DNA from: Polychytrium aggregatum
Lineage: Eukaryota > Chytridiomycota > Chytridiomycetes > Polychytriales
Length of the DNA: 64,000 nt
Direction: 5' to 3'
Assembly (NCBI RefSeq): GCF_025602895.1
Contig: NW_026516206.1
Location: 744,001-808,000, forward strand
Shown here: positions 1 through 64,000 of the stretch, piece by piece
Layout: each line of letters begins with the position of its first letter
Position numbering within the stretch: position 1 is the stretch's first letter
Translations under genes and position numbers: made by a program
The notes under the pieces: model-generated
Seen by the model: the letters and a program-made list of their open reading frames with translations, nothing else
Databases searched by the model: none
What the model was told of the DNA's origin: nothing

Positions 1-732
1 GTCCCGCAAACACCGTCCACTACGCAGAAAACTGCGTCCGCAGCTCCATCTAGCAGATGCCGTGTCCGGGTGCTCTCAATGCAAAGTAAAGATCGTGCCA
101 TACCTCCTTCGGGATGCAGCTCCTGTGGGAAACTGAATCTGCGATGGGGGCAATCACGTCGCAGCCTGAAAACATGGTCCCGAAGTCCACTTTCTTTGCC
201 GCGCTGGCGGTATCTTGTCGGCTTGGAGTGTCTTGCCGCCCTCATCACACTGGGTCCATTTCGTCGGGCAAAAATGGCTCGTGCCAGTGTATGGATCTGG
301 CAGAGGCTGGCCGGATCTGCCGCCAAGTCGCCGCCACTGCCGAGAGGCGCGGATCGCACTGCAAAGCCGCCTGCAGGAGAAGCATCTCCAGCACGAGCGC
401 CGCCGTGGACAGCATCTTGGAAACTTCGAAGGATCTGCCCGAGCATCTGTCCAAGAGCATGTCCGACGACCTGCGCAAGGATGTGTCCGCGCTTGCATCT
501 GCCCCGCTTGCCTTGCTGGCCAAACGCACGATTGCTGTCTGGCCCCGCCGTGCTCCCTTGAGCCTGTTCCCTCCGAAACACCCTTTTGTTTCCGCTGTTT
601 CGGTGGACTGTACACCGCCACCGGCGTCGCATTGCCTCATAAAGCCGCTTCGCCCGTCTCTGTCCGTCGCCGCTTCAGCCCACCGCCCTTTCCTCCAGCG
701 ACCGGCCGGCCTTCCCTGCAGCCTCGGCCTCG
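1..732. other. Intergenic / upstream region, no gene recognised
   Basis: Several overlapping open frames of 100-250 codons occur on both strands, but none has a recognisable domain or consistent splice structure, and they overlap each other in different frames as expected of GC-rich DNA. The right part is probably the promoter and 5' UTR of the redox gene that starts at 733. Confidence 0.5.
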
Positions 733-3700
733 ATGCTGTCTCGTCGCTTCTTCGTCGCCGGCTGCGCCCTGCTCTGGCTCGTGCTGGGCCTGGCCCACGC
801 CGCCAAGAACATTTATTCCACCGAGATCACCCCCGCCATCGACCTGAGCAAGTTTGCTTTTTACGAGGATCGTTTCACCAATGACGGCACGCCGTCGCCC
901 ATGAAGCTGTTCTGGAGCATCGAAAACCAAACCACCCTCCATGGCGTCATAACCTTACAACCGACGATTGTGTCTCCTGGCCAGCCTGTGACAAATGCTT
1001 GGGTCGGCTTTGGACTGGGCGAGTCCATGCTCACGGCTGACCTGTTCTTGGTCTGGGCCAACAGCAGTGGCCCCGTCATCTTGGTCGAAGCCACGTCCGG
1101 CGGGCAGTACGGACCGGTGGTAGGTGCAGGTGCTTTGGCAACTTGCTGCAGTTTCGGCAGGGAGTCGACCTGTAAGGCTGAGGCAGGTCTGATCAGACTC
1201 TGGACAGACCTACCTCTGTGGCGGTCCCAAACCAGGCCAGTTTGTCGGCGATCTCTGCCAAAGTCCGAGCATCCATCTCTGCCAAAGTCCTGAGCGTCCA
1301 TCTCTGCCAGCAACTCACCCACCTGCTTGCATTCCACCCACTTCTGCACAGGTCAAGCTCAACCCGGGTGTGATGACGGTTCTCTCGAGCTCGCAAGCCA
1401 ACAACACTCTTATGCTGGAGTTTACTCGGCCACTCCTGCCCAGCGACCCTCACAGAATGGCAATCACCGGCTCGACGCAGCAGCCCACCATCTGGTAGGT
1501 TGCCTGCCACCTCGCCATGCACTGATCTACATGGAGCTGACACTCACGCTCTCCACTTTGCCGGTCAACTTGATGGCTGCGCTTTGCATCTCCTCTCGAT
1601 CCTCTCGATCCTCTCGATCCCCAAAATCACCATCCAAGGGCGTACAACCTCCAGCCGGACTCCAACAGCCCCGGTGGCTGGATGTTCACTCACGGCATCA
1701 ATCGTGGCAGTGTTGATATCAACTTCATGACCGGTGACGCCAACGTTGTCCCCTATGGACTCCCACGCACATCCAAGTTTATTCATGGTGCCTCCATGAC
1801 TTTTGGCTATATGATTATCTACCCGGCGGGCGCCTTTATCGGCCGCTACTGCCGGTCGATCGACTCATGGCTCCAGTACCACGTACTCTGCCAGAGTATC
1901 TCAACCGTCATCAGCGTGGCCGTGGCCATCTACCTCGCCACGAGCTTTACGTTCCCCTGGTGGACTCTGACCCATCGCCACACCATCCTCGGCATCACGC
2001 TCATCACCTTAGTGACCTTCCAGGGCTTCACGGGCTTGTTACACCGTCTCTCCATGACGAATGAGCGTCTCGCTTCGTTCAAGAAACCTCTCCAGGTCTA
2101 CCATCGCTATAGCGGCTGGGCTATCATCCTTAGCGCAACGGTCCAGGTTGGCTTCGGCATCCAAATCCTGTGGCCGCTTGAGGTCGCGTCGTCGGGCCAT
2201 GGACAGCTCGCCTTGTTCTATCTCCCCTGGGCCATATATGGGCTTATCATTGTCTTCTGGATCGTCCTCTTCACGGGGGCAGAGATTATCTATCGCACGA
2301 AGTTCGTCAATCGCGACAAGAAGCTCTCAAAGTCGGCTCCTGCCACTGCCGAATCCAGCCAAGACATCAAGAACCCGCTGCTGTTCTCCAACAACGTCAC
2401 AGATGGAAGCGAGTATCCCGAGTGGACCTGGCAGGAGATTGACCAGCGCGTCCAACGTGGCGAGCTACTGGTCGTGGCCGACGGCACGTACATCTACGAT
2501 GCCTCCAAGTGGCTCTCGTCGCATCCTGGTGGACAGCTCGTCCTGCAGTCCGTCGCCGGTACAGACATCACCAACGACTATTTCCAGTAAGTAGCCTCGG
2601 CAAGGCGCGTTGCAGCGGTGGTCGGGTTTCCACATAGGTTGCACCCAACTCGACTGGCGGGCAAAGCACTGAAATTGCGGATCGAGCGTCCAGTTCCAGC
2701 AATCTTTCCGCTCTCTCAATGCGATAGTCTTGCTGACAGTACCCGCTCGGTTTTTCCAGTGAGGCGGGCTTCGACACAGAGACCTTCATTGCCAACAATG
2801 CCATTGTCGATCGTGCCATGTCCAACATCACGCGCTCACTGCCTTCTGAGCTGAGGCGTGATTTCGTCCAAAATCCAGCTCTCCAGTCTTCCATAATGAG
2901 AGAGCGCATCATCAGCTATCGCCCGTCCGTGATGAGCGTTTCGCACATGCAAATGCTCACCGAAGCCGAATATCACAGCGTCTTCCGCGCCCGCCGCCCG
3001 CACGTCCACACGCGACTCGCCATTCAGAAGCTCTCGTCGATGCTGGTTGCTACGGTCAAGAACAGCGATTATGAGGTGTCGAATCGCGATCTTGCCCAAG
3101 ACCCGTACGAGTACCGGCGATACGCCGTCGTCAGCAACCTGTGTGAAACAACTCTGACGACAGGCGAACCCGTCTTCAGGATGAAGTTCTCGCAGCTGTA
3201 CCCTCTATACAGCCGTTTCCGAGAGGCCGAGCCATTCCTCCCAGGACAAACAGTCGAAATCCAGATCCGAATCGACGGTCGCCCCCAGACTTGCTCGTTC
3301 GCCCCCGTGAATGGTAACACGTCGGTCTTTGAGATCCTGGTGCCCTCGGGCGAAAGCAAGTTCTTGAAAGTCTTGACCTCCCAGATCGCAGGAGAGCGCC
3401 AGGTCAAGATCCGTGGACCCTTCGGAGCACCTCTCGTCAGCCCCAGAGCCCCGATCAATGCCCTGGGTGGATATTGCTTCGACTCGATGATCATGGTATG
3501 CGAAAACAAGGAATTTTCGCTGGCCCTCCAGCTCCTGAGCTACCTGTTTCTGCCGAAATATGTGAACCTGATGGTAAGTGATGTGCGAAAGCGTAACTTG
3601 TTGTGGCAAGTTGGGAAGAGGCGGCAAGGTGTCTTTGGCATGTGTACTATGAAGCATGTTGCTCATCCGCACCTCTGTTTGCGCAGGTCAACACCCCCTA

Positions 3701-4247
3701 CGTCGCCCAAAACTACGACCAGCTCACCATCCAGCCGGGCGACTTGATTCTTGTGCACGAGCACTACTACGACGGCTGGGCCAGAGGTGCGCTGGTCTCG
3801 ACGGGCCAGATCGGCTACTTCCCACTGGGCGTCACCAACCCGTACTGCGGCAACATCGTTCGTCTGATCATTCTCCATGATGCCAACAACGCCAATGACG
3901 TCTATGGTGCCAACATCTTGGAGGGCGCTCAGTGCGCCTACCCCGGCAATATCTCGGTGATCCACCGCTTCGAATCGGACCGTCCGCCAATGTCCGCCCA
4001 GCAGCTGGATGTCATTGCTCCTGGACAGAAGATCTGGGGCAAGCCCCGAGGCTCGATCATTCGCAGCGTGCTCGATAACCCCACCAACGGATTCTCTCGC
4101 GCCGGAATCCCGCCCAGCGACGAGTACCACAGCCAACGCATCTTCGTCTGTGGCGGCCCTGAGCTGGACAGATTGGTGCGAGTCACTGCCGCTACTCCGG
4201 AGGTTGGCATTCCCCAAACCGATATTCTTACCGTCGTAAGCCGATAG
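733..4247 (+). CDS. DOMON-cytochrome b561-cytochrome b5-FAD/NAD oxidoreductase with internal SH3 domain
   Basis: Five exons, 733-1119, 1352-1494, 1639-2586, 2760-3573 and 3687-4247, give 950 aa. The first 24 residues form a signal peptide (cleavage after GLAHAA). A DOMON domain follows (about 40-175), then a multi-helix cytochrome b561 membrane region (about 220-390) and a cytochrome b5 domain (about 437-510) with the haem-ligand motif HPGG. An FAD-binding reductase lobe (about 600-730) comes next. The NAD lobe starts near 735 but is interrupted at about 773-813 by a clear SH3 domain (core IQPGDLILV, DGWARG, GYFPLG). It resumes to end with the NAD-lobe motif FVCGGPELDRL. The usual GGTGIAP-type nucleotide loop is degenerate (VCENKEFSLALQ). 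The second b5 haem histidine is completed across intron 3 (CA|T). By family the protein should pass electrons between cytosolic nucleotide, haems and an extracellular or luminal acceptor. Substrate unknown. All junctions are GT-AG and frame-consistent. Confidence 0.85.
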
Positions 4248-4803
4248 TGTGCACGGCATCACGAAAGGCCGCCCTCCCTATTATGTTCTCTCGGCTCTCG
4301 CTCCATCCCCCCCCCCTGCGTAAGCGTAACTGGATGCACTTCCACTTTCCCGACATCACAACGTACAACCGACCAAGTTGGGGACAAGCGACAGCGGCTG
4401 TTCTTGGCGTTCACACCTTTGACCCATCATTATTCATCAGTGCCCAACTCAAGCAGTGCCTTTTTTTCTCTTGTGGAGCTTCCAATACAATGCCGTTACT
4501 TTCTCTGAGATGGTGCATTATTGATCGGTAGGGTGGGCTGGTGGCAGCGGGGCCGTGAAACTATCGATGGGAGCCCAGGATCATACCGAGGGCGATAGAC
4601 GATGGATGGGTTATATATTCACATTCAAAAGCAGTCCCCAGTCAAGGCAAAAACGAAATGATCCGATTCATTTCAGGGGCAATGTGGTGGTACTAAGGGG
4701 GAGGGGCGGCGGCCGGACGGACACGACTCGAGCGAGAGACAGCCAGAGTGAACAGATCCCCGCGGGCGACAGGCTGGATTCGAGGCCAGAGGCAAGCACT
4801 CGC
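4248..4803. other. Convergent intergenic region
   Basis: Lies between the 3' ends of the redox gene (+) and the F-box gene (-). A run of C occurs at about 4309-4316. No coding signal seen. Confidence 0.5.
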
Positions 4804-6333
4804 TCACGCCGAAACAGGTTTGCCGCTGAAGCTGCAGACCCGGATCTGCGTTGCCGGGTGACGCTGCTTTAACTTGGCCAACGATGCTGGATCCAGACCA
4901 CAGGCACCGGTCATAACAAGGGTATCGAGGACTGGGTGGGCAGCAAGGAAGGACGAGAATGTGTCGTCCTGGCGGGCCCAGGTCGCAAACCGGAACTCGA
5001 GCGACTGGAGCTTCTTGAGCGCATGCGGCGCGAGGCGGTCAAAGTCCTGGAGGCAAATAGGACCAATCCAGCAGAGCTGTTGCAGATTGGGGCACTGCTT
5101 CGCAACGGCCAGGAAGCGTGCGGTGTTTGGGAGCGGGGCTTGGAGCCGCCTGAGGTTGGGCATGAACTGCAGGACGGCGACCAGAGTGCCCGAGACAACC
5201 TTGGCCTCGTGCAGAACCAGCTCGAGCAGGTTGCGACCAAGGTCGGGCAGCGAGCGATGATGGGCCAAGAGACTCGTAAAGTCAAAGACAGATGGATCGG
5301 TATCTTCAAAGGCAAGGCTCTTGAGTTTGTGCAGCTGGTGTGGGCGGGTCTGGTAGTGGACGAGCGGATCTCGTCGAGAACCGTCAGGTTGGATCTCAAA
5401 GGTGTTTCGGAAATCGACTCGAGTGAGCTCGTTGCAGGCATCGAGGATTTTGGCAACGGCACCAGGATCGAGAGTCCGATAGCGCATGGTGAGTGACCGC
5501 AGGCGCGTTGCCGACTGGGAAATCTGCTCCACCAAGGGAGAATGAACATGATGCGGGCTGGAGATGTCCAAGACCCGAAGCCGTGTTCCTGCGAGCTTGA
5601 TCAGCCTGGCGAGCACAGCATCTCCAAGAACCGGGGAAAATGCGACTTCCAAAATTTGCAGACGCAGCTGGGACAAGGTCGGCTGGCCATCAGAGGGCAG
5701 GAGCCGCTGCACAGAGTCGGAGCTTGGATTCGACGGTTGGCCTGCAAGTGCCGTGGGATCGAGCGAGTCCAGAAAAGCACCCCACAGCTGGTCGCCAAAG
5801 GTCCGAGCCTCGACATGGCGCATCGTCAGGACCCTCAGTTGCGGGAGTAGCATTATGACGGCAGAAAGGAGCTCCGCGGTCAACGAGCACTGCACGAGCG
5901 AGAGCGAGGTGATCGAATGGAGGGTGGTCTGGCTGAAGATGGATGACGACGAGGGCAGCAACAGCGGCGCTGAGCTTCGAGCCGCAGTGTCGTCGCAGAG
6001 ATTCAGGGATCGAATGCGGTGGGATGGGAAGCGCGCCAGGAACTGCTCGATGGAGGAGCAGGAGCCTTGGAGGTGTCTCAGATGATGCAAATGGATACTC
6101 AGCAGCGCCGGAAAGGTCGGTAGAGCTGACTGAGAGTTCGGAACGGCGTCACCTTCCAAAAGGGAAGATGACGCCAGAGAAACGGTGCCCCACAGGCCCG
6201 AAATGAAGCCGACATACCAGGCGCGGTTGACTTGAACCAGGGGATAGAAGAACCGGGGGGAATCGGGCAGAAATTCAGCGATATGGTAGAATACTTCGAG
6301 TGGCAAATTGCTTGAGCGAGACGCGGTAGCCAT
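4804..6333 (-). CDS. F-box protein with leucine-rich C-terminal region
   Basis: Single exon of 509 aa. The ATG at 6333 is chosen because it directly precedes the F-box; the same frame stays open to 6405 but without an upstream ATG. Residues about 8-50 match an F-box (LPLEVFYHIAEFLPDSP, then NRAWY). The rest is leucine-rich with repeated LRxLxLxxC/V-type units (for example LRVLDISSP, LQQLCWIGP, LQSLEFRFA), as in F-box/LRR proteins. Such proteins are substrate receptors of SCF (Skp1-Cul1-F-box) ubiquitin ligases; the substrate cannot be told from sequence. The gene converges with the redox gene on its left and faces the inverted-repeat arm upstream. Confidence 0.75.
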   Translation of the reverse strand: MATASRSSNLPLEVFYHIAEFLPDSPRFFYPLVQVNRAWYVGFISGLWGTVSLASSSLLEGDAVPNSQSALPTFPALLSIHLHHLRHLQGSCSSIEQFLARFPSHRIRSLNLCDDTAARSSAPLLLPSSSSIFSQTTLHSITSLSLVQCSLTAELLSAVIMLLPQLRVLTMRHVEARTFGDQLWGAFLDSLDPTALAGQPSNPSSDSVQRLLPSDGQPTLSQLRLQILEVAFSPVLGDAVLARLIKLAGTRLRVLDISSPHHVHSPLVEQISQSATRLRSLTMRYRTLDPGAVAKILDACNELTRVDFRNTFEIQPDGSRRDPLVHYQTRPHQLHKLKSLAFEDTDPSVFDFTSLLAHHRSLPDLGRNLLELVLHEAKVVSGTLVAVLQFMPNLRRLQAPLPNTARFLAVAKQCPNLQQLCWIGPICLQDFDRLAPHALKKLQSLEFRFATWARQDDTFSSFLAAHPVLDTLVMTGACGLDPASLAKLKQRHPATQIRVCSFSGKPVSA

Positions 6334-6922
6334 TCGGAGGAGATAGCTTCGAGGCAGATGGGCGGCAAGGAAGGTTGGTCGCGAACAGTTGGAGAGTGAG
6401 GCCACAGCAGGACGGATGAGGAGACGGGAGGCAAACGCTTTCGTGCGGCGGATTGCTTTGGGGGAAGGCGACGGCGATGTGTGCTTGGATGATCCGGGGG
6501 ACTGGGCGGGTCGACGGATTCGCTGGCTTGAGAATCGGATTCAAACCACGAAGCAAGCGATATGTATGTAATGGGATGCGCAATGTGTGCGATATTTGAA
6601 GACGAGATGCTGGTGGATGATGAAGCGGAGGAAGCAACGGCGGATCGGCGGCTCGGACGATGGGAGCCGCGGTCTGGCAGCGGTTCGCTGGAGGCGGGCA
6701 AGCAGCATGACCACCGGGATTTGAATCGGAATCCGAGCCGACCGGAGGAGATCCCCACGTGAGGGGTGCTGGCAGGGTTTTTGGGGTGTTGATGGTGGTG
6801 TGGATGTGTGGGGCGCAGGATGGCGCCGAGGAGGTTGCGCAGGGTCAAGCGACGATTGCGGCAGCCGGGTGACCTGCGGCGGCGTGGCAGGCAGAAGATC
6901 GGGGAGAATGAGGGTGTGCCGT
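6334..6922. other. Upstream region of the F-box gene
   Basis: No gene recognised. Open frames here are long-codon shadows on both strands without domains. It ends at the edge of the left inverted-repeat arm. Confidence 0.45.
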
Positions 6923-7482
6923 CATCGGGAATGAGGGTGTGGAAGAGAATCATGGCGAATAGAGTTTGAGGGAGGGCAGTGATGGCAGCGACGGCAGCGA
7001 CGAACGAGAGAACACACAGGCGACCAAAGCAACAGAGGCGACAGAGGCGACAGAGGCGACAGAGGCGATTCATGGCCGGTCTGTTGCAGCAGCAGCAGCA
7101 GCAGCAGCAGCAGCGCAATGCTGCGGTGTGGTGTGGGTGGAGTTGCGGCGGTGTAATGGTGTGATAGATCGGCGAATCTATTCAATGATGGGACAGGCCG
7201 TTGGTTGATTGCCGTGCGTTGGTTGATTGGCCGACTGGCCACTTCGCACATGGCCAGTCCAGGACATAACGGATTGTTGCCAAGACACACTCCGAAACAC
7301 ACCCGCCGCGATGGGGTGCGCTATTGAAACAAAAACACACCCCTGCACGGTGAACACTCGCCGGCGCCCGACAACCGACAGCGCAGGCTCAAGCAGAGCA
7401 GGAACAAGCAGAGCAGAGCAGGAACGAAAGCCGCGAGAACCCAGAGGAGCAGGACAAAAAGGACCAAGCAAAAAAAGCGAAC

Positions 7483-7554
7483 AGGTCCCACCGAGATTTG
7501 AACTCGGGTTGCAGGAGTCAGAATCCTGAGTGCTAACCGCTACACTATGGAACC
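7483..7554 (-). tRNA. tRNA-Gln (anticodon CTG)
   Basis: A 72-nt tRNA without intron. The 7-bp acceptor stem pairs GGTTCCA with TGGGACC (one T-G pair). The A box is TAGTGTAGCGGTTAGCAC and the B box is AGTTCAAATCT within a good T arm. The anticodon stem CAGGA/TCCTG closes the loop TTCTGAC, so the anticodon is CTG, reading CAG (glutamine). It closely resembles other eukaryotic tRNA-Gln genes. An identical gene lies in the right repeat arm. Confidence 0.93.
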
Positions 7555-7612
7555 GTTGGGATGTTGGCTGTCATTATACCATACTGATTCATAAACACAT
7601 CAGTTGTCTGCA

Positions 7613-7760
7613 CACTCACCAACACCCCGCCAACACCTCAACCAACACCTCGCCAACACCTCAACCAACACCTCGCCAACACCTCAACCAACACCCCGCC
7701 AACACCTCAACCAACACCTGGATCAACACCTCATCAACACCTCGATTAACACCTGGATCA
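7613..7760. repeat. Minisatellite within left repeat arm
   Basis: About nine head-to-tail copies of a 15-16-nt unit of the form AACACCTCRMCCAACACC, varying between CTCAACC, CTCGCC and CTGGATC. The same array occurs inverted at about 13994-14150. Confidence 0.85.
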
Positions 7761-7917
7761 ACGCTCGGCCCGAACCTTCCTGGCTGGCAAGGCCAGTCTC
7801 GGTGCCAGAGCCCGACAGCGACGCCAACACAATCGTCTGGATAAATGGACCCACCATTGACTCTGCCTGATATTACCATTTAATGCCACCATCTGATACT
7901 ACCGTCTGACACGACCG

Positions 7918-8429
7918 TCTGGTGTTACCGTTCGATACCGCCACCTTGCTGTCCTGCTGGTGCTCATACTCCTCGCCCCTCGCCCAACCCATGCAGTGCA
8001 ATCCCCGCTGCACCACCAACCCGATCTTACAAGCCTACTTCCACTGACCTGATCGCATCGACTAGCCGCTCCTGCTTGAATCGCACCAGTCTCCTTTCGC
8101 CTCCTGTCTCGCCACCACCTCCAAAGGCGGCAGGAAGTGGTGCGACATACCACCGCCATCCTCCATAAAACTGTCGCCGGCCACACCTCGAACCAGCGCG
8201 AGGCATGACGAACAATCGTGGGCCACGGCAGCAGGCCGCAATCTCGCACAGCGCCGCAAAATGAAGGACGACATCCATGACACCAAGGCCCAGCCACCAC
8301 ACACTGCGGCGCGACAGTCACCAACCAGCGACCTTCCAGGTTTCCCACGCTGCAAGGAGCTGTTCTTGGGACAAGAACCACCACATTGTATCCACAGAGC
8401 AGAGACATGCTGTCCCAGACGCAGGGAGG

Positions 8430-8494
<65 letters not shown>

Positions 8495-8588
8495 GGCTTG
8501 CTTGCCTGTTTCAGACTGCCTTGTGGTGTTTGGGTATCGGTGATACCGTCCCACCAAGACAGATCCGCGTGTCGTGGGGCTTGATTTC
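7918..8588. other. Upstream region of the Rho GEF gene
   Basis: No gene recognised. It contains further CTGATACTACC-like degenerate units at its left edge and a long GA dinucleotide run at 8434-8491 shortly before the GEF start, so it is probably promoter and 5' UTR. Confidence 0.5.
8434..8491. repeat. (GA)n microsatellite
   Basis: About 29 uninterrupted GA units on the plus strand, 100-260 nt before the candidate starts of the Rho GEF, so likely in its promoter or 5' UTR. Confidence 0.95.
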
Positions 8589-11500
8589 ATGCATCGCCGG
8601 CTCTCTCGGTCGCTCCTCTTATACCTGCCCTGGCCGTCGTTTCGCCCTATCGTCTTCTCGTTCCTGCATCGGCTCGGTTCACGCCCACAAGCTATGAGCT
8701 CCCCATCACAAGCTCCACCGAGCCCAGGCTTGGCCCCTGAATCCCTTTTGGGATCATACGATCACCAACAGTCTGGTGCATATCCTGCTTCCACCATGCA
8801 GGAGCACCAATGTACACAATCATATCCCACCCGCAGCGCAGGCGATGATCGAAGACTCTATCAACCTCCGCAATACCAGCACCTCGCACCGACGTTTGTG
8901 TCTCCCAACGATCACCACTCCCCGCCTCCTTATTCTGGGCCTGCAAAGTCAAATGAAACATCCGTCCAGTTTCGCAACCAGTACTACGACCCTCCATCCC
9001 CGACGCAGTACAATCTTCATCATCAATCTACAAAGTCAAATCAAACATCCCCCCGGTTTCGCAACAAATACTACAACCCTCCATCCCCACCGAAAAACTA
9101 CTCTCACATTCCGCCCGCTCGGCCATACCGGCCATCTGCCTCTCCCACTTCGCCCAGCCCAAGCCATGGACAAATCCTCATCTGCGTCGTCACCCATCTT
9201 GAGCACTCGGCTTTTTGCGTGTCCCCCGTCTTCAACCATGGCGGAATCTCGGACGCTTCTACCAGCCCTACTCCTCAATGGTCCTTTGATACTACTCACT
9301 CCACTAACCCGATCTTGCCAACCAGTCATCTACTCCTTCCCGAATACTCGACTGAGAAGCCTTCGCTGCAGAGCTATTCCAATACTCACCCTGCTCCAAA
9401 TGATGTGTTTTCGCCACTTTCCTCTGAAGCTTCGAAATATCCCTCGCCGCTCCTCCGCCAATCGACTGATTCCCCTTTACAAAAGGTGGAGTCGCGGCGA
9501 TCCTTGCACTCATACAGCTACAAAGACGATGACATCGACCCTACAGCTCTTGTGCAGATCGCCCGGGATTTCCAAAACAAAATCAGCCTTTCGGAGAACG
9601 AGATGAGCGGTATCTCGTATCCCGATTCCTTCAACGGCCGTACGGCCGTGACAACTTTGATGACCATTCTCAAGACCACCGATCGCTCGCTGGCCCTGAA
9701 GGCTGGCGAAATGCTCAGCTATCAAAAGCTCTTCCGCGATGTCGTTTACTTGGACCTTGGGCTTCTGATGGATAGCGATACTGAGCTCTATCGACTAGAA
9801 ATATCGACCTTAGATAACCTGATTGCAAAGAGGTTCGTACAGCCTTCCGCTCGAGAGTCTGTATCCTGCGACAGACCTGCGAGAGCCCCTGCTATCTCGA
9901 CCAGGTATTGTGTAGAACAGTTTCCTGAAAGTGGCCCTTTCTAACTTGGCTCCATGTGCCTCCGTGACCAACAGTGCATCCCACTCCCAACAGCACCCCG
10001 AAACCCATCTGGATCTTCAGCAGGATGTAAGTCACTCCACCAGCTACTGCATTACCGATCGCACTGCTTTTACAAGTTCGATGCTCACCTAGCCGGTGTT
10101 ATTGCGGCTCTGCACTAGCCTTGGGAGACCTGCGTGTCTCGCACCGTCTTCGACAGCATGCCAAAGGAAGAAAAGAAGCGACAGTTTATGATCCACGAGA
10201 TCATCGCGACAGAGCGAAACTACATCAACTCCCTGCGCTTGGCACTCGAGGTATAGAACCGCGTCACCAATCGCCACCCAGGACGGCCTAATGCTTACCA
10301 CGTATGCCATATTCGCTCGTTCTCCGGCACAGGGATTTGTCGAGCCCTTGCGCAGTAGCAACGATTTGCACATTTCTGAAAAAGAAAACTTTATCCGAAA
10401 CGTGTTTTTGAACATGTCTGAGATTTTCACGATCGGGCAAGAGCTCTATGAGCGTCTGTATGAGCGCCAGCAGGCCGACAAGTACGTCATTCACGAGATT
10501 GGAGATATCTTCCTCGAGTTTGTTCCCCGCTTCGAGTGCTACTTCCAGTATTCCTCGGGCCACGTCTATGGTATTGAGATGTTCAAGAAGGAGAAGAGCA
10601 AGAACAGCGCCTTCAGCGCACGTCTTGAGGCAAGTCTGTCTGCTCGCACCTCTGACGCCACTGCATCCGTCCCGCAACCCCACATGGTTTCCGGTGCGTA
10701 TGGATTGCCTCTGCCTTGCAGCTTCTCCTAACGCGTCTGTTTGTGCCAATCCACAGGCCTTTAGTCGCCTCCCAGAGTCAAAGTCGCTTCCCCTTGAAAG
10801 TACCTTGATTAGCCCCACCACTCGCCTTGGTCGCTACGGCCTCTACCTCAAGGACCTTATCAAGTATTCGCCCAAGGACTCTCAAGAGCTCCAGAACATC
10901 GAGACGGCTAACCGCATGATCAAGGATCTCACCCAGCGTATCAACGAAGAGAACCGAAAGCAGCAAGATCGCCTCACTTTGAGCACGCTAAACTCTAAAT
11001 TGGCGTGCGAGGAAGATGTTGATCAGGTGCGTGGCGATCTCGAGGCTGATCTGGGGACGGCCGAGTGGCGTCGGACTTGACTCGACTGGAGTTGCGGGCT
11101 TGGTGCAGTCGAGCTAACAGTCCACACGGATGGATGTGCATTCGTTTCTATTGTCAGGATCTGCGCCTGATGGACGACGATCGTCGAAAGATTCGTGAAG
11201 GTGCCGCCTCGCTGATTCGAGCTGGCGAGATCAAGGTCTACGTGTATCTCCTTGACCATGTGCTCCTGTTAACCACCGTGCGTCGTGAAAAGATGGTACT
11301 CTATGAGAATGTAAGTGGCTCCGCGATCACCCGGCTCGTCATTTCACACTGTCCGCGCCGTCTAACCACCGTATGCGATGATGCTATACTTTCCTAGCCC
11401 ATTTTACTGGATCTGATCAAGCCTGAGAGTATCCAGACCCGCGCCGGACACAGCTCCGAACATGGGCACTTGTCACTCGAAACTCACTCTGGCGAGCGGT

Positions 11501-13241
11501 TCGACTTGAAGTTTTCTCACAGCATCGATGCCACTGCGTGGGCCACTGATATTCGCAACCAGATCCAAAAACACAACGAGCAGGTCGAGCAAACCCCGGG
11601 CACACTCGTCCCCAAGAAGCTTGGCGATCTTCCGCCCAACACAGTAGCCAATTATGAAGGCGTCAACTACGATGAGATCGTTGGCACGGGCGTGCTGCGC
11701 GGCAAGCTCATCGTTGCCACCAAGAAGGGTGTCTTTATGGGGCCAGAGTCCAGCGCCACTCCTTCAGTCGAGACAGACAGAGCCGTTCTGAACTCTGTCT
11801 TTGGCTCAAGCTTCAAGAAGATTCTCAGCTCCGCGAGCGGTGATATCAACTTTGTTCAAACAATCGAGACAAGACACGATGACCTGATGATTATTCGACA
11901 GGGTGAGCCATCTGCTGCTCGTCGTTGATGTGGCAAGTTGCACACGCAGCCTCTGTCAGTGTCAGCGTCATCTAACATGACCTTGTGGGCTGTCGTCTCC
12001 AGACAAAACCGTATATCTGTATCCTGTCACCAAGCAGACCACATCCGATCCCTCGGTCATGGCCGGCGCCGCTTTCAAGCTCAACTCTGACGTGGACCTG
12101 ATCCAAACTGGTATTTGCGGCAACCGAAACTTGATTGTGCTCACCAAGGTTGCATTTGCCTTGAAGGACAACACCGTCCGTATCTGGGACGCAACTGAGA
12201 AGGCCGAGGTTCAGAAGGGCCTGTTCAGAAAGGAGACGGTTCCTGCCAAGAAGTTCGAGGTACAGTCCACACCAAAGCACATTTGCAGCTGAGCTGCAAG
12301 AGATGCAGTATTCGGCTCTGCGCACCGCACACGCCGAGCTGCGTCAAGGCAGATACAACTGCTGATACACGACTCCTCTCGACAGGACCATTACCATCCA
12401 TCCAAAATACTCTCGGTGGATTTTATGGGCCAGATCCTGTGTCTGGGCTCCGTGAAGGGCTATGAAATGCTGCGCGTCGACGTTCTGAACAATGAATATG
12501 CCAAACCGGATGGTACGTTGACGCAAGCGCCGCTTCGATGGCCGCGGCCATGGCCCAAGTAGCCATCGCTCCTCTGCTTATGACCGCGGTCTCTCACTTA
12601 CTCACTGAACTGCGTGTGTCTGCATCCCTCGCTCTGCAGCCCTCCTCCGACCCGACGATCCCAATTTCGCCTTCATCACAAAACGTGAGTCGGTGCATAC
12701 CCACGGCATCTTCAAGAACCAGAGTACCGGCGACTTTTTGCTCTGCTACGACGGTACGTTGAGTTTACGTAGCATTGGCCAAAGCCATGGGCGTCCATCG
12801 AGGCTGAGTAAAGCAATGTCTGCCTGTCTAATGCATACACGTTTCATTCAGACATCGGCGTCATGATTGACAAGAATCGATATAGCACAAAGCCACCATG
12901 GAAGATTAAGTGGTTGGCCAAGCCCCAGGCCTTTGGTGAGTGGCTGCCATGGACTGACATTGTCTGCAATGAACCTTGTGCGAATCTTTGCCTGTGGCTG
13001 TGGTTTGTCGGTGCTGACGGCCCTCCCCCTCTTGTGTCCAGCCGTCATCCAGGACTCCCTTATCGTCTTTGGCAACCGGCTGATCGAAGTCCGCCGACTG
13101 TCTGACGGCAAGCTGCTGCAGCTGTTCCCTATCTCGTCGAGCAGCTATAGTTGGCGTGTGGTAAACCCTGCGCTGGGCCATGTTGTGTGCCTGATGCCAA
13201 ACGGCACCCAGCAGCTCATGAAGCTCTGTCCGCGATCGTGA
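8589..13241 (+). CDS. ROM2: Rho1 guanine nucleotide exchange factor (DEP-DH-PH-CNH), Rom2-like
   Basis: Twelve exons end at 9832 (first exon), then 9975-10026, 10119-10250, 10333-10629, 10757-11026, 11158-11310, 11398-11902, 12003-12259, 12386-12512, 12640-12753, 12852-12935 and 13042-13241. The ATG at 8589 gives 1144 aa; an in-frame ATG at 8694 gives 1109 aa and looks the more natural start (numbering below uses it). A Pro/Ser/Gln-rich N-terminus is followed by a DEP domain (about 300-365), a DH (RhoGEF) domain (about 405-620, with IATERNYINSLRL and TTRLGRYGLYLKDLI), a PH-like region and a C-terminal CNH (citron) domain (about 760-1100). This is the Rom1/Rom2 architecture that activates Rho1 in the cell-wall integrity pathway. 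Intron 4 (10630-10756) starts with GC (GCAAGT); using it restores an unbroken DH motif. The gene is bracketed by the inverted repeat. Confidence 0.9.
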
Positions 13242-13814
13242 GTCGCCCGCGATGATTGTGTAATTTATGTCGCCCCTGTCTTCTTTCTCCCTTAGCGCCG
13301 CTGCCTATCTGTATGCCTTTGTTACTGCTGCCCCTTTGGCATTCCCAGTTTTTACCGCACATTCAGCTTGCAGCATTTCCAATTTCAAGCTGGACTCCAC
13401 CTATTGCGAACGATGGTCGCTTTATCCCAATACCTGAATACACACAGGCTCATTCATGTCGAGCAGCTCCACCATTCACCTCGCGAGGATGCAGTGAGGG
13501 AGGGATATCAAGCCCTGAGGCCTCTCAAGTATTCTTCCACCAAGCAGGGGCTGCTGATGCGAATACACCGGGATACACTTGTCTGTCGAGTTAAAAGTCA
13601 TACATATGTGCTCGCGCTGGACCCGGAAACGGAAACAGACGGGAATCTTACAAAGTGACTATCAACATGGGATACTTTCTTCCCAAAGCTATGCCGCGGA
13701 CATCGCCAGAGAAAGGCCACAGTGGAAAAATTGAGCCATCAACGAGTCATCAACGAGAAGCCACAGGTCTATCGCGATCATTTCGGTCGAACGCTATTGC
13801 TGTATTTGTCTCGG
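13242..13814. other. Downstream region of the Rho GEF gene
   Basis: AT-richer than its surroundings, probably 3' UTR and spacer. No gene recognised. Confidence 0.45.
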
Positions 13815-13993
13815 CGGTCGTGTCAGACGGTAGTATTAAATGGTAGTATCAGATGGTAGTATCAGATGGTGGCATTAAATGGTAGTATCAGGCAGATTCA
13901 ATGGTGGGTCCATTTATCCAGACGATTGTGTTGGCGTCGCTGTCGGGCTCTGGCACCGAGACTGGCCTTGCCAGCCAGGAAGGTTCGGGCCGA

Positions 13994-14150
13994 GCGTTGA
14001 TCCAGGTGTTAATCGAGGTGTTGATGAGGTGTTGATCCAGGTGTTGGTTGAGGTGTTGGCGGGGTGTTGGTTGAGGTGTTGGCGAGGTGTTGGTTGAGGT
14101 GTTGGCGAGGTGTTGGTTGAGGTGTTGGCGGGGTGTTGGTGAGTGTGCAG
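13994..14150. repeat. Minisatellite within right repeat arm
   Basis: Inverted counterpart of the array at 7613-7760; the plus-strand unit is of the form GGTGTTGGTTGAGGTGTTGGCGA, repeated about nine times. Confidence 0.85.
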
Positions 14151-14203
14151 ACAACTGATGTGTTTATGAATGAGTATGGTATAATGACAGCCAACATCCC
14201 AAC

Positions 14204-14275
14204 GGTTCCATAGTGTAGCGGTTAGCACTCAGGATTCTGACTCCTGCAACCCGAGTTCAAATCTCGGTGGGACCT
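14204..14275 (+). tRNA. tRNA-Gln (anticodon CTG)
   Basis: Same 72-nt sequence as the tRNA at 7483-7554 but in the opposite orientation, inside the right repeat arm. The acceptor, D, anticodon (CTG) and T arms all fold normally, so both copies look functional. Confidence 0.93.
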
Positions 14276-14643
14276 GTTCGCTTTTTTTGCTTGGTCCTTT
14301 TTGTCCTGCTCCTCTGGGTTCTCGCGGCTTTCGTTCCTGCTCTGCTCTGCTTGTTCCTGCTCTGCTTGAGCCTGCGCTGTCGGTTGTCGGGCGCCGGCGA
14401 GTGTTCACCGTGCAGGGGTGTGTTTTTGTTTCAATAGCGCACCTCACCGTGCAGGGGTGTGTTTCGGAGTGTGTCATGGCAACAATCCGTTATGTCCTGG
14501 ACTGGCCATGTGCGAAGTGGCCAGTCGGCCAATCAACCAACGCACGGCAATCAACCAACGGCCTGTCCCATCATTGAATAGATTCGCCGATCTATCACAC
14601 CATTACACCGCCGCAACTCCACCCACACCACACCGCAGCATTG

Positions 14644-14676
<33 letters not shown>

Positions 14677-14848
14677 AACAGACCGGCCATGAATCGCCTC
14701 TGTCGCCTCTGTCGCCTCTGTCGCCTCTGTCGCCTCTGTTGCTTAGGTCGCCTGTGTGTTCTCTCGTTCGTCGCTGCCGTCGCTGCCATCACTGCCCTCC
14801 CTCAAACTCTATTCGCCATGATTCTCTTCCACACCCTCATTCCCGATG

Positions 14849-15196
14849 CAAATTCTATCCGAGCATCCTCTTGTGTATTCGTACTTCAAAATAAGTCGGG
14901 GATGGGTTGGTCTCGTCAGGAAGCACTTCCCAATCTCCTCCAAAATAGAATCCAAAATTATAGTCGTTCTTCTGCGGCAGCGCTCTCGTTTGAGTTGCTA
15001 TGAGGCGCTGGACTCTCGCTCTTCCTTCCACAGATGCTTGGCGAGTCGTCGCACAACCAACCCGCTTGCAGCGTCTCGATAGGTGTGTATCGGCGGTCTT
15101 TCGCCATTGGCTTCAGCGTCACGACACCATGTACAAATCAGCGACCGCAAGCTCGCCTCGGGCGTTGCTCCGTTCATGTTGAGCGGAATGGAGTGT
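14849..15196. other. Spacer right of the inverted repeat
   Basis: No gene recognised. It starts exactly where similarity to the left repeat arm ends. Confidence 0.4.
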
Positions 15197-16057
15197 TCAC
15201 GGGACAGGGCTGGATGCGAATGACAGAAGGAATCGCGGAAGGGGAGGGGAAGCATTAATATTGTGTCTGCATCCCGTCTCGTTTGTTGATAGGCAATCTC
15301 CTCGTCCACAAGGCAGCACTACACCGAGTCCCATCAGCACTATAACTCTTCCACTCTTGCCCTGCTGCTCTCTGGCTCCGTCCAGACCACGGCAATGTGC
15401 TGGACTGAAACAAATCTGATCCGTACCGATGACATCGCGATCGCGCGCCGGTCGATTGCCGATCTTCCAGAAGAAAGCAACGACAGCCATGCGCCGCCCC
15501 TTGCTTCGATCCCGGAGCGTCATCAGGGAGTAGTCCGGCTGGATGCTTCCGTCGACTTCGATCGGACCATACGGGGGCTCCTCTTCCCCCGAGGCGGCGC
15601 TCGGATCCAAGATTGCCATGGCCCCTTGATGCCCCTCAAGGGCCATCCCTGGGGTTTTCTTATCGTATCGCTTTCGTTTCCGGACAGGTGACACCGAGCT
15701 TGATGATGAATCAATACTCACGGCGCTTGCTACTGCGCCCTTGGATATGGCTTTTTTCTTGGAGGGTGGATTGGGTTTTTCGAGAGAAGGCGTCCCAACG
15801 TCGACCGGCGTGCTGGCACTGGACGAAGCCGAGCTCGTCAAATATGCATTGTTCGACACAGCGGATGTGGGCGTGGAGTCGATCGTGGCTGGATTCACTG
15901 TTTCAACCGAGGCTTCGATATTGGATTCGCCGCTGCTCCTATTAGGCATCCCTGCCGAGCGCTTGTGAGCCGTGACCGTTGGGACAATCATGATGGGGAG
16001 GAAGGGAGGTAGGTAGTCCGGATCGTGGCGCAAAGGGCTCTGAAAGAGTGGGAGCAT
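15197..16057 (-). CDS. Hypothetical serine-rich, basic-patch protein
   Basis: Open frame of 286 codons with an ATG at 16057. Not recognised. The product is Ser/Thr/Pro-rich with a basic cluster (PVRKRKRYDKK) that could be a nuclear localisation signal, followed by an acidic stretch (ASGEEEPPYGP). It may be a single-exon gene, or one exon of a gene shared with the frame at 16389-17345. Codon usage alone does not prove it is coding, because GC-rich DNA here often gives long shadow frames. Confidence 0.35.
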   Translation of the reverse strand: MLPLFQSPLRHDPDYLPPFLPIMIVPTVTAHKRSAGMPNRSSGESNIEASVETVNPATIDSTPTSAVSNNAYLTSSASSSASTPVDVGTPSLEKPNPPSKKKAISKGAVASAVSIDSSSSSVSPVRKRKRYDKKTPGMALEGHQGAMAILDPSAASGEEEPPYGPIEVDGSIQPDYSLMTLRDRSKGRRMAVVAFFWKIGNRPARDRDVIGTDQICFSPAHCRGLDGAREQQGKSGRVIVLMGLGVVLPCGRGDCLSTNETGCRHNINASPPLPRFLLSFASSPVP

Positions 16058-16388
16058 GCAGAGTAGATGTCAGATGTGCGCGATGTCGATGTCGGTGTCG
16101 ATGTCAGTATCGCCTGTGTCCCATCAACCTGGTATCGGCATGCCAAATGCTACATCACATCACTGCGGCCAGGTTCAAGGTTCAAACGTGCTGCAGATAT
16201 GTCTGCCACTGCTTTTGTCGATCCCACCCTACTGCGATCTTGTGATTTTCATGCGGCAGGACGGATCGCAGCGTTCCTTTCGGCTGCTGGTCGGGCGCCA
16301 AAGCGGCCTGTGCTCTCTTTCGAGCGGCCCGTTGTTGGTCTCGCACTCGAGATTGCAGCCATGAAAAAAAAAAAAAACCGAGTACTCG

Positions 16389-17345
16389 TCACTGCATACA
16401 AACCTTTATGCCCCGACATACATCGGTGGCTTCAGCTTCGACCTCAGGTTCGACCTCGGCCTTGGGCGATGGCAGGTTTTGAGAGAGGCTCAAATGTAGT
16501 TCGTGGCTTGACCCCGGATCAAATCGGGCCCGCTTGATGCTGCCGGTGTCGTGAGCGTCGCTCGTGGTTCTCGGTGACGAGCAAGATTGAGGTCTGCCAC
16601 TGCACTTTGGACCATCGTCTGGCGAACCCGAACAGGCGGGATATTGTGTATCTCTGCCGCTATGCGAGTCGCAGCCAGCCGAGCCTGGATCGGAAAAGGG
16701 CATGCATCGGTCGGCCGAGGGTGGAGGTGTCGGGCAGGGCGAAGGGGAAGAGGGCAGCGTCGGCGACTGTGAAGGTGTCGATGCCCACCACCGCAGCTCA
16801 TGATCCCAAAGCCCATCCCATGGCTCGAAAAAGACTTGGGTCGGGTCAGCCAGAGGATGGTTGGGAGTATGTAGTGTCGAAGGCACGTCCTTGGAGTCGT
16901 CAGTCAGACGCTCGCCGAGCTGCTGGAGCTCGTTGTAGTCATCGTTTGGATGGTATGAGAAGAGCCAAGTGTCGCCCGTGGTGGCCCAGGCCGCCGATCC
17001 GTTGCTCCGCTTCCAAAAGAGTGTTGCAGGAGGCGTTTGAGTCATCACAGACTTTTGCGGCATGCTCAGGGATGGGGCCTCGGCCAGAGCAGGTGTCGAC
17101 AAGGGGGTGAGTGACGGAGATGCCCACGTTTGAGGCGGCGACGACGAGAGGGACAGGGCATCCCGCCAGTCTCGCTGGGCTCCGGCATCGGATGAGGACA
17201 GCGGCCGTGTGGAGGAGAGCGGTATCGGTGCTGGGCTCGGTGCGGCATTTAGCGAGTCGAGCGGGCGAGCGGCCGAGATCAGACCCGAGGAGTCGCTAGG
17301 CCGTGTGTCCATGGGGTCATCAACCGTGAGCGCTGCGAGGGCCAC
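16389..17345 (-). CDS. Hypothetical Ser/Pro-rich protein
   Basis: Open frame of 318 codons from an ATG at 17345. No known domain recognised. Low-complexity Ser/Pro-rich segments flank a more ordinary, aromatic-rich core (about residues 105-185) that includes FWKRSNGSAAW, DTWLFSYHPNDDYNEL and VFFEPWDGLWDHELRWW. That core looks like real protein rather than a shadow. The tail is acidic (PKAEVEPEVEAEATD). It could be a regulatory protein with a short conserved motif; function unknown. Confidence 0.45.
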   Translation of the reverse strand: MALAALTVDDPMDTRPSDSSGLISAARPLDSLNAAPSPAPIPLSSTRPLSSSDAGAQRDWRDALSLSSSPPQTWASPSLTPLSTPALAEAPSLSMPQKSVMTQTPPATLFWKRSNGSAAWATTGDTWLFSYHPNDDYNELQQLGERLTDDSKDVPSTLHTPNHPLADPTQVFFEPWDGLWDHELRWWASTPSQSPTLPSSPSPCPTPPPSADRCMPFSDPGSAGCDSHSGRDTQYPACSGSPDDGPKCSGRPQSCSSPRTTSDAHDTGSIKRARFDPGSSHELHLSLSQNLPSPKAEVEPEVEAEATDVCRGIKVCMQ

Positions 17346-18120
17346 GAGGAAACGAGTCGGGCACGCTATCGGGCAGCCACGACGGAGCAGAGCAAGATCG
17401 CCAAAGAGATGGATTCCAAGGCAACGGCGGGACGGCGGCCGAGTTGGCTCGTCATGCCTGCTGCTGGCGCTGGCCGAAACAGGCAGGCGAGACAGAGCGG
17501 GAGGCGTGCAGGACCGGCCGTTGGCGCTTGCGACGGAGGCGGAAACAGAGAAGCAACCACCAGCGACGGCGAGTCGACGTCGATGCGATCACCGGTTGGA
17601 AGGCTGGATGTAGATGTGGATGCGGGTTATCATTCGCGAGTGGTTGCAGCGACCGGCAGTGTCCAAAGTAGTGGCGAAACGAATACACCAGTCACACCAT
17701 GTTCCGCTGGTTTCGCGACAACGACCTCTGGATATCATTCAGTCTTATGCTCCTCAGGATGGTGGCATATGAGGCGAATTGGGTAGCGGAGCACCCCAGA
17801 GCGAGGGGCAGCCGCGCTCAAATGGGGATGTCAGCGCTTCATTGTGATGTTTGCTAGCAGCACTGAACACATGCGCAAAATGTGGGGTGACGGACACGAG
17901 GAAATGATGGAGCATGCCATGGTATCGGGGTGGACCCATACAAAATACAACGGTCCCTGAAGGAGGGGGCGGAGGCGCCTGCTCTGATCTCGCTGAATAC
18001 GCTGGCCGAGAAGCAGGGCTTGTCGGAGGCGCAGGTCAATGAAGGAAGACCACACAAATGGGTGATGTGTGTCCGCAAGGCCCACCCAAGCGGTTGGAAG
18101 ATGGCCGACGCCCGGGTGGC
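17346..18120. other. Intergenic region
   Basis: Spacer between the 5' end of the hypothetical gene and the 3' end of the E2 gene, both on the minus strand. No gene recognised. Confidence 0.4.
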
Positions 18121-19511
18121 TCAAGCAGAGGCGTACTTCTTTGTCCATTCCTTGGCCGTTTTTTCAAACTTGGAAAAGTCGGTTTTGTACTGCTCAGCGA
18201 TGGTGCCTTGCAGGGCATCGTCGGGATTGGGTGTTTCGAGGATCAAATGGAGCGACAGCAGGATATCGGAGACACGGGAGGCGGGCTTCCACACCTATCC
18301 ACAGCGAGCCAGGCCGGATATTGGATGCGATGGAAGCCATCGGGGTCGTTGAAGGCCGCCAGGATTGCCAAGATTGCAGCAAGTCGATCGAGGGCCAGGC
18401 GATGTGGGTCGGAAGGACGTCAGTCAGAATTCGACGGAGCCAGAGCCATCCAGCAGGATAGCCAGCGAGACATTTGCTGGCACCTACGCATCCGCTCGCA
18501 TTTCAGGACCCAGGATCCACGAGTGCGCAGGCAAACACACAATGCCCGGATTGCCAGGATGGCCACTCACATCAGACTTGAGCAGAGCGATGCAAACCGA
18601 TCCATCGTCGTCAATGTTGGGATGGTAGGTCTTGGTGATGAACTTGACCTGAGTCGTGGACAGAGGATCCAGCGTGTGCATCAGAATGAGTCGTCAATGC
18701 CAGACCTGCAAGACCGTCAAACTGACCAACCCACCAGAATCCCATTATATCTCGCCCCACCCAGTCCAAATTCAGTCCAAATTCACAGCCCAGTCTACCA
18801 ATTCAACCCGATCCGATCCGATCCACTTTGATCCGAGTCGGTTGTCAATCCACACGTCTCCTGCACCAACCTGAGGGGGCTTGAAGGGGAACTCCTGTGG
18901 GAACTCGATTTTCAGTCGAAAGATGCCGCCGCTGTATGGGCTCTTGCGCTGAAGAAATGAAAGAGCGGAGCTGGAGCATAAGGCAATCGGGTGGCGGAAC
19001 ACAGAGCCGTTGGAGCAGCAGAGGCATGATGGAGGTGCGATGGAACGCTGCGAAAGCCTGGTTGCCGAGTCGCACTGAGAGCCGATTGCCTTTGCCGATC
19101 GCCGAGCTGGAACTTACGGGGCCCATCAGGTGTCCTTCCCAGTGGAAGAGGTTGTCATCGATGGGGCCGGCGTGGGCAAACTCGATGGGGTTCTTGTTGA
19201 GATCGACAAGTTCCTAGACGAATGATCGTGTCGGTGAGCAGGTCAACACTTTGCTGTGCATATGGAGCGATGGGAGCAGGCCGATGATGGTGCAGCCGGT
19301 AGCCCAGGCACGGTAAAACCCCAGGGCAGGATGCATCCCGCCCCATTTCGTTTGGCTTGGTCGGAATCTTGGCAGAGCCGGCTTTGGTCCGAGATACCGA
19401 TCGAACAGCCATAGCCAAGTCGAGGGGGAAGACAAGAGCCACAAGGAAGCAGGCAGGGAAGGATGCATCGGGCCCAACGAAGCTCACCTTTTGGATTCTT
19501 CGGACAGCCAT
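18121..19511 (-). CDS. Ubiquitin-conjugating enzyme E2, UBC4/UBE2D class
   Basis: Five exons, 19488-19511, 19118-19213, 18871-18948, 18571-18648 and 18121-18294, give 149 aa, the standard E2 core size. It starts MAVRRIQKELVDL and contains the FPFKPPQ loop, the E2 signature HPN (TYHPNI) and the catalytic cysteine eight residues after N (DDDGSVCIALL). It ends with the typical helix KEWTKKYAS. E2s carry ubiquitin as a thioester and pass it to E3-bound substrates. The best resemblance is to UBC4/UBC5, but the segment after the cysteine (SDVWKPAS) is closer to the UBE2L3 style, so subfamily is uncertain. All splice sites are GT-AG and frame-consistent; the first coding exon is only 24 nt. Confidence 0.9.
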
Positions 19512-20133
19512 CTCGGTCGATGCGTTTGGAGACAGCAGAGCAGAGGGGAGCAGTGGGGAGCAGAGCAGAGGGAAGCAGAACAGAGCAGAGCAGAGCAGAG
19601 CAGAGCAGAGAGGAACAGCTGAGGACGAAAGGTGGAGCAGCAAGGGCGGTGCCCTTGACAGAGCAGCTGCTGCGCACCAGACGGCCAGCAACGCCGCGCA
19701 CGTGTGCAGGTGTCCGGTGACCAAGAGCTGTTGTGGGATCATCGCACCGCTGCTGTCGCCAAGTCCGCCTTGGCCTGGAAGTATCCATGATCGACGGGCA
19801 CACCTTGCGCTGCTGCCATAGAGCGGATGGTCACTGTGGAGGATGGATGTGTGTATATTCCCATCAGAATAGCGGGCGATCAGGTACAAGAACAGGGATA
19901 TCCCGTTTCATTTGCGGGTGCTGGCACGATACAATATCAGGTCAGTCATGGAAGAGAAGGCGCATCGCTGGTGTGGTTTACTCTAGCCCTAACAGCGATA
20001 TCATTGTTTATTCTTGGTCTGGAATAAAATGCGATAAAGAAAGAGCAGGTGGTAAAAGGAGAGGACGGGGAAGGAAAACGTGAAGGTGACTCTGCGTTCG
20101 ACAGATGCAAAGCTGGGCTGGTGATGTAGCTCT
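19512..20133. other. Upstream region of the E2 gene with GAGCA-type repeats
   Basis: Contains an AGCAG-rich imperfect repeat at about 19535-19620 (units of CAGAG/GAGCA) just upstream of the E2 start. No gene recognised; the right part is probably the 3' UTR of RAS. Confidence 0.5.
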
Positions 20134-21910
20134 TTACAGAATCATGCACTTTTCCCTTCTCTTGGGTGCAGGTCGGCGAGGAGGATGCGCGTTGTTGCCA
20201 CCATATGCGTCGTTGGGCTGAGTTCGCGGGTTGCGCTGCATGTTGTAGCGGCGGATCTGGAGGGGGGGGGCAACGGGGGCGGCCAGAGCCATGCCGGGTC
20301 AGTAAAAAATCGACGATAAAGCACCACAAAACCAGCAGTCCGTAAGCTGGAATTTGCTGGGATGTCCAAGTTGTATCTGGAAGACTGTATCGCCGTCGCT
20401 GCCTTCTCTACGGAAGCGATGCACAGACAGGATCGGCTTCGGTGCAGCGCACACGCTCGCAGGCCACAGCCGGCTGTGATACTCGGCATGGGACCTGTTG
20501 ATGCGGCTGCCTTTATCGCTTGCCACAGAGTCGAGCCTACCTCGCGAACAAGCTGGTAGAAAGCCTCATCGACGTGAATTCTCATCTTGGCAGAGGTCTC
20601 GACAAAGTTGCAGTTGAAGCGACGGGCGAGCTCGCGGCCCTCGTTACTGGAGACGACGCGCTCGTGTTCGAGATCGCACTTGTTTCCAACAATGATGATA
20701 GGGTAGGAGTCACGGTCCTTGACTCGCAAGATCTGGTTGTAGTATGTGCTGATTTCTTCAAAGGAGCCGCGGTTGTTGACGGCATAGACGCAGAGGAATC
20801 CCTCACCGGTACGCATGTACTGTAGGGACAGAGTCGGCGCCAGGTCAGAGACGAGTTCAGGATTCCCGAGGGATCAGGAGATCGGCCGAGTGCGATGAGT
20901 AACAAGGAATGACAGACATACCTGCTCTGTTGGCGAGAATCCGTGTCAGACAATTGGATTGTTCGGATGCATATTCATTTGATTGTGGGGAGGGGGAGGC
21001 CAAATGAGATGTTAGACGAATCGGTCAAAACGGACAGAGCCACGGAGTGCGGAGTGACTCGAAGGGCCGCTGCAGACGCCGGCGGAGAAGCAGGCTCGCA
21101 CCTCTCATGGCGCTGTACTCTTCTTGGCCAGCGGTATCGAGGACATCAAGCAGGGCGACTTCGTCGTCGACGACGCACTGTTTGCGGTAAGAGTCTTCAA
21201 TGGTGGGGTCGTATCTGTAAACAGAGAGTGCGGCGATCAGCAGCTGACCAGTGCGGTTGGTGTCGGATGGGCCGACGCTGGCTGGGCGTCGGGACACAGA
21301 GGCAGCGCAGGGTAGCATCGGCAAAAGCAGCGACACAGCATGACGAAGCTCGCACGCATGCGGAGGCCACGATCGACGACGGCCGCTACATCGGTCGAAT
21401 CGATCGGCATGGGGAGAACCTAGGTGCGGATGGGGAAACATACTCATCGACAAAGTGCGATTGGATGAATTGAATGGTAAGAGCCGACTTGCCAACACCA
21501 CCGCCGCCGACAACGACGAGCTTGAGAGCGGCAGCCACACAGACAGATCAGGAGAGATGGGCAAGCGGTTAGTCCAACCGGATCAGCGGCCCACGGAGGA
21601 CATGTGCAGAGTCGGCGAGACAGCCGGCCTGTGGATCATGCTGGCTCAGCCAGGGAGGCCATGGCGGCCGTGTCGCTGTGGCCCCGATGCAGGCTCGCCA
21701 AGCTCGTCGGCCGGTTCAAGCGCAAGCGACAGCGCACGAATCGGAGACAGCCCCGGCCGGGCAAAGTCGAGCAAAGGCAGGGCCGGGCCCGTCAGGCCAG
21801 CCAAGGCCAGGATAGCGCAGGAGAGCGCAGGACCAGCACGCCGCAACGAAGGGTGGTGGGCATACCTTGTATTCACGCAGGAACGTTTGGGAGGGGCCGC
21901 GGACAGACAT
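20134..21910 (-). CDS. RAS1: Ras family small GTPase
   Basis: Six exons, 21866-21910, 21444-21520, 21102-21214, 20922-20926, 20541-20819 and 20134-20256, give 213 aa. P-loop GGGGVGKS, effector loop [12 protein letters not shown], switch [13 protein letters not shown], and the base-binding motifs NKCD and ETSAK are all present, so this is a true Ras. The fourth exon is only 5 nt (AGCAG) with normal acceptor and donor; it supplies the universal REQ of SAMREQYMRTG. The C-terminus is basic ([12 protein letters not shown]): a CAAX box ending in Leu, which predicts geranylgeranylation, with no upstream cysteine for palmitoylation. By family it cycles GTP/GDP at the plasma membrane and controls adenylate cyclase or MAPK signalling. 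A GGGG P-loop is normal in fungal Ras. Confidence 0.93.
20922..20926 (-). other. 5-nt microexon of the RAS gene
   Basis: Reading the minus strand: ...CCAACAG, then AGCAG, then GTATGT. Joined to the preceding exon (ending AGAG) and the next (starting TACATG) it restores the codons AGA GAG CAG TAC. Confidence 0.85.
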
Positions 21911-22213
21911 GATTGATATCGGGCGAGACGGGCTTGGGCAGGCTCGAAAAGGAAAGAGGTGGCAGGGGAGTGTGAAATGAAAACAGGATGAGGGCCGAGA
22001 CCACGGCGGCGAGATTCAGATGAGATGAGGGGCCGGGAGGAGCAGGAGAGGGAAGAGCCCAAGAAAAGGACAGGACGGCCAGCCAAAGGCGAGCGAGCCA
22101 GCGGGCTAAAAAAAGGCGGCCTTGTGGGATGTGTGTGTGTCGACAGAGACTGTGGCGGCTGGCTGCAGCGCGTTCATGGCAACTGCGTCTGTGTGATGGC
22201 TGCACGGCAACCG

Positions 22214-22267
22214 CAACAGCAGCAGCAACAGCAGCAACAGCAGCAGCAACAGCAGCAGCAACAGCAG
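22214..22267. repeat. CAG/CAA repeat
   Basis: Interrupted CAG run of about 18 units located about 300 nt upstream of the RAS start codon. It makes poly-Gln, poly-Cys or poly-Ala shadow frames but is not part of a supported gene. Confidence 0.85.
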
Positions 22268-22725
22268 ATACAGCGACAGCCGTACTCTGGCTGTCCAGCC
22301 AGTCCCGCCAGCCACACATTCTCTCGCGGCGCTCGGTGGAGCGCGTCCACCACCCAGCCCGCTGTGCTGCTGTGGACTGCTCTCTCCTGTGAGCGCAGCA
22401 CATCCCCCGCACATTGCTATTCTCGGACACCGCGTCGGCATCTGTGCGCGCCAGGGACTGCTCCCGTCGCACAGACGGCGCGTACTGTGGTCCTGCGGCC
22501 GTCAACAATGCCGTCAACAAGCGGTCGCGTCCGACGGGCAGTCCGAGTGCACCCGCCCAGCTGTCTGCTGCGATGTACAGCCGCCACGCGATTGTGACTG
22601 TCGCATGGACAACCGAGCTGCACAGCAAACCGGGCCGATGGAAAGAGAGTGAGCCGGAGAGCAAGCTGGAGAGCACCGGCGGCACAATAACGCAACGCAA
22701 TAGCACGGAATGGCCAATATCGCAA

Positions 22726-22790
22726 CACCACACCACCACACCACCACACCACCACACCACCACAACACCACAATACCACAATACCACACC
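22726..22790. repeat. ACCACA/ACCACC microsatellite
   Basis: Imperfect CACCA/CAATACCA tandem repeats in the RAS-PRP38 spacer. Confidence 0.8.
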
Positions 22791-23517
22791 AGCACGGCTC
22801 GACCCATCTGTAAACAAACCAGGCAAGACCAGCCGCGCACTCCGTATGAGCGGCTCTTGAGGCCACCCCCAGGCGTTGTGCCAGTCAGCCGCTCCGCTGC
22901 CCGCGCCCCTCACAAGGCCCAGGACACCCGCGTTGGGCTGCACATGTTACGGCGGTGCACACCGCTCCCTGCCAGAGCCGCGGCCGCCATGGGCAGGCCC
23001 ACAAAGCCAGCCCAGCACCCGACAAAGCCACACCGTCGCCTGTCGTCGCACAGGTGCCCGCGCCGCCGTCGCCTGCGTCCAAAAATGGTCGCCCCGTGCG
23101 CTCGGCCCCTTGCTGCTGCTGCTGCGCGCAACACAAGGTTCCGTGGTCGGCCTCGCCCTGGCCAGATGCCGCCACAACCGCGCCCGCACACACATGACCT
23201 GCCCTGCCGCTCGCGCGCGCCCATTGGCGCATTCCGGACCAAGCCGCTCCCGCGTGCAAGTCTGGTGCGACTTCCATGGCCGATCTGGAAGCGGTTCGGA
23301 TACAGCGTGCCAATGCTGAAGTGGAATGCTTTGGTGGTTGGATGGTTGCCGATCGATCTTGCTGAGCGACATCGATCGGCGTTCGCACTGGACTCGCTGA
23401 GGGAATGCCGACCATTGACTCCGTGGGACGGAAGGACTGTATTTCGGCGTTCCTCTGCGATGTGCCCGCCATCAACATGACATGGCATCGTGCCTCTGTC
23501 TGCCACCGCCTTGCTGT

Positions 23518-25895
23518 TCAGGCCTGCAGGGGCTTGAGCCCCAGCGACAGACGCATCTTGTTGGTCTCTTCGATCGACATCGATTCCCGGAAGGTGCCTT
23601 CGCTTCCGCCTGCGCTTGCTCCGGCCGGCTTGGCGCTCCGACTCTTCTCGTCGTCCCCGGATTTCTTCTTGAACAGCCCACTGACTTTCTTGGACGACCA
23701 GTTCTTGCTCTTCTTTCCGGCCGAGCTTCCCAGGAGGGCTTCGTCGACCTCGCCATCTTCCCGGGTGTGCGCACGCGCATCTTCGCGGCTGCGGGACCGA
23801 CCAGGGCTGGTGCTTCGAGAGGGCGATCTCTTGGACCGGTTGTCACGCTCTCTGTCCCGAGTTCGATCACGACTTGAATCGCGGCGCTCAGCGCTGTGGG
23901 CTCGGCCTTGGTTTCGGCTGCGGTATCGTTCCGGACTCTGTTCGCGATCGCGGCTGCGATCTCTGCGGCGTTCTCGGCTGTCGTTGCGACTGTGGATTCG
24001 ACTGCGGTTTCGGTCGCGGCTGTCGTTGCGTCGTCGATAGCGATCACGATCACGATCGCGATTGCGGTCTCGATCGTACCCGCGGTCCCTGTATCGGTCG
24101 CGGGACCCATCGCGAGACGGCGACCTGTGTCGATCGCGGCTTTCGTTTCGGCGGCGGTCGCGGCGACGATCTGCACTCGTGCTGCGATCTCGTCCCCGTG
24201 CTGAGTCCCGGCGATCCTTGTAGTCGGATGATTTGGGCGACTGGTCGTCCGGCAGTCTCTTGTCGTGGCCACCGTCCGGCCCTCTGCGGCCACCATCATC
24301 ATCGCTGCCGTGTTCTTGCGCCGAGTGTTCTGCCGGGGCAGGATCTGGACTCTCCCGATCGCTGTCGAGAAGATCCTGGCCCAGTTCGCTCTCGAGCGGG
24401 CTCACTCGAGGCTCCAGCTCGCCGAGTTCCTCGAGCACATGTCGTTTTGTTATCCGCGGCAAGATTGTGTCGCATACGCGCTCGGCCGTGAGCAGCTCAT
24501 CGACAAACTCGTCAATGAAGGTCAGATCGTATCCCTCTGTTATGGGCATGGCAAAGGTTATCCACCTGGTCTGTCCTGCAAATCGCTCGTGTCGTCGTCT
24601 GGACCCGATCCCTGATCCTGCCAGTTGCGCGCCCCGAATCGGCGCCATTCATAACATACTCATTCCTCGTCGTCGCAACTTGCGCTTGTCGAGCAGGAGT
24701 GGCTCGAGTGACTTGTATATCTCTACAGACGTGCCTGTCAGGCGCAGATAAAATGCACCCAGGGCGCGTAGATATCTATCTCCCACGGGAATCGTTGAGC
24801 AACCGGGGCGAATTGTTTGTCGCGACAGCCATGAATGAGCCAAACAGGATCAGAATAAACGATCTGAATACAGGACTCGGCAGGCGCTTACGGCTAAATT
24901 GGCATCGACTCGCCTTTCTGGGAAGAGTCTGTGCTACTGACAGTCGACCAGCACTGACTCGGATGCGATATCTATGCAGGGTTGACAGTGCTGGACCAGT
25001 CTCACAAGACGGCCCACACGATCCGCTAATCAGGACACATGAACCCCACTTGGTGCTTACTTGAATTCCTCGTCCTCGATAAACAGCTGGATGATCTCCT
25101 TCTCTGGCTGGAGTTGCAGCAGCTTCAGGGTAAGACACAGAAACTCGGTCGGTCTTTGATTGCCATGCTGCCCTCCGATGTACTTGAGTGCCACGGCTTT
25201 GTCGACCAGGGTCTCCGCTGCTCTCCGCCGAGCAAATCACAAGAGGGAACTAAAGTAAATGAAGGCCCAAAGCCAATGGTCGGCCTATCGCCGTGAGGCT
25301 GGCTTTACCTCCTCCCCCTCCTCCCCAATGAAAGCGAAGCTGGTGAAGACAAATGCTATCCAGGACTTGGCGGACGAATGCGGCAACCCCGAGAAGCCGA
25401 ATCGGGCCGATCGGAGCAGTCCGGATGGCGCAGTTGAGCCTATCAATGCCGCCACGCACAACCAATAACGTCCCGGACTTTGATGTTGATACGATCGATA
25501 CTGGCCCAGACAGAGGCCAGTAATATCGACACCAGCCCAAGCGACGCCCCGGATAGAGTGGAAGCCGATGCTCACCGGACAATCCGAAACACTGCTCCTT
25601 CCAATAGAGGGTGTCGAGGATGCGCGTTCGGATGATCTTTTCAATCAGGAACTGGGGGTTGGTTCCGTGGAGAGCAACAGCATGGGTCGCTGTTGGAGTA
25701 GTTGTGCAGGTTAGTCAGAGCAATTGCAGACCCTGGAGAGGGTCGAGATCGGCTCATCACCGGCGGCATGTCTGGCAGAGCCCCCTTGGTGAATAGAATG
25801 GACAAACGAGCCCCCGAGCTGCATGAGACGCATTGAATCGATGAGATGGAGGTTGCGCCTCTGGAATCGAGATCCGTACCAGTCCGGTTTGCCAT
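23518..25895 (-). CDS. PRP38: Pre-mRNA-splicing factor 38 (PRP38 / PRPF38A)
   Basis: Five exons, 25880-25895, 25576-25689, 25061-25217, 24660-24775 and 23518-24536, give 473 aa. Residues 1-190 are a full PRP38 domain: MANRTAT, HGTNPQFLIEKIIRTRI, YWKEQCFGLS, LQPEKEIIQLFIEDEEFKYL, RALGAFYLRLTGT, FIDEFVDELLTAERVCD and LEPRVSPLE. The last exon then encodes a long Arg/Ser/Asp-rich tail (about 250-400) as in SR-type splicing proteins. The C-terminus contains IEETNKMRLSLGLKPL, a motif I know from SART1/Snu66 tri-snRNP proteins. PRP38 acts in B-complex activation of the spliceosome and U4/U6 unwinding. The first coding exon is only 16 nt. The gene diverges from PEX4. Confidence 0.93.
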
Positions 25896-26475
25896 CGTGC
25901 GATCGTTCCTTTGGGCGACAAGGTCAGGGCGGGGTCGTTTCTGGGCGATTGAGCTGCTGCGGACAGAGACAGGCCGGTTGGGCGAGGGTCAGAATAGGCG
26001 CATACGATCGGCACTGCATCGAGCAAGTGATGGCCAGGTGGTGGCCAGATGGGCAGCCGCCCGCGACAGGCCCGAGACCAACCTCGAGGACCGCCTTGCA
26101 GATGATCGCCTCGACGACCGGCGCCTGGATCGGTTGGCAAGAGATCGCTCTTGGGCGCCGCTGGCGACGCAGACAAAAGTGTCGCGGCCACACACACACG
26201 CAGGACCAATCGGCTGCGAAACCGGGGGTTTCCGGCATGAGCCCGGCGGCTTCTCGGCCTTGTTTGCCATCGGCGCTTTCCGCAGCCCGCTGCGTTCCTC
26301 TTGCACTGCCGAGCAGCGACATCCAGGATCCAAGACGGTCGGGCTGGCCAAACGGCATCCAGGAGACCTGCGGCCTCCCGCTCTCGCATCCATCGCATCC
26401 ATCGCATCCATCGCATCCATCGCATCCATCACCGTCATCACCGTCGCTGTCACCGCCATTGCAGCTTCCCGCAAC
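25896..26475. other. Divergent promoter region PRP38 / PEX4
   Basis: 580 bp between two divergent start codons. It includes a CATCCATCG-type tandem repeat at about 26387-26432 close to the PEX4 ATG. Long open frames on both strands are shadows. Confidence 0.5.
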
Positions 26476-27537
26476 ATGGATCCTGTCTCAAAGCGACTTC
26501 TGAAGGAACTGGCGGACTGCCGTCGCAGCCTGGCCTCGCAGCAGCCCGCACCAGAGATGGAGCTGATTGCCGAGCTCGGCCCCATCGACGACGAGGATCT
26601 GTTTGCCTGGAAAGCTGTCCTGAATGGGCCTCTCGATTCTCCATACCAGGGTGTGTGTCCGGATCGCTTGCCCATGGAGCCTGCCAGAGGACGCACGATG
26701 GCTCTCCGTCGATCTTGCTTTCGGCATTCTCGCTTTCGCTCTTGCTTTTGGCATTCTTGTCTTCGTTTTTGCTCAATCCCACGACAAACCCCACAGAGCA
26801 ACCAAAGGGTCCGAGCAGCGAGTCCATCTCGCCGCGGCCGTATCTGGACTGCCGATTAACACCCGTTCCATCGTCGCAGGCGGCCAGTTTGAGGTTCTCT
26901 TCCATATCCCGCCCCAGTATCCGATACATCCGCCCTCGGCCAAGTTCACAACGACCATATGCCACCCAAACGTCCACTTCAAGGCAAGTTTCCTGCTCAT
27001 CCCTGCTATGGCTCACGGCACTCGAGCATTGATGCCATCCAGCCCCCTATGCCAGCCTACCAGGATCCGCTCGTATGGCCATCCTGGATGTTCCTGGTGG
27101 AGCAGTCGTTGATATCGCACGCCGACAATACCTGGTTTAGCTGGCCTCTGACGCTGTTTCCTTCGTTTTCGTGGCTAGACAGGAGAAATCTGTCTCGACA
27201 TCCTGAAAGACGCCTGGAGTCCGACGTGGACGATTGCCTCGACCTGCGTGGCCATCGGCGTCCTTTTGACGGTATGAGGGAACTCGGCAGGCTGCGTTTC
27301 GGCCACATCCACCGCCTCTGCGGCCCGCTGCTTTGCCTCACTTTATTCCACGGCATCGAATTCACACGAATGGTCTCTATCCTGGCCCCACTTTGTTTGC
27401 ACTCGAACGTTCAGTCCCCCGAGCCCAACAGCCCGCTGAACTGCGACGCCGCAAATCTCCTGCGGTGCGGCGATACCCGAGGATACAACTCGCTTGTGCG
27501 CATGTACACTCTGCTGCATGCCATGCCGAGGTCATGA
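26476..27537 (+). CDS. PEX4: Peroxisomal ubiquitin-conjugating enzyme E2 (Pex4-like)
   Basis: Four exons, 26476-26650, 26880-26983, 27179-27271 and 27415-27537, give 164 aa. An E2 fold is clear: DLFAWKAVLNGP, the HPN signature (ICHPNVHFK) and the catalytic cysteine in TGEICLDILKDAWSP. The C-terminal block SPEPNSPLNCDAANLLRCGD followed by TRGYNSLVRMYT is typical of Pex4. Pex4 mono-ubiquitinates the import receptor Pex5 at the peroxisome so that it can be recycled. Intron 2 (26984-27178) begins with GC (AAG|GCAAGT) and ends GTGGCTAG; with this the motif HFKTGEICLD is exact. Other introns are GT-AG. Confidence 0.88.
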
Positions 27538-28185
27538 CCGAGCCTCGGCGCATATCACCTGCACTGGCTGTTCGTGTCCGATCTGTATCATATCCCACGA
27601 TCTTACCTGCTGGGTTCGGTCGGGAAAGAGATTGCTCTGCGCCTTCACCTCATACTCCTGTTTCGGAAGGGGGATGAGAGCGTGCGGCATATGCCAGGCA
27701 TTCAGCTCGCACTCACGATGTTGTGTGCAGAATCAGCATTGCGATGCCACTGGCTGAAGATGGTTTCGGCTTCACAGCCCGCACAGTCCCGCACAGTCCC
27801 GCAGCTCTATCCCGCAGCACCAGGCAGCCAATCCAACACAAATCCAGCCGTACCCAATCCGTCCATTCTCTGTCGTCCTCTCCACGGCGGTGTAATTTGA
27901 TTGCTGTCTCATCGTGCTGGACAGAAGCCCCGCCTGCAAGTCGAATTCCGACTTGCCGTCTGTGGAGAACCCGGTGGAGTGTCATATGCGCCGCTGTTTT
28001 GGAAACAATGTGCTCGCTCTCACGACAGAAATCTGTTCTCGTCGGCCGTCTTTGCTGTGTCTGCCCTCCAATCTTTAAGCGGCGAGGTCGTCAAGAAGCG
28101 TTCTGGTACATATCTGTGGCCCCGCTCATCCCCTCCCCCTTCCCAGTATCATCAGTTCCTCCCTCCGCCAAGCTTTTGCCCCAGT
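27538..28185. other. Spacer between PEX4 and the kinase gene
   Basis: No gene recognised. The kinase frame is open upstream of its ATG to about 27901 but without another in-frame ATG, so this is taken as 5' UTR. Confidence 0.45.
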
Positions 28186-30897
28186 ATGCCGCTCGAGATA
28201 TCTACAATCGTCACTGGGGTGTCGGCCCTGGTCTACGACGTGTCCATCAGCTCGCTCGTGGGAACGCTTCAGGGGTCGTTCAAACTCTTCTCCGCCATCA
28301 AGCTGGTTGAAGAGAACAAGAAGATATGGACCCGTTTGGCCAACCTCTCCTTCCAGATTCTGCAGACCCTCGTCCAGTGCCAGTCACCTTCCGCTGTCTT
28401 TGCCCAGCAAGCCGACCGCCTGCAGCAATTTCACAACAAGGCATACAACTATGTGACCGACCTCCAGTCCCGTCCCAAGATCGAGAGACTCTACAAGGGC
28501 CGCACAACCAGGGCCAATATCGAGCAGCTCTGTCGAGAGCTTGACCTGCTCTGGCAGAGCGCTGCCACGGCGCTGTCGATCTCTGCCGTCAAGCGTCTGA
28601 AGCAGTCCGATCTCTCCCACGCCATACAAGACGACCAAGCCCAGGAAGAAGCTCTCCTGGCTCAGATTTCGGCTCTCCTCAGCCAAGAAGACTCCTCTGT
28701 TCTTGGCCTCGTTGGCATCTATCTCGACATGCCCGACTGGAAGATCCGCCAGACCACTGCAGCGCTGATGGCCTTGGCCGAGGACAGCAGCTCTACCGCG
28801 ATGGCTGATAGGATAGTCAAGCCCCTCCTGGCGATGCTCCAGCGGCTCTCTAGCGTTGCTCGCTCGATGAAGCCCGAGCCTTGGCGGATCCCAGCCAACG
28901 CCGTCACCAACCGCTCCCCGGATCCCGTTGCCCGAGGAGGATTCGGGCAGGTCTACATAGCATCGTACTACGGCTTGGATGTGGCCGTCAAGGAGCTCCT
29001 GTGTAGCTACGACGAAAAGGAGATTGGTGAATTCCGCCGAGAAATCTACATATGGCACAAGCTCAGCCACACTAACATCCTGCCTCTCCTGGGCGCCTGC
29101 GATACGGCCGATCGCCCCTTCATGGTCTCGCCGTTCATGCGCAACGGTACTCTCCGCCGCTTCATCTCTGACCCTGAAAACAGGCGCCCCCTCAGCGACA
29201 AGCTCCAGCTGATGTTCCAGGTCGCCTCGGGGATGGCCTATCTCCACGACCACCACATTATCCACGGCGACCTCAAGCCTCTCAATGTTCTCCTCGACAC
29301 CGGGCTGCGGGCCGTCATCTCGGACTTTGGCATGGCCCGCACCAAGCACACGTCTATCTCGGCCTCCATAGGCAAGCACAATGAGAGCATCGGTGGCACG
29401 CTCGACTACATGGCCCCGGAGATGCTCGACGACGAGAAGCCCGTGGACTCGACCAAGAAGACGGACGTCTATGCCTTTGCAATCACGCTCTTCGAGGTGA
29501 TCAACAACGGCAACCGAGTGTGGGTGACAGTCGACGGCAAACCCATGCGACCCAGCGCCATCGAGCGCCATGTGTGCAAGGGCAGCCGACCCAAGCGGCT
29601 CGAAGGAGTTCCTGACGAGATCTGGTCGCTGATCGAGCAATGTTGGCACCAATCTCCATCGGAGCGACCCAAATTCGCAGAGATTCTCACCAGTCTGGAT
29701 CCCTACAAAGACCCCAATCCCGCTGTAGACACTCTGTCCAACATCATCTCGTCCTCGCCCCCGTCCTCGATCTTGTCCTCGCCCACACACACATTCGATC
29801 TCGCCAAGCCGACTGTGGACCTTGAAACCGGGAACGACTTTCTATGCTTGCAGCCCGGCTGTCCCGACCGATCTCTCAGCCCGTGCTCGGTCCAGTCCGA
29901 CGCTGATCTGGATTCCTTCCCAGGCGTGCCGGCTTCCCTCCAGCAGCTCTGCAAACAAGGAGACCCAAAGGCATGCATGCAGGCAGCCAAGGCGATCACT
30001 GAGGCCAAGCTCGCATCGGATCCGGCTTGGGGACATGCGGCCCGGCTCTTTCGTGCAGCCGCAAACCACGGCAGCCCGGAGGCAAAGTTCCACCTTGCCT
30101 GGCTGAGTCTTGCTGGAATCGGAACAGAGCAGAGCGACGCCGAGGCCCTGGCACTCTGGCAGCAAATCCACGACACCTCCAACGACGCAGAGATAAAGCC
30201 CATCAGCACCTTTTTGCTGGGCTGGCTTTGCTATCTGGGCCGGGGATCGCAGCAGCAAAACAAGGAGAAGGGAATCGTCCTGATGCGGCAGAGCAAGACC
30301 AACGACTTCACGCTTGCCGAGGACAGTCTCGAGCCCGAATCCGATCCCGTCTCGTCCAACTCTGTCGTCGCCCAGCTATTCTTCCGGCTCTGTCTGCTCG
30401 GCTCGGAGCAGGACTGGCTGTGCAAGCATCTAGAAGCCGTCTGCCACATCGGCGGCTTCGGCACCGCCAAGGACCAGGCCATGGCTGCGGATTTGTTCGA
30501 CAGCCTTGCCAACCAAGGACACGATGTGAGCCAGCACTGGTTGGGCCGATGCTATGGCTGGGGCTGGGGTGTGCCCCGAAACGACCCCATGTCCTTCAAC
30601 TGGTACAGCCAAGCTGCGAGCCAGCACAACTCGTATGCCCAGAGCATGGTCGGCCGATGCTATCGGAACGGCTGGGGAGTTGCCAAGGACGACGTCAAGG
30701 CCGTCGAATGGTACACCAAGTCGGCCGAGCAGGGAAACGCCGTTGCTCAATGGAACCTTGGTCGCTGCTATGAGCACGGCACAGGGGTCGCCGTGGATAT
30801 GGAACGAGCTGTGCTATGGTATGAAAAGGCCGCTGATCGGGGACTCACGGCTGCAAGGCATCGGGCCCAGCGGATCAAGGACCAGCGCCGAGTCTGA
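28186..30897 (+). CDS. TKL-type protein kinase with N-terminal helical (MLKL/HeLo-like) domain and Sel1 repeats
   Basis: Single exon of 903 aa; ATG at 28186 is the first in frame. Residues about 1-200 are predicted all-helical with heptad-like leucines (TLQGSFKLFSAIKLVEENKK, ICRELDLLWQSA-like), resembling the MLKL N-terminal/HeLo-type bundle. The kinase domain spans about 240-505: GGFGQVY, VAVKELL, HGDLKPLNVLLD (HGD instead of HRD), SDFGMA and DYMAPEML, so it keeps the Lys, Asp and DFG needed for catalysis. The C-terminal third (about 590-900) is a series of Sel1-like repeats such as LGRCYGWGWGVPRNDPMSFN and GRCYRNGWGVAKDD. Sel1 repeats bind partner proteins. Similar kinase-Sel1 proteins are common in early-diverging fungi. 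Substrate unknown; the helical domain call is inferred from pattern, not alignment. Confidence 0.85.
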   Translation: MPLEISTIVTGVSALVYDVSISSLVGTLQGSFKLFSAIKLVEENKKIWTRLANLSFQILQTLVQCQSPSAVFAQQADRLQQFHNKAYNYVTDLQSRPKIERLYKGRTTRANIEQLCRELDLLWQSAATALSISAVKRLKQSDLSHAIQDDQAQEEALLAQISALLSQEDSSVLGLVGIYLDMPDWKIRQTTAALMALAEDSSSTAMADRIVKPLLAMLQRLSSVARSMKPEPWRIPANAVTNRSPDPVARGGFGQVYIASYYGLDVAVKELLCSYDEKEIGEFRREIYIWHKLSHTNILPLLGACDTADRPFMVSPFMRNGTLRRFISDPENRRPLSDKLQLMFQVASGMAYLHDHHIIHGDLKPLNVLLDTGLRAVISDFGMARTKHTSISASIGKHNESIGGTLDYMAPEMLDDEKPVDSTKKTDVYAFAITLFEVINNGNRVWVTVDGKPMRPSAIERHVCKGSRPKRLEGVPDEIWSLIEQCWHQSPSERPKFAEILTSLDPYKDPNPAVDTLSNIISSSPPSSILSSPTHTFDLAKPTVDLETGNDFLCLQPGCPDRSLSPCSVQSDADLDSFPGVPASLQQLCKQGDPKACMQAAKAITEAKLASDPAWGHAARLFRAAANHGSPEAKFHLAWLSLAGIGTEQSDAEALALWQQIHDTSNDAEIKPISTFLLGWLCYLGRGSQQQNKEKGIVLMRQSKTNDFTLAEDSLEPESDPVSSNSVVAQLFFRLCLLGSEQDWLCKHLEAVCHIGGFGTAKDQAMAADLFDSLANQGHDVSQHWLGRCYGWGWGVPRNDPMSFNWYSQAASQHNSYAQSMVGRCYRNGWGVAKDDVKAVEWYTKSAEQGNAVAQWNLGRCYEHGTGVAVDMERAVLWYEKAADRGLTAARHRAQRIKDQRRV

Positions 30898-31049
30898 ATC
30901 CAAGCTCGGAAGGCCGGAATGTCGGAAGGCCGGAATGCTAGAAGCACAATCATTATTTGCACAGCCAAGACCCACTGCCGGAGAAGACCACTTCCACATA
31001 CAACGCCCGTCCGCGAACAAGCGAATGGACACGGATTCAACAATCGGAT

Positions 31050-32335
31050 TCAGTCATCGAGCACTTTGGAGTTTGCTTGTTGCTCGCCCCAGCTGTGCGA
31101 CCAATACGTAATGGTATAGGGTTGCTGTCCGGGCTTGCCTTCGGCCCCAAGAGCCAACTTGCATGCGCTTCCGTTGAACTGCGGCGACTGGGCACTGCAG
31201 ATAGCGCCAATCTGGTGGGCGTTTGCCCAGCTGTACGGATAAATGTAGCCTGATACCAGGGCCAAGATTAGGAATATATGGACTCGCTACCCACCGGGAG
31301 CCGCTGGCACCGGCAATTCTGTCGAGAGCCAGCCAATGCTCAGGCATGCCTCACCGAGGCTTACCATCATCGAGGGCGACCAGACCTTGAATGTCGTTGT
31401 GATTTGAATATGTCCTGAAGAGGACCACAGGGCCAGCGAGCTCCTCGGCCGTGGTGTTGGCATCTGATCTCCTGAAAGCTCGCATGATCTCGTTGACGAC
31501 GAACATCCAGAAGGGATGTCCGGGTGCGCTCGCCATCCATGCGTTCGGCAGCGAGTGCTCAAACTGTGTGTCCAGACCCATGAAGCTGATGAGGGCAGAT
31601 CCGCGCTCGATCAGCGCAGGCCCACCCTCGACAACAGGTGCATCCATGGCTCGGAGACACTCCATGTCGAGATCGGCATATACCCCTCCGTACTTGTACA
31701 TGTAAAAGTAGCGAGAGGCATCGGCCCGGTTGATGTTCTTTGGAAGGGCGTCGTATGTGTCGAGGAACCACGGGAAGCTGGTCTCGATGAACTTGCGGTT
31801 CATGTCGTCTGTCCACAAGATGTAGGTCCATGTGGGATGATGCTGCTTCCATGAGTCGGACCACTGCACAAATTTCTGCATGACATTCGGCAACGGACAG
31901 ATAGATCAATACAGTTATAGTAGATTTCTGCTCCTGCTGCTCCTGTTGCTGCTACTGTTGCTGCTACTGTTGCTACTGTTGCTACTGTTGCTACTGTTGC
32001 TACTGGCATTGCTGTCTTCAGCAACTCCGGGCATATACACAGGGCCCCCTCCGATGCAAAGACGTTAGGAAGCTGCGCTCATGAATTCGCAATATATCCC
32101 CATACGCCCGATGGGCACTGACCTTGGGTAATGCCTCGGTTTTCCACGACTGATGGATAATTTTGGGGATACTGACGCCGACACCAGGATCGATGAGGAT
32201 GTGGTCTGATGGGCTGGCTGGCCATCCGGCGAGCTCCCCCGTCCGCTGCTGAGGCAGATACCAGAGCGTCCAGAGGAGCACTATTCCGATGATGCACAAG
32301 GCAAAGTGACGAGAGCGGTTTGAGTTGAGCACCAT
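31050..32335 (-). CDS. GT32-family glycosyltransferase, tandem copy 1 (type II membrane protein)
   Basis: Three exons, 32123-32335, 31365-31875 and 31050-31249, give 307 aa. A short cytosolic tail and a single membrane anchor (about 12-28, ALCIIGIVLLWTLWY) precede IPKIIHQSWKTEALPK, the usual opening of Gly_transf_sug (OCH1/SUR1-like) enzymes. Exon 2 has NINRADASRYFYMYKYGG, the DXD metal/nucleotide-sugar motif (YADLDMEC) and PGHPFWMFVVNE. The last exon ends with TYWSHSW. By family it transfers a sugar from a nucleotide donor in the Golgi; the acceptor is unknown. It is downstream of two paralogs in the same orientation. Exon 2 is almost identical at DNA level to copy 2. Confidence 0.85.
31920..32003. 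repeat. TTGCTACTG tandem repeat in intron 1 of GT32 copy 1
   Basis: About nine units of TTGCTACTG/TTGCTGCTA in the 247-nt first intron, absent from the other two copies. Confidence 0.85.
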
Positions 32336-32942
32336 CGGTCCGGAAATGCATAAGTTGAGCAAGACGAAGAACAAGGCACGGCGACGCCGATGCTGCCGGT
32401 CTCGGAAAGCACCCAGGCCCAAACCGCCTCTCCCTCATTGTTCGGATGCGGGTGGGAAGGGGGGTGGCGGGGCTTGATTGTGCAAGGGGGCGTCTGGGCT
32501 GGCGGCTGGGGAGGACAGGCCGGGACCCCGCACACAGATGGCTTGTGGATCGGTTGATGTTGATTGATCTGGCTGAACGGCTTTGATCGGTACCCAAATC
32601 AGACTTCTCTCTTTGTTCTGTCTCTCTCCCTCATCCCAGGTATGTCTTCTTGCTCTGACCTGCAGCGGCTCACTGGTCCCCGTCGTGCCCGCTCATGCCA
32701 TGCATCCCCTGCTCACACAGGACACTACAGGAGATGATTTGACCCACTCGGTCGTTGTTGGCCAAGCGTACGGTCTGATATGATCCGACAACGACGTGTT
32801 CTTGCCCGAGCGAGATGGTGTACCCATTGTCTGTATGGCATGGGGTCCGTGGCCGGTATACGGATGATTCTATTGCTTGATTGATCGTGGGGATGACTCT
32901 GCCCCGTGCACTCCAGTTGGGCTCGCAAGGTATAACAGTTCA
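32336..32942. other. Spacer between GT32 copies 1 and 2
   Basis: No gene recognised. Confidence 0.45.
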
Positions 32943-34155
32943 CTACCGAGCATGTGCTGCTTTCTGGTCAAGCACTTGCTTGTTCGACTTTGCTGGCTCC
33001 CATACATGGGACCAATAGGTGATGGTGTAGGCCAGTTGTCCAGGCTTGCCCTCGGCCCCTAGTTTCTTTTTACACAGCTCCTCGTCGATCTGGTCGGACT
33101 GAGCACTGCATATCGAATAAAGGTATTTGACATCGAGCCAATTGTCGGGGTAGATGAATGCCTCTGCGCTGTTCTTGTAGTTCCAGTTGTAGGGGTATAT
33201 GTAGCCTGCGCGTTGTTCAAGTCAGTTTAGATCTGTGCCTGTGCTTCTTGAGCGAGTTGGGAGAAGCGCATCGTACGTCCGCTCCAGATGGACATGCTTG
33301 CGATCGATAGCACTGGCAATCTCACCATGCTTGAGCACCGTCAGCCCGCTGCGCTTGGCGGTCGGGAACGAGCGGAAGCGCATCCAGGCTTTGTAGAGCA
33401 CGACGGGGCCTGTAGCTTCTTCTGCGGTTAGAGTCGTTGAGCGTGCGACGGCTCGCATGATTTCGTCGACGACGAACATCCAGAAGGGATGTCCGGGTGC
33501 ACTTGCCATCCATGCGTTTGGCAGCGAGTGCTCAAACTGTGTGTCCAGACCCATGAAGCTGATGAGGGCAGATCCGCGCTCGATCAGCGCAGGCCCACCC
33601 TCGACAACAGGTGCATCCATGGCTCGGAGACACTCCATGTCGAGATCGGCATATACCCCTCCGTACTTGTACATGTAAAAGTAGCGAGAGGCATCGGCCC
33701 GGTTGATGTTCTTTGGAAGGGCGTCGTATGTGTCGAGGAACCACGGGAAGCTGGTCTCGATGAGCTTGCGGTTCATGTCGTCTGTCCACAAGATGTAGGT
33801 CCATGTGGGATGATGCCGCTTCCATGAGTCGGACCATTTTTGAAACCGCTGTCAAGCATGGCCGTATCCAGGTCCGGGTCAGCTCGGTGGCGCTGGAACG
33901 ATGTGGCGACGTTCGCTGGCTTTGGGAGCAGTATATTCCCTGTTTGCTCCGCGGGCGACTTACCTTGGGCAGGGTCTCATTCTTCCAGGACTGGTGAATG
34001 ATGCTCGGGATGGTGACATCTTGTCTCTGATCAAAAATCGGATCGATGTAGGGATTGGACGCTTGGAATCGCGCGAGCGAGTAGACAAAGAGACACGCCG
34101 CCACCAGCATCGGGACGACGAGTGCCGGCGGCCATCTGCACGGAGCCCTCATCAT
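32943..34155 (-). CDS. GT32-family glycosyltransferase, tandem copy 2
   Basis: Three exons, 33964-34155, 33326-33848 and 32943-33205, give 325 aa. Type II anchor at about 9-27 (PALVVPMLVAACLFVYSL), then IPSIIHQSWKNETLPK, NINRADASRYFYMYKYGG, the DXD motif YADLDMEC and the PGHPFWMFVVDE block. The last exon is longer than in copy 1 (NWNYKNSAEAFIYPDNWLDV, TYWSHVWEPA). Exon-intron layout and intron phases match copies 1 and 3. The active-site exon is nearly identical to copy 1 over several hundred bases while the first and last exons are diverged, as expected after gene conversion or very unequal constraint. Golgi sugar transfer is inferred from family. Confidence 0.85.
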
Positions 34156-34353
34156 GGCGAGGTGCAGTCAGCGGTCGGTGAGTTGGACAGGCGGTTGCAA
34201 ACTTGCCAGCAGCAACGGTGCGATCGGCGGGATGGGGCTGGCCGTTTTCAGAGAGCGGCGACAGGGCGAGGTGAGACGCCGTTGTATGTGCGTGGCTTGG
34301 CAACACCAGGGCGTCTTGGCGCGTCCAAGCGCGCTGAACCAACCAGGGCGGAT

Positions 34354-34392
<39 letters not shown>

Positions 34393-34524
34393 GTCTTGGC
34401 AAAACCATGGCGGCAGCGGAGCAACTTTGTTGGCACAGACAGAGAGGGGAGAGGAAAAAGACCAGCGACGGGGCATCATCCCTGGCAACATCCCTGGCAT
34501 CGTCTCTGGCAACATTCCCTGGCA
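34156..34524. other. Spacer between GT32 copies 2 and 3
   Basis: Contains an AC dinucleotide run at 34355-34388; no gene recognised. Confidence 0.5.
34355..34388. repeat. (AC)17 microsatellite
   Basis: Seventeen uninterrupted AC units on the plus strand. Confidence 0.95.
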
Positions 34525-35853
34525 TCACTGGCTTTTCGTCGTGTTGGTGGTATCGTTTGCTGGGTTGTCCAGGATGTCCTGGTTGGCTCTTTCGGGCTCC
34601 CAGGTGTGGGACCAGTACGTCAGCGCATAGGCTTTCTGGCCAGGCTTGCCTTCGGCATTCAATCGCCGCTTGCATTCTTTCTCGTCGAGTGTGGAGAGCT
34701 GGGCGCTGCAAACCTCAACAAAGCCATCAGAGTTGCTCCAGTCGTACGGAAAGATGAACTCTGTTGAGGCCAGAGGCGAGTTTCGGCAGCACGAATCAGC
34801 AAGTGGATACCAGCCGGGGCAATCATACAAGCGTTTCCATCAAAACAGTGATATAGAGTGGTGGAGGCGACGAGCAGATGGGGGGGGGCATCCATACCAT
34901 GATCCAGGGCTACTAAGCGGTTGACCTCCGTGACGTTGAGTTGCGAGTAAATCTTCCAGGCCGAGTGCAGGACGACGGGCCCGGTAAGCTCTTCGGTGCC
35001 GCTCTTGCCGCTGCTTCGGGCCTTGATCATCTCGTTGACGACGAACATCCAGAAGGGATGTCCGGGTGCACTCGCCATCCATGCGTTTGGCAGCGAGTGC
35101 TCAAACTGTGTGTTGGTGCCCATGAAGGCAATGAGGGCCGACGCACGATCGGTCAGCGACGGCTGGTCTTTGTCATAGGGAGCATCCATAGCTCGGAGAC
35201 ACTCCATGTCGAGGTCGGCATATACCCCTCCGTACTTGTACATGTAAAAGTAGCGAGAGGCGTCGGCTCGGTTGATGTTCTTTGGAAGGGCGTCGTATAG
35301 GTCGAGGAACCACGGGAAGCTGGTCTCGATGAGCCTGCGGTTCATGTCGTCTGTCCAAAGGACATAGGTCCATGTGGGATGATGTCGCTTCCATGTGTTT
35401 GCCCACTTCTCGAATCTCTGGGGAAGGCGGGTACAGAGTGATTGTGCAGCGTCAGCAAGGGTCCAGAAAGCGATCAGCGGTCCTTTGGTAGCCCAGCGTC
35501 AATCATCAGGGCGATACCCGCCAAAGGAGATGCCGTCAGGTAGAGGCATATGCGCAAGCTGGCGACGATGCAGCTGCAGTGGACGGTTCAGCCAATGCCA
35601 AGTCGCTATCTGGTGCTCAGAGCCCAGTGCCCTCCGAGACCGATCGACTTGCCTTTGGCAGCTCACTGGTCTTCCAAGACTGGTGGATGATCTGCGGGAT
35701 ACGAGGGCCCTGCGGGTGGATTCCAAACATATCAAACTCGACGGGGCCTTCAAGCTGCAGACTGGGCAGCAGGTAGAACTGGGCGAGGGTGACCAGCAGT
35801 AGAAAAGAGAACACCGCAGTGCTCAAGACCGATAGCTTGGAGAGTCGGACCAT
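34525..35853 (-). CDS. GT32-family glycosyltransferase, tandem copy 3
   Basis: Three exons, 35653-35853, 34898-35417 and 34525-34760, give 318 aa. Type II anchor at about 8-28 (SVLSTAVFSFLLLVTLAQFY), IPQIIHQSWKTSELPK, NINRADASRYFYMYKYGG, DXD in YADLDMEC, and the last exon with FIFPYDWSNSD and TYWSHTWEPE. Intron 1 has a GC donor (AAG|GCAAGT) where copies 1 and 2 have GT at the same position. This copy is the most diverged of the three in exon 2 (MDAPYDKDQPSLTDRASAL). It is the most upstream of the array. Function as for the other copies, inferred from family. Confidence 0.85.
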
Positions 35854-36437
35854 GATGAGGAGGGGTGTCCCGGCCGTGAGAAGCGGAGGCTGCTCGACAG
35901 GAGGACGAGATCTGCAGCAAGTTGCTTTGCGATTGCTGCTCTGAGCGACAGGAGAGCCGGATGGGGAGACAGACGAGGGGAGGCAGGAGAAGGCTGTGTT
36001 GAGTCAGCCGTGTTTGTGGGAGCTGCTCTGTTGGGGACGACGGCGACAAGGAGTGGGCTTGAGGAACCCGCGCCGGCCAGAGGAACAGCGACGGGCGATA
36101 TCGATGCTCGCTTGGGTGCTGCTCGTTGGAGGGACGGGCGCTCCTGGCATTTATATGTCTTCGACAAGCTATTTGCATGCGATTGTGAAGAGACATGGTT
36201 CTCTCAATGGTCGCCGGTGGATGTTGACAATGCCGACAGACAGAATAATGGAGGACCATTCCTTCGAATCATGATTGATCTCCTCGCCGGCTGGAGCGAC
36301 ACTGCCACCGTTGTGCTCCTCACCCTCCCAAGCCCCGGACGTTTGCTATCCTCTTCACTGGGGTAAATCAATGTATCAAAGTGATTTATGAACTCGTTTC
36401 GGCCTTGTCGCCGCCACACACCCACATAGGGCCAGCA
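35854..36437. other. Spacer upstream of the GT32 array
   Basis: No gene recognised; probably promoter of GT32 copy 3 plus 3' UTR of the inositol polyphosphate kinase gene. Confidence 0.45.
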
Positions 36438-37793
36438 TTACTTGCTGCTGCCGGGCTTGGCCGTGTTGCTGGGCTTGACGGTGCTGCTGGCCTGAATGGT
36501 GCTTCCGGGTCGAAAGCTGCTGGTGGTGCCAAGAGCGGTGCCGCTCAGGACCGGGATGCCCTTGGCCCAGCTCTTCCACGAGTCAAGGGCATGGTCAATG
36601 CCGTGGGTGAGCGATCCATATCCGTCACCAAGCGAGGCGTACACCGGGGCAGACAGGAACCAGTTCTTCCATTCGTCAACAGGAGCACCAAAGGTCGGGG
36701 CGACAACCTGGGCGGCGGACGACGGGGGCTCCAGCGGCATCGCATAGACGGCGCTCAGGGTGGTGATGAGGTTGTTGAGGCCGGTCAGGTACACACTGTC
36801 AGGCCCGGGCTGGTCGGTGCTGAAGTAGGAGTGGTTGAAGTCGATCGAGTAAACGTCTGCGTGTGCCTGCGGTGCATATTTTTCGTAGTTCTCTGGGTCC
36901 CAGGCGGCCTTGGTGTCGCCCTCGTAGACAAGCAGCAGGCTGGAGCCTCGCAGTCGGATACCGTTCAGCTCCGAGAGGGTATCCCGAAGTCGCTCGAGCT
37001 TGGTGACCAGTATGGGGATGGCCGCCCGATGGACAAGTCGGCCCTTGCCGTCGCAGAAGAACTGGCGGAGACCGAGCGGCAGTGTCACCGTGTTGAGCGC
37101 ATAGCCATAGCTCTTGGGGAACTTGAGATAGTGGCCTGAGGGCGGGTCGTAGATCTTCATGCCGCAGAGCAGCATGCCGGTGGCCTCGACTGTCGTCACC
37201 ATCGACCGGACTGACATCCTGACCTTCTTCAGAAGCGATGCATCGTTCTCGTAGAGCTGGGTCCCGATCTTGATGTCGATGGTGCAGGGCTTGGTGAAGG
37301 TGCTGGTGGCGTTGTAGGTGCGGATCCATCGCTCGTTGGGAGAGGGATGGCTGCCGTCCTTGGGCGCTGGAGGAGTGCTGTACTCGCCGTAGAAGCGTGG
37401 GATAAAGTCAATGTAGGACGCGATCAAGATGTTGGGCGGATTGAACCGGTATTCTTCAGTTTTTTGGTAAAAAGCAAGCTCCTTGATCTCGGAGCGTTTG
37501 GCGACAATACCGTCGCCGAGGTCGATGATTGTGCCATGGCCAGCCACCGCCTCGAAGCTGGTTCCGGTGATGGGCAGATTGGACGGCAGCAGCGCGGAGG
37601 TCAGAGTGGGCGAGGCCGGGGGCTTGTGGCCCGTCGGGACGGCAGCAGGAGGGGCCAAGTTGGAAGCTTCTTGTTCCTCGGGCTCGACGACAGCAGCGGC
37701 GACTGTGGCCATGGGGGCCGAGGAAACAGCGGCAGGTGCGCCAGTGATGGTTGGGACGGCGGCGGGAGGAGCAACAAAGTCTTCGTCGGACAT
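36438..37793 (-). CDS. Inositol polyphosphate kinase (IPMK/Arg82-IPK family)
   Basis: Single exon of 451 aa from the ATG at 37793. The first 95 residues are Ala/Pro-rich and probably disordered. The IPK domain (about 95-420) has the family hallmark PCTIDIKIG (PxxxDxKxG) near residue 165, LRGSSLLLVYEGD (SSLL motif) near 280 and YSIDFNHS (the D-F-x-H metal/ATP site) near 317. The tail is Ser/Thr-rich (SSTVKPSNTAKPGSSK). Members phosphorylate inositol phosphates such as IP3/IP4/IP5 (multikinase) or IP6 (Kcs1 type). The moderate length and absence of the long Kcs1 extensions favour a multikinase, but this cannot be settled by eye. Confidence 0.85.
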   Translation of the reverse strand: MSDEDFVAPPAAVPTITGAPAAVSSAPMATVAAAVVEPEEQEASNLAPPAAVPTGHKPPASPTLTSALLPSNLPITGTSFEAVAGHGTIIDLGDGIVAKRSEIKELAFYQKTEEYRFNPPNILIASYIDFIPRFYGEYSTPPAPKDGSHPSPNERWIRTYNATSTFTKPCTIDIKIGTQLYENDASLLKKVRMSVRSMVTTVEATGMLLCGMKIYDPPSGHYLKFPKSYGYALNTVTLPLGLRQFFCDGKGRLVHRAAIPILVTKLERLRDTLSELNGIRLRGSSLLLVYEGDTKAAWDPENYEKYAPQAHADVYSIDFNHSYFSTDQPGPDSVYLTGLNNLITTLSAVYAMPLEPPSSAAQVVAPTFGAPVDEWKNWFLSAPVYASLGDGYGSLTHGIDHALDSWKSWAKGIPVLSGTALGTTSSFRPGSTIQASSTVKPSNTAKPGSSK

Positions 37794-38496
37794 AGTGGCA
37801 GCGACAGATGGTGCGGGACGGAGAAGGTGGCTGGATTGAGCCGACGGGATGCTGCGAAAGCGAGGGCTGGGTTAGCAGAGCGAATAGATGGATGGAGAGA
37901 TGGATGGAGGGATGGATGGAGGTTGACGGATGGATGGCAGGGCTGGCACATGGACGAACGGTCATGTGCAAGTCACAGGCCGCTGCGCCACAGTGTCCAG
38001 CCGCCCACTCTGGCTGTCTGCACCGAAGCGCTGAGCCCAAGCATCAAGCACCAGCAAGAGTGCTCTTCATTCAGATGCCACGATGCTGAGCTGTCGAAGC
38101 GGCGGCTCTGTGGCCTCGGATGGACTGGGCGGCTCTCTGGCAGCCTCTGCGGTGGGAGCTGTTCTCGGCGAGGAGCCGCATTTCGCAGCACCAAAACATC
38201 TGTATCTGCTGGCCATTCGGAGCACAGGCACAGTCATCGCTTCCGGCCAATGCCGAGGGCGTTGATTAAACGGGTCCAATTCAAGCGGGGAACTGCGAGC
38301 GATTGAGTCAGCTGGAACTGTGCGGCTCGATCGCATCAAAAAGACGTGGCTATTCTCGAAAACAGGGTGCAATATTTCGCATCGTAAAGCGCTGTATTGG
38401 GTGGGCGGGAGCATGCATCTGAAAGCGGCCCTGTGATCGTTGTCGATCCAGCGTTTCGGCCTCCAGCGGATGTTTGAGGGCGCACCGAGGCAACGT
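37794..38496. other. Spacer with TGGA repeat
   Basis: Between two minus-strand genes. Holds a TGGA/GATGGA repeat at 37887-37936. No gene recognised. Confidence 0.5.
37887..37936. repeat. TGGA tetranucleotide repeat
   Basis: Imperfect TGGA/GGA units just upstream of the inositol polyphosphate kinase start. Confidence 0.8.
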
Positions 38497-38856
38497 TCAA
38501 AAGTCGTAGACCCGGCCTTTGCGTTCCCAGTCGCCAAACCGAGTCGGCTCAGCGCCCTTGGGGCCACCGATCTCGCCCGTCTGGGGATTCTTGTTGCCCT
38601 CCCAGCCCTCCAGCTTGTGCTGCTGGGCATCGGGGTGCTGGATGCCGGCGGCCACATCACTTGAGATCTGGCTGTCCGCCTGTTTCAGCAGGCGCTCGAA
38701 CTCTTCCTGGTCCTGTTTGTTGCCCAAAGGAATCGGTCGTGGCGAGGAAAAGATGCCAGGCGACACGGCCGAAGCACTGGAGGATGATCGAGCAAGTGTC
38801 GATGTGGAGAGACAGCGGACAGCACCGCATGGGCGGAGGCGGGAGAGACGGTGCAT
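38497..38856 (-). CDS. SDHAF4: Succinate dehydrogenase assembly factor 4, mitochondrial
   Basis: Single exon of 119 aa from the ATG at 38856. The first 35 residues are rich in Arg, Ser and Leu without acidic residues (MHRLSRLRPCGAVRCLSTS), a mitochondrial presequence. The C-terminus carries the SDHAF4 (DUF1674) signature: EGNKNPQTGEIGGPKGAEPT then RFGDWERKGRVYDF. SDHAF4 binds flavinylated SdhA in the matrix and promotes its assembly with SdhB. Size fits the family. The frame is open further upstream to 39099, but that part is repetitive and lacks homology, so the internal ATG is preferred. Confidence 0.93.
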   Translation of the reverse strand: MHRLSRLRPCGAVRCLSTSTLARSSSSASAVSPGIFSSPRPIPLGNKQDQEEFERLLKQADSQISSDVAAGIQHPDAQQHKLEGWEGNKNPQTGEIGGPKGAEPTRFGDWERKGRVYDF

Positions 38857-39256
38857 GTTCGAGACAGACTTTGGTGAATGTGTTGGCGAGGCTGGCGCTG
38901 TGATGAAAGCCTGAACAGAGTCCGGCGAGTTGATCGGTTGGCTGCGGGTTTTGGAGAGAAGGGCGCTGTCTGGCTGTGGACGCGCTGCTGCATTTTGCAT
39001 ATGGCAAATCGCATGTTGCAAATCGCACACTGCATATTGCATTTCGGGTTGTGTTGTGTATTCTGCATGCTGCGGTACATTTCTCAGGGCGCCGGGCATC
39101 CTCTGAGATTATATCCCTCGCACAGGCTTCAATCGAGTTGGAATCAACCCCCGCAACAAATGCCGATCAGTCCAGCCTCGCTATTGCACTCCCGTTGATT
39201 ACAACCAACTCGCCGCCAACTCAGCACAATTGCCATCGCTATCGCAGATATGTCTC
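38857..39256. other. Spacer between MTR10 and SDHAF4
   Basis: Includes imperfect TGCATATTGCAAATCGCA-like repeats at about 38990-39070. Probably SDHAF4 promoter; no gene recognised. Confidence 0.5.
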
Positions 39257-42200
39257 TCATACGGACTCGGTGCGTTGACTGGCTCGGTTGTGGACCAGGT
39301 TTCGGCGCCGATACTGGGCCGAAAAGTCATTCAGGACGCTGGAAAGCTTGCGGGGATCGCGCTCGCCAAGTGCGCTGAGGACCGTGCGTCGAGCAAACCG
39401 ATGGACAGAACAATTCAGGTCAGCGAGGTTACGACGCGGCCGGGTTTATGGTGCAGGTGTCTGCTACGTTGTGTGGCGCACTCTGCGGCATTAGACAGCG
39501 CATGCTGATCGCGGTCGACAACACGACTTACATCTCGACCTTCTTCACGAACGCCTGGCGGTCTTGGAGAGAGAGTTGGGGGTCAGGCAGCTGCCCTATG
39601 AGGTTGGAGATGAATGCCACAGTTTGTTCGGGCATCATCTGGTAAATGAACTTGAGGATCGGGCCAATCTCTGCCACAATGAACCGCTCCCGCGGGAAAT
39701 GGAAAAAGAGCCCCTCGAACAGCATTCCGACCAGTGGCAGTCCCTGTTCACGGCCGATTTGCTGGATACGTTCGACCACAATGGGCGACGACGACGTCGA
39801 GGCCTTGAAGAGCTCATAAAAGTACGCCAGGACCTTCTGCAGACAGTCAGGCTCCTCCATGCTGAGGAAGGATAGCCCACACTGGAAGATCGCGGGCTGG
39901 ATAGCGGACTGGGTTGCAAGGACTGGTGATCGCTCCAGCGTGCGGGTGATGAGAATGAAGAAATCCTGGATAGCTGATGGATGTTGCGGCGGGGTTGCAT
40001 TGGATGGAGCCGCGGAGTTGACGATGAAACCGGGTCCGGGAGACGCAAGGGACCCGTCGGGGATGTAGAGTCGATAGCATTAGCATTCTAGTTGGATGCC
40101 ACATTTGGCACTTGGCCATTGATCGAGGGGTGAGGTGAAAACCAACTCCCAGATGCTGGAACGAATGTCGTTCTTGTCGAAAGCCGGCTCGACATTTGCC
40201 CGGGACGCTGCTTACCATCGGGATTCATATCCTGCTGCTTGGTGCTCTGGATCAGGCGAAGCATCAAGCCCGTCATGTGCTCCACAGCCGAAAACACAAG
40301 CTTGCCGTTGTCAGTCGTGTCGCTGGCGTACTCCTTGACAAACTGCAGGACACTCCACAGGTAGCACGGACGGCCGGTCTGCTCGAAGGCAGCGTTGATC
40401 TTGGCGAGCATTTGCGGGAGCAGGCTCGTGAGTCCACCCCGGCAGGACTCGATGCTGTATCGGAAGCATCTGGCGATCGCATCGCCAAGTGTGCTGTCGG
40501 CAAAGTTGCTCAGCAGCAGCTCAAAGATGGGCCACATGTCGTGGATAAACTGTACGTTTGGAGGGTTGGTGCCAGTGGGAATAGTCTTGGGACGCACGCA
40601 CTTGATGAAGATGGCAACTTGATCAAGGATCTCTACGGAGCCGATGCGAGGTGAGTATGCTTGCCAAATGCGACTCTGCATGTGATTCGTGGACAAGAAC
40701 ACATATCCTCGTTTCAACAACATCTGAATGATATGGATCGAAAGAGGCCCTCGACGAGACAACGCAGGCTCATCGAGACAGCGCAGACTCATCGAGGTAG
40801 CGCAGGCTCAACAGAGTGACTCACCAATAGCCTTGTTCACAGCATCGACCTCGTGCTGATGGTCGGCAGGTTTGCCTTTGATTGCGATTTCGTGAAGCTG
40901 CTGAGCAAGAGGGAGACAGAAGGCTTGCAGAGCCTTGAGCATCTCCTCAATCGGCACAGAGTTGACAATATATGCGATGGCTTCGGTGAGCTCTCGTCGA
41001 TCTTCACGGTGCAAGACGTCGATCACCTTCACGTAGAAGGGGTGGAGTTGAGGCAAAAAGTTGACCAGAAGCTTGTGGAGAAGATTTGAAGTTCGCAATG
41101 GGAATGATGTTCGATGAGATGGCACATGGCGTGTCAGACCGCATGGCGCAGTGGAGTGTGTTGGATGGCATTTCCACATGGAAAGCAGTCAGCCATGCAT
41201 CGTGCATGCCATCGATGTCAGCCACACCGTCCCCGCACATCCTTACCGGTCCACATTCTTCACAGAGATACTTCATGGCCAGCGCGGCAGCGGCAGTGGT
41301 GTCTTCGTCCGCGGGATTCTCAAAGCCCTTGGAGATGAACGAGATCTGATAATTGATGTACTCGGGGTGCATGCGTGTCCAGCCGGCGTATCGTCCAATG
41401 ACGAGGATGGCTGCGTATTGGATCTTGGGATGGTCCGGCAGATTCTGCAAGAGACCCATGATCTGCGGCAGCACTCGGGACTCGTCGTTGCTGATTTTCC
41501 GGCCCATGGCACGCAGCGAAAACAGCGGCGCCTCCACATCCTGCCATTTCACCAGGTTGGCCGGAGTCGACAGCGTCTCCTGGATCTTGAGGCAGGCGCG
41601 GCCCAGAGCTTCTTCCTGCCCGACGACCGAGACACAGTCCTTCAACACATCGCCCATGTAGTGGCGGAAGTCTCGGAACTGGTCCTTCTCTTCGCCCGTG
41701 ACACTGGACATGTCTTCCGGGTACCGGAGATGCTTGATGATGATGTCGATCAGCTGACGATAGACGTTCAAGAACAGAGGAGCCTTCTCTGGACGGCTTT
41801 CGAGCCCATCGGCCACCATGAACCAAAAGTTGAAGGTGATCTTGACGATATCGAGGTCATCGTAGTTTGCGCACTGTAGCAAGCCTTCGACGATCCCCTG
41901 GAAGGCTTCAAAGTTGTCGAGGACCAAGTCGACGAAGGACTCGCCAGCCTCGGTGAAGATCCGGCAAATGCCGCGGACAATCTCGCCATCGTCGAGGCTC
42001 TCGCGCAGAAACCCTTGGAGAGGGAGTAGCCGGGGATAGATCATGTTGATGATCGTGGCGTTCTTTTGCTGGCCCGCCTGGCGAATGATCTCCGTCGAGC
42101 AGTCCACGGCCACCTCGAACAGATCGTCCGACTTGAGAGCATCGAAGCACATATTGATTATCGGCGTTTCGGCCAGAAGCGCGACCTGGATGTCGCCAAA

Positions 42201-43482
42201 CCGAAGCCACGACCACAGAACGTCGAAGCAGTCGATTTGGATCTCGGTCGTTACTCCTGTGGGCAAGAGAGCGAGTCCCATGGTCATCAGATCGATCGAT
42301 CGATCGATCGAGTGAGCGAGCGAGCGGCATTCAGCAGCAGAGGGATGCCACTGACGTCTATGATTTTGGAACGATGCTCACCTGGGGCAACCAGGTACGT
42401 GATGATCATCTGGAGAACTTGCTGTGAGTTCTTTCGCAGAATCTGGTCCGCGCGCGCCTCCAGATCGGTTTTCTGAGTGGTGTGGCAGAGAGATGGGTCT
42501 GAGTGAGTAGCTGGCACAACAGTGGTGGGATATGGCCAAGATAGCACTCAGCCGGAGAGAGAGTCCGAGTGAGTGCATCGACAGCCACCGACGGATGCAG
42601 ATACACATTGACGGCTCTGAGATGCATCGACCGGCGCCGGAAGAGTCATAGCCCACCGCCCCAATCGGACTATACGGCGATCGTCCCAGCACACACACGG
42701 GCACGGCGCCGGCAGACGTGCTCATACATCGATTGGAATCCTCTGGTTCCCGTTCGTTTCCTCAGGCAGGATCCTCAAAAACTCGAGCAGGATCCCGACT
42801 GTCTTGGGGTCTTTGCCGAGGAGCACAATCATCTGGTTGACGGGATCTTCCCAGCTCGAGGTCTGGATAGCGAGGTCGGCGAGGGCCAGGCAGAGTTGGG
42901 TCTTGATGCTTTTTGGCCCGCTCGAGAATTGGGGCAGAAGGTTGACCAGCGAGTCTCTCAGCGACATCCGCGAGCTGGCATCCAGATCGATCAGGTCATA
43001 CATGACCTTGGGTCAAAGCAGCATCGGGGCGGGTGCATTAGCCAGACTGCCTGTTTGTATCTCGAGAAGGGCTTGCTAGAAGCGACTGCGATGGCACGGC
43101 CGAAAAGCCGGATATCCCTTACCTTCTGGCGAAAGGTCTGCGCGGCAAAGATCCGGGGCTCAGGACCAACGGTCTCTGATCTGATTAGCTGATCGGCGAT
43201 GGTCCACGCCGCCGACTGGGAGCCGTTGGAGAGGGAGACCGCCCGGGAGAAGGGTTAGAGGACTCGGGCAAGCGGATCGTAGTGACCGGCACCCTCCGGT
43301 TGTCAGCTTGTTGGGCCGGCTGGGCAGGAGGTCCAAGGCGAGGAGGGTGTCCGGGGCGCTCCTACCGTCTTCTGGAAGTCTTCGAGCCAGCGGCTGGCCT
43401 CTTTGAGCTTGGCATCGTCGCCGTCGGGGAAGAAGAAGGCGTGCAGGGCCTGGAGAACCTGTTCGACTGTAGCGGCCGCCAT
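39257..43482 (-). CDS. MTR10: Karyopherin/importin beta of the Mtr10/transportin-3 family
   Basis: Nine exons, 43366-43482, 43123-43215, 42728-43006, 42382-42472, 41247-42256, 40825-41071, 40216-40632, 39532-39973 and 39257-39374, give 937 aa, matching Mtr10/TNPO3 size. It opens with an importin-beta N-terminal repeat (VEQVLQALHAFF, KEASRWLEDFQKTSAAWTIA, RIFAAQTFRQK) and continues as HEAT-like helices (LLPQFSSGPKSIKTQLCLAL, FDVLWSWLRF, YPEDMSSVTGEEKDQFRDFR). The final exon encodes LGERDPRKLSSVLNDFSAQY, recovered only by splicing past an in-frame stop at the end of exon 8. The family imports SR-type or hnRNP proteins (Npl3 in yeast) into the nucleus. All junctions are GT-AG and phase-consistent. 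It is divergent from SWF1 with a 185-bp shared promoter. Confidence 0.92.
40751..40810. repeat. Three-copy tandem repeat in MTR10 intron 6
   Basis: Imperfect units of about 20 nt (TCGAGACAGCGCAGACTCA type) within the intron at 40633-40824. Confidence 0.8.
42290..42327. repeat. GATC / GAGC tetranucleotide repeat in MTR10 intron 4
   Basis: Five GATC units followed by four GAGC-type units inside the intron at 42257-42381. Confidence 0.9.
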
Positions 43483-43667
43483 TCGGTGCAGGGTTGTCTG
43501 GGGTGCTGGCCGGCCGATTGCTGTTGGGAAGGGTGAGCGGGAAGGGAGGCAGATGCGACGAGGAAACGCAAAGAAAAATGCCGCCTCGGTGCACCCGCCG
43601 CGCTGGGCTTTTGTCGTCCATCTGCCCTCCTCCCTCGTCGCTGCCGGTGCTTCCTGGCGTGCCGGCC
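43483..43667. promoter_or_regulatory. Short bidirectional promoter MTR10 / SWF1
   Basis: Only 185 bp separate the divergent start codons of MTR10 (43482, minus) and the Swf1-like gene (43668, plus), so both 5' UTRs and core promoters must lie here. No TATA-like element obvious. Confidence 0.6.
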
Positions 43668-46273
43668 ATGTCTGCGGTGAGCATCAGCCTGCGGCCTGTG
43701 CCGCCGATCCATGCTGTTGATGCATCGAGTCTGTCTGAGCCCATCATTGCGCTGACTCATGCTGCCATGCACATCCATTCCAGCTCGGCTTCCTCGTCAC
43801 TGGGCTGTATCTGCTCTCTCTGGTCTATCTCATTGCGCTGCTGCTCTTTGGCCACACCGAGTGCTTCAACAACTCGGTCCTGGGCAAGTTCCAGCGATTC
43901 TGGACGCTGACGGTGCCCCCTGTTTTGATGTATGTGCCGTCTCGCTGCAGCCTTGAGCGCCTGTGGCTCAGCTCGGCCGACTGTCTCCATGACTCGCAGC
44001 ACGCCAATGCAGCAATCTCTCTGTCTCGATCGTCATGGGAATCGAAGCCAAGGCCGTGACAATCCTCGGCACTGGGGCCACCTCGATTGTAATCTCCGTC
44101 CCGGTGCCACCACAGCCGCATCTCGAAGCGCATCGTTGGAGAGCGCATCGTCGAGGGATATCTCAAATACTACGATGCCCTGACCAATTCTCGACATCCT
44201 CTGGTTCAGGTGTGTTATGGCCGTGCGACGGACCATCCCATCTTATCCGTCTGTAGCAGAGCTGTTGGCGGGCACCCGATCTGCCATTCACAGCGGATTG
44301 ATTGCTCGCCATTCCCGTTCGTGATGGCGCTTTCCAGATATTCTACCTGCTGCTGGTGACGGTCTGCGCCGGTGTGTTCTTTAGAGATGGATATCACCGA
44401 ATCCCAAACCAGTTCCTCTCTCCCATCCACAGGTACAGTGGTCTGACATGCGTCGCTGAGGACGGGTGTGTCGGAGAAAGGAGCTCGTGGCAAGAGGAAT
44501 TTGCGATGCATATTGGCCTTCATCGAGATGCATCCGGCGACTCTGCCTCTGATCTGTTGTGCACTTTACAGGATCACACTGCCCCTGGCTCTTTTCTTTG
44601 TCTACGGGTCATACTACGCCATCTGCAACAGCGACCCTGGCACGTTGACAAAGCGCAACATCGAACAGGCCAAGCGGATGTATGACTATGACTTTGTCCT
44701 GTTCACGCCAAAGGAATGCAGCACCTGCCAGCTGGACAAGTAAGTGCTGCCACCGCACCCAGGCTGAGAACATGCACATATATTCGGCTCGGTCGAGAAC
44801 CCATACAGTTGCCGATGCGCTGATACTCTCATCTTTGAATCCAGGCCCGCACGCTCAAAACACTGCCCGCTGTGCAATAAATGCGTGGCTCGAATGGAGT
44901 AAGTCTGCAGGACGACTGGTCGCTGTGCTGCTCTTGATCGTTTCCCTGATCATGGTGTCTTCTGCCCCTCATTGCGCATCCGGGTTCTGGGACGCTAGCC
45001 ACCACTGCGCCTGGGGTAAGCTTGCTTGTCTGGATTCGTTCTGTAATTCTGCGGGTGCTCGGGTCGTCGAGCCGAGTTTTGTTCGTAATTTGGCCGCATG
45101 TCGTCCTCCAGTCTGCCGACTGACATGTGCTCGGCCCTGCTTGATCTACGACCTGCTCCGCATCGTCCTTGGGGCTCAATCTGCCAAAAGTCAACAACTG
45201 CATCGGTCAAGCCAACCAGAACTGGTTTCTGCTCTTCCTTCTCGCGACAACCCTCATTTCGCTCTATGGATCGTATCTGAGTTTTCAAATCCTACGCGCC
45301 GAGTACGTCGGGAAGCGGCTTCATCAGCTGTATGTTGTCGACAGAGTGACTCGACAAAGCCGTCCCTTGGTATGGTGGGAAGGATGTTTGGTAAGTGGAA
45401 TATGTGCATATGTGGCCGATATTCTCGCATCTGTTGCGGCTGTGGCTGTGGCTGTGGCTGTGGGCTCGCTACTCCACGGGGTCTTTTGATCCTGTCTGTA
45501 TACCGTTCATGTCTCCATGGTACAGCCTTCAGCCCCGGGCGGCTTCTGCAGATACTCGCTGCCCAAGGCCGTCTCTCGGCCTGCTGCTCACTCTCAACTG
45601 AGTCACTGTTTTGGTATTCTGATGGTTTGCAGTATATCACGCGCAAGGATCCCGCTATCGGCATTCTGTTCATCTTTACGTTGCTGGCTGCCGTCGTAGT
45701 CATTGGATTCATGGGATACCAGCTCTCGCTCATCTTCCGCGGCACGACCAGTAAGTTGCTCTTGTGGCAATGGCTGTGCTGTTTCAGTCCGCATTCTCCT
45801 CTGTATGCGAATCAGGCCGCGAGCCCTCCAGCTTTCTGAGACATGTCTTCAACTCGTCTGCAGCGAACGAGAGTTTCAAATGGAGCGACCTGGACTATGC
45901 CATCCGCCAGCGAGAGGTAACGTCCATCGACCGTGACGTCTATGAATACAACCGCCGCTACGACTGGCGGAAGCGCGGACAGTACTTTGACGAACACGGC
46001 GACCTGAAGCTCGAGGTTGTCGGCCACCTCCACCCAGCCGAGACCGACCCGGCCCCCAATACCCTGAGGCGCCGACACACAACTGGCAGGCAGTCACCAG
46101 AGCAACCCGATTCTGCCGAGACCCTGGATCCCGACAACGATTCCGAGGATGTTAGTGGTACCTTTGGCCGCGGAGAGATGGTCGAGATCACCAAGGTATC
46201 GCAGTTCCGCAACATATACGACCGCGGGCCGTGGCAGAATCTCATGGAAGTGTTGCATCCCGAGTCGCTGTGA
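43668..46273 (+). CDS. SWF1: DHHC palmitoyltransferase, Swf1/ZDHHC4-like
   Basis: Ten exons, 43668-43676, 43784-43929, 44116-44209, 44338-44432, 44572-44739, 44845-44898, 44999-45015, 45191-45390, 45633-45750 and 45864-46273, give 436 aa. A membrane helix follows the start (LGFLVTGLYLLSLVYLIALL), then two more before the cysteine-rich domain. That domain reads KECSTCQLDKPARSKHCPLC, NKCVARM, DHHCAWVNNCIG (about 155-205); Cys of DHHC is the acyl carrier. Two helices (FLLFLLATTLISLYG, ILFIFTLLAAVVVIGF) and a cytosolic tail with NIYDRGPWQNLMEVLHPESL follow. The PARSKHC style and the small first exon match Swf1, which palmitoylates SNAREs close to their membrane anchors. The DHHC motif is split by two introns, leaving a 17-nt exon for HHCAW. 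Confidence 0.9.
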
Positions 46274-46723
46274 GAAGATCGCCGAGAGTCCATTTCTGTA
46301 TCCTCAATCGCCGCACGACGCTGACGAGAGCCACCATCGTAGCGAGCGCCTATTGCCCAAAGACTCGCGGCACCGATGCGTCTGGACTGGGCCCGGCTGC
46401 CCTTGCTCCCCACCTCTGCTCTGGTCCGTGCCTTCCAGTCGCGCCATTTCTCCATGCGATGCACGATATTTACGACAACACGAGATTCGGTCATGTTCAA
46501 CGGGTGTTCAGCAATATAATATGGCTGGTGTGCCATAAACGAAGCGATTTTGCAGCGACGGGCACGGGGGTGGATAGTCATTCTCGACAACACCATCAGG
46601 CAATTGCGGAACGGATGTGCAATCGGACGAGCAACCCGGCGCGCCGGATGCATGGCCAACAAGGGTCTACATTGCCGTTCTAGCACGGCCAAAAAGCGAG
46701 CGACAAAGGGAAAGGGAGCAATC
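46274..46723. other. Convergent spacer SWF1 / VPS35
   Basis: 3' UTRs of two convergent genes; no gene recognised. Confidence 0.5.
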
Positions 46724-49700
46724 TCAGCGGCCCAGCTCAATGTCGCCCCACTTCCCCTTGGCCTCAAAGCCACCATCGACGCCAGGGACGTTCGAGGCCA
46801 ACTTGCGCGACTCCTCCTCCTTCTTCTGGACAATGTATGCCAGGATGTTGCGGAAGTGCTTGACAACCGAGTCCGACACCTTGGGGCTGTAGATGCCGTC
46901 GTCAAAGAGCGAGTTGGTGCTGCGGCCGGCGCCGGAGCCAAGAGGGTTAGAGCGTTGGCCCGTCGGAGCGATGAAGGTCGATGCGTTAGCAGACGAGTCG
47001 ATGTTGGCCAAGTTGGTCTGGATCAGGTCGATGAGGGAGTTGAGGTACTTGACAGTGATCTGTGCGGCACAAATCCAGATAACAGAGAAGGCAAGGCAGG
47101 CAGGGCAGGCAGGACGAGCAAGGCAGCCAGGATGGGCGGGAAAAGCTCGGTCAGAAACGGTGTGATGCAGCCATTGGGACGCGGCAGGATGCCGTCGTGA
47201 CAGGTAACACTTCCGAGGCGCATCGCAGGTATCTCAATGTGCAGCTGTAGTTCATTGCGTAGTTACACGTACCGCCTCGTTGTGGTGCTCAAAGTACCAC
47301 AGATATCGCTCGAGAATGTCGACAAACAGCTCAATGTTGACGGTCTGGTCCATGACAGAGTCGGCGATGCGAAGGGCCTTCTGCAGACACTCCAACACGC
47401 GCTTGCCGTCGCGATAGACGGGCTTGTCTTCGGCGCGCTTGACTTGATCGTCGCCCCAGAAGAGATGCGACACCAGAATGACCCCGCGGCACTGGTCGAT
47501 TCGCTTCAGGAGCCGGGACGAGTGGACGGCGCACTTGGTGATGAGGGTTTCGTAGTTTTCGTACCCAAAGACGGTGGTGGTGTACAGCGAGCCAATGATC
47601 AGGTTCAGGGCAGCCACCTGTGCCTTGGTGTCGGAAATGGAGTCCTCATAGATAGTGAGCGCCTGTGAGCAGAGACAGGTGAGACGCACACATCAGCATC
47701 GATTGGGGCCGAGGCAGCGATGTCATTCCGATACAGGGACACGAGGCAGCGATGTCATTCCGATACCGGGACCCAAGGCATCTGTCCCCAAGAGGATGCT
47801 TCCTCAGAGTCATAGGCGCCAGAGCAACGGAGATCTGGCATACTACAAAAAGCTCACCTGGACAAAGAACTCGTACGACAGCTCTTCGAGGTCATGCAGA
47901 TCGGTGCTCTTTGCTGCCATGACAAAGAGTCGCAGCGACATGTCGGGAGGGCTCAGCAGGCCTCGTCCCAGGCGGGAGCTCGAACCAGCACCGTCGTCAC
48001 GCGGGGAGTGGCCATAGTCGTCGCTGATGGCTTCGGGAGTCTTTGCGAGACTGGAGATGGTCTGGTGAATGAACTTGTAGAGGGCCGCGAGCTTTTGCTT
48101 GGTAACGTCGTCCTGCAAATGGTAGGCGCGCCGAGTGAGACGCAGCGCTGCGACAATCGATGCGTTGGGATCGCGTGTGGGTCCATTCACTTGCCGAAGC
48201 TCATGCGGCTGAACACGGGACACTTACTTCGGGGCCATCACGAGAAAAGAGCGTGGCGATGCGGATGCAGGCGATCGTCAGGGCCGGGAGAGTGAAGCGG
48301 ATACGAAGCTCGCCGCCTTCGCCAAAGTGTCGGCGGGCAGCCGAGAGCAGCGCAAACTCATTCTCGGCGTTGCCCTCCTCTGTCTTGAGCAGATGAACCA
48401 GCTTGGCGACCATGCTTTGCTCCTCGACAATGTCGTCCCAATCCAGGGGCAGCTCCTCTGCCGGCTTGGACCGGGGCACGTACTTGGGTCCGTCGGCAGG
48501 CTCCTCCTCCACTGGCGAGGACTTGGGCCCGAACAAGCCTCCGTCCCGCTGGTCCTTGATCATGACGCTGCAGAGCTCGCCGAAGATGGCGTTGACACCA
48601 TCGATGGTGCTGATGATGAAACCGTTTGTCGCAGCCTTGATCGCGGTAGTGGCCACCACATGGGCGACCTGGCGACGAGTGGTATACGGCTGGAGTGCCA
48701 ATATGTCGGTGAAGTTGCCGGCCTGGCTAGCGCCGTCGATTCCAGCCCCGCGGATGGCTGAGGGGAATTTGAGCAGGGTAAGGACATTTGCATCGTAGGC
48801 ACGGATGGGGCTGACGAGCAGCTGGACAAAGAGGTTGCTTGTCTGGGTCGTCTTGAGCTCCGGACTGGCACCGTGTAACCCAGATGAATGAGTGATTAGG
48901 TCTTGGAACAAATCCGTCAGCTGCCCTTTGTTCTCTTTCTCGCAACCAAAGAGAAAGCATGATCTATCTGCCTCATGCTCTGGCCAGACTCCCCGCACAA
49001 AGTATCTTCTCAGTGTTTCGCGAAACACTCTCCGACACCTACGCGTTCTGTTCCTGGGCAATCAAGAGCTGCTCCTTGGCAAAGCCCAGAACGTTATCGA
49101 CGTTGGAGAGTTGCTCGGGGTAGCAGTTGAGAGACAGGTTCATCAACGACACGAGTAGAGCGATGATGTCGTGGATGTTGAACTCGGGACGGGCGCGAAT
49201 CAACTCGGTGACCTGGCCCCAGAATACATCAAAGAGCTGGATGTCGTTTGGAATGCCGCTTCCCTCTGGGAATGGAATCAATGGAACCGTTCCGTGCCGG
49301 TTTGGATATAGCGAATAGTGTCAGCGGAGATTATGGAGAGACCATGCGTTGCATATCCGCGCGATCATTGCATATTGACTCCTCTGATACGCACCGCTCT
49401 TCTCGTCGTGCTCTTCGCGAGTACGAGCGGCATAGCTCGAGAAGCGATCAATGAGACTGATGACGATCTGTTTCACATTGACGCTTCGCTGGAGCTGAGC
49501 AGTAGCTGACAGGAACGAGTCCAGGGAGCGGAGATGGAAATCGTCGGGGAAGACCTAATGCGCATGGTCGAGTCCAAGCGCAAATGTCAGTCGGTCAGGT
49601 TCGAAACATCACCATGTTGGATTCGCTAGTCGGGCCATTGGAGCTGCATGGCATGAATGGGTTTGCAACGATGCAGCGACGCAGCAGATACCTGAATGAT

Positions 49701-51437
49701 AACCTCCATGAGGTATTCCTGGGCGATCAGGTCTTTGCAGCTCACGATTTCGTCAAGGATGACGGGCAAGACAAGCTAGGAGATAGTTCACATGTGAGTG
49801 AGGGAGTCGTCACCAGGGCAGAGCAGGCACAGGCAACACCGGCGGGGCATCATGCTAGCCGTAAGGTAATCGACCAAGCCAACCACTCATCATTTCCAAA
49901 CCTAGACCGCTAACTCGTTTTGCTGCCACTGGTGACGGGAAGCGGGACGGCGGCCTTACCGAGCTGTAAATGCCAAAGTCAAGGCCATCGAGCTGGCTGA
50001 GCCGGACGAGGTTGGATCCGACGAGAAGACGCAGCTCTTTGCGCTCTCGCTCGCGGAGCTCGCGCTCCTTCATCGGACCCTGGTGCTGCAGTCTGACCCA
50101 AAGCTTGTTCATCTCCATAAAGTTCTGCAGGATGAAGTGGATCGAGTCGTGGATGGTTCCATGAGGGCTGCGGGGGTAGGAGCAGTGAACAGTGAGACGT
50201 TGGTGATGGCCGCAAGACAGTCAGTCGCCCAGCCAGACAGAGCGAAGGATCAGGTATCCAAGGCAGAAGGCTAGAGAGACACGGTAATGACGCTGCTTAC
50301 CCATCGATCGTTCCGTCGGGCAGATAGTCTCGGGTCATGGTGCTCAAGTAGTAGCGCAGGAACAGGCCGCGGGTGGGGTGCTGCACTCCACGGGACATCT
50401 CGAGCATGTCCTTCATGAGCTCCTTGATGGGCGGAACATCGGCAATTGGGTCTGATGCTGCCTGTGAGTTGCCGTCCTTGGATGACTGAGCCTCCTTGGA
50501 AACGCGCATATAGACCGAGCCGACGGTGACCATCAGATAGAGGCGGGGGACGACACTGCCGGCGTACTGGACCAGCTCGTAAAGATCAGAGAGGTGGTGG
50601 CGCCGAGACATGTGCGCATCGTAGAGGTAGATGGTCAAGTGCCTGAGCTCGTCAAAGATCGACATGTCTGAGAAAGACGACGAGAAATCGCAGAGATGTA
50701 CGTTTAGGCGCACCGCACAGGCAAGAGAGGGAGAGCAATCCTGGCAGCACCACCAGATGGCCGGACACGCTTCCTGAACGCAGACCGTTTCAAGCGAAAG
50801 GCAGATCATCTCTGGAGAACGGCTGTGGCAGGAATTGAACCACCGTAGGTGCTGATGGAAAGGTGCCGGCGCGCTCGAGAGGCAGGGAGATCCCACCCAG
50901 GCGTCAATCCAGGTATACATACAAAGCTCATAGTAGCTCTTGGGAGTAAGCGCCGAGGTTCGGAGCTCGGTGAGCATTGTCGAGCAGTGCTTCAGCGCAT
51001 CCATCAACTTGTTGTTCTCCTGGAAATCGAAATAAATCAGCGGTGGATCAAGAATCTGATGCTTCGGGCCTGGGCTTGTCGAGGGCGGCGACCAATGCAA
51101 ACCCGGGCTCTGCGATGGCGGCCCTGCCTGCCGGCACCGAGACGGAGCCGCCCCATGCATATGCATCAGGAGAAAGTGATCAGGGTCGCCAGAGACTCTA
51201 CGCTGGCAGAAGAATGAGCGACCGCCATGCCCAGGAGTCCTGCCGATGGCGACGCCGGGCCATGCGGGATCCTACCAGGCATCGCTTCATGTGGAAGGCC
51301 TGGACCTTGATGACACTGAGGGCTTCCTCCAGAATCTTGGACTGCGCCTCGATAGGGGCAGGCGATATCGGGTTGGAGACCGGGGCAAGATCATCGGTGG
51401 CGGGATTGGACGGACCCGTGTGGACGTAGCTGGACAT
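46724..51437 (-). CDS. VPS35: Retromer subunit Vps35
   Basis: Eleven exons, 51276-51437, 50923-51019, 50301-50667, 49960-50167, 49692-49775, 49395-49554, 49043-49265, 48228-48864, 47858-48112, 47273-47662 and 46724-47059, give 972 aa, slightly longer than typical Vps35. Hallmarks in order are: [49 protein letters not shown], the Vps26-binding motif [83 protein letters not shown] and SHLFWGDD followed by [16 protein letters not shown]. Vps35 is the scaffold of retromer and returns cargo from endosomes to the Golgi. Ser/Pro-rich segments lie at the N-terminus and at about 620-690. All introns are GT-AG and frame-consistent. Confidence 0.94.
47711..47772. repeat. Two-copy 32-bp tandem repeat in VPS35 intron
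   Basis: The unit GAGGCAGCGATGTCATTCCG plus 12 more bases is present twice in a row within the intron at 47663-47857, with one substitution visible. Confidence 0.9.
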
Positions 51438-52511
51438 GGGGGATGCGGGATGCGGCGGCGAGAGGCTTTGGTGGGCTGAGCTCTGGTGAGGAGAGGTGCT
51501 GGAAGCGAAAGAGGACAGGAGGAACCGACGATCCAGGACCAGGCGCGGCAAATGGCTGGGGGGGGGGCGAGATGCCAAGGAGAGCGGCGTTCTCGGCGAG
51601 AGCAGACGAGAGCGGGCGAGACGACGCGACCCCGAGGAGCAAGGACTGAACCCGGGCGGAACTCAGACACCCTGGGCTGGAGCGGGACTGGGACATGAGC
51701 CCCAAGGGCAAGACGCTGTTCCCGGCATTCGCTACGCATGTCCGCACGGTGCGCTAGCGAATGCCAACTCACGGGGTGGTACATTGCCATCTGAGCGCCG
51801 CACTGTCCACGAGATGTGCAAGCAAGATGTGCAAGCGAGTCGTGGACCAGGCAGCAAGGGAGATCGAGGTGCTGATTGCCTTTGGAAATGCCTCCTGGAA
51901 GCAAGTGAAGGGATATGCATCCAGCCCACGAAGACTCAGGGTCGCCAAGTACTTTGAGCAATTCATCCACCACCAGAGACGTCCAGGTGAGCTCGGTGAG
52001 CGAGTTCAACACATCCCAGGTGTGCTCGAGGATCTTGATATCGATACACCGTAGAACTGTCCAGATGGTCGAGTGAATGCACCACACAAAGAGATTGCCA
52101 ACCAGGACAGGAAACAATCGCGTGGCTTGCCCACTGGAGCCTACAGATCAGCAGACTTGTGTCGCTGAAGCGAGAAAGTGACTGTCTCGTTTCTTTCTGG
52201 ATTGACCGTACAACCGGGATTGGCCTGATATATTCCCAGGCGAACAGGCCCTCAGCGACCGATAGAGAGGCTCTTGGAGTGAGTCGCGAAAAGCACATCA
52301 CAGTGCGGTTGGCTCTAAACGCGAGAGCCAATCCGTCTGGGTAGGCTGGATGATTATGGTTTTGCACGGAGACGCAGGTGGATACGAGGGAGGCTGGCAG
52401 AAACAGATGGATTCGAATCATGGAAAGGAAAACTTCGTGGAAATAGAACCTTCATGGAAACAGGGCTTCCATAGAAACAGGGCCCGTCATTAGCGTACCA
52501 GGCGCGCGATA
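51438..52511. other. Spacer between VPS35 and the LRR receptor gene
   Basis: Just over 1 kb without a supportable gene. The VPS35 frame is open upstream of its ATG and there are modest frames on both strands, none with a domain. A GGAAACA/CATGGAAACAGGG-like short repeat occurs at about 52430-52490. Confidence 0.45.
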
Positions 52512-55500
52512 TTAGTGTGGCCTATCGATTGATGAATAGGCTGGGAGCCGCAGAGCGCCCTGGAAGATGGGACGGATCTTGTGTATCGGAATCATTCCCA
52601 CAGCGCCTGTGCTCTCATTCTTGCCCTAGATCAGAAGAACGGCAGATCACAGAGTCAGTCCAATGCGGGCGAGAGCGAGCTAGATATCCCCCAAAGCAAG
52701 CATGTGTGCACGAGCGCGGTCCCAGCCATTCATGGAGAGGAGCATCCCAACGGGGACAACCGACGAGATACCCGACGAGTTATCCACCAAGATCGCGAAT
52801 CAAGTACAGTCAATTCCATGGAAGAGCGCCTACCTCGGCTCGATCCCGGTCAAACGCTTGGAAGAGCTGGATCCGATCGCCGACATTGAGCTCGATCTCT
52901 ATGCCATTTGCGTCATGGAATTCAACAACCTCGTAGTTTGCGCTACTCTGGCCGGACGACACCGACGTCATCTCCATGGTATCCGAGCCAGAGTTACGCG
53001 GCCCGGATGACTCTCGGTATCGGTATTTGCTGTCTCCGCCGGTGTAGAAGGGCCAAACGTGCTTCCCAGACCCCGAAACGGCCATGGATATCGTGTCAGC
53101 GGGGCTGTAGTCCATGCGATAGGATGCATGTGGGGACACGGCAGAGTCGCTCTGGTGGGTTGCAGTCCGTGCTGTCAAAGGGCTTGGTAGCGCAGGGAAG
53201 GAGAGAGCATCCATTGAAGTAACTGTCCTCCGGACGTCAAAGCTTGGTTGAGTGTCGGCACTGGGTGCGGACGAGACCGCAACAGAGTGGGCAGTGTTCA
53301 CGCGCAAGGGATGGCCGGCATCGTAGAGGTTGGGGAGGGGAGGGGTGGCTTCTGTCGGCAAAGTGGGGTCTGTGAGTCCGACATGGCTGCCTCCGCCAAA
53401 GCTTGTGCGTTGATGGTCGCTCTCGTACGCTCTGGCTTGAGTTGTGGCCTTTTTCCTGCGAGCGAAGAAGAGTGCAGCGATGACACCAAGAAGGACGACT
53501 ACACCCGCAACAGAGCCGATGATGGCAGCCATGGGAAGGGATGAGGACGAGGAAGAAGAGGGCGATCCAGGTGTAGGAGACAGAGATGAGGTTGGCACAG
53601 GATTGAGCGGCGTATTGGCACCAGAGGAAGCGCTGAAAAGAGGAGGAGGATCGGTGGAGCACTTGAGATTGCCAAAGTCCCAGCCCTGGCTGCCCGAGGG
53701 CATCGCGCAGCTGGCCAGCCGAATTGTGCCGCTGAGAGCCGGGTTGCTGGAAAAGTCTCTGTCGGCCAACAAAGCAACTTGGTGAGCTAACGCTGGATGT
53801 GAGGACGCAGAAGAAGATAGCGCCATCCACATGAAAGTCGACCTGGCTAGTGTTGACTCACACGTAGTTCAGTAGTGTAAGGTTACGAAAGTCCAAATCG
53901 ACAATGCCCGCGAGCTGGTTTCGGTTGACGTTTCTATTGGGCAAGAGGATGAATGAGAGAGGGCCGCGCATCTCAAGCGAGGATACCGGACCCAGGGCGT
54001 GTGGCTGCCAATCGAGATGCTACCGGACTTGCTGTAGCTGCTCAGGCACCACACAAGATCGCCCAAGAATCGCCTACATCTTGGTCAGTTGGGTCATTCG
54101 GCCGACACTGGAAGGAAAGAGGCCAGTAAAAGCATTGCCATCGAGGGTGCTGCGTTGACGATAGAAGCAAGTCAGGTGGCGATAGGGCCTGGGCTTTTGC
54201 GCACAACTCGGCAAATGCAGCAGTGCAGGCGAGTCAAGGGATTTGGATCACCACTTACAGTTGCTGAAGGTTCATTAGGTTGCTGATGCTGTCGGGAATG
54301 GTGCCGCTGAGCATATTATTGTGTACGTCGCTGGGAAAATGTCACAGTTAACGGCCGTGGATGAGAGTGGCAGTTGATATTACAAATGAGAATGCCACTC
54401 AACCTGAGAGACTGTGCGGGATGATTGCAGGGTCGTGCAAACATGCAGGCCATGCTGGGACATGCTGGGATATGCTGGGACATGCAAGTCGGCGTGCGGG
54501 CCAATGGACGCGTCGGTATTGGGTGCTTTGCTTACATGAAACGGAGGGCAGTGAGGTTTCCAATGCTATCGGGAAGAGGTCCTGTCAAACTGTTGGATTC
54601 CAGGTGCCTGCAGGTGGATACAGATGGACTGGGCTCAGTAGCAACACAGACGACGCACCGCAGCCCCGCCTCAAAGCACCGACCCCAAATATCATGCCAG
54701 CAACGATAAAGACCTACAGGACGGACAGCTGCTGGAACGTGCCGATGGTGCTTGGAATCGAGCCAGAGAGCAGATTGGTATCCAACCGCCTGGTTCCAGA
54801 AGTCAGTTAGAGGCATGCGGAAGGGCACCGCTGCTGGTGCTGGTGATGATGCAGAAGTGGCTTGACGAGTTGATGCCGTATTGCTGACTAGCGGGCACTC
54901 ACAGGGTCTGCAGGTTGATGAGGGTATTGATGTCTGCGGGGATCGATCCGGTGAGTTGCGTCGCGCTCAAGACCCTGTTTGCGACGAGGGCGAGTGGGCG
55001 AGATCGGGATTAGACGGGACAAGCAGCTCAGGCGCAACGACGAGGCACAATTGAGCTGGTTTGGAGGCCGAAGTTAAGCGCACCGAACGGTGGACAGCGC
55101 GAGATGGCAGAGACTGGCATCTTGGCCCCCATGCCCGCTGGCGCTTTGCTGTGCTGGCCAGTTGCCGAGATCCAAAGCGGCCAACCAGAATAATGCGATC
55201 CTCGGTATTGAGCAGGCATACTTACAGGCTGGTGACCCGGGTGCCTGTTGAGTCGCAGCTGATGGCGCTGGCATCGCTGCAGCAGGCGAGCGGAATGGCA
55301 GGAAAGGTATTGTGGACGTATGTGCAGTCGGAGCCTGGCGACCGAGATGGCCAATTGACTGATGGTCAGTAGGAGCATTAGGGAACCAGCAGATACACAA
55401 GAGCGGATGCATACTCATGGCCGATGATCCTGCGGGAGAGGACTGCTGGGCTTTGCGTTGCCTGGATGGAAGCCCGTCCTGAGGATGCCCCAGACGAAGA

Positions 55501-55640
55501 GAGAGAGGGCCGAGCGATGCACGGCGACGCCGAGATAGATTGCGGCTTGCGAGCGAGGTCCTCTGAAGCAGCCTGAAACAAAGGACAAGGGAGGAGAGCG
55601 ACAGGACGAGGGCGACGCCTGGACATGGCCGCGGCAGTGT
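52512..55640 (-). CDS. LRR transmembrane receptor with cytosolic SH3 domain
   Basis: Supported exons are 55226-55358 (LRR N-cap, with DCTYVHN, CCSDAS and ISCDSTG), six consecutive 72-nt exons at 54903-54974, 54718-54789, 54536-54607, 54259-54330, 54078-54149 and 53862-53933, then 52834-53758 and 52512-52625. Each 72-nt exon encodes one 24-residue LRR of the plant-like type (for example LDTNLLSGSIPSTIGTFQQL). After the LRRs come a Ser/Pro spacer, one membrane helix (AAIIGSVAGVVVLLGVIAAL), a cytosolic linker and a C-terminal SH3 domain (IELNVGDRIQLF, then GAVGMIPIHKI) split by the last intron. The start is unresolved: a hydrophobic stretch VALVLSLSSLVLCF encoded near 55590-55630, in a frame whose exon would end at 55415 with the correct phase, is probably the signal peptide, but no ATG was found for it. 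Likely a surface receptor signalling through SH3 contacts; ligand unknown. Confidence 0.82.
54425..54485. repeat. GGGACATGCT tandem repeat in LRR receptor intron
   Basis: Short units of ATGCTGGGAC/ATGCTGGGAT repeated in the intron between two LRR exons. Confidence 0.75.
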
Positions 55641-56128
55641 GTGTCGGTGGTGGCACCGGCAGAGCCACCTCTGTCGCACAGTCGCACACGCGATGCTGCG
55701 GTGTCACCGCACCGGCGGACCCCCATTTGCTGTGTGCTTGCGAGAGCGTGCTGCGCAGGCTGTGGCACAGACCCATCAATCAGCAGGGCTCGCACAGGCG
55801 CGCACAGCGAGACCACGGGGCCGATTGAAACATGCGGTGGGGTCGGTGGTGGAGTGCAGCGACAAGGGCCAGGGATCGCCAGCAACAGCAAGGCAGCAGC
55901 AAGGCAGCAGCCGGACACATCCCCGGACAACGTCGCTGAGCATTGACAATCGGCACAATCAGCACGGTCGGTGTCTGTGTGCCCAGCACCAGACCGCACC
56001 CCCAAACACACGCCGAAAAACGAAAGGAGCGGCGGTTGTGATCGCACAGCGGGATCGTGGTCCTGATCCAAGTGCCTCCGAGATGCACAGACCGATCCGC
56101 GCCGCCACAAACGGCTTGCTCCACACAT
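55641..56128. other. Spacer between the second DHHC gene and the LRR receptor gene
   Basis: Likely contains the unresolved first exon or promoter of the LRR receptor. CAGCAAGG-type short repeats lie at about 55880-55912. No other gene recognised. Confidence 0.4.
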
Positions 56129-59062
56129 TCATCCGTGCCAGGTGAGTCTATTGGCCAAGAGGCTATACAAGCTCCAGTCCGTCGTCAACCCAGCGAGGCC
56201 GGCGCTCCTGGCTCGACAGGAATGCGTGACTGGTCAGATAGGTGCGTCCATCGCCTGGATTGCGGCAGCCATGGCAGGAGTGAACGGGATGGTTAGCAGC
56301 GGTGGTTACAACAACTGGAGCCCGCACAGCCTGGCCGGGCAGTACACGGCGATGCTCCCACGACTTACCCAGAGGCGGAACCGCAATCGGCAGCAGAATG
56401 GTGTACCACGGGCTGCAAACATGAAGCGACGGAGGTGTGGTTAGATATGGCAAACGCCCCGTCCACCCCAAGCTGCGATTGTGATCGCTTACAATTTCTT
56501 CCCGATTCCGAAAAAGATGCGTGCGTTTCTGATTGTTCCGAGGTCAAACTGATTCGAGGACGATGAGAGAAAATATGTGAGGAGTGGGGAGGAGGCGGCG
56601 GCGATGCGCAAGTACATATCCCCGGCAACTCCGGGCCTTCAGGCGTCTCCATCAATGGGCGTGATCATGCAGATAGCGATAACAAGCTTGCACTGCGGTT
56701 TCCTCTTCACCTCGTTGATATACACCTGGATATTGAGCAGATCGGCGCCGGAAATGAGCACATGAGGCGATATGCGCGACCGATGGCCCGTCAGATGGGA
56801 GGAGGCCCATCATCCAGACTCTCAAGTTGGTGCAGACCGACTGGTGATCCCACTTACATCGCCGCGAAGACGGGCCAGCTTGCGCTTGCTTTGGTTGTCA
56901 TAGTACTCGATGGTAGTTTGTCCTGGTGCAGAGATAGTCGATTCGGCGTAAAAGTCAGTTACGGTTCGAGCAATGAGTATGCAGAGCCCATCGAGCACGG
57001 CTGCTGCACCTGCACCAAGAACAACAGATTGCGCGTGATGGCGCCGTGCTGACGACGCGGACGCCCCAAAGGTGTGTTGGCGTACCAGTCAAGACCAGGT
57101 AGGTGTGCCACGACATCAGCGATCCAACGCCAAAGATGAGTGCAAAGGCCAGCAGGAAGCCAAATGCGGCCAGGTGCTTCATGCCACCAGATCCCCAGTC
57201 GACCTGGATCGAGACGGGTTTTCCAAGCGCATCCGAACCCAGGACGCAGCAACAGAGTCAGTAAGACGGCATTCGAGAATATAGCGCCCTAGTGGGTAGC
57301 ATCAACGCAAGCGGCGATTCAGGCTGGCGGCGCAAATTACCTCCTGATGGTACCAGTAGTATCTCAGCATGATCGGCGCCATGCAAATCACAAAGTAGAC
57401 GCACGCGATTGTCAAGTAGACCAGAAACAGGTAGAAATAGCGGTGGTTGTGGTATCCCACGCTGATGATAGATGGTCAGCGCAGTGTCCTAAATGGCCGT
57501 CTGTCCTGCCGTGGCTTGGCCGAGTAGCTCAGGAAGCTGTCGTGCAGCGAGCGGACTTCACTGCAGGGGATGTGACGCTACTGTTGATCCAAGCGGCGGC
57601 ATCGTATGGGGACGCTGGTTCTGCATCGGTTCACTCACCAGTTGCTGATCCACTATTCATCGGCGCGGTGTCGAGAAAGGGATGGGTTACTTTGCCATTT
57701 TCGGGGGCGGAGCATTGTTTCGGCCAGTTGCTCGAACAGGCCATGCGCTTGCCATCCCGTGGGCGATTGCAGAGTCTCTGTTCCTGGAACTTACAGGGCA
57801 GTGGTGGTCCATACGCAAGACACATCTGTTTTGCAGCAGCGAGGAATTCGCCGCGTCGGTCCGATGGCATTGAGTGATAGATACATGGCGCGCCGAGTGA
57901 ATATCCCCGTTGCAACAGAGGCGAGTCGATATTCAGCCAGTCAATTCCAATGAACATGACGGATCCGGGAGCATCCATGCAGTAGCAAAGCAATGTGGTC
58001 TTGAAATGGGCCATGGTGCTTCATCCAGACAAAAAAGTTGCGGGATTCCAGCACAGATCCCATGCGGTGACAGCCCCCATACCGTTTGCAAACTCGACAG
58101 TGGTGCGCCCGCTCAGGTTTTGGGATGAGACCTTGGTTCAAGCAAATATCCAAATGAGTTGGCAGCTCACTCGCAGAATTACAGGCAGATCGAGCGATTA
58201 CTCGACGGATCGAGTGACCAGCGCCGTGTCCAAGCGTTCCTCGGCAAGCACACGGGCATTCTGCCATCCGGACTTTCTCTCATCTTTTCCCTCCTCGCGA
58301 GATCCAGCTCAGCCTTGGCATTGTGGCTCGAGCATGGCCCCTCATCCGCCATCCATGTTGTGTTGCTTCTCGTTGCCTTCTCATCTGCAATCATAAACCT
58401 ACATTTTTTGCACACTTTTCGGTGGCTCTCGTGAGGCTCGGAGATCCCAACTGACGTATCGTGGGTGTGTTCCGAGTGCGCAAGAGAGTCGTGCGGGACA
58501 TCCGAGTGACCCGATTCCGTATCCTTTCAGTTGTCCAACCGACCGATCGATTCAAATCGGGACAAATCCAAGAACAGCCAGAAGCCACGTCGACAGTCAC
58601 CCCAGCGACAGACGAGGAAATGAACACCGAACAAGGTCAGCTCAGGCCCCATGAGATGTCTTGCATGCTTTGTACCGGAGGAGAGGGAGGACGCAGTTCC
58701 TCATTCTGTGGGTATCACCATCGGGGGATGAAGAAGCCACCAAGGGTGGACGAAGCAACCCCTACCTTGTCGGTCTTGCCTGGACCAACGAGCACGGCCA
58801 TTCCGTATTGGAAGGCGATCAGCACCAGGAGATAGACCGTGAAGAGGAGATGCGTGTACTTTGCGATCGCGCCCCACGTCGTCAGGGAGTCGGCGGGGAA
58901 GGTCTTGGGAATGAAGACGTTGAAGTAGACATATGCACAACACGACACCAGCCCGATGGCGACCACCACGAAGACGGGTCCGCCGCCAGAGACCATGCCC
59001 AGGACGATGGCCTCGATGAGGCTCTGGAGCCGCAAGGCCGTGGCTCTCCGCAGAATCCTCAT
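56129..59062 (-). CDS. DHHC palmitoyltransferase (second copy, Pfa/ZDHHC type)
   Basis: Eleven exons, 58766-59062, 58403-58523, 58083-58131, 57795-57825, 57639-57652, 57341-57461, 57086-57203, 56858-56922, 56493-56548, 56369-56412 and 56129-56211, give 332 aa. Two N-terminal membrane helices (about 20-50 and 65-90) lead to the cysteine-rich domain VCKKCLIPKPERAHHCRVCK, RCVLRM, DHHCPWISNCVGYHNH. Two more helices follow (LFLVYLTIACVYFVICMAPI; HLAAFGFLLAFALIFGV), then the TTxE motif (TTIEYYDN) and FDLGTIRN near the C-terminus. Cys of DHHC takes the acyl group from acyl-CoA. Exon 5 is only 14 nt (TGGATCAGCAACTG) and encodes WISNC. The last exon is the least certain. It is similar in layout to Pfa3/Pfa4-type enzymes; the substrate is unknown. 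Confidence 0.85.
57639..57652 (-). other. 14-nt microexon of the second DHHC gene
   Basis: Minus strand: ...GATGAATAG, TGGATCAGCAACTG, GTGAGT. It joins in phase between exons ending DHHCP and starting VGYHNH, restoring the family motif W-I-x-N-C-V-G. Confidence 0.85.
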
Positions 59063-59576
59063 GCTGGCTCGTTGGGAAGTGAGAGAGGAGGTGGGGGTGG
59101 AAGAGCGATCGGTGTGCCAGCGAGAGCAAGCAGGAGCCAGGAGTGGCGGGCGCATTTGTATGGGCGGTGCGCGCTGGTTCCACACAGCACCACGATGCTG
59201 CTGCTGCTGCTGGCTGGCTGGTTCGCAGACACATTCACTCGGGGTGCGTTTTGGCAACATGATGAGCAAGCAGCCCACTGTCTGGGCTGTCCTGCGCTGT
59301 TTGTTGCGATCGGCAACAGGCGATACATTTAAACGCTGTATATTGGGCGAGGGTGGAAGCTTCAGGAATCATTGCACCTCTAGCACATGCCAGTGTCCAC
59401 GGAGGAGTGAAGGGGGGGGGTGAAGGGAAGGGCGGGAGACATACACCAGAGAATTCATGAGAGGAGGAGAAAGGAGGAAAACCAGCGTCAAGCGCAGTGG
59501 AGCTCTCGAAAGTATATGGCCAGTGACAATGACATGTCGGACAGCCCAGCCAGTCATCCGGTCCAGCTTGCAGCGA
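59063..59576. other. Upstream region of the second DHHC gene
   Basis: A short CTG run at about 59193-59213 and a G run at about 59412-59420; no gene recognised. Confidence 0.5.
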
Positions 59577-60389
59577 TCAGCTGCTGACGCTGAGTCGCCG
59601 TTGCTGCTTATTTTGGCGGGCAGGCCGGTTGCTCTTGGGCTTGGGCTCCGGGTTCTTGGGAGCAGCCTGCAGCGCGGCCTGCTTCTGTTGCTCCTTGCGC
59701 TGGCGGTGGAGACGCAGCTGTTGCTTGATAAATCCACGGAACCACATGACATGGAGCGGGAAAACGGCAACCGAGATGATGAAGCCAAGGGGCCGTCCGG
59801 CAGGAATGAAGGACAGATAAAAGTGGTAGATGCAGTAGATGTGGAACAGGATGCGCGTGGCGAGGTAAGAGCCGCCAAAGAGAGCGTCGTTGCGCAGCGA
59901 CTTGTTGATGCAGCCCAGCGACATGATCAAGGTGGGCAGCTCCATGATGCCGACCATGGAAAAGAGACTGCTGATGCGGTAGCGGACGATGTTGAAGACC
60001 AGGAAGGTGTAGAGGGTATGGTGGAAATAGCCTGACCAGGGATCCATGTGCTCCGGGTAGAAAAAGTGGCCCAGGACCAGATCATGGATCACATAGGTTA
60101 TGAAGAAGGCACACAGGCCCCGAGACAGCGACGCATCGAGGCTGGCCCAGGCGGCTGCCGAGTGCGGCTGCGTGAAAAAGTCCCACAGGACCGGGAGCGA
60201 GCCAAGCGTCATCGTCAAGGCCGCAACCATGGTCAGGATCCATGCCTTTGCCTTGGAGGTCGAAAAGTATCTTGGCAGGAGCCGCGGAACCGCAAAGTAC
60301 ACGACCGGAAGCAGCACCAGGCCGTAGCTGAAGGGCAGGTAGAAGGTGTTGTCGTGGAAGACCTCCGAGACGGATCTTGGAGCGGGCAT
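59577..60389 (-). CDS. TLC-domain membrane protein (TLCD4/TMEM56-like)
   Basis: Single exon of 270 aa. The ATG at 60389 is chosen because membrane-protein sequence starts there; the frame is open further upstream to 60860 but that part is low-complexity. Six or so hydrophobic helices are visible (for example YGLVLLPVVYFAVPRLL, WILTMVAALTMTLGSL, FIISVAVFPLHVMWFRGF). TLC-domain hallmarks include the loop with HDLVLGHFFYPE, GYFHHTLYTFLVF and MELPTLIMSLG. The tail is basic and Lys/Gln/Pro-rich. TLC proteins include ceramide synthases and lipid-handling TLCD proteins; the lack of a Lag1 motif (HH embedded in the longer signature) favours the TLCD4 branch. Enzymatic activity is not established. Confidence 0.8.
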   Translation of the reverse strand: MPAPRSVSEVFHDNTFYLPFSYGLVLLPVVYFAVPRLLPRYFSTSKAKAWILTMVAALTMTLGSLPVLWDFFTQPHSAAAWASLDASLSRGLCAFFITYVIHDLVLGHFFYPEHMDPWSGYFHHTLYTFLVFNIVRYRISSLFSMVGIMELPTLIMSLGCINKSLRNDALFGGSYLATRILFHIYCIYHFYLSFIPAGRPLGFIISVAVFPLHVMWFRGFIKQQLRLHRQRKEQQKQAALQAAPKNPEPKPKSNRPARQNKQQRRLSVSS

Positions 60390-61109
60390 GGCGAGCAGGG
60401 GAGACGAATTGGACCGGGGCGGCAATGCAGACGGCGACGGGTGCGCAACTGAACGGACGGACGCAGGAAGGGTCTTGAGCAGCCCAGCGGGGACGAATGC
60501 GACTTGCGAGATGCGGCTTGCGAGATGCGAGATGCTCGAGACCAGAGCAGCGTCCGATGATGGGCAGACCAGGAACGAGCGCAAAAAAACGGCCAAAGGC
60601 CGAAACCACAAGGAGCCAATGTGGCGAGGAGGCTGGGGCGGGTGGGGGGCCGGGCGCGGCGCTGATTGGCCGGCGCGCGGGGACACAGCTGCCCCAAAAC
60701 ACCTGACAGTGGCGCTTGCTGGCGGCGTGCTCGTCACGTGGACACAAGCACGTGCAGATGGCGCGATCCCACGCTGCGCCACGCCTGTGTCTGGACTGGG
60801 CCTCACGGGCGCCTGGGTCGCTGTGGGCGGCGTGGGATGTGTCTCGAATGTGCCCTGCATGTGCCCTGCATGTGTCCTATGAGGCCACCGGCGACGGCAG
60901 CCTTGGTGTCGTTCGGAGCAGGGAACCCAGCCACCCGGGCGCGCATACCATCGGCACTGGGGGCAAGGGTGATGAGGGCTTGTATTCGGAAGTGAAGTGG
61001 TGTGTGTGCTACAGCGCCGATGCCACCGAACATCGGCCGATTCGGATACCCAAAAACTGATAGATATGAGCCTCAGACGACGACTCGGGTGTAATCATGT
61101 CTTTTCGCA
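60390..61109. other. Spacer between the NAD carrier and TLC genes
   Basis: GC-rich near the TLC start; contains repeated GCGAGATGCGGCTTGCGAGA-type units at about 60500-60535. No gene recognised. Confidence 0.45.
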
Positions 61110-63325
61110 TTATAGGACCCGCAGCAGCCATTCATAGCACCAGATTGAGAGCGCCGCTGAAGGCACGCTGCGGACCAAGCTTGCAGAGAGTCCCTTGTAG
61201 AATCCACGCACGCCTTCCTCGGCAATAATCAAGCGGGTGGCCTGGACCATGCCATGATACTTGTTGATCTCGGGTTGGGCGTCGTTTGGATGGAGTGTCT
61301 GCAGCCGCGTGCGGAGAACCTTGGTGTTTTCGGCGCCGTTGATGAGAAAAGTGCGCGGTCAGCCACAGTCGGTCTCCTGTGGGTCCTGCCAGCACTACTA
61401 CAAGAAGCAGCCGCGTGGTCTGCACACTCTGTGCTATCTGGCCGCTGAGGGCATGACCACGGTTCTCACCTCGTGGGGATATGTTGCGATGCAGGCAATC
61501 ATCTTCGAGACCGAGCTTGCGATGATGATGCCGGTGTTGCTGAGCTCGTGCTGCGGATCACGTAGTCGATGTCGCTCATCCTCTGAACCAGTCGGATGGA
61601 GAAGTGGGATAGTTGGCTCGCCGCCAGTACCCAGCCAAGCCGTCCGCTTCTCTGCAAGGTAACAAGTCCATGCTCGAGTCGTCCGGACCAAGCCCACCGC
61701 TGCCCCTACTGTCCTCAGCGGCCTGCCTGTCGGCCAAAGCCGGAACAATGCCCGGTCCGTGTAACAAGCGCACAAAAAGTGCAGCAAGCTGCGGTGCGAT
61801 AAGCGCCATGCCGGCGCGGACATCATGACCCACCAGCAAGAATCTGCTTGAGCTTCTCATAGACCGGGAACTGCACGGCTGCGTGGCTTACGCCGAGCAG
61901 GGTGGGGCCAAGTCCCTTGTAAAGCGCCGAGAATCCCTCGGTTCGGATGATTGTCGAAAAGGCGTCGTACATGGATGTGTAGTGGTGAGAGAGCGACGAT
62001 GCCGGTGAAGGATGTGGGGGCTGCAGCTACTCGGCAGCATGCGGCCGAAAGTATGGGAATCCATAGAAGTGATGACAGGTCAGTCGGTGCTCGTCATGCT
62101 GAGACTAAAGCCAAATATAAGCCTCGCTTTGGGGCATCCCGAGTCTTCAGAAGACAGTGCACGATATCCGTGGCCGGGGCTGACGGGAGCCCTGGGCCAA
62201 AGATGCGGTTTGAAATAAGCCGGCGGAGACCTACCATAATGCGTGTTCGAACGACCCAGATAGGATTCAAGAGCAGCGTGTTCACAACCGAAGCCGACAA
62301 TGATGCCGCAAGGTGGACTGATGATTCGTCCATCGAGCAGTCTGCCAGTCAGGAGCAATGGGTTAGTGATCTCAGGAGCATCAGAAGCTCAACAGCCCTC
62401 CGCACCCAATCGGGCCCAGTCGTCGCAGACCAAGGTCCCGAGGCAAACAATATCAGATCGTTGACTGTGCCGGGTTGGTGGTGAAGATCACCCACCCCTG
62501 GCAATCGCATATGCACAGCGGCGGCTGCATCATGCCAGGTGCTTACGAAAGGAGTCGGCAAAGAAAATTTTGAACTTGTAATAGCACGAGAACCAGATCG
62601 CTCGATCCGGTAGGTAGGAGACAACCTGAGGACCGACAATGTGCAGCGTGAGGATCGACCAGGAGGACTGATCGCCAAGTCGAAAAGGGGCACCACCTCA
62701 GACTCGAAATCCATCAAGATTGGTGCTTGCCGATTGTCCTGGCAGGCAGCCGAGGCACAGCGATACATATGCTACTGCAGCTGTAGCCAAAGATGCAGCG
62801 CAGCAGCAACAACAACTTACCGCAGGACTCAGTCCCCGATATAGGCCTCGAACACCCTCCTCGCTCCAGATGGCTTTCAAGGTCGAGACGGTTCCGCCCA
62901 CATATTTGGGGACCGAGCTGGCCGTCTGATTCTGCAGCCGGACCTTGACGACGTCGAGAGGACACACCATTATCGCCGCAACCAGACCCGACACAGCACC
63001 GGCGGTTGCTGTTTTGTACATGGAGTCATGGCTGCATCCAGCAATTGCGGAACAAAGCACAACGGCAGGTTAGCCCGACATACGCATGTGCATTTGGGAG
63101 AGAGAGAGAGGCAAATTGCTGGTTGGCTGCCAGCTGCACTTCGCCAGCTCTTGTGAGACAGCAGTCGGGATAGCCAGCATTAGCCAGGCCGTTGCAATAG
63201 CCGACGAGCGCAGGCACCGGGCGGGCCAGCATCGCTCGGGAAGGGGTTTGGGAGTTTGGGTGCTCTTACACTTTGAAGAACGAGTGGATTTTCTGAAGCA
63301 AGCCATTCGAAGTCCCAATGTCCAT
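61110..63325 (-). CDS. NDT1: Mitochondrial NAD+ carrier (Ndt1/Yia6-like, SLC25 family)
   Basis: Seven exons, 63270-63325, 62821-63031, 62547-62625, 62235-62341, 61834-62020, 61470-61582 and 61110-61319, give 320 aa, the usual carrier length. Three mitochondrial-carrier repeats are visible with their signatures: PLDVVKVRLQ, NPIWVVRTRIM and YPHEVLRTRLQ, each followed by an EG...LY/FKGL block (EEGVRGLYRGL, TEGFSALYKGL, EEGVRGFYKGL). The details ASSVSKMIACIATYPHE and LLGVSHAAVQFPVYEKLK match yeast Ndt1/Ndt2, which import NAD+ into the matrix, better than the folate/FAD (Flx1) or pyrimidine (Rim2) carriers. Inner-membrane location is inferred. All introns are GT-AG and in phase. Confidence 0.9.
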
Positions 63326-64000
63326 CGCGAGTGCCGAGGTTGAAGAAGCAGATGCAACAGACAGATACGATGGGCTGGGGTGTAATCGGCGGGCCGAGCG
63401 TTGCAAACAGGCCAGATGCTTGTGTGGGCGTTGTCGACGGAGCCGAGCGGCGAGGGATTGGCCCAGAGAGAGTGCCAAAACCGGAATTGCGGGCGCAGGG
63501 ACAGGACTTGAGCAGCGTCGGCCGGGCAGCGAGCTTGGGCGATGCAGACAAACGCAGACGGAGGCAGACGGATGTGGCCGCGCAGTGTGTGCCGTGTTGA
63601 TGTCGGGCCGGCCGTTTGTTTGCTTCTGGCGCTGTCGTCCAGGGAGCGAGAGGAAGACGGGATTGCAAATTGGGCCGTCGCGGATGGAATGGCGATTGCA
63701 AGCTTTTTTTTCGGGTGGTACAGCAAGGGCCAGCCACGAGCGACACCAGCGCGGTCCTGCGGACCGATGCCCAGGCCGGGACAGGCTCCCGAGGACATTG
63801 CGGACGCTGCAGGCGATGTTGCAAGCCATGTTGCAAGCCATGTTGCTGGCGATGCTGCATCTGGCAAAGCTCCCTGCATTGCATTGCACTGCTGCTCCTC
63901 CGAGAGCCGCCATTGCCTCGCCGACGACACCCAGCCCGGGCCGTCGAATGCCAGCTCCCATGTCCCTCCCGGCCTCGGTCATGGCGGCACCACACAGGCT
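63326..64000. other. Upstream region to the window edge
   Basis: Long overlapping frames on the minus strand have no domain and start without support. A short imperfect GCAAGCCATGTT repeat occurs at about 63815-63850. Likely NDT1 promoter and the start of an unseen neighbour. Confidence 0.4.

What the first reader, a model, noticed from the sequence alone, without database searches (positions are those of the whole stretch)
3480..4247. SH3 domain inserted inside the NAD-binding lobe of a DOMON-b561-b5 reductase
Exon 5 opens with an SH3 domain (LTIQPGDLILV, DGWARG, GYFPLG) placed exactly where exon 4 ends after the first beta-alpha unit of the NAD lobe. After it, the lobe resumes to a normal end (FVCGGPELDRL). 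The nucleotide loop normally reading GGTGIAP is replaced by a degenerate stretch. The insertion sits on a phase-0 exon boundary, which suggests exon shuffling, and the protein may have lost or changed NAD(P)H binding while gaining a docking module.
Basis: partly seen in the sequence, partly recalled or inferred. Interest (0 to 1): 0.85.

Follow-up and report, generated by a model that had tools for sequence, protein, structure and literature searches.

The report
SH3 domain inside chytrid membrane reductases
A small protein-interaction domain (SH3) sits inside the electron-donor end of a membrane-spanning redox protein of chytrid fungi; the insertion is shared with relatives across zoosporic fungi, and this particular copy seems to have lost its own cofactor-binding sites while keeping the SH3.

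The parts
733..4247 (+). whole gene, five exons 733-1119, 1352-1494, 1639-2586, 2760-3573, 3687-4247; 950 aa
   Evidence: spliced translation equals P0001 = BJ171DRAFT_489558
850..1723 (+). extracellular DOMON domain, aa about 40-205 (two introns inside); candidate haem ligands M99 and H195 kept
   Evidence: PF03351 at aa 87-179, E 2.6e-9; bounds from the model's strands; M in 77 and H in 80 of 93 family proteins; coordinates
1766..2305 (+). b561-type transmembrane core, aa about 220-399; four candidate haem histidines H226, H258, H291, H332
   Evidence: helices in model; columns; PF03188 is over its cut-off in relatives P0008 and P0012 but not matched in this copy
2426..2796 (+). cytochrome b5-like domain, aa about 440-505 (intron 2587-2759 inside); HPGG kept, second axial His replaced by Phe
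   Evidence: PF00173 E 1.5e-9
3097..3429 (+). FAD lobe of the reductase, aa about 606-716
   Evidence: model superposes on b5 reductase; PF00970 found in 9 of 9 relatives scanned but not in this copy
3292..3306 (+). eroded flavin motif: CSFAP where most relatives have R[YF]Y[TS]P
   Evidence: Arg in 87 of 93 family proteins at this column
3478..3573 (+). first strand and helix A of the NAD lobe, end of exon 4
3496..3522 (+). eroded nucleotide loop VCENKEFSL where the family consensus is xxGG[ST]GITP
   Evidence: first Gly of GxG in 92 of 93, this copy being the exception
3574..3686 (+). phase-0 intron at the 5' edge of the SH3
   Evidence: gene calls that stop there
3687..3836 (+). inserted SH3 domain, aa 765-814
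   Evidence: PF00018 E 2.9e-8, PDB SH3 matches, block pLDDT 95-97 for residues 761-820
3858..4235 (+). rest of the NAD lobe, aa 822-947, with the FVCGGPELDRL (CGP) strand
   Evidence: superposition of the model to residue 947 on b5 reductase; Cys in 86 of 93

Best explanation
The gene belongs to a family of zoosporic fungi whose members probably carry electrons out across a membrane: NAD(P)H to FAD in the cytosolic reductase, by way of or past a b5-like domain and b561 haems, to an extracellular DOMON haem and an outside acceptor. An SH3 domain was inserted, before Chytridiomycota and Blastocladiomycota parted, into the loop between helix A and strand B of the NAD lobe. In Rossmann-like folds (general knowledge) that loop is at the edge away from the nucleotide, so the lobe could stay active; 88 of 93 members keep the GxG loop. 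The SH3 most likely is a built-in contact that recruits or senses a cytosolic partner and so controls the reductase, using a partly non-standard surface. In the window copy both cofactor sites have eroded while the candidate haem ligands and the SH3 remain, so it most likely works as a pseudo-reductase subunit fed by, or regulating, an intact reductase such as its paralogue BJ171DRAFT_71382. Shown: architecture, insertion site, family-wide presence, motif loss. Inferred: electron flow and its direction, regulatory role, partner.
Against: No binding, expression or activity data. PF03188 (b561) is not matched in the window copy itself. The second axial His of b5 is Phe or Tyr in 90 of 93 members (alignment), so electron passage through that domain is doubtful, and one b561 His column (258) holds Lys in 21 of 93. 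The SH3 lacks aromatics at two groove tyrosine positions in 92 and 91 of 93 members, and the window copy also departs at two residues strongly conserved in the family SH3 (Q for E776, L for N800). b5 and FAD lobe are more conserved than the SH3 (58.5 and 47.5%). The window copy has a longer branch than its sister (0.99 against 0.53), as a decaying gene would. No partner was identified.
Confidence: 0.55

Rival explanations
1. The SH3 is not a docking site for another protein but an internal structural or autoinhibitory piece: it packs on the reductase or b5-like domain of the same chain and steers domain movements.
For: Half of the usual polyproline groove is gone across the family, while a family-specific patch HYxDGWAxGxN is strongly conserved (H790 in 77, D793 in 89, G794 and W795 in 92, N800 in 79 of 93).
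Against: Y92, W118 and P133 positions and the RT-loop acids are kept (aromatic in 84, W in 92, P in 89, D in 85 and E in 91 of 93), which a purely structural module would not need. Packing itself is untested: pTM of both models is under 0.6 and coordinates could not be inspected.
Confidence: 0.3
2. The window copy is a redundant paralogue in decay; the eroded cofactor sites reflect relaxed selection and it has no present function.
For: End branch 0.99 against 0.53 for its sister, though several members with intact motifs have longer ones; motifs nearly fixed in the family are lost; the two NAD-lobe parts have low identity to the sister (27 and 26%, against 42-65% for the six other segments); lowest SH3 score of the eight motif-losing members.
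Against: 950-aa frame open over five exons with GT-AG introns; four b561 histidines, DOMON Met and His, HPGG and SH3 core kept; site loss with the SH3 kept is seen in other lineages too.
Confidence: 0.2
3. The cofactor sites are altered but working, e.g. flavin held without the Arg, or another donor in place of NAD(P)H.
For: The fold is predicted intact with high confidence; the Tyr of the flavin motif is Phe, found in nine other members too; the C-terminal Cys is kept.
Against: Loss of the flavin Arg together with both Gly of the GxG loop is seen in this copy alone among 93; P0113 lost the Arg and one Gly.
Confidence: 0.12
4. Artefact: exon 5 or the SH3 was joined to the reductase by wrong gene prediction.
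For: Gene calls of 17 relatives stop matching at this very place.
Against: The same order is found in 91 of 93 complete family proteins and, in P0057, within one uninterrupted exon.
Confidence: 0.01

Closest known systems
NADPH oxidases (NOX) of Naegleria gruberi, Zhang et al. 2013, PMC3591440 (passages and section 15 seen; author name recalled)
   Same: An SH3 domain (PF00018) within the C-terminal NADPH-binding domain of a transmembrane haem reductase; those authors too infer an unknown partner.
   Different: NOX has the ferric-reductase transmembrane domain; here the core is b561-type with DOMON and b5-like domains. Whether the insertion point is the same could not be checked; no Naegleria sequence was at hand.
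NADH-cytochrome b5 reductase (PDB 9v69, 7rom, 2eix)
   Same: Fold of residues about 605-947 on both sides of the SH3; the relative P0008 aligns by sequence to Physarum and yeast b5 reductase through the flavin motif and GGTGITP.
   Different: No SH3 in those chains (243-272 residues); the window copy lacks the flavin Arg and the GxG loop.
CYBDOM-type DOMON-b561 proteins (e.g. PMC10784544 and PMC10784552; only titles and starts of abstracts seen)
   Same: DOMON plus b561 core; those papers link it to extracellular iron.
   Different: As recalled, they have no fused b5, reductase or SH3.
Dual oxidases (DUOX), recalled
   Same: Six family members have an N-terminal animal-type haem peroxidase before the membrane reductase.
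   Different: Transmembrane core is b561/DOMON, not NOX; the window copy has no peroxidase.

Membership tests
SH3 domain | sequence profile and fold | tested here: met
   PF00018 33.6 bits over cut-off 22.9; PDB SH3 matches; block pLDDT 95-97
SH3 domain | full polyproline groove (Src Y90, Y92, W118, Y131, P133, Y136; numbering recalled) | tested here: not met
   window copy keeps Y769, W795, Y808, P810; Thr at 767 and Val at 813. Family: aromatic at 767 in 1, at 808 in 9, at 813 in 2 of 93
NADH-cytochrome b5 reductase / FNR superfamily | two-lobe fold | tested here: met
NADH-cytochrome b5 reductase / FNR superfamily | flavin motif RxY[ST] (recalled; seen in the alignment) | tested here: not met
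   CSFAP in the window copy; Arg in 87 of 93 family proteins
NADH-cytochrome b5 reductase / FNR superfamily | nucleotide loop GxGxxP | tested here: not met
   NKEFSL in the window copy; both Gly in 88, with the Pro in 78 of 93
NADH-cytochrome b5 reductase / FNR superfamily | C-terminal Cys-Gly strand | tested here: met
   C919 G920
cytochrome b561 / CYBDOM | b561 profile (PF03188) | tested here: inconclusive
   no match in the window copy at E up to 1; over cut-off in relatives P0008 and P0012, with which it aligns
cytochrome b561 / CYBDOM | four haem histidines in the transmembrane helices | tested here: met
   H226, H258, H291, H332 present; in 81, 63, 81, 86 of 93 family proteins; haem binding not tested
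cytochrome b561 / CYBDOM | DOMON domain with Met/His haem ligands (recalled from cellobiose dehydrogenase) | tested here: met
   PF03351 over cut-off; M99, H195; haem binding not tested
cytochrome b5 | two axial histidines | tested here: not met
   first His (HPGG) kept; second is Phe here, F or Y in 90 of 93
NADPH oxidase | ferric-reductase transmembrane domain | tested here: not met
   no such family among Pfam matches up to E 1 for the window copy or nine relatives, several of which match PF03188 instead

The most novel reading that the evidence does not exclude
Zoosporic fungi evolved a b561-based counterpart of the NOX/DUOX system: a transmembrane electron exporter with its SH3 regulatory module built into the catalytic lobe instead of supplied by a separate subunit, sometimes fused to an extracellular haem peroxidase, and with dedicated pseudo-reductase paralogues, such as the window copy, that have given up NAD(P)H and flavin and act as SH3-bearing haem-relay or regulatory partners.
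Probability: 0.25. Interest if true: 0.8.

Novelty: new variant of a known kind. Interest (0 to 1): 0.56.

Why it matters
NADPH oxidases such as NOX2 are switched on by SH3-bearing subunits that arrive from outside (section 15 of PMC3591440). Here an SH3 is part of the reductase lobe itself in a large and old fungal family, for which the paper searches listed no description (titles and abstract starts seen; two searches showed 20 of 76 and 12 of 26 papers). Repeated loss of the cofactor sites with the SH3 kept gives a way to separate docking from catalysis, and the peroxidase-fused members point to extracellular redox chemistry in these fungi that is not NOX-based.

Tried and rejected
The idea that the SH3 was gained by this gene alone was dropped. 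A gene-model artefact was dropped after (P0057 has FAD lobe, SH3 and NAD lobe in one exon). An SH3-free outgroup of the same architecture was looked for to date the insertion: the four Blastocladiomycota members carry no SH3 in the precomputed Pfam lists, but a family model finds it in 4 of 4 and Pfam weakly, below cut-off, in 3 of 4. No SH3-free complete member was found apart from P0082 (below), so the insertion is only dated as older than that split.

Exon shuffling as a symmetric phase 0-0 module: no 3' intron in the window gene, P0003 or P0057. In the C13 locus several in-phase acceptors exist; I took the one that gives equal length, so that intron is inferred. The comparison with truncated gene calls is indirect: of 35 incomplete family proteins, 28 reach the NAD loop and 17 of those, judged by eye, stop matching right after column 764; all 17 have Val next (a GT donor read in frame gives Val, but Val is also the commonest residue there, 56 of 93). 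These sequences are related, so 0.602^17 = 1.8e-4 is not a proper probability. Of the other 11, P0030 and P0032 have a whole SH3, eight a part of one, and P0088 is garbled.

Dropped before counting: of 128 family proteins (P0001-P0128) 35 are incomplete through the lobe by my rule and were left out of the 93; the 93 include the window protein; P0129-P0143 are general reductases and not counted. Of the 93, P0082 lacks most of the SH3 (21 aa, keeping both ends, so I take it for a gene-model gap) and P0114 has 44 aa. The FAD/NAD 'off' lists depend on the rule: a looser rule gave 7 and 8 members, the strict column rule 5 and 5, union 8. P0038 sits on a very long branch. In the SH3 scoring the 'other' members were the training set, so their median (78 bits) is inflated. 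One Pfam match goes against a clean split: in P0002, apparently two gene copies in one model, PF00175 positions 2-53 run into the first SH3. The tree holds 61 of the 128 proteins, chosen for spread, by a short search with SH-aLRT only; many deep forks are open. Alignments A2 and A3 hold 54 and 49 chosen rows.

The idea that the SH3 blocks the nucleotide site could not be tested; model coordinates are not readable here. Searches of the own genome for haem peroxidase (PF03098) and PF08030 did not complete.

Full report
The gene. Five exons with GT-AG introns give a 950-aa protein identical to Polychytrium aggregatum BJ171DRAFT_489558 (phylum Chytridiomycota). The window is part of a 64.7-Mb assembly. 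Pfam finds DOMON, cytochrome b5 and SH3 (SH3_1, residues 768-810, E 2.9e-8) over their cut-offs, but no FAD_binding_6, NAD-binding or b561 family at E up to 1; relatives match FAD_binding_6 (9 of 9 scanned) and, in part, b561.

How old and how common. Three searches gave 128 family proteins (P0001-P0128), well separated in score from 15 general reductases (P0129-P0143, 59 bits and less). The named ones are, as far as I recognise them, zoosporic fungi; Sorochytrium and Blastocladiella are Blastocladiomycota; others are unnamed metagenome proteins. Of 128, 93 (window protein included) are complete through the lobe; 91 of 93 have an SH3 segment of 45 aa or more. The Blastocladiomycota segments are weak or absent in Pfam but score E 5e-10, 2.5e-9, 5.1e-9 and 4.8e-5 with a model trained without them; none of 200 shuffled sequences was listed at E 10. 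The window genome shows four such loci: the window gene, C334:260935-264292 (P0003; a second copy, probably the other haplotype, on C52), C57:307020-309913 (P0057) and C13:83523-85246 (which scores only its best candidates). The phase-0 intron at the start of the SH3 is in the window gene, P0003 and, by donor, one of several in-phase acceptors and equal length, the C13 locus, but not in P0057. So the intron is common, but the SH3 carries no matching 3' intron; exon shuffling is possible and unproven.

What is odd about this copy. Across the 93, the flavin Arg is kept in 87 and both Gly of the nucleotide loop in 88. The window copy has CSFAP (Arg to Cys, Tyr to Phe, Thr/Ser to Ala; the Phe occurs in nine other members) and ENKEFSL, and is the only one of 93 without the first Gly. 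Eight of 93 have lost the flavin Arg (neither R nor K) or a Gly of GxG: P0001, P0003, P0018, P0031, P0038, P0101, P0102, P0113; P0001 and P0113 lost both sites. On a quick tree of 61 chosen rows built without NAD lobe and SH3 these fall in at least four places (P0001+P0003, P0018+P0031, P0101+P0102, P0113; P0038 uncertain). All eight keep the SH3, scoring 61.7-80.9 bits with a model trained without them (the others' median of 78 is that of the training set). The window copy scores lowest of the eight and has a longer branch than its sister (0.99 against 0.53; several members with intact motifs have longer ones), which also fits decay.

What the SH3 may do. Over the family the SH3 is as conserved as the NAD-lobe part before it and more than the part after it (mean pairwise identity 41.7, 41.3 and 27.1%; FAD lobe 47.5, b5 58.5, b561 31.8, DOMON 26.9). 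Of six groove positions (Src numbering recalled), three are kept (aromatic at Y92 in 84, W118 in 92, P133 in 89 of 93) and three mostly lost (aromatic at Y90 in 1, Y131 in 9, Y136 in 2 of 93). The window copy itself has Tyr at the Y131 position. A family-specific patch HYxDGWAxGxN is strongly conserved; the window copy keeps it except the Asn, and has Gln for a Glu found in 91 of 93. I read this as a conserved contact surface that is not the textbook PxxP groove. Docking of a partner and packing within the chain are both open; I give docking or regulation the edge because W118, P133 and the RT-loop acids persist.

Electron path. The four b561 histidines, the DOMON Met and His and the b5 HPGG are present in the window copy, so the haem relay could work even if the reductase cannot. 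Against a simple relay: one b561 His column holds Lys in 21 of 93; the second axial His of cytochrome b5 aligns with Phe, and Phe or Tyr stands there in 90 of 93. The b5-like domain may therefore bind haem differently or not at all.

Peroxidase fusions. Six of the 128 members, of three genera (Nowakowskiella P0041, P0042; Rhizophlyctis P0068; Sorochytrium P0076, P0078, P0079), start with an animal haem peroxidase (E 3e-84 to 3.9e-109) followed, where each is recognised by Pfam, by DOMON, b561 or DUF2427, b5, FAD and SH3 domains. This is a DUOX-like layout on another transmembrane core. The two Chytridiomycota ones in the tree (P0041, P0068) branch near its base as rooted on Blastocladiomycota.

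Known work. Zhang et al. 2013 (PMC3591440; passages and section 15 seen; author name recalled) report that the two Naegleria gruberi NOX proteins hold an SH3 within the NADPH-binding domain and suggest an unknown proline-rich-region partner. That is the nearest precedent and the reason for 'new variant of a known kind'. Searches for SH3 with b561, with cytochrome b5 reductase and chytrid, and with NADPH-binding domain and ferric reductase, and for DOMON-b561 architectures and peroxidase fusions, listed no paper on this family by title or abstract start; two searches showed 20 of 76 and 12 of 26 papers.

Verdict. The window copy adds a probable pseudo-reductase. Function rests on inference.

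Noticed in passing
P0041, P0042, P0068, P0076, P0078, P0079 (relatives): N-terminal animal-type haem peroxidase fused to the DOMON-b561-b5-reductase(SH3) chain, a DUOX-like layout without NOX.
   Followed up: partly
window 2426-2796 and the family column of residue 497: The cytochrome b5-like domain keeps HPGG but has Phe or Tyr for the second axial His in 90 of 93 family proteins.
   Followed up: partly
L036 (G000:C13:81500-87300): A further paralogue with an N-terminal hydrophobic stretch, a b5-like domain with HPEM instead of HPGG, intact RRYYTP, eroded nucleotide loop and SH3; no DOMON or b561 match.
   Followed up: partly
family region of window residues 560-592: A stretch reading about RARRTHVHTRLAIxKLSxLLVGEL between b5 and FAD lobe is among the most conserved of the family (R571 and H576 listed invariant in the alignments); function unknown.
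   Followed up: no
   Followed up: no
P0024, P0067, P0098, P0127, P0128: Public records name these proteins S-methyl-5-thioribose-1-phosphate isomerase, probably a spread annotation error.
   Followed up: no
window 4804-6540, minus strand: A 578-codon stop-free frame that reads to me like a leucine-rich F-box-type protein; not tested.
   Followed up: no
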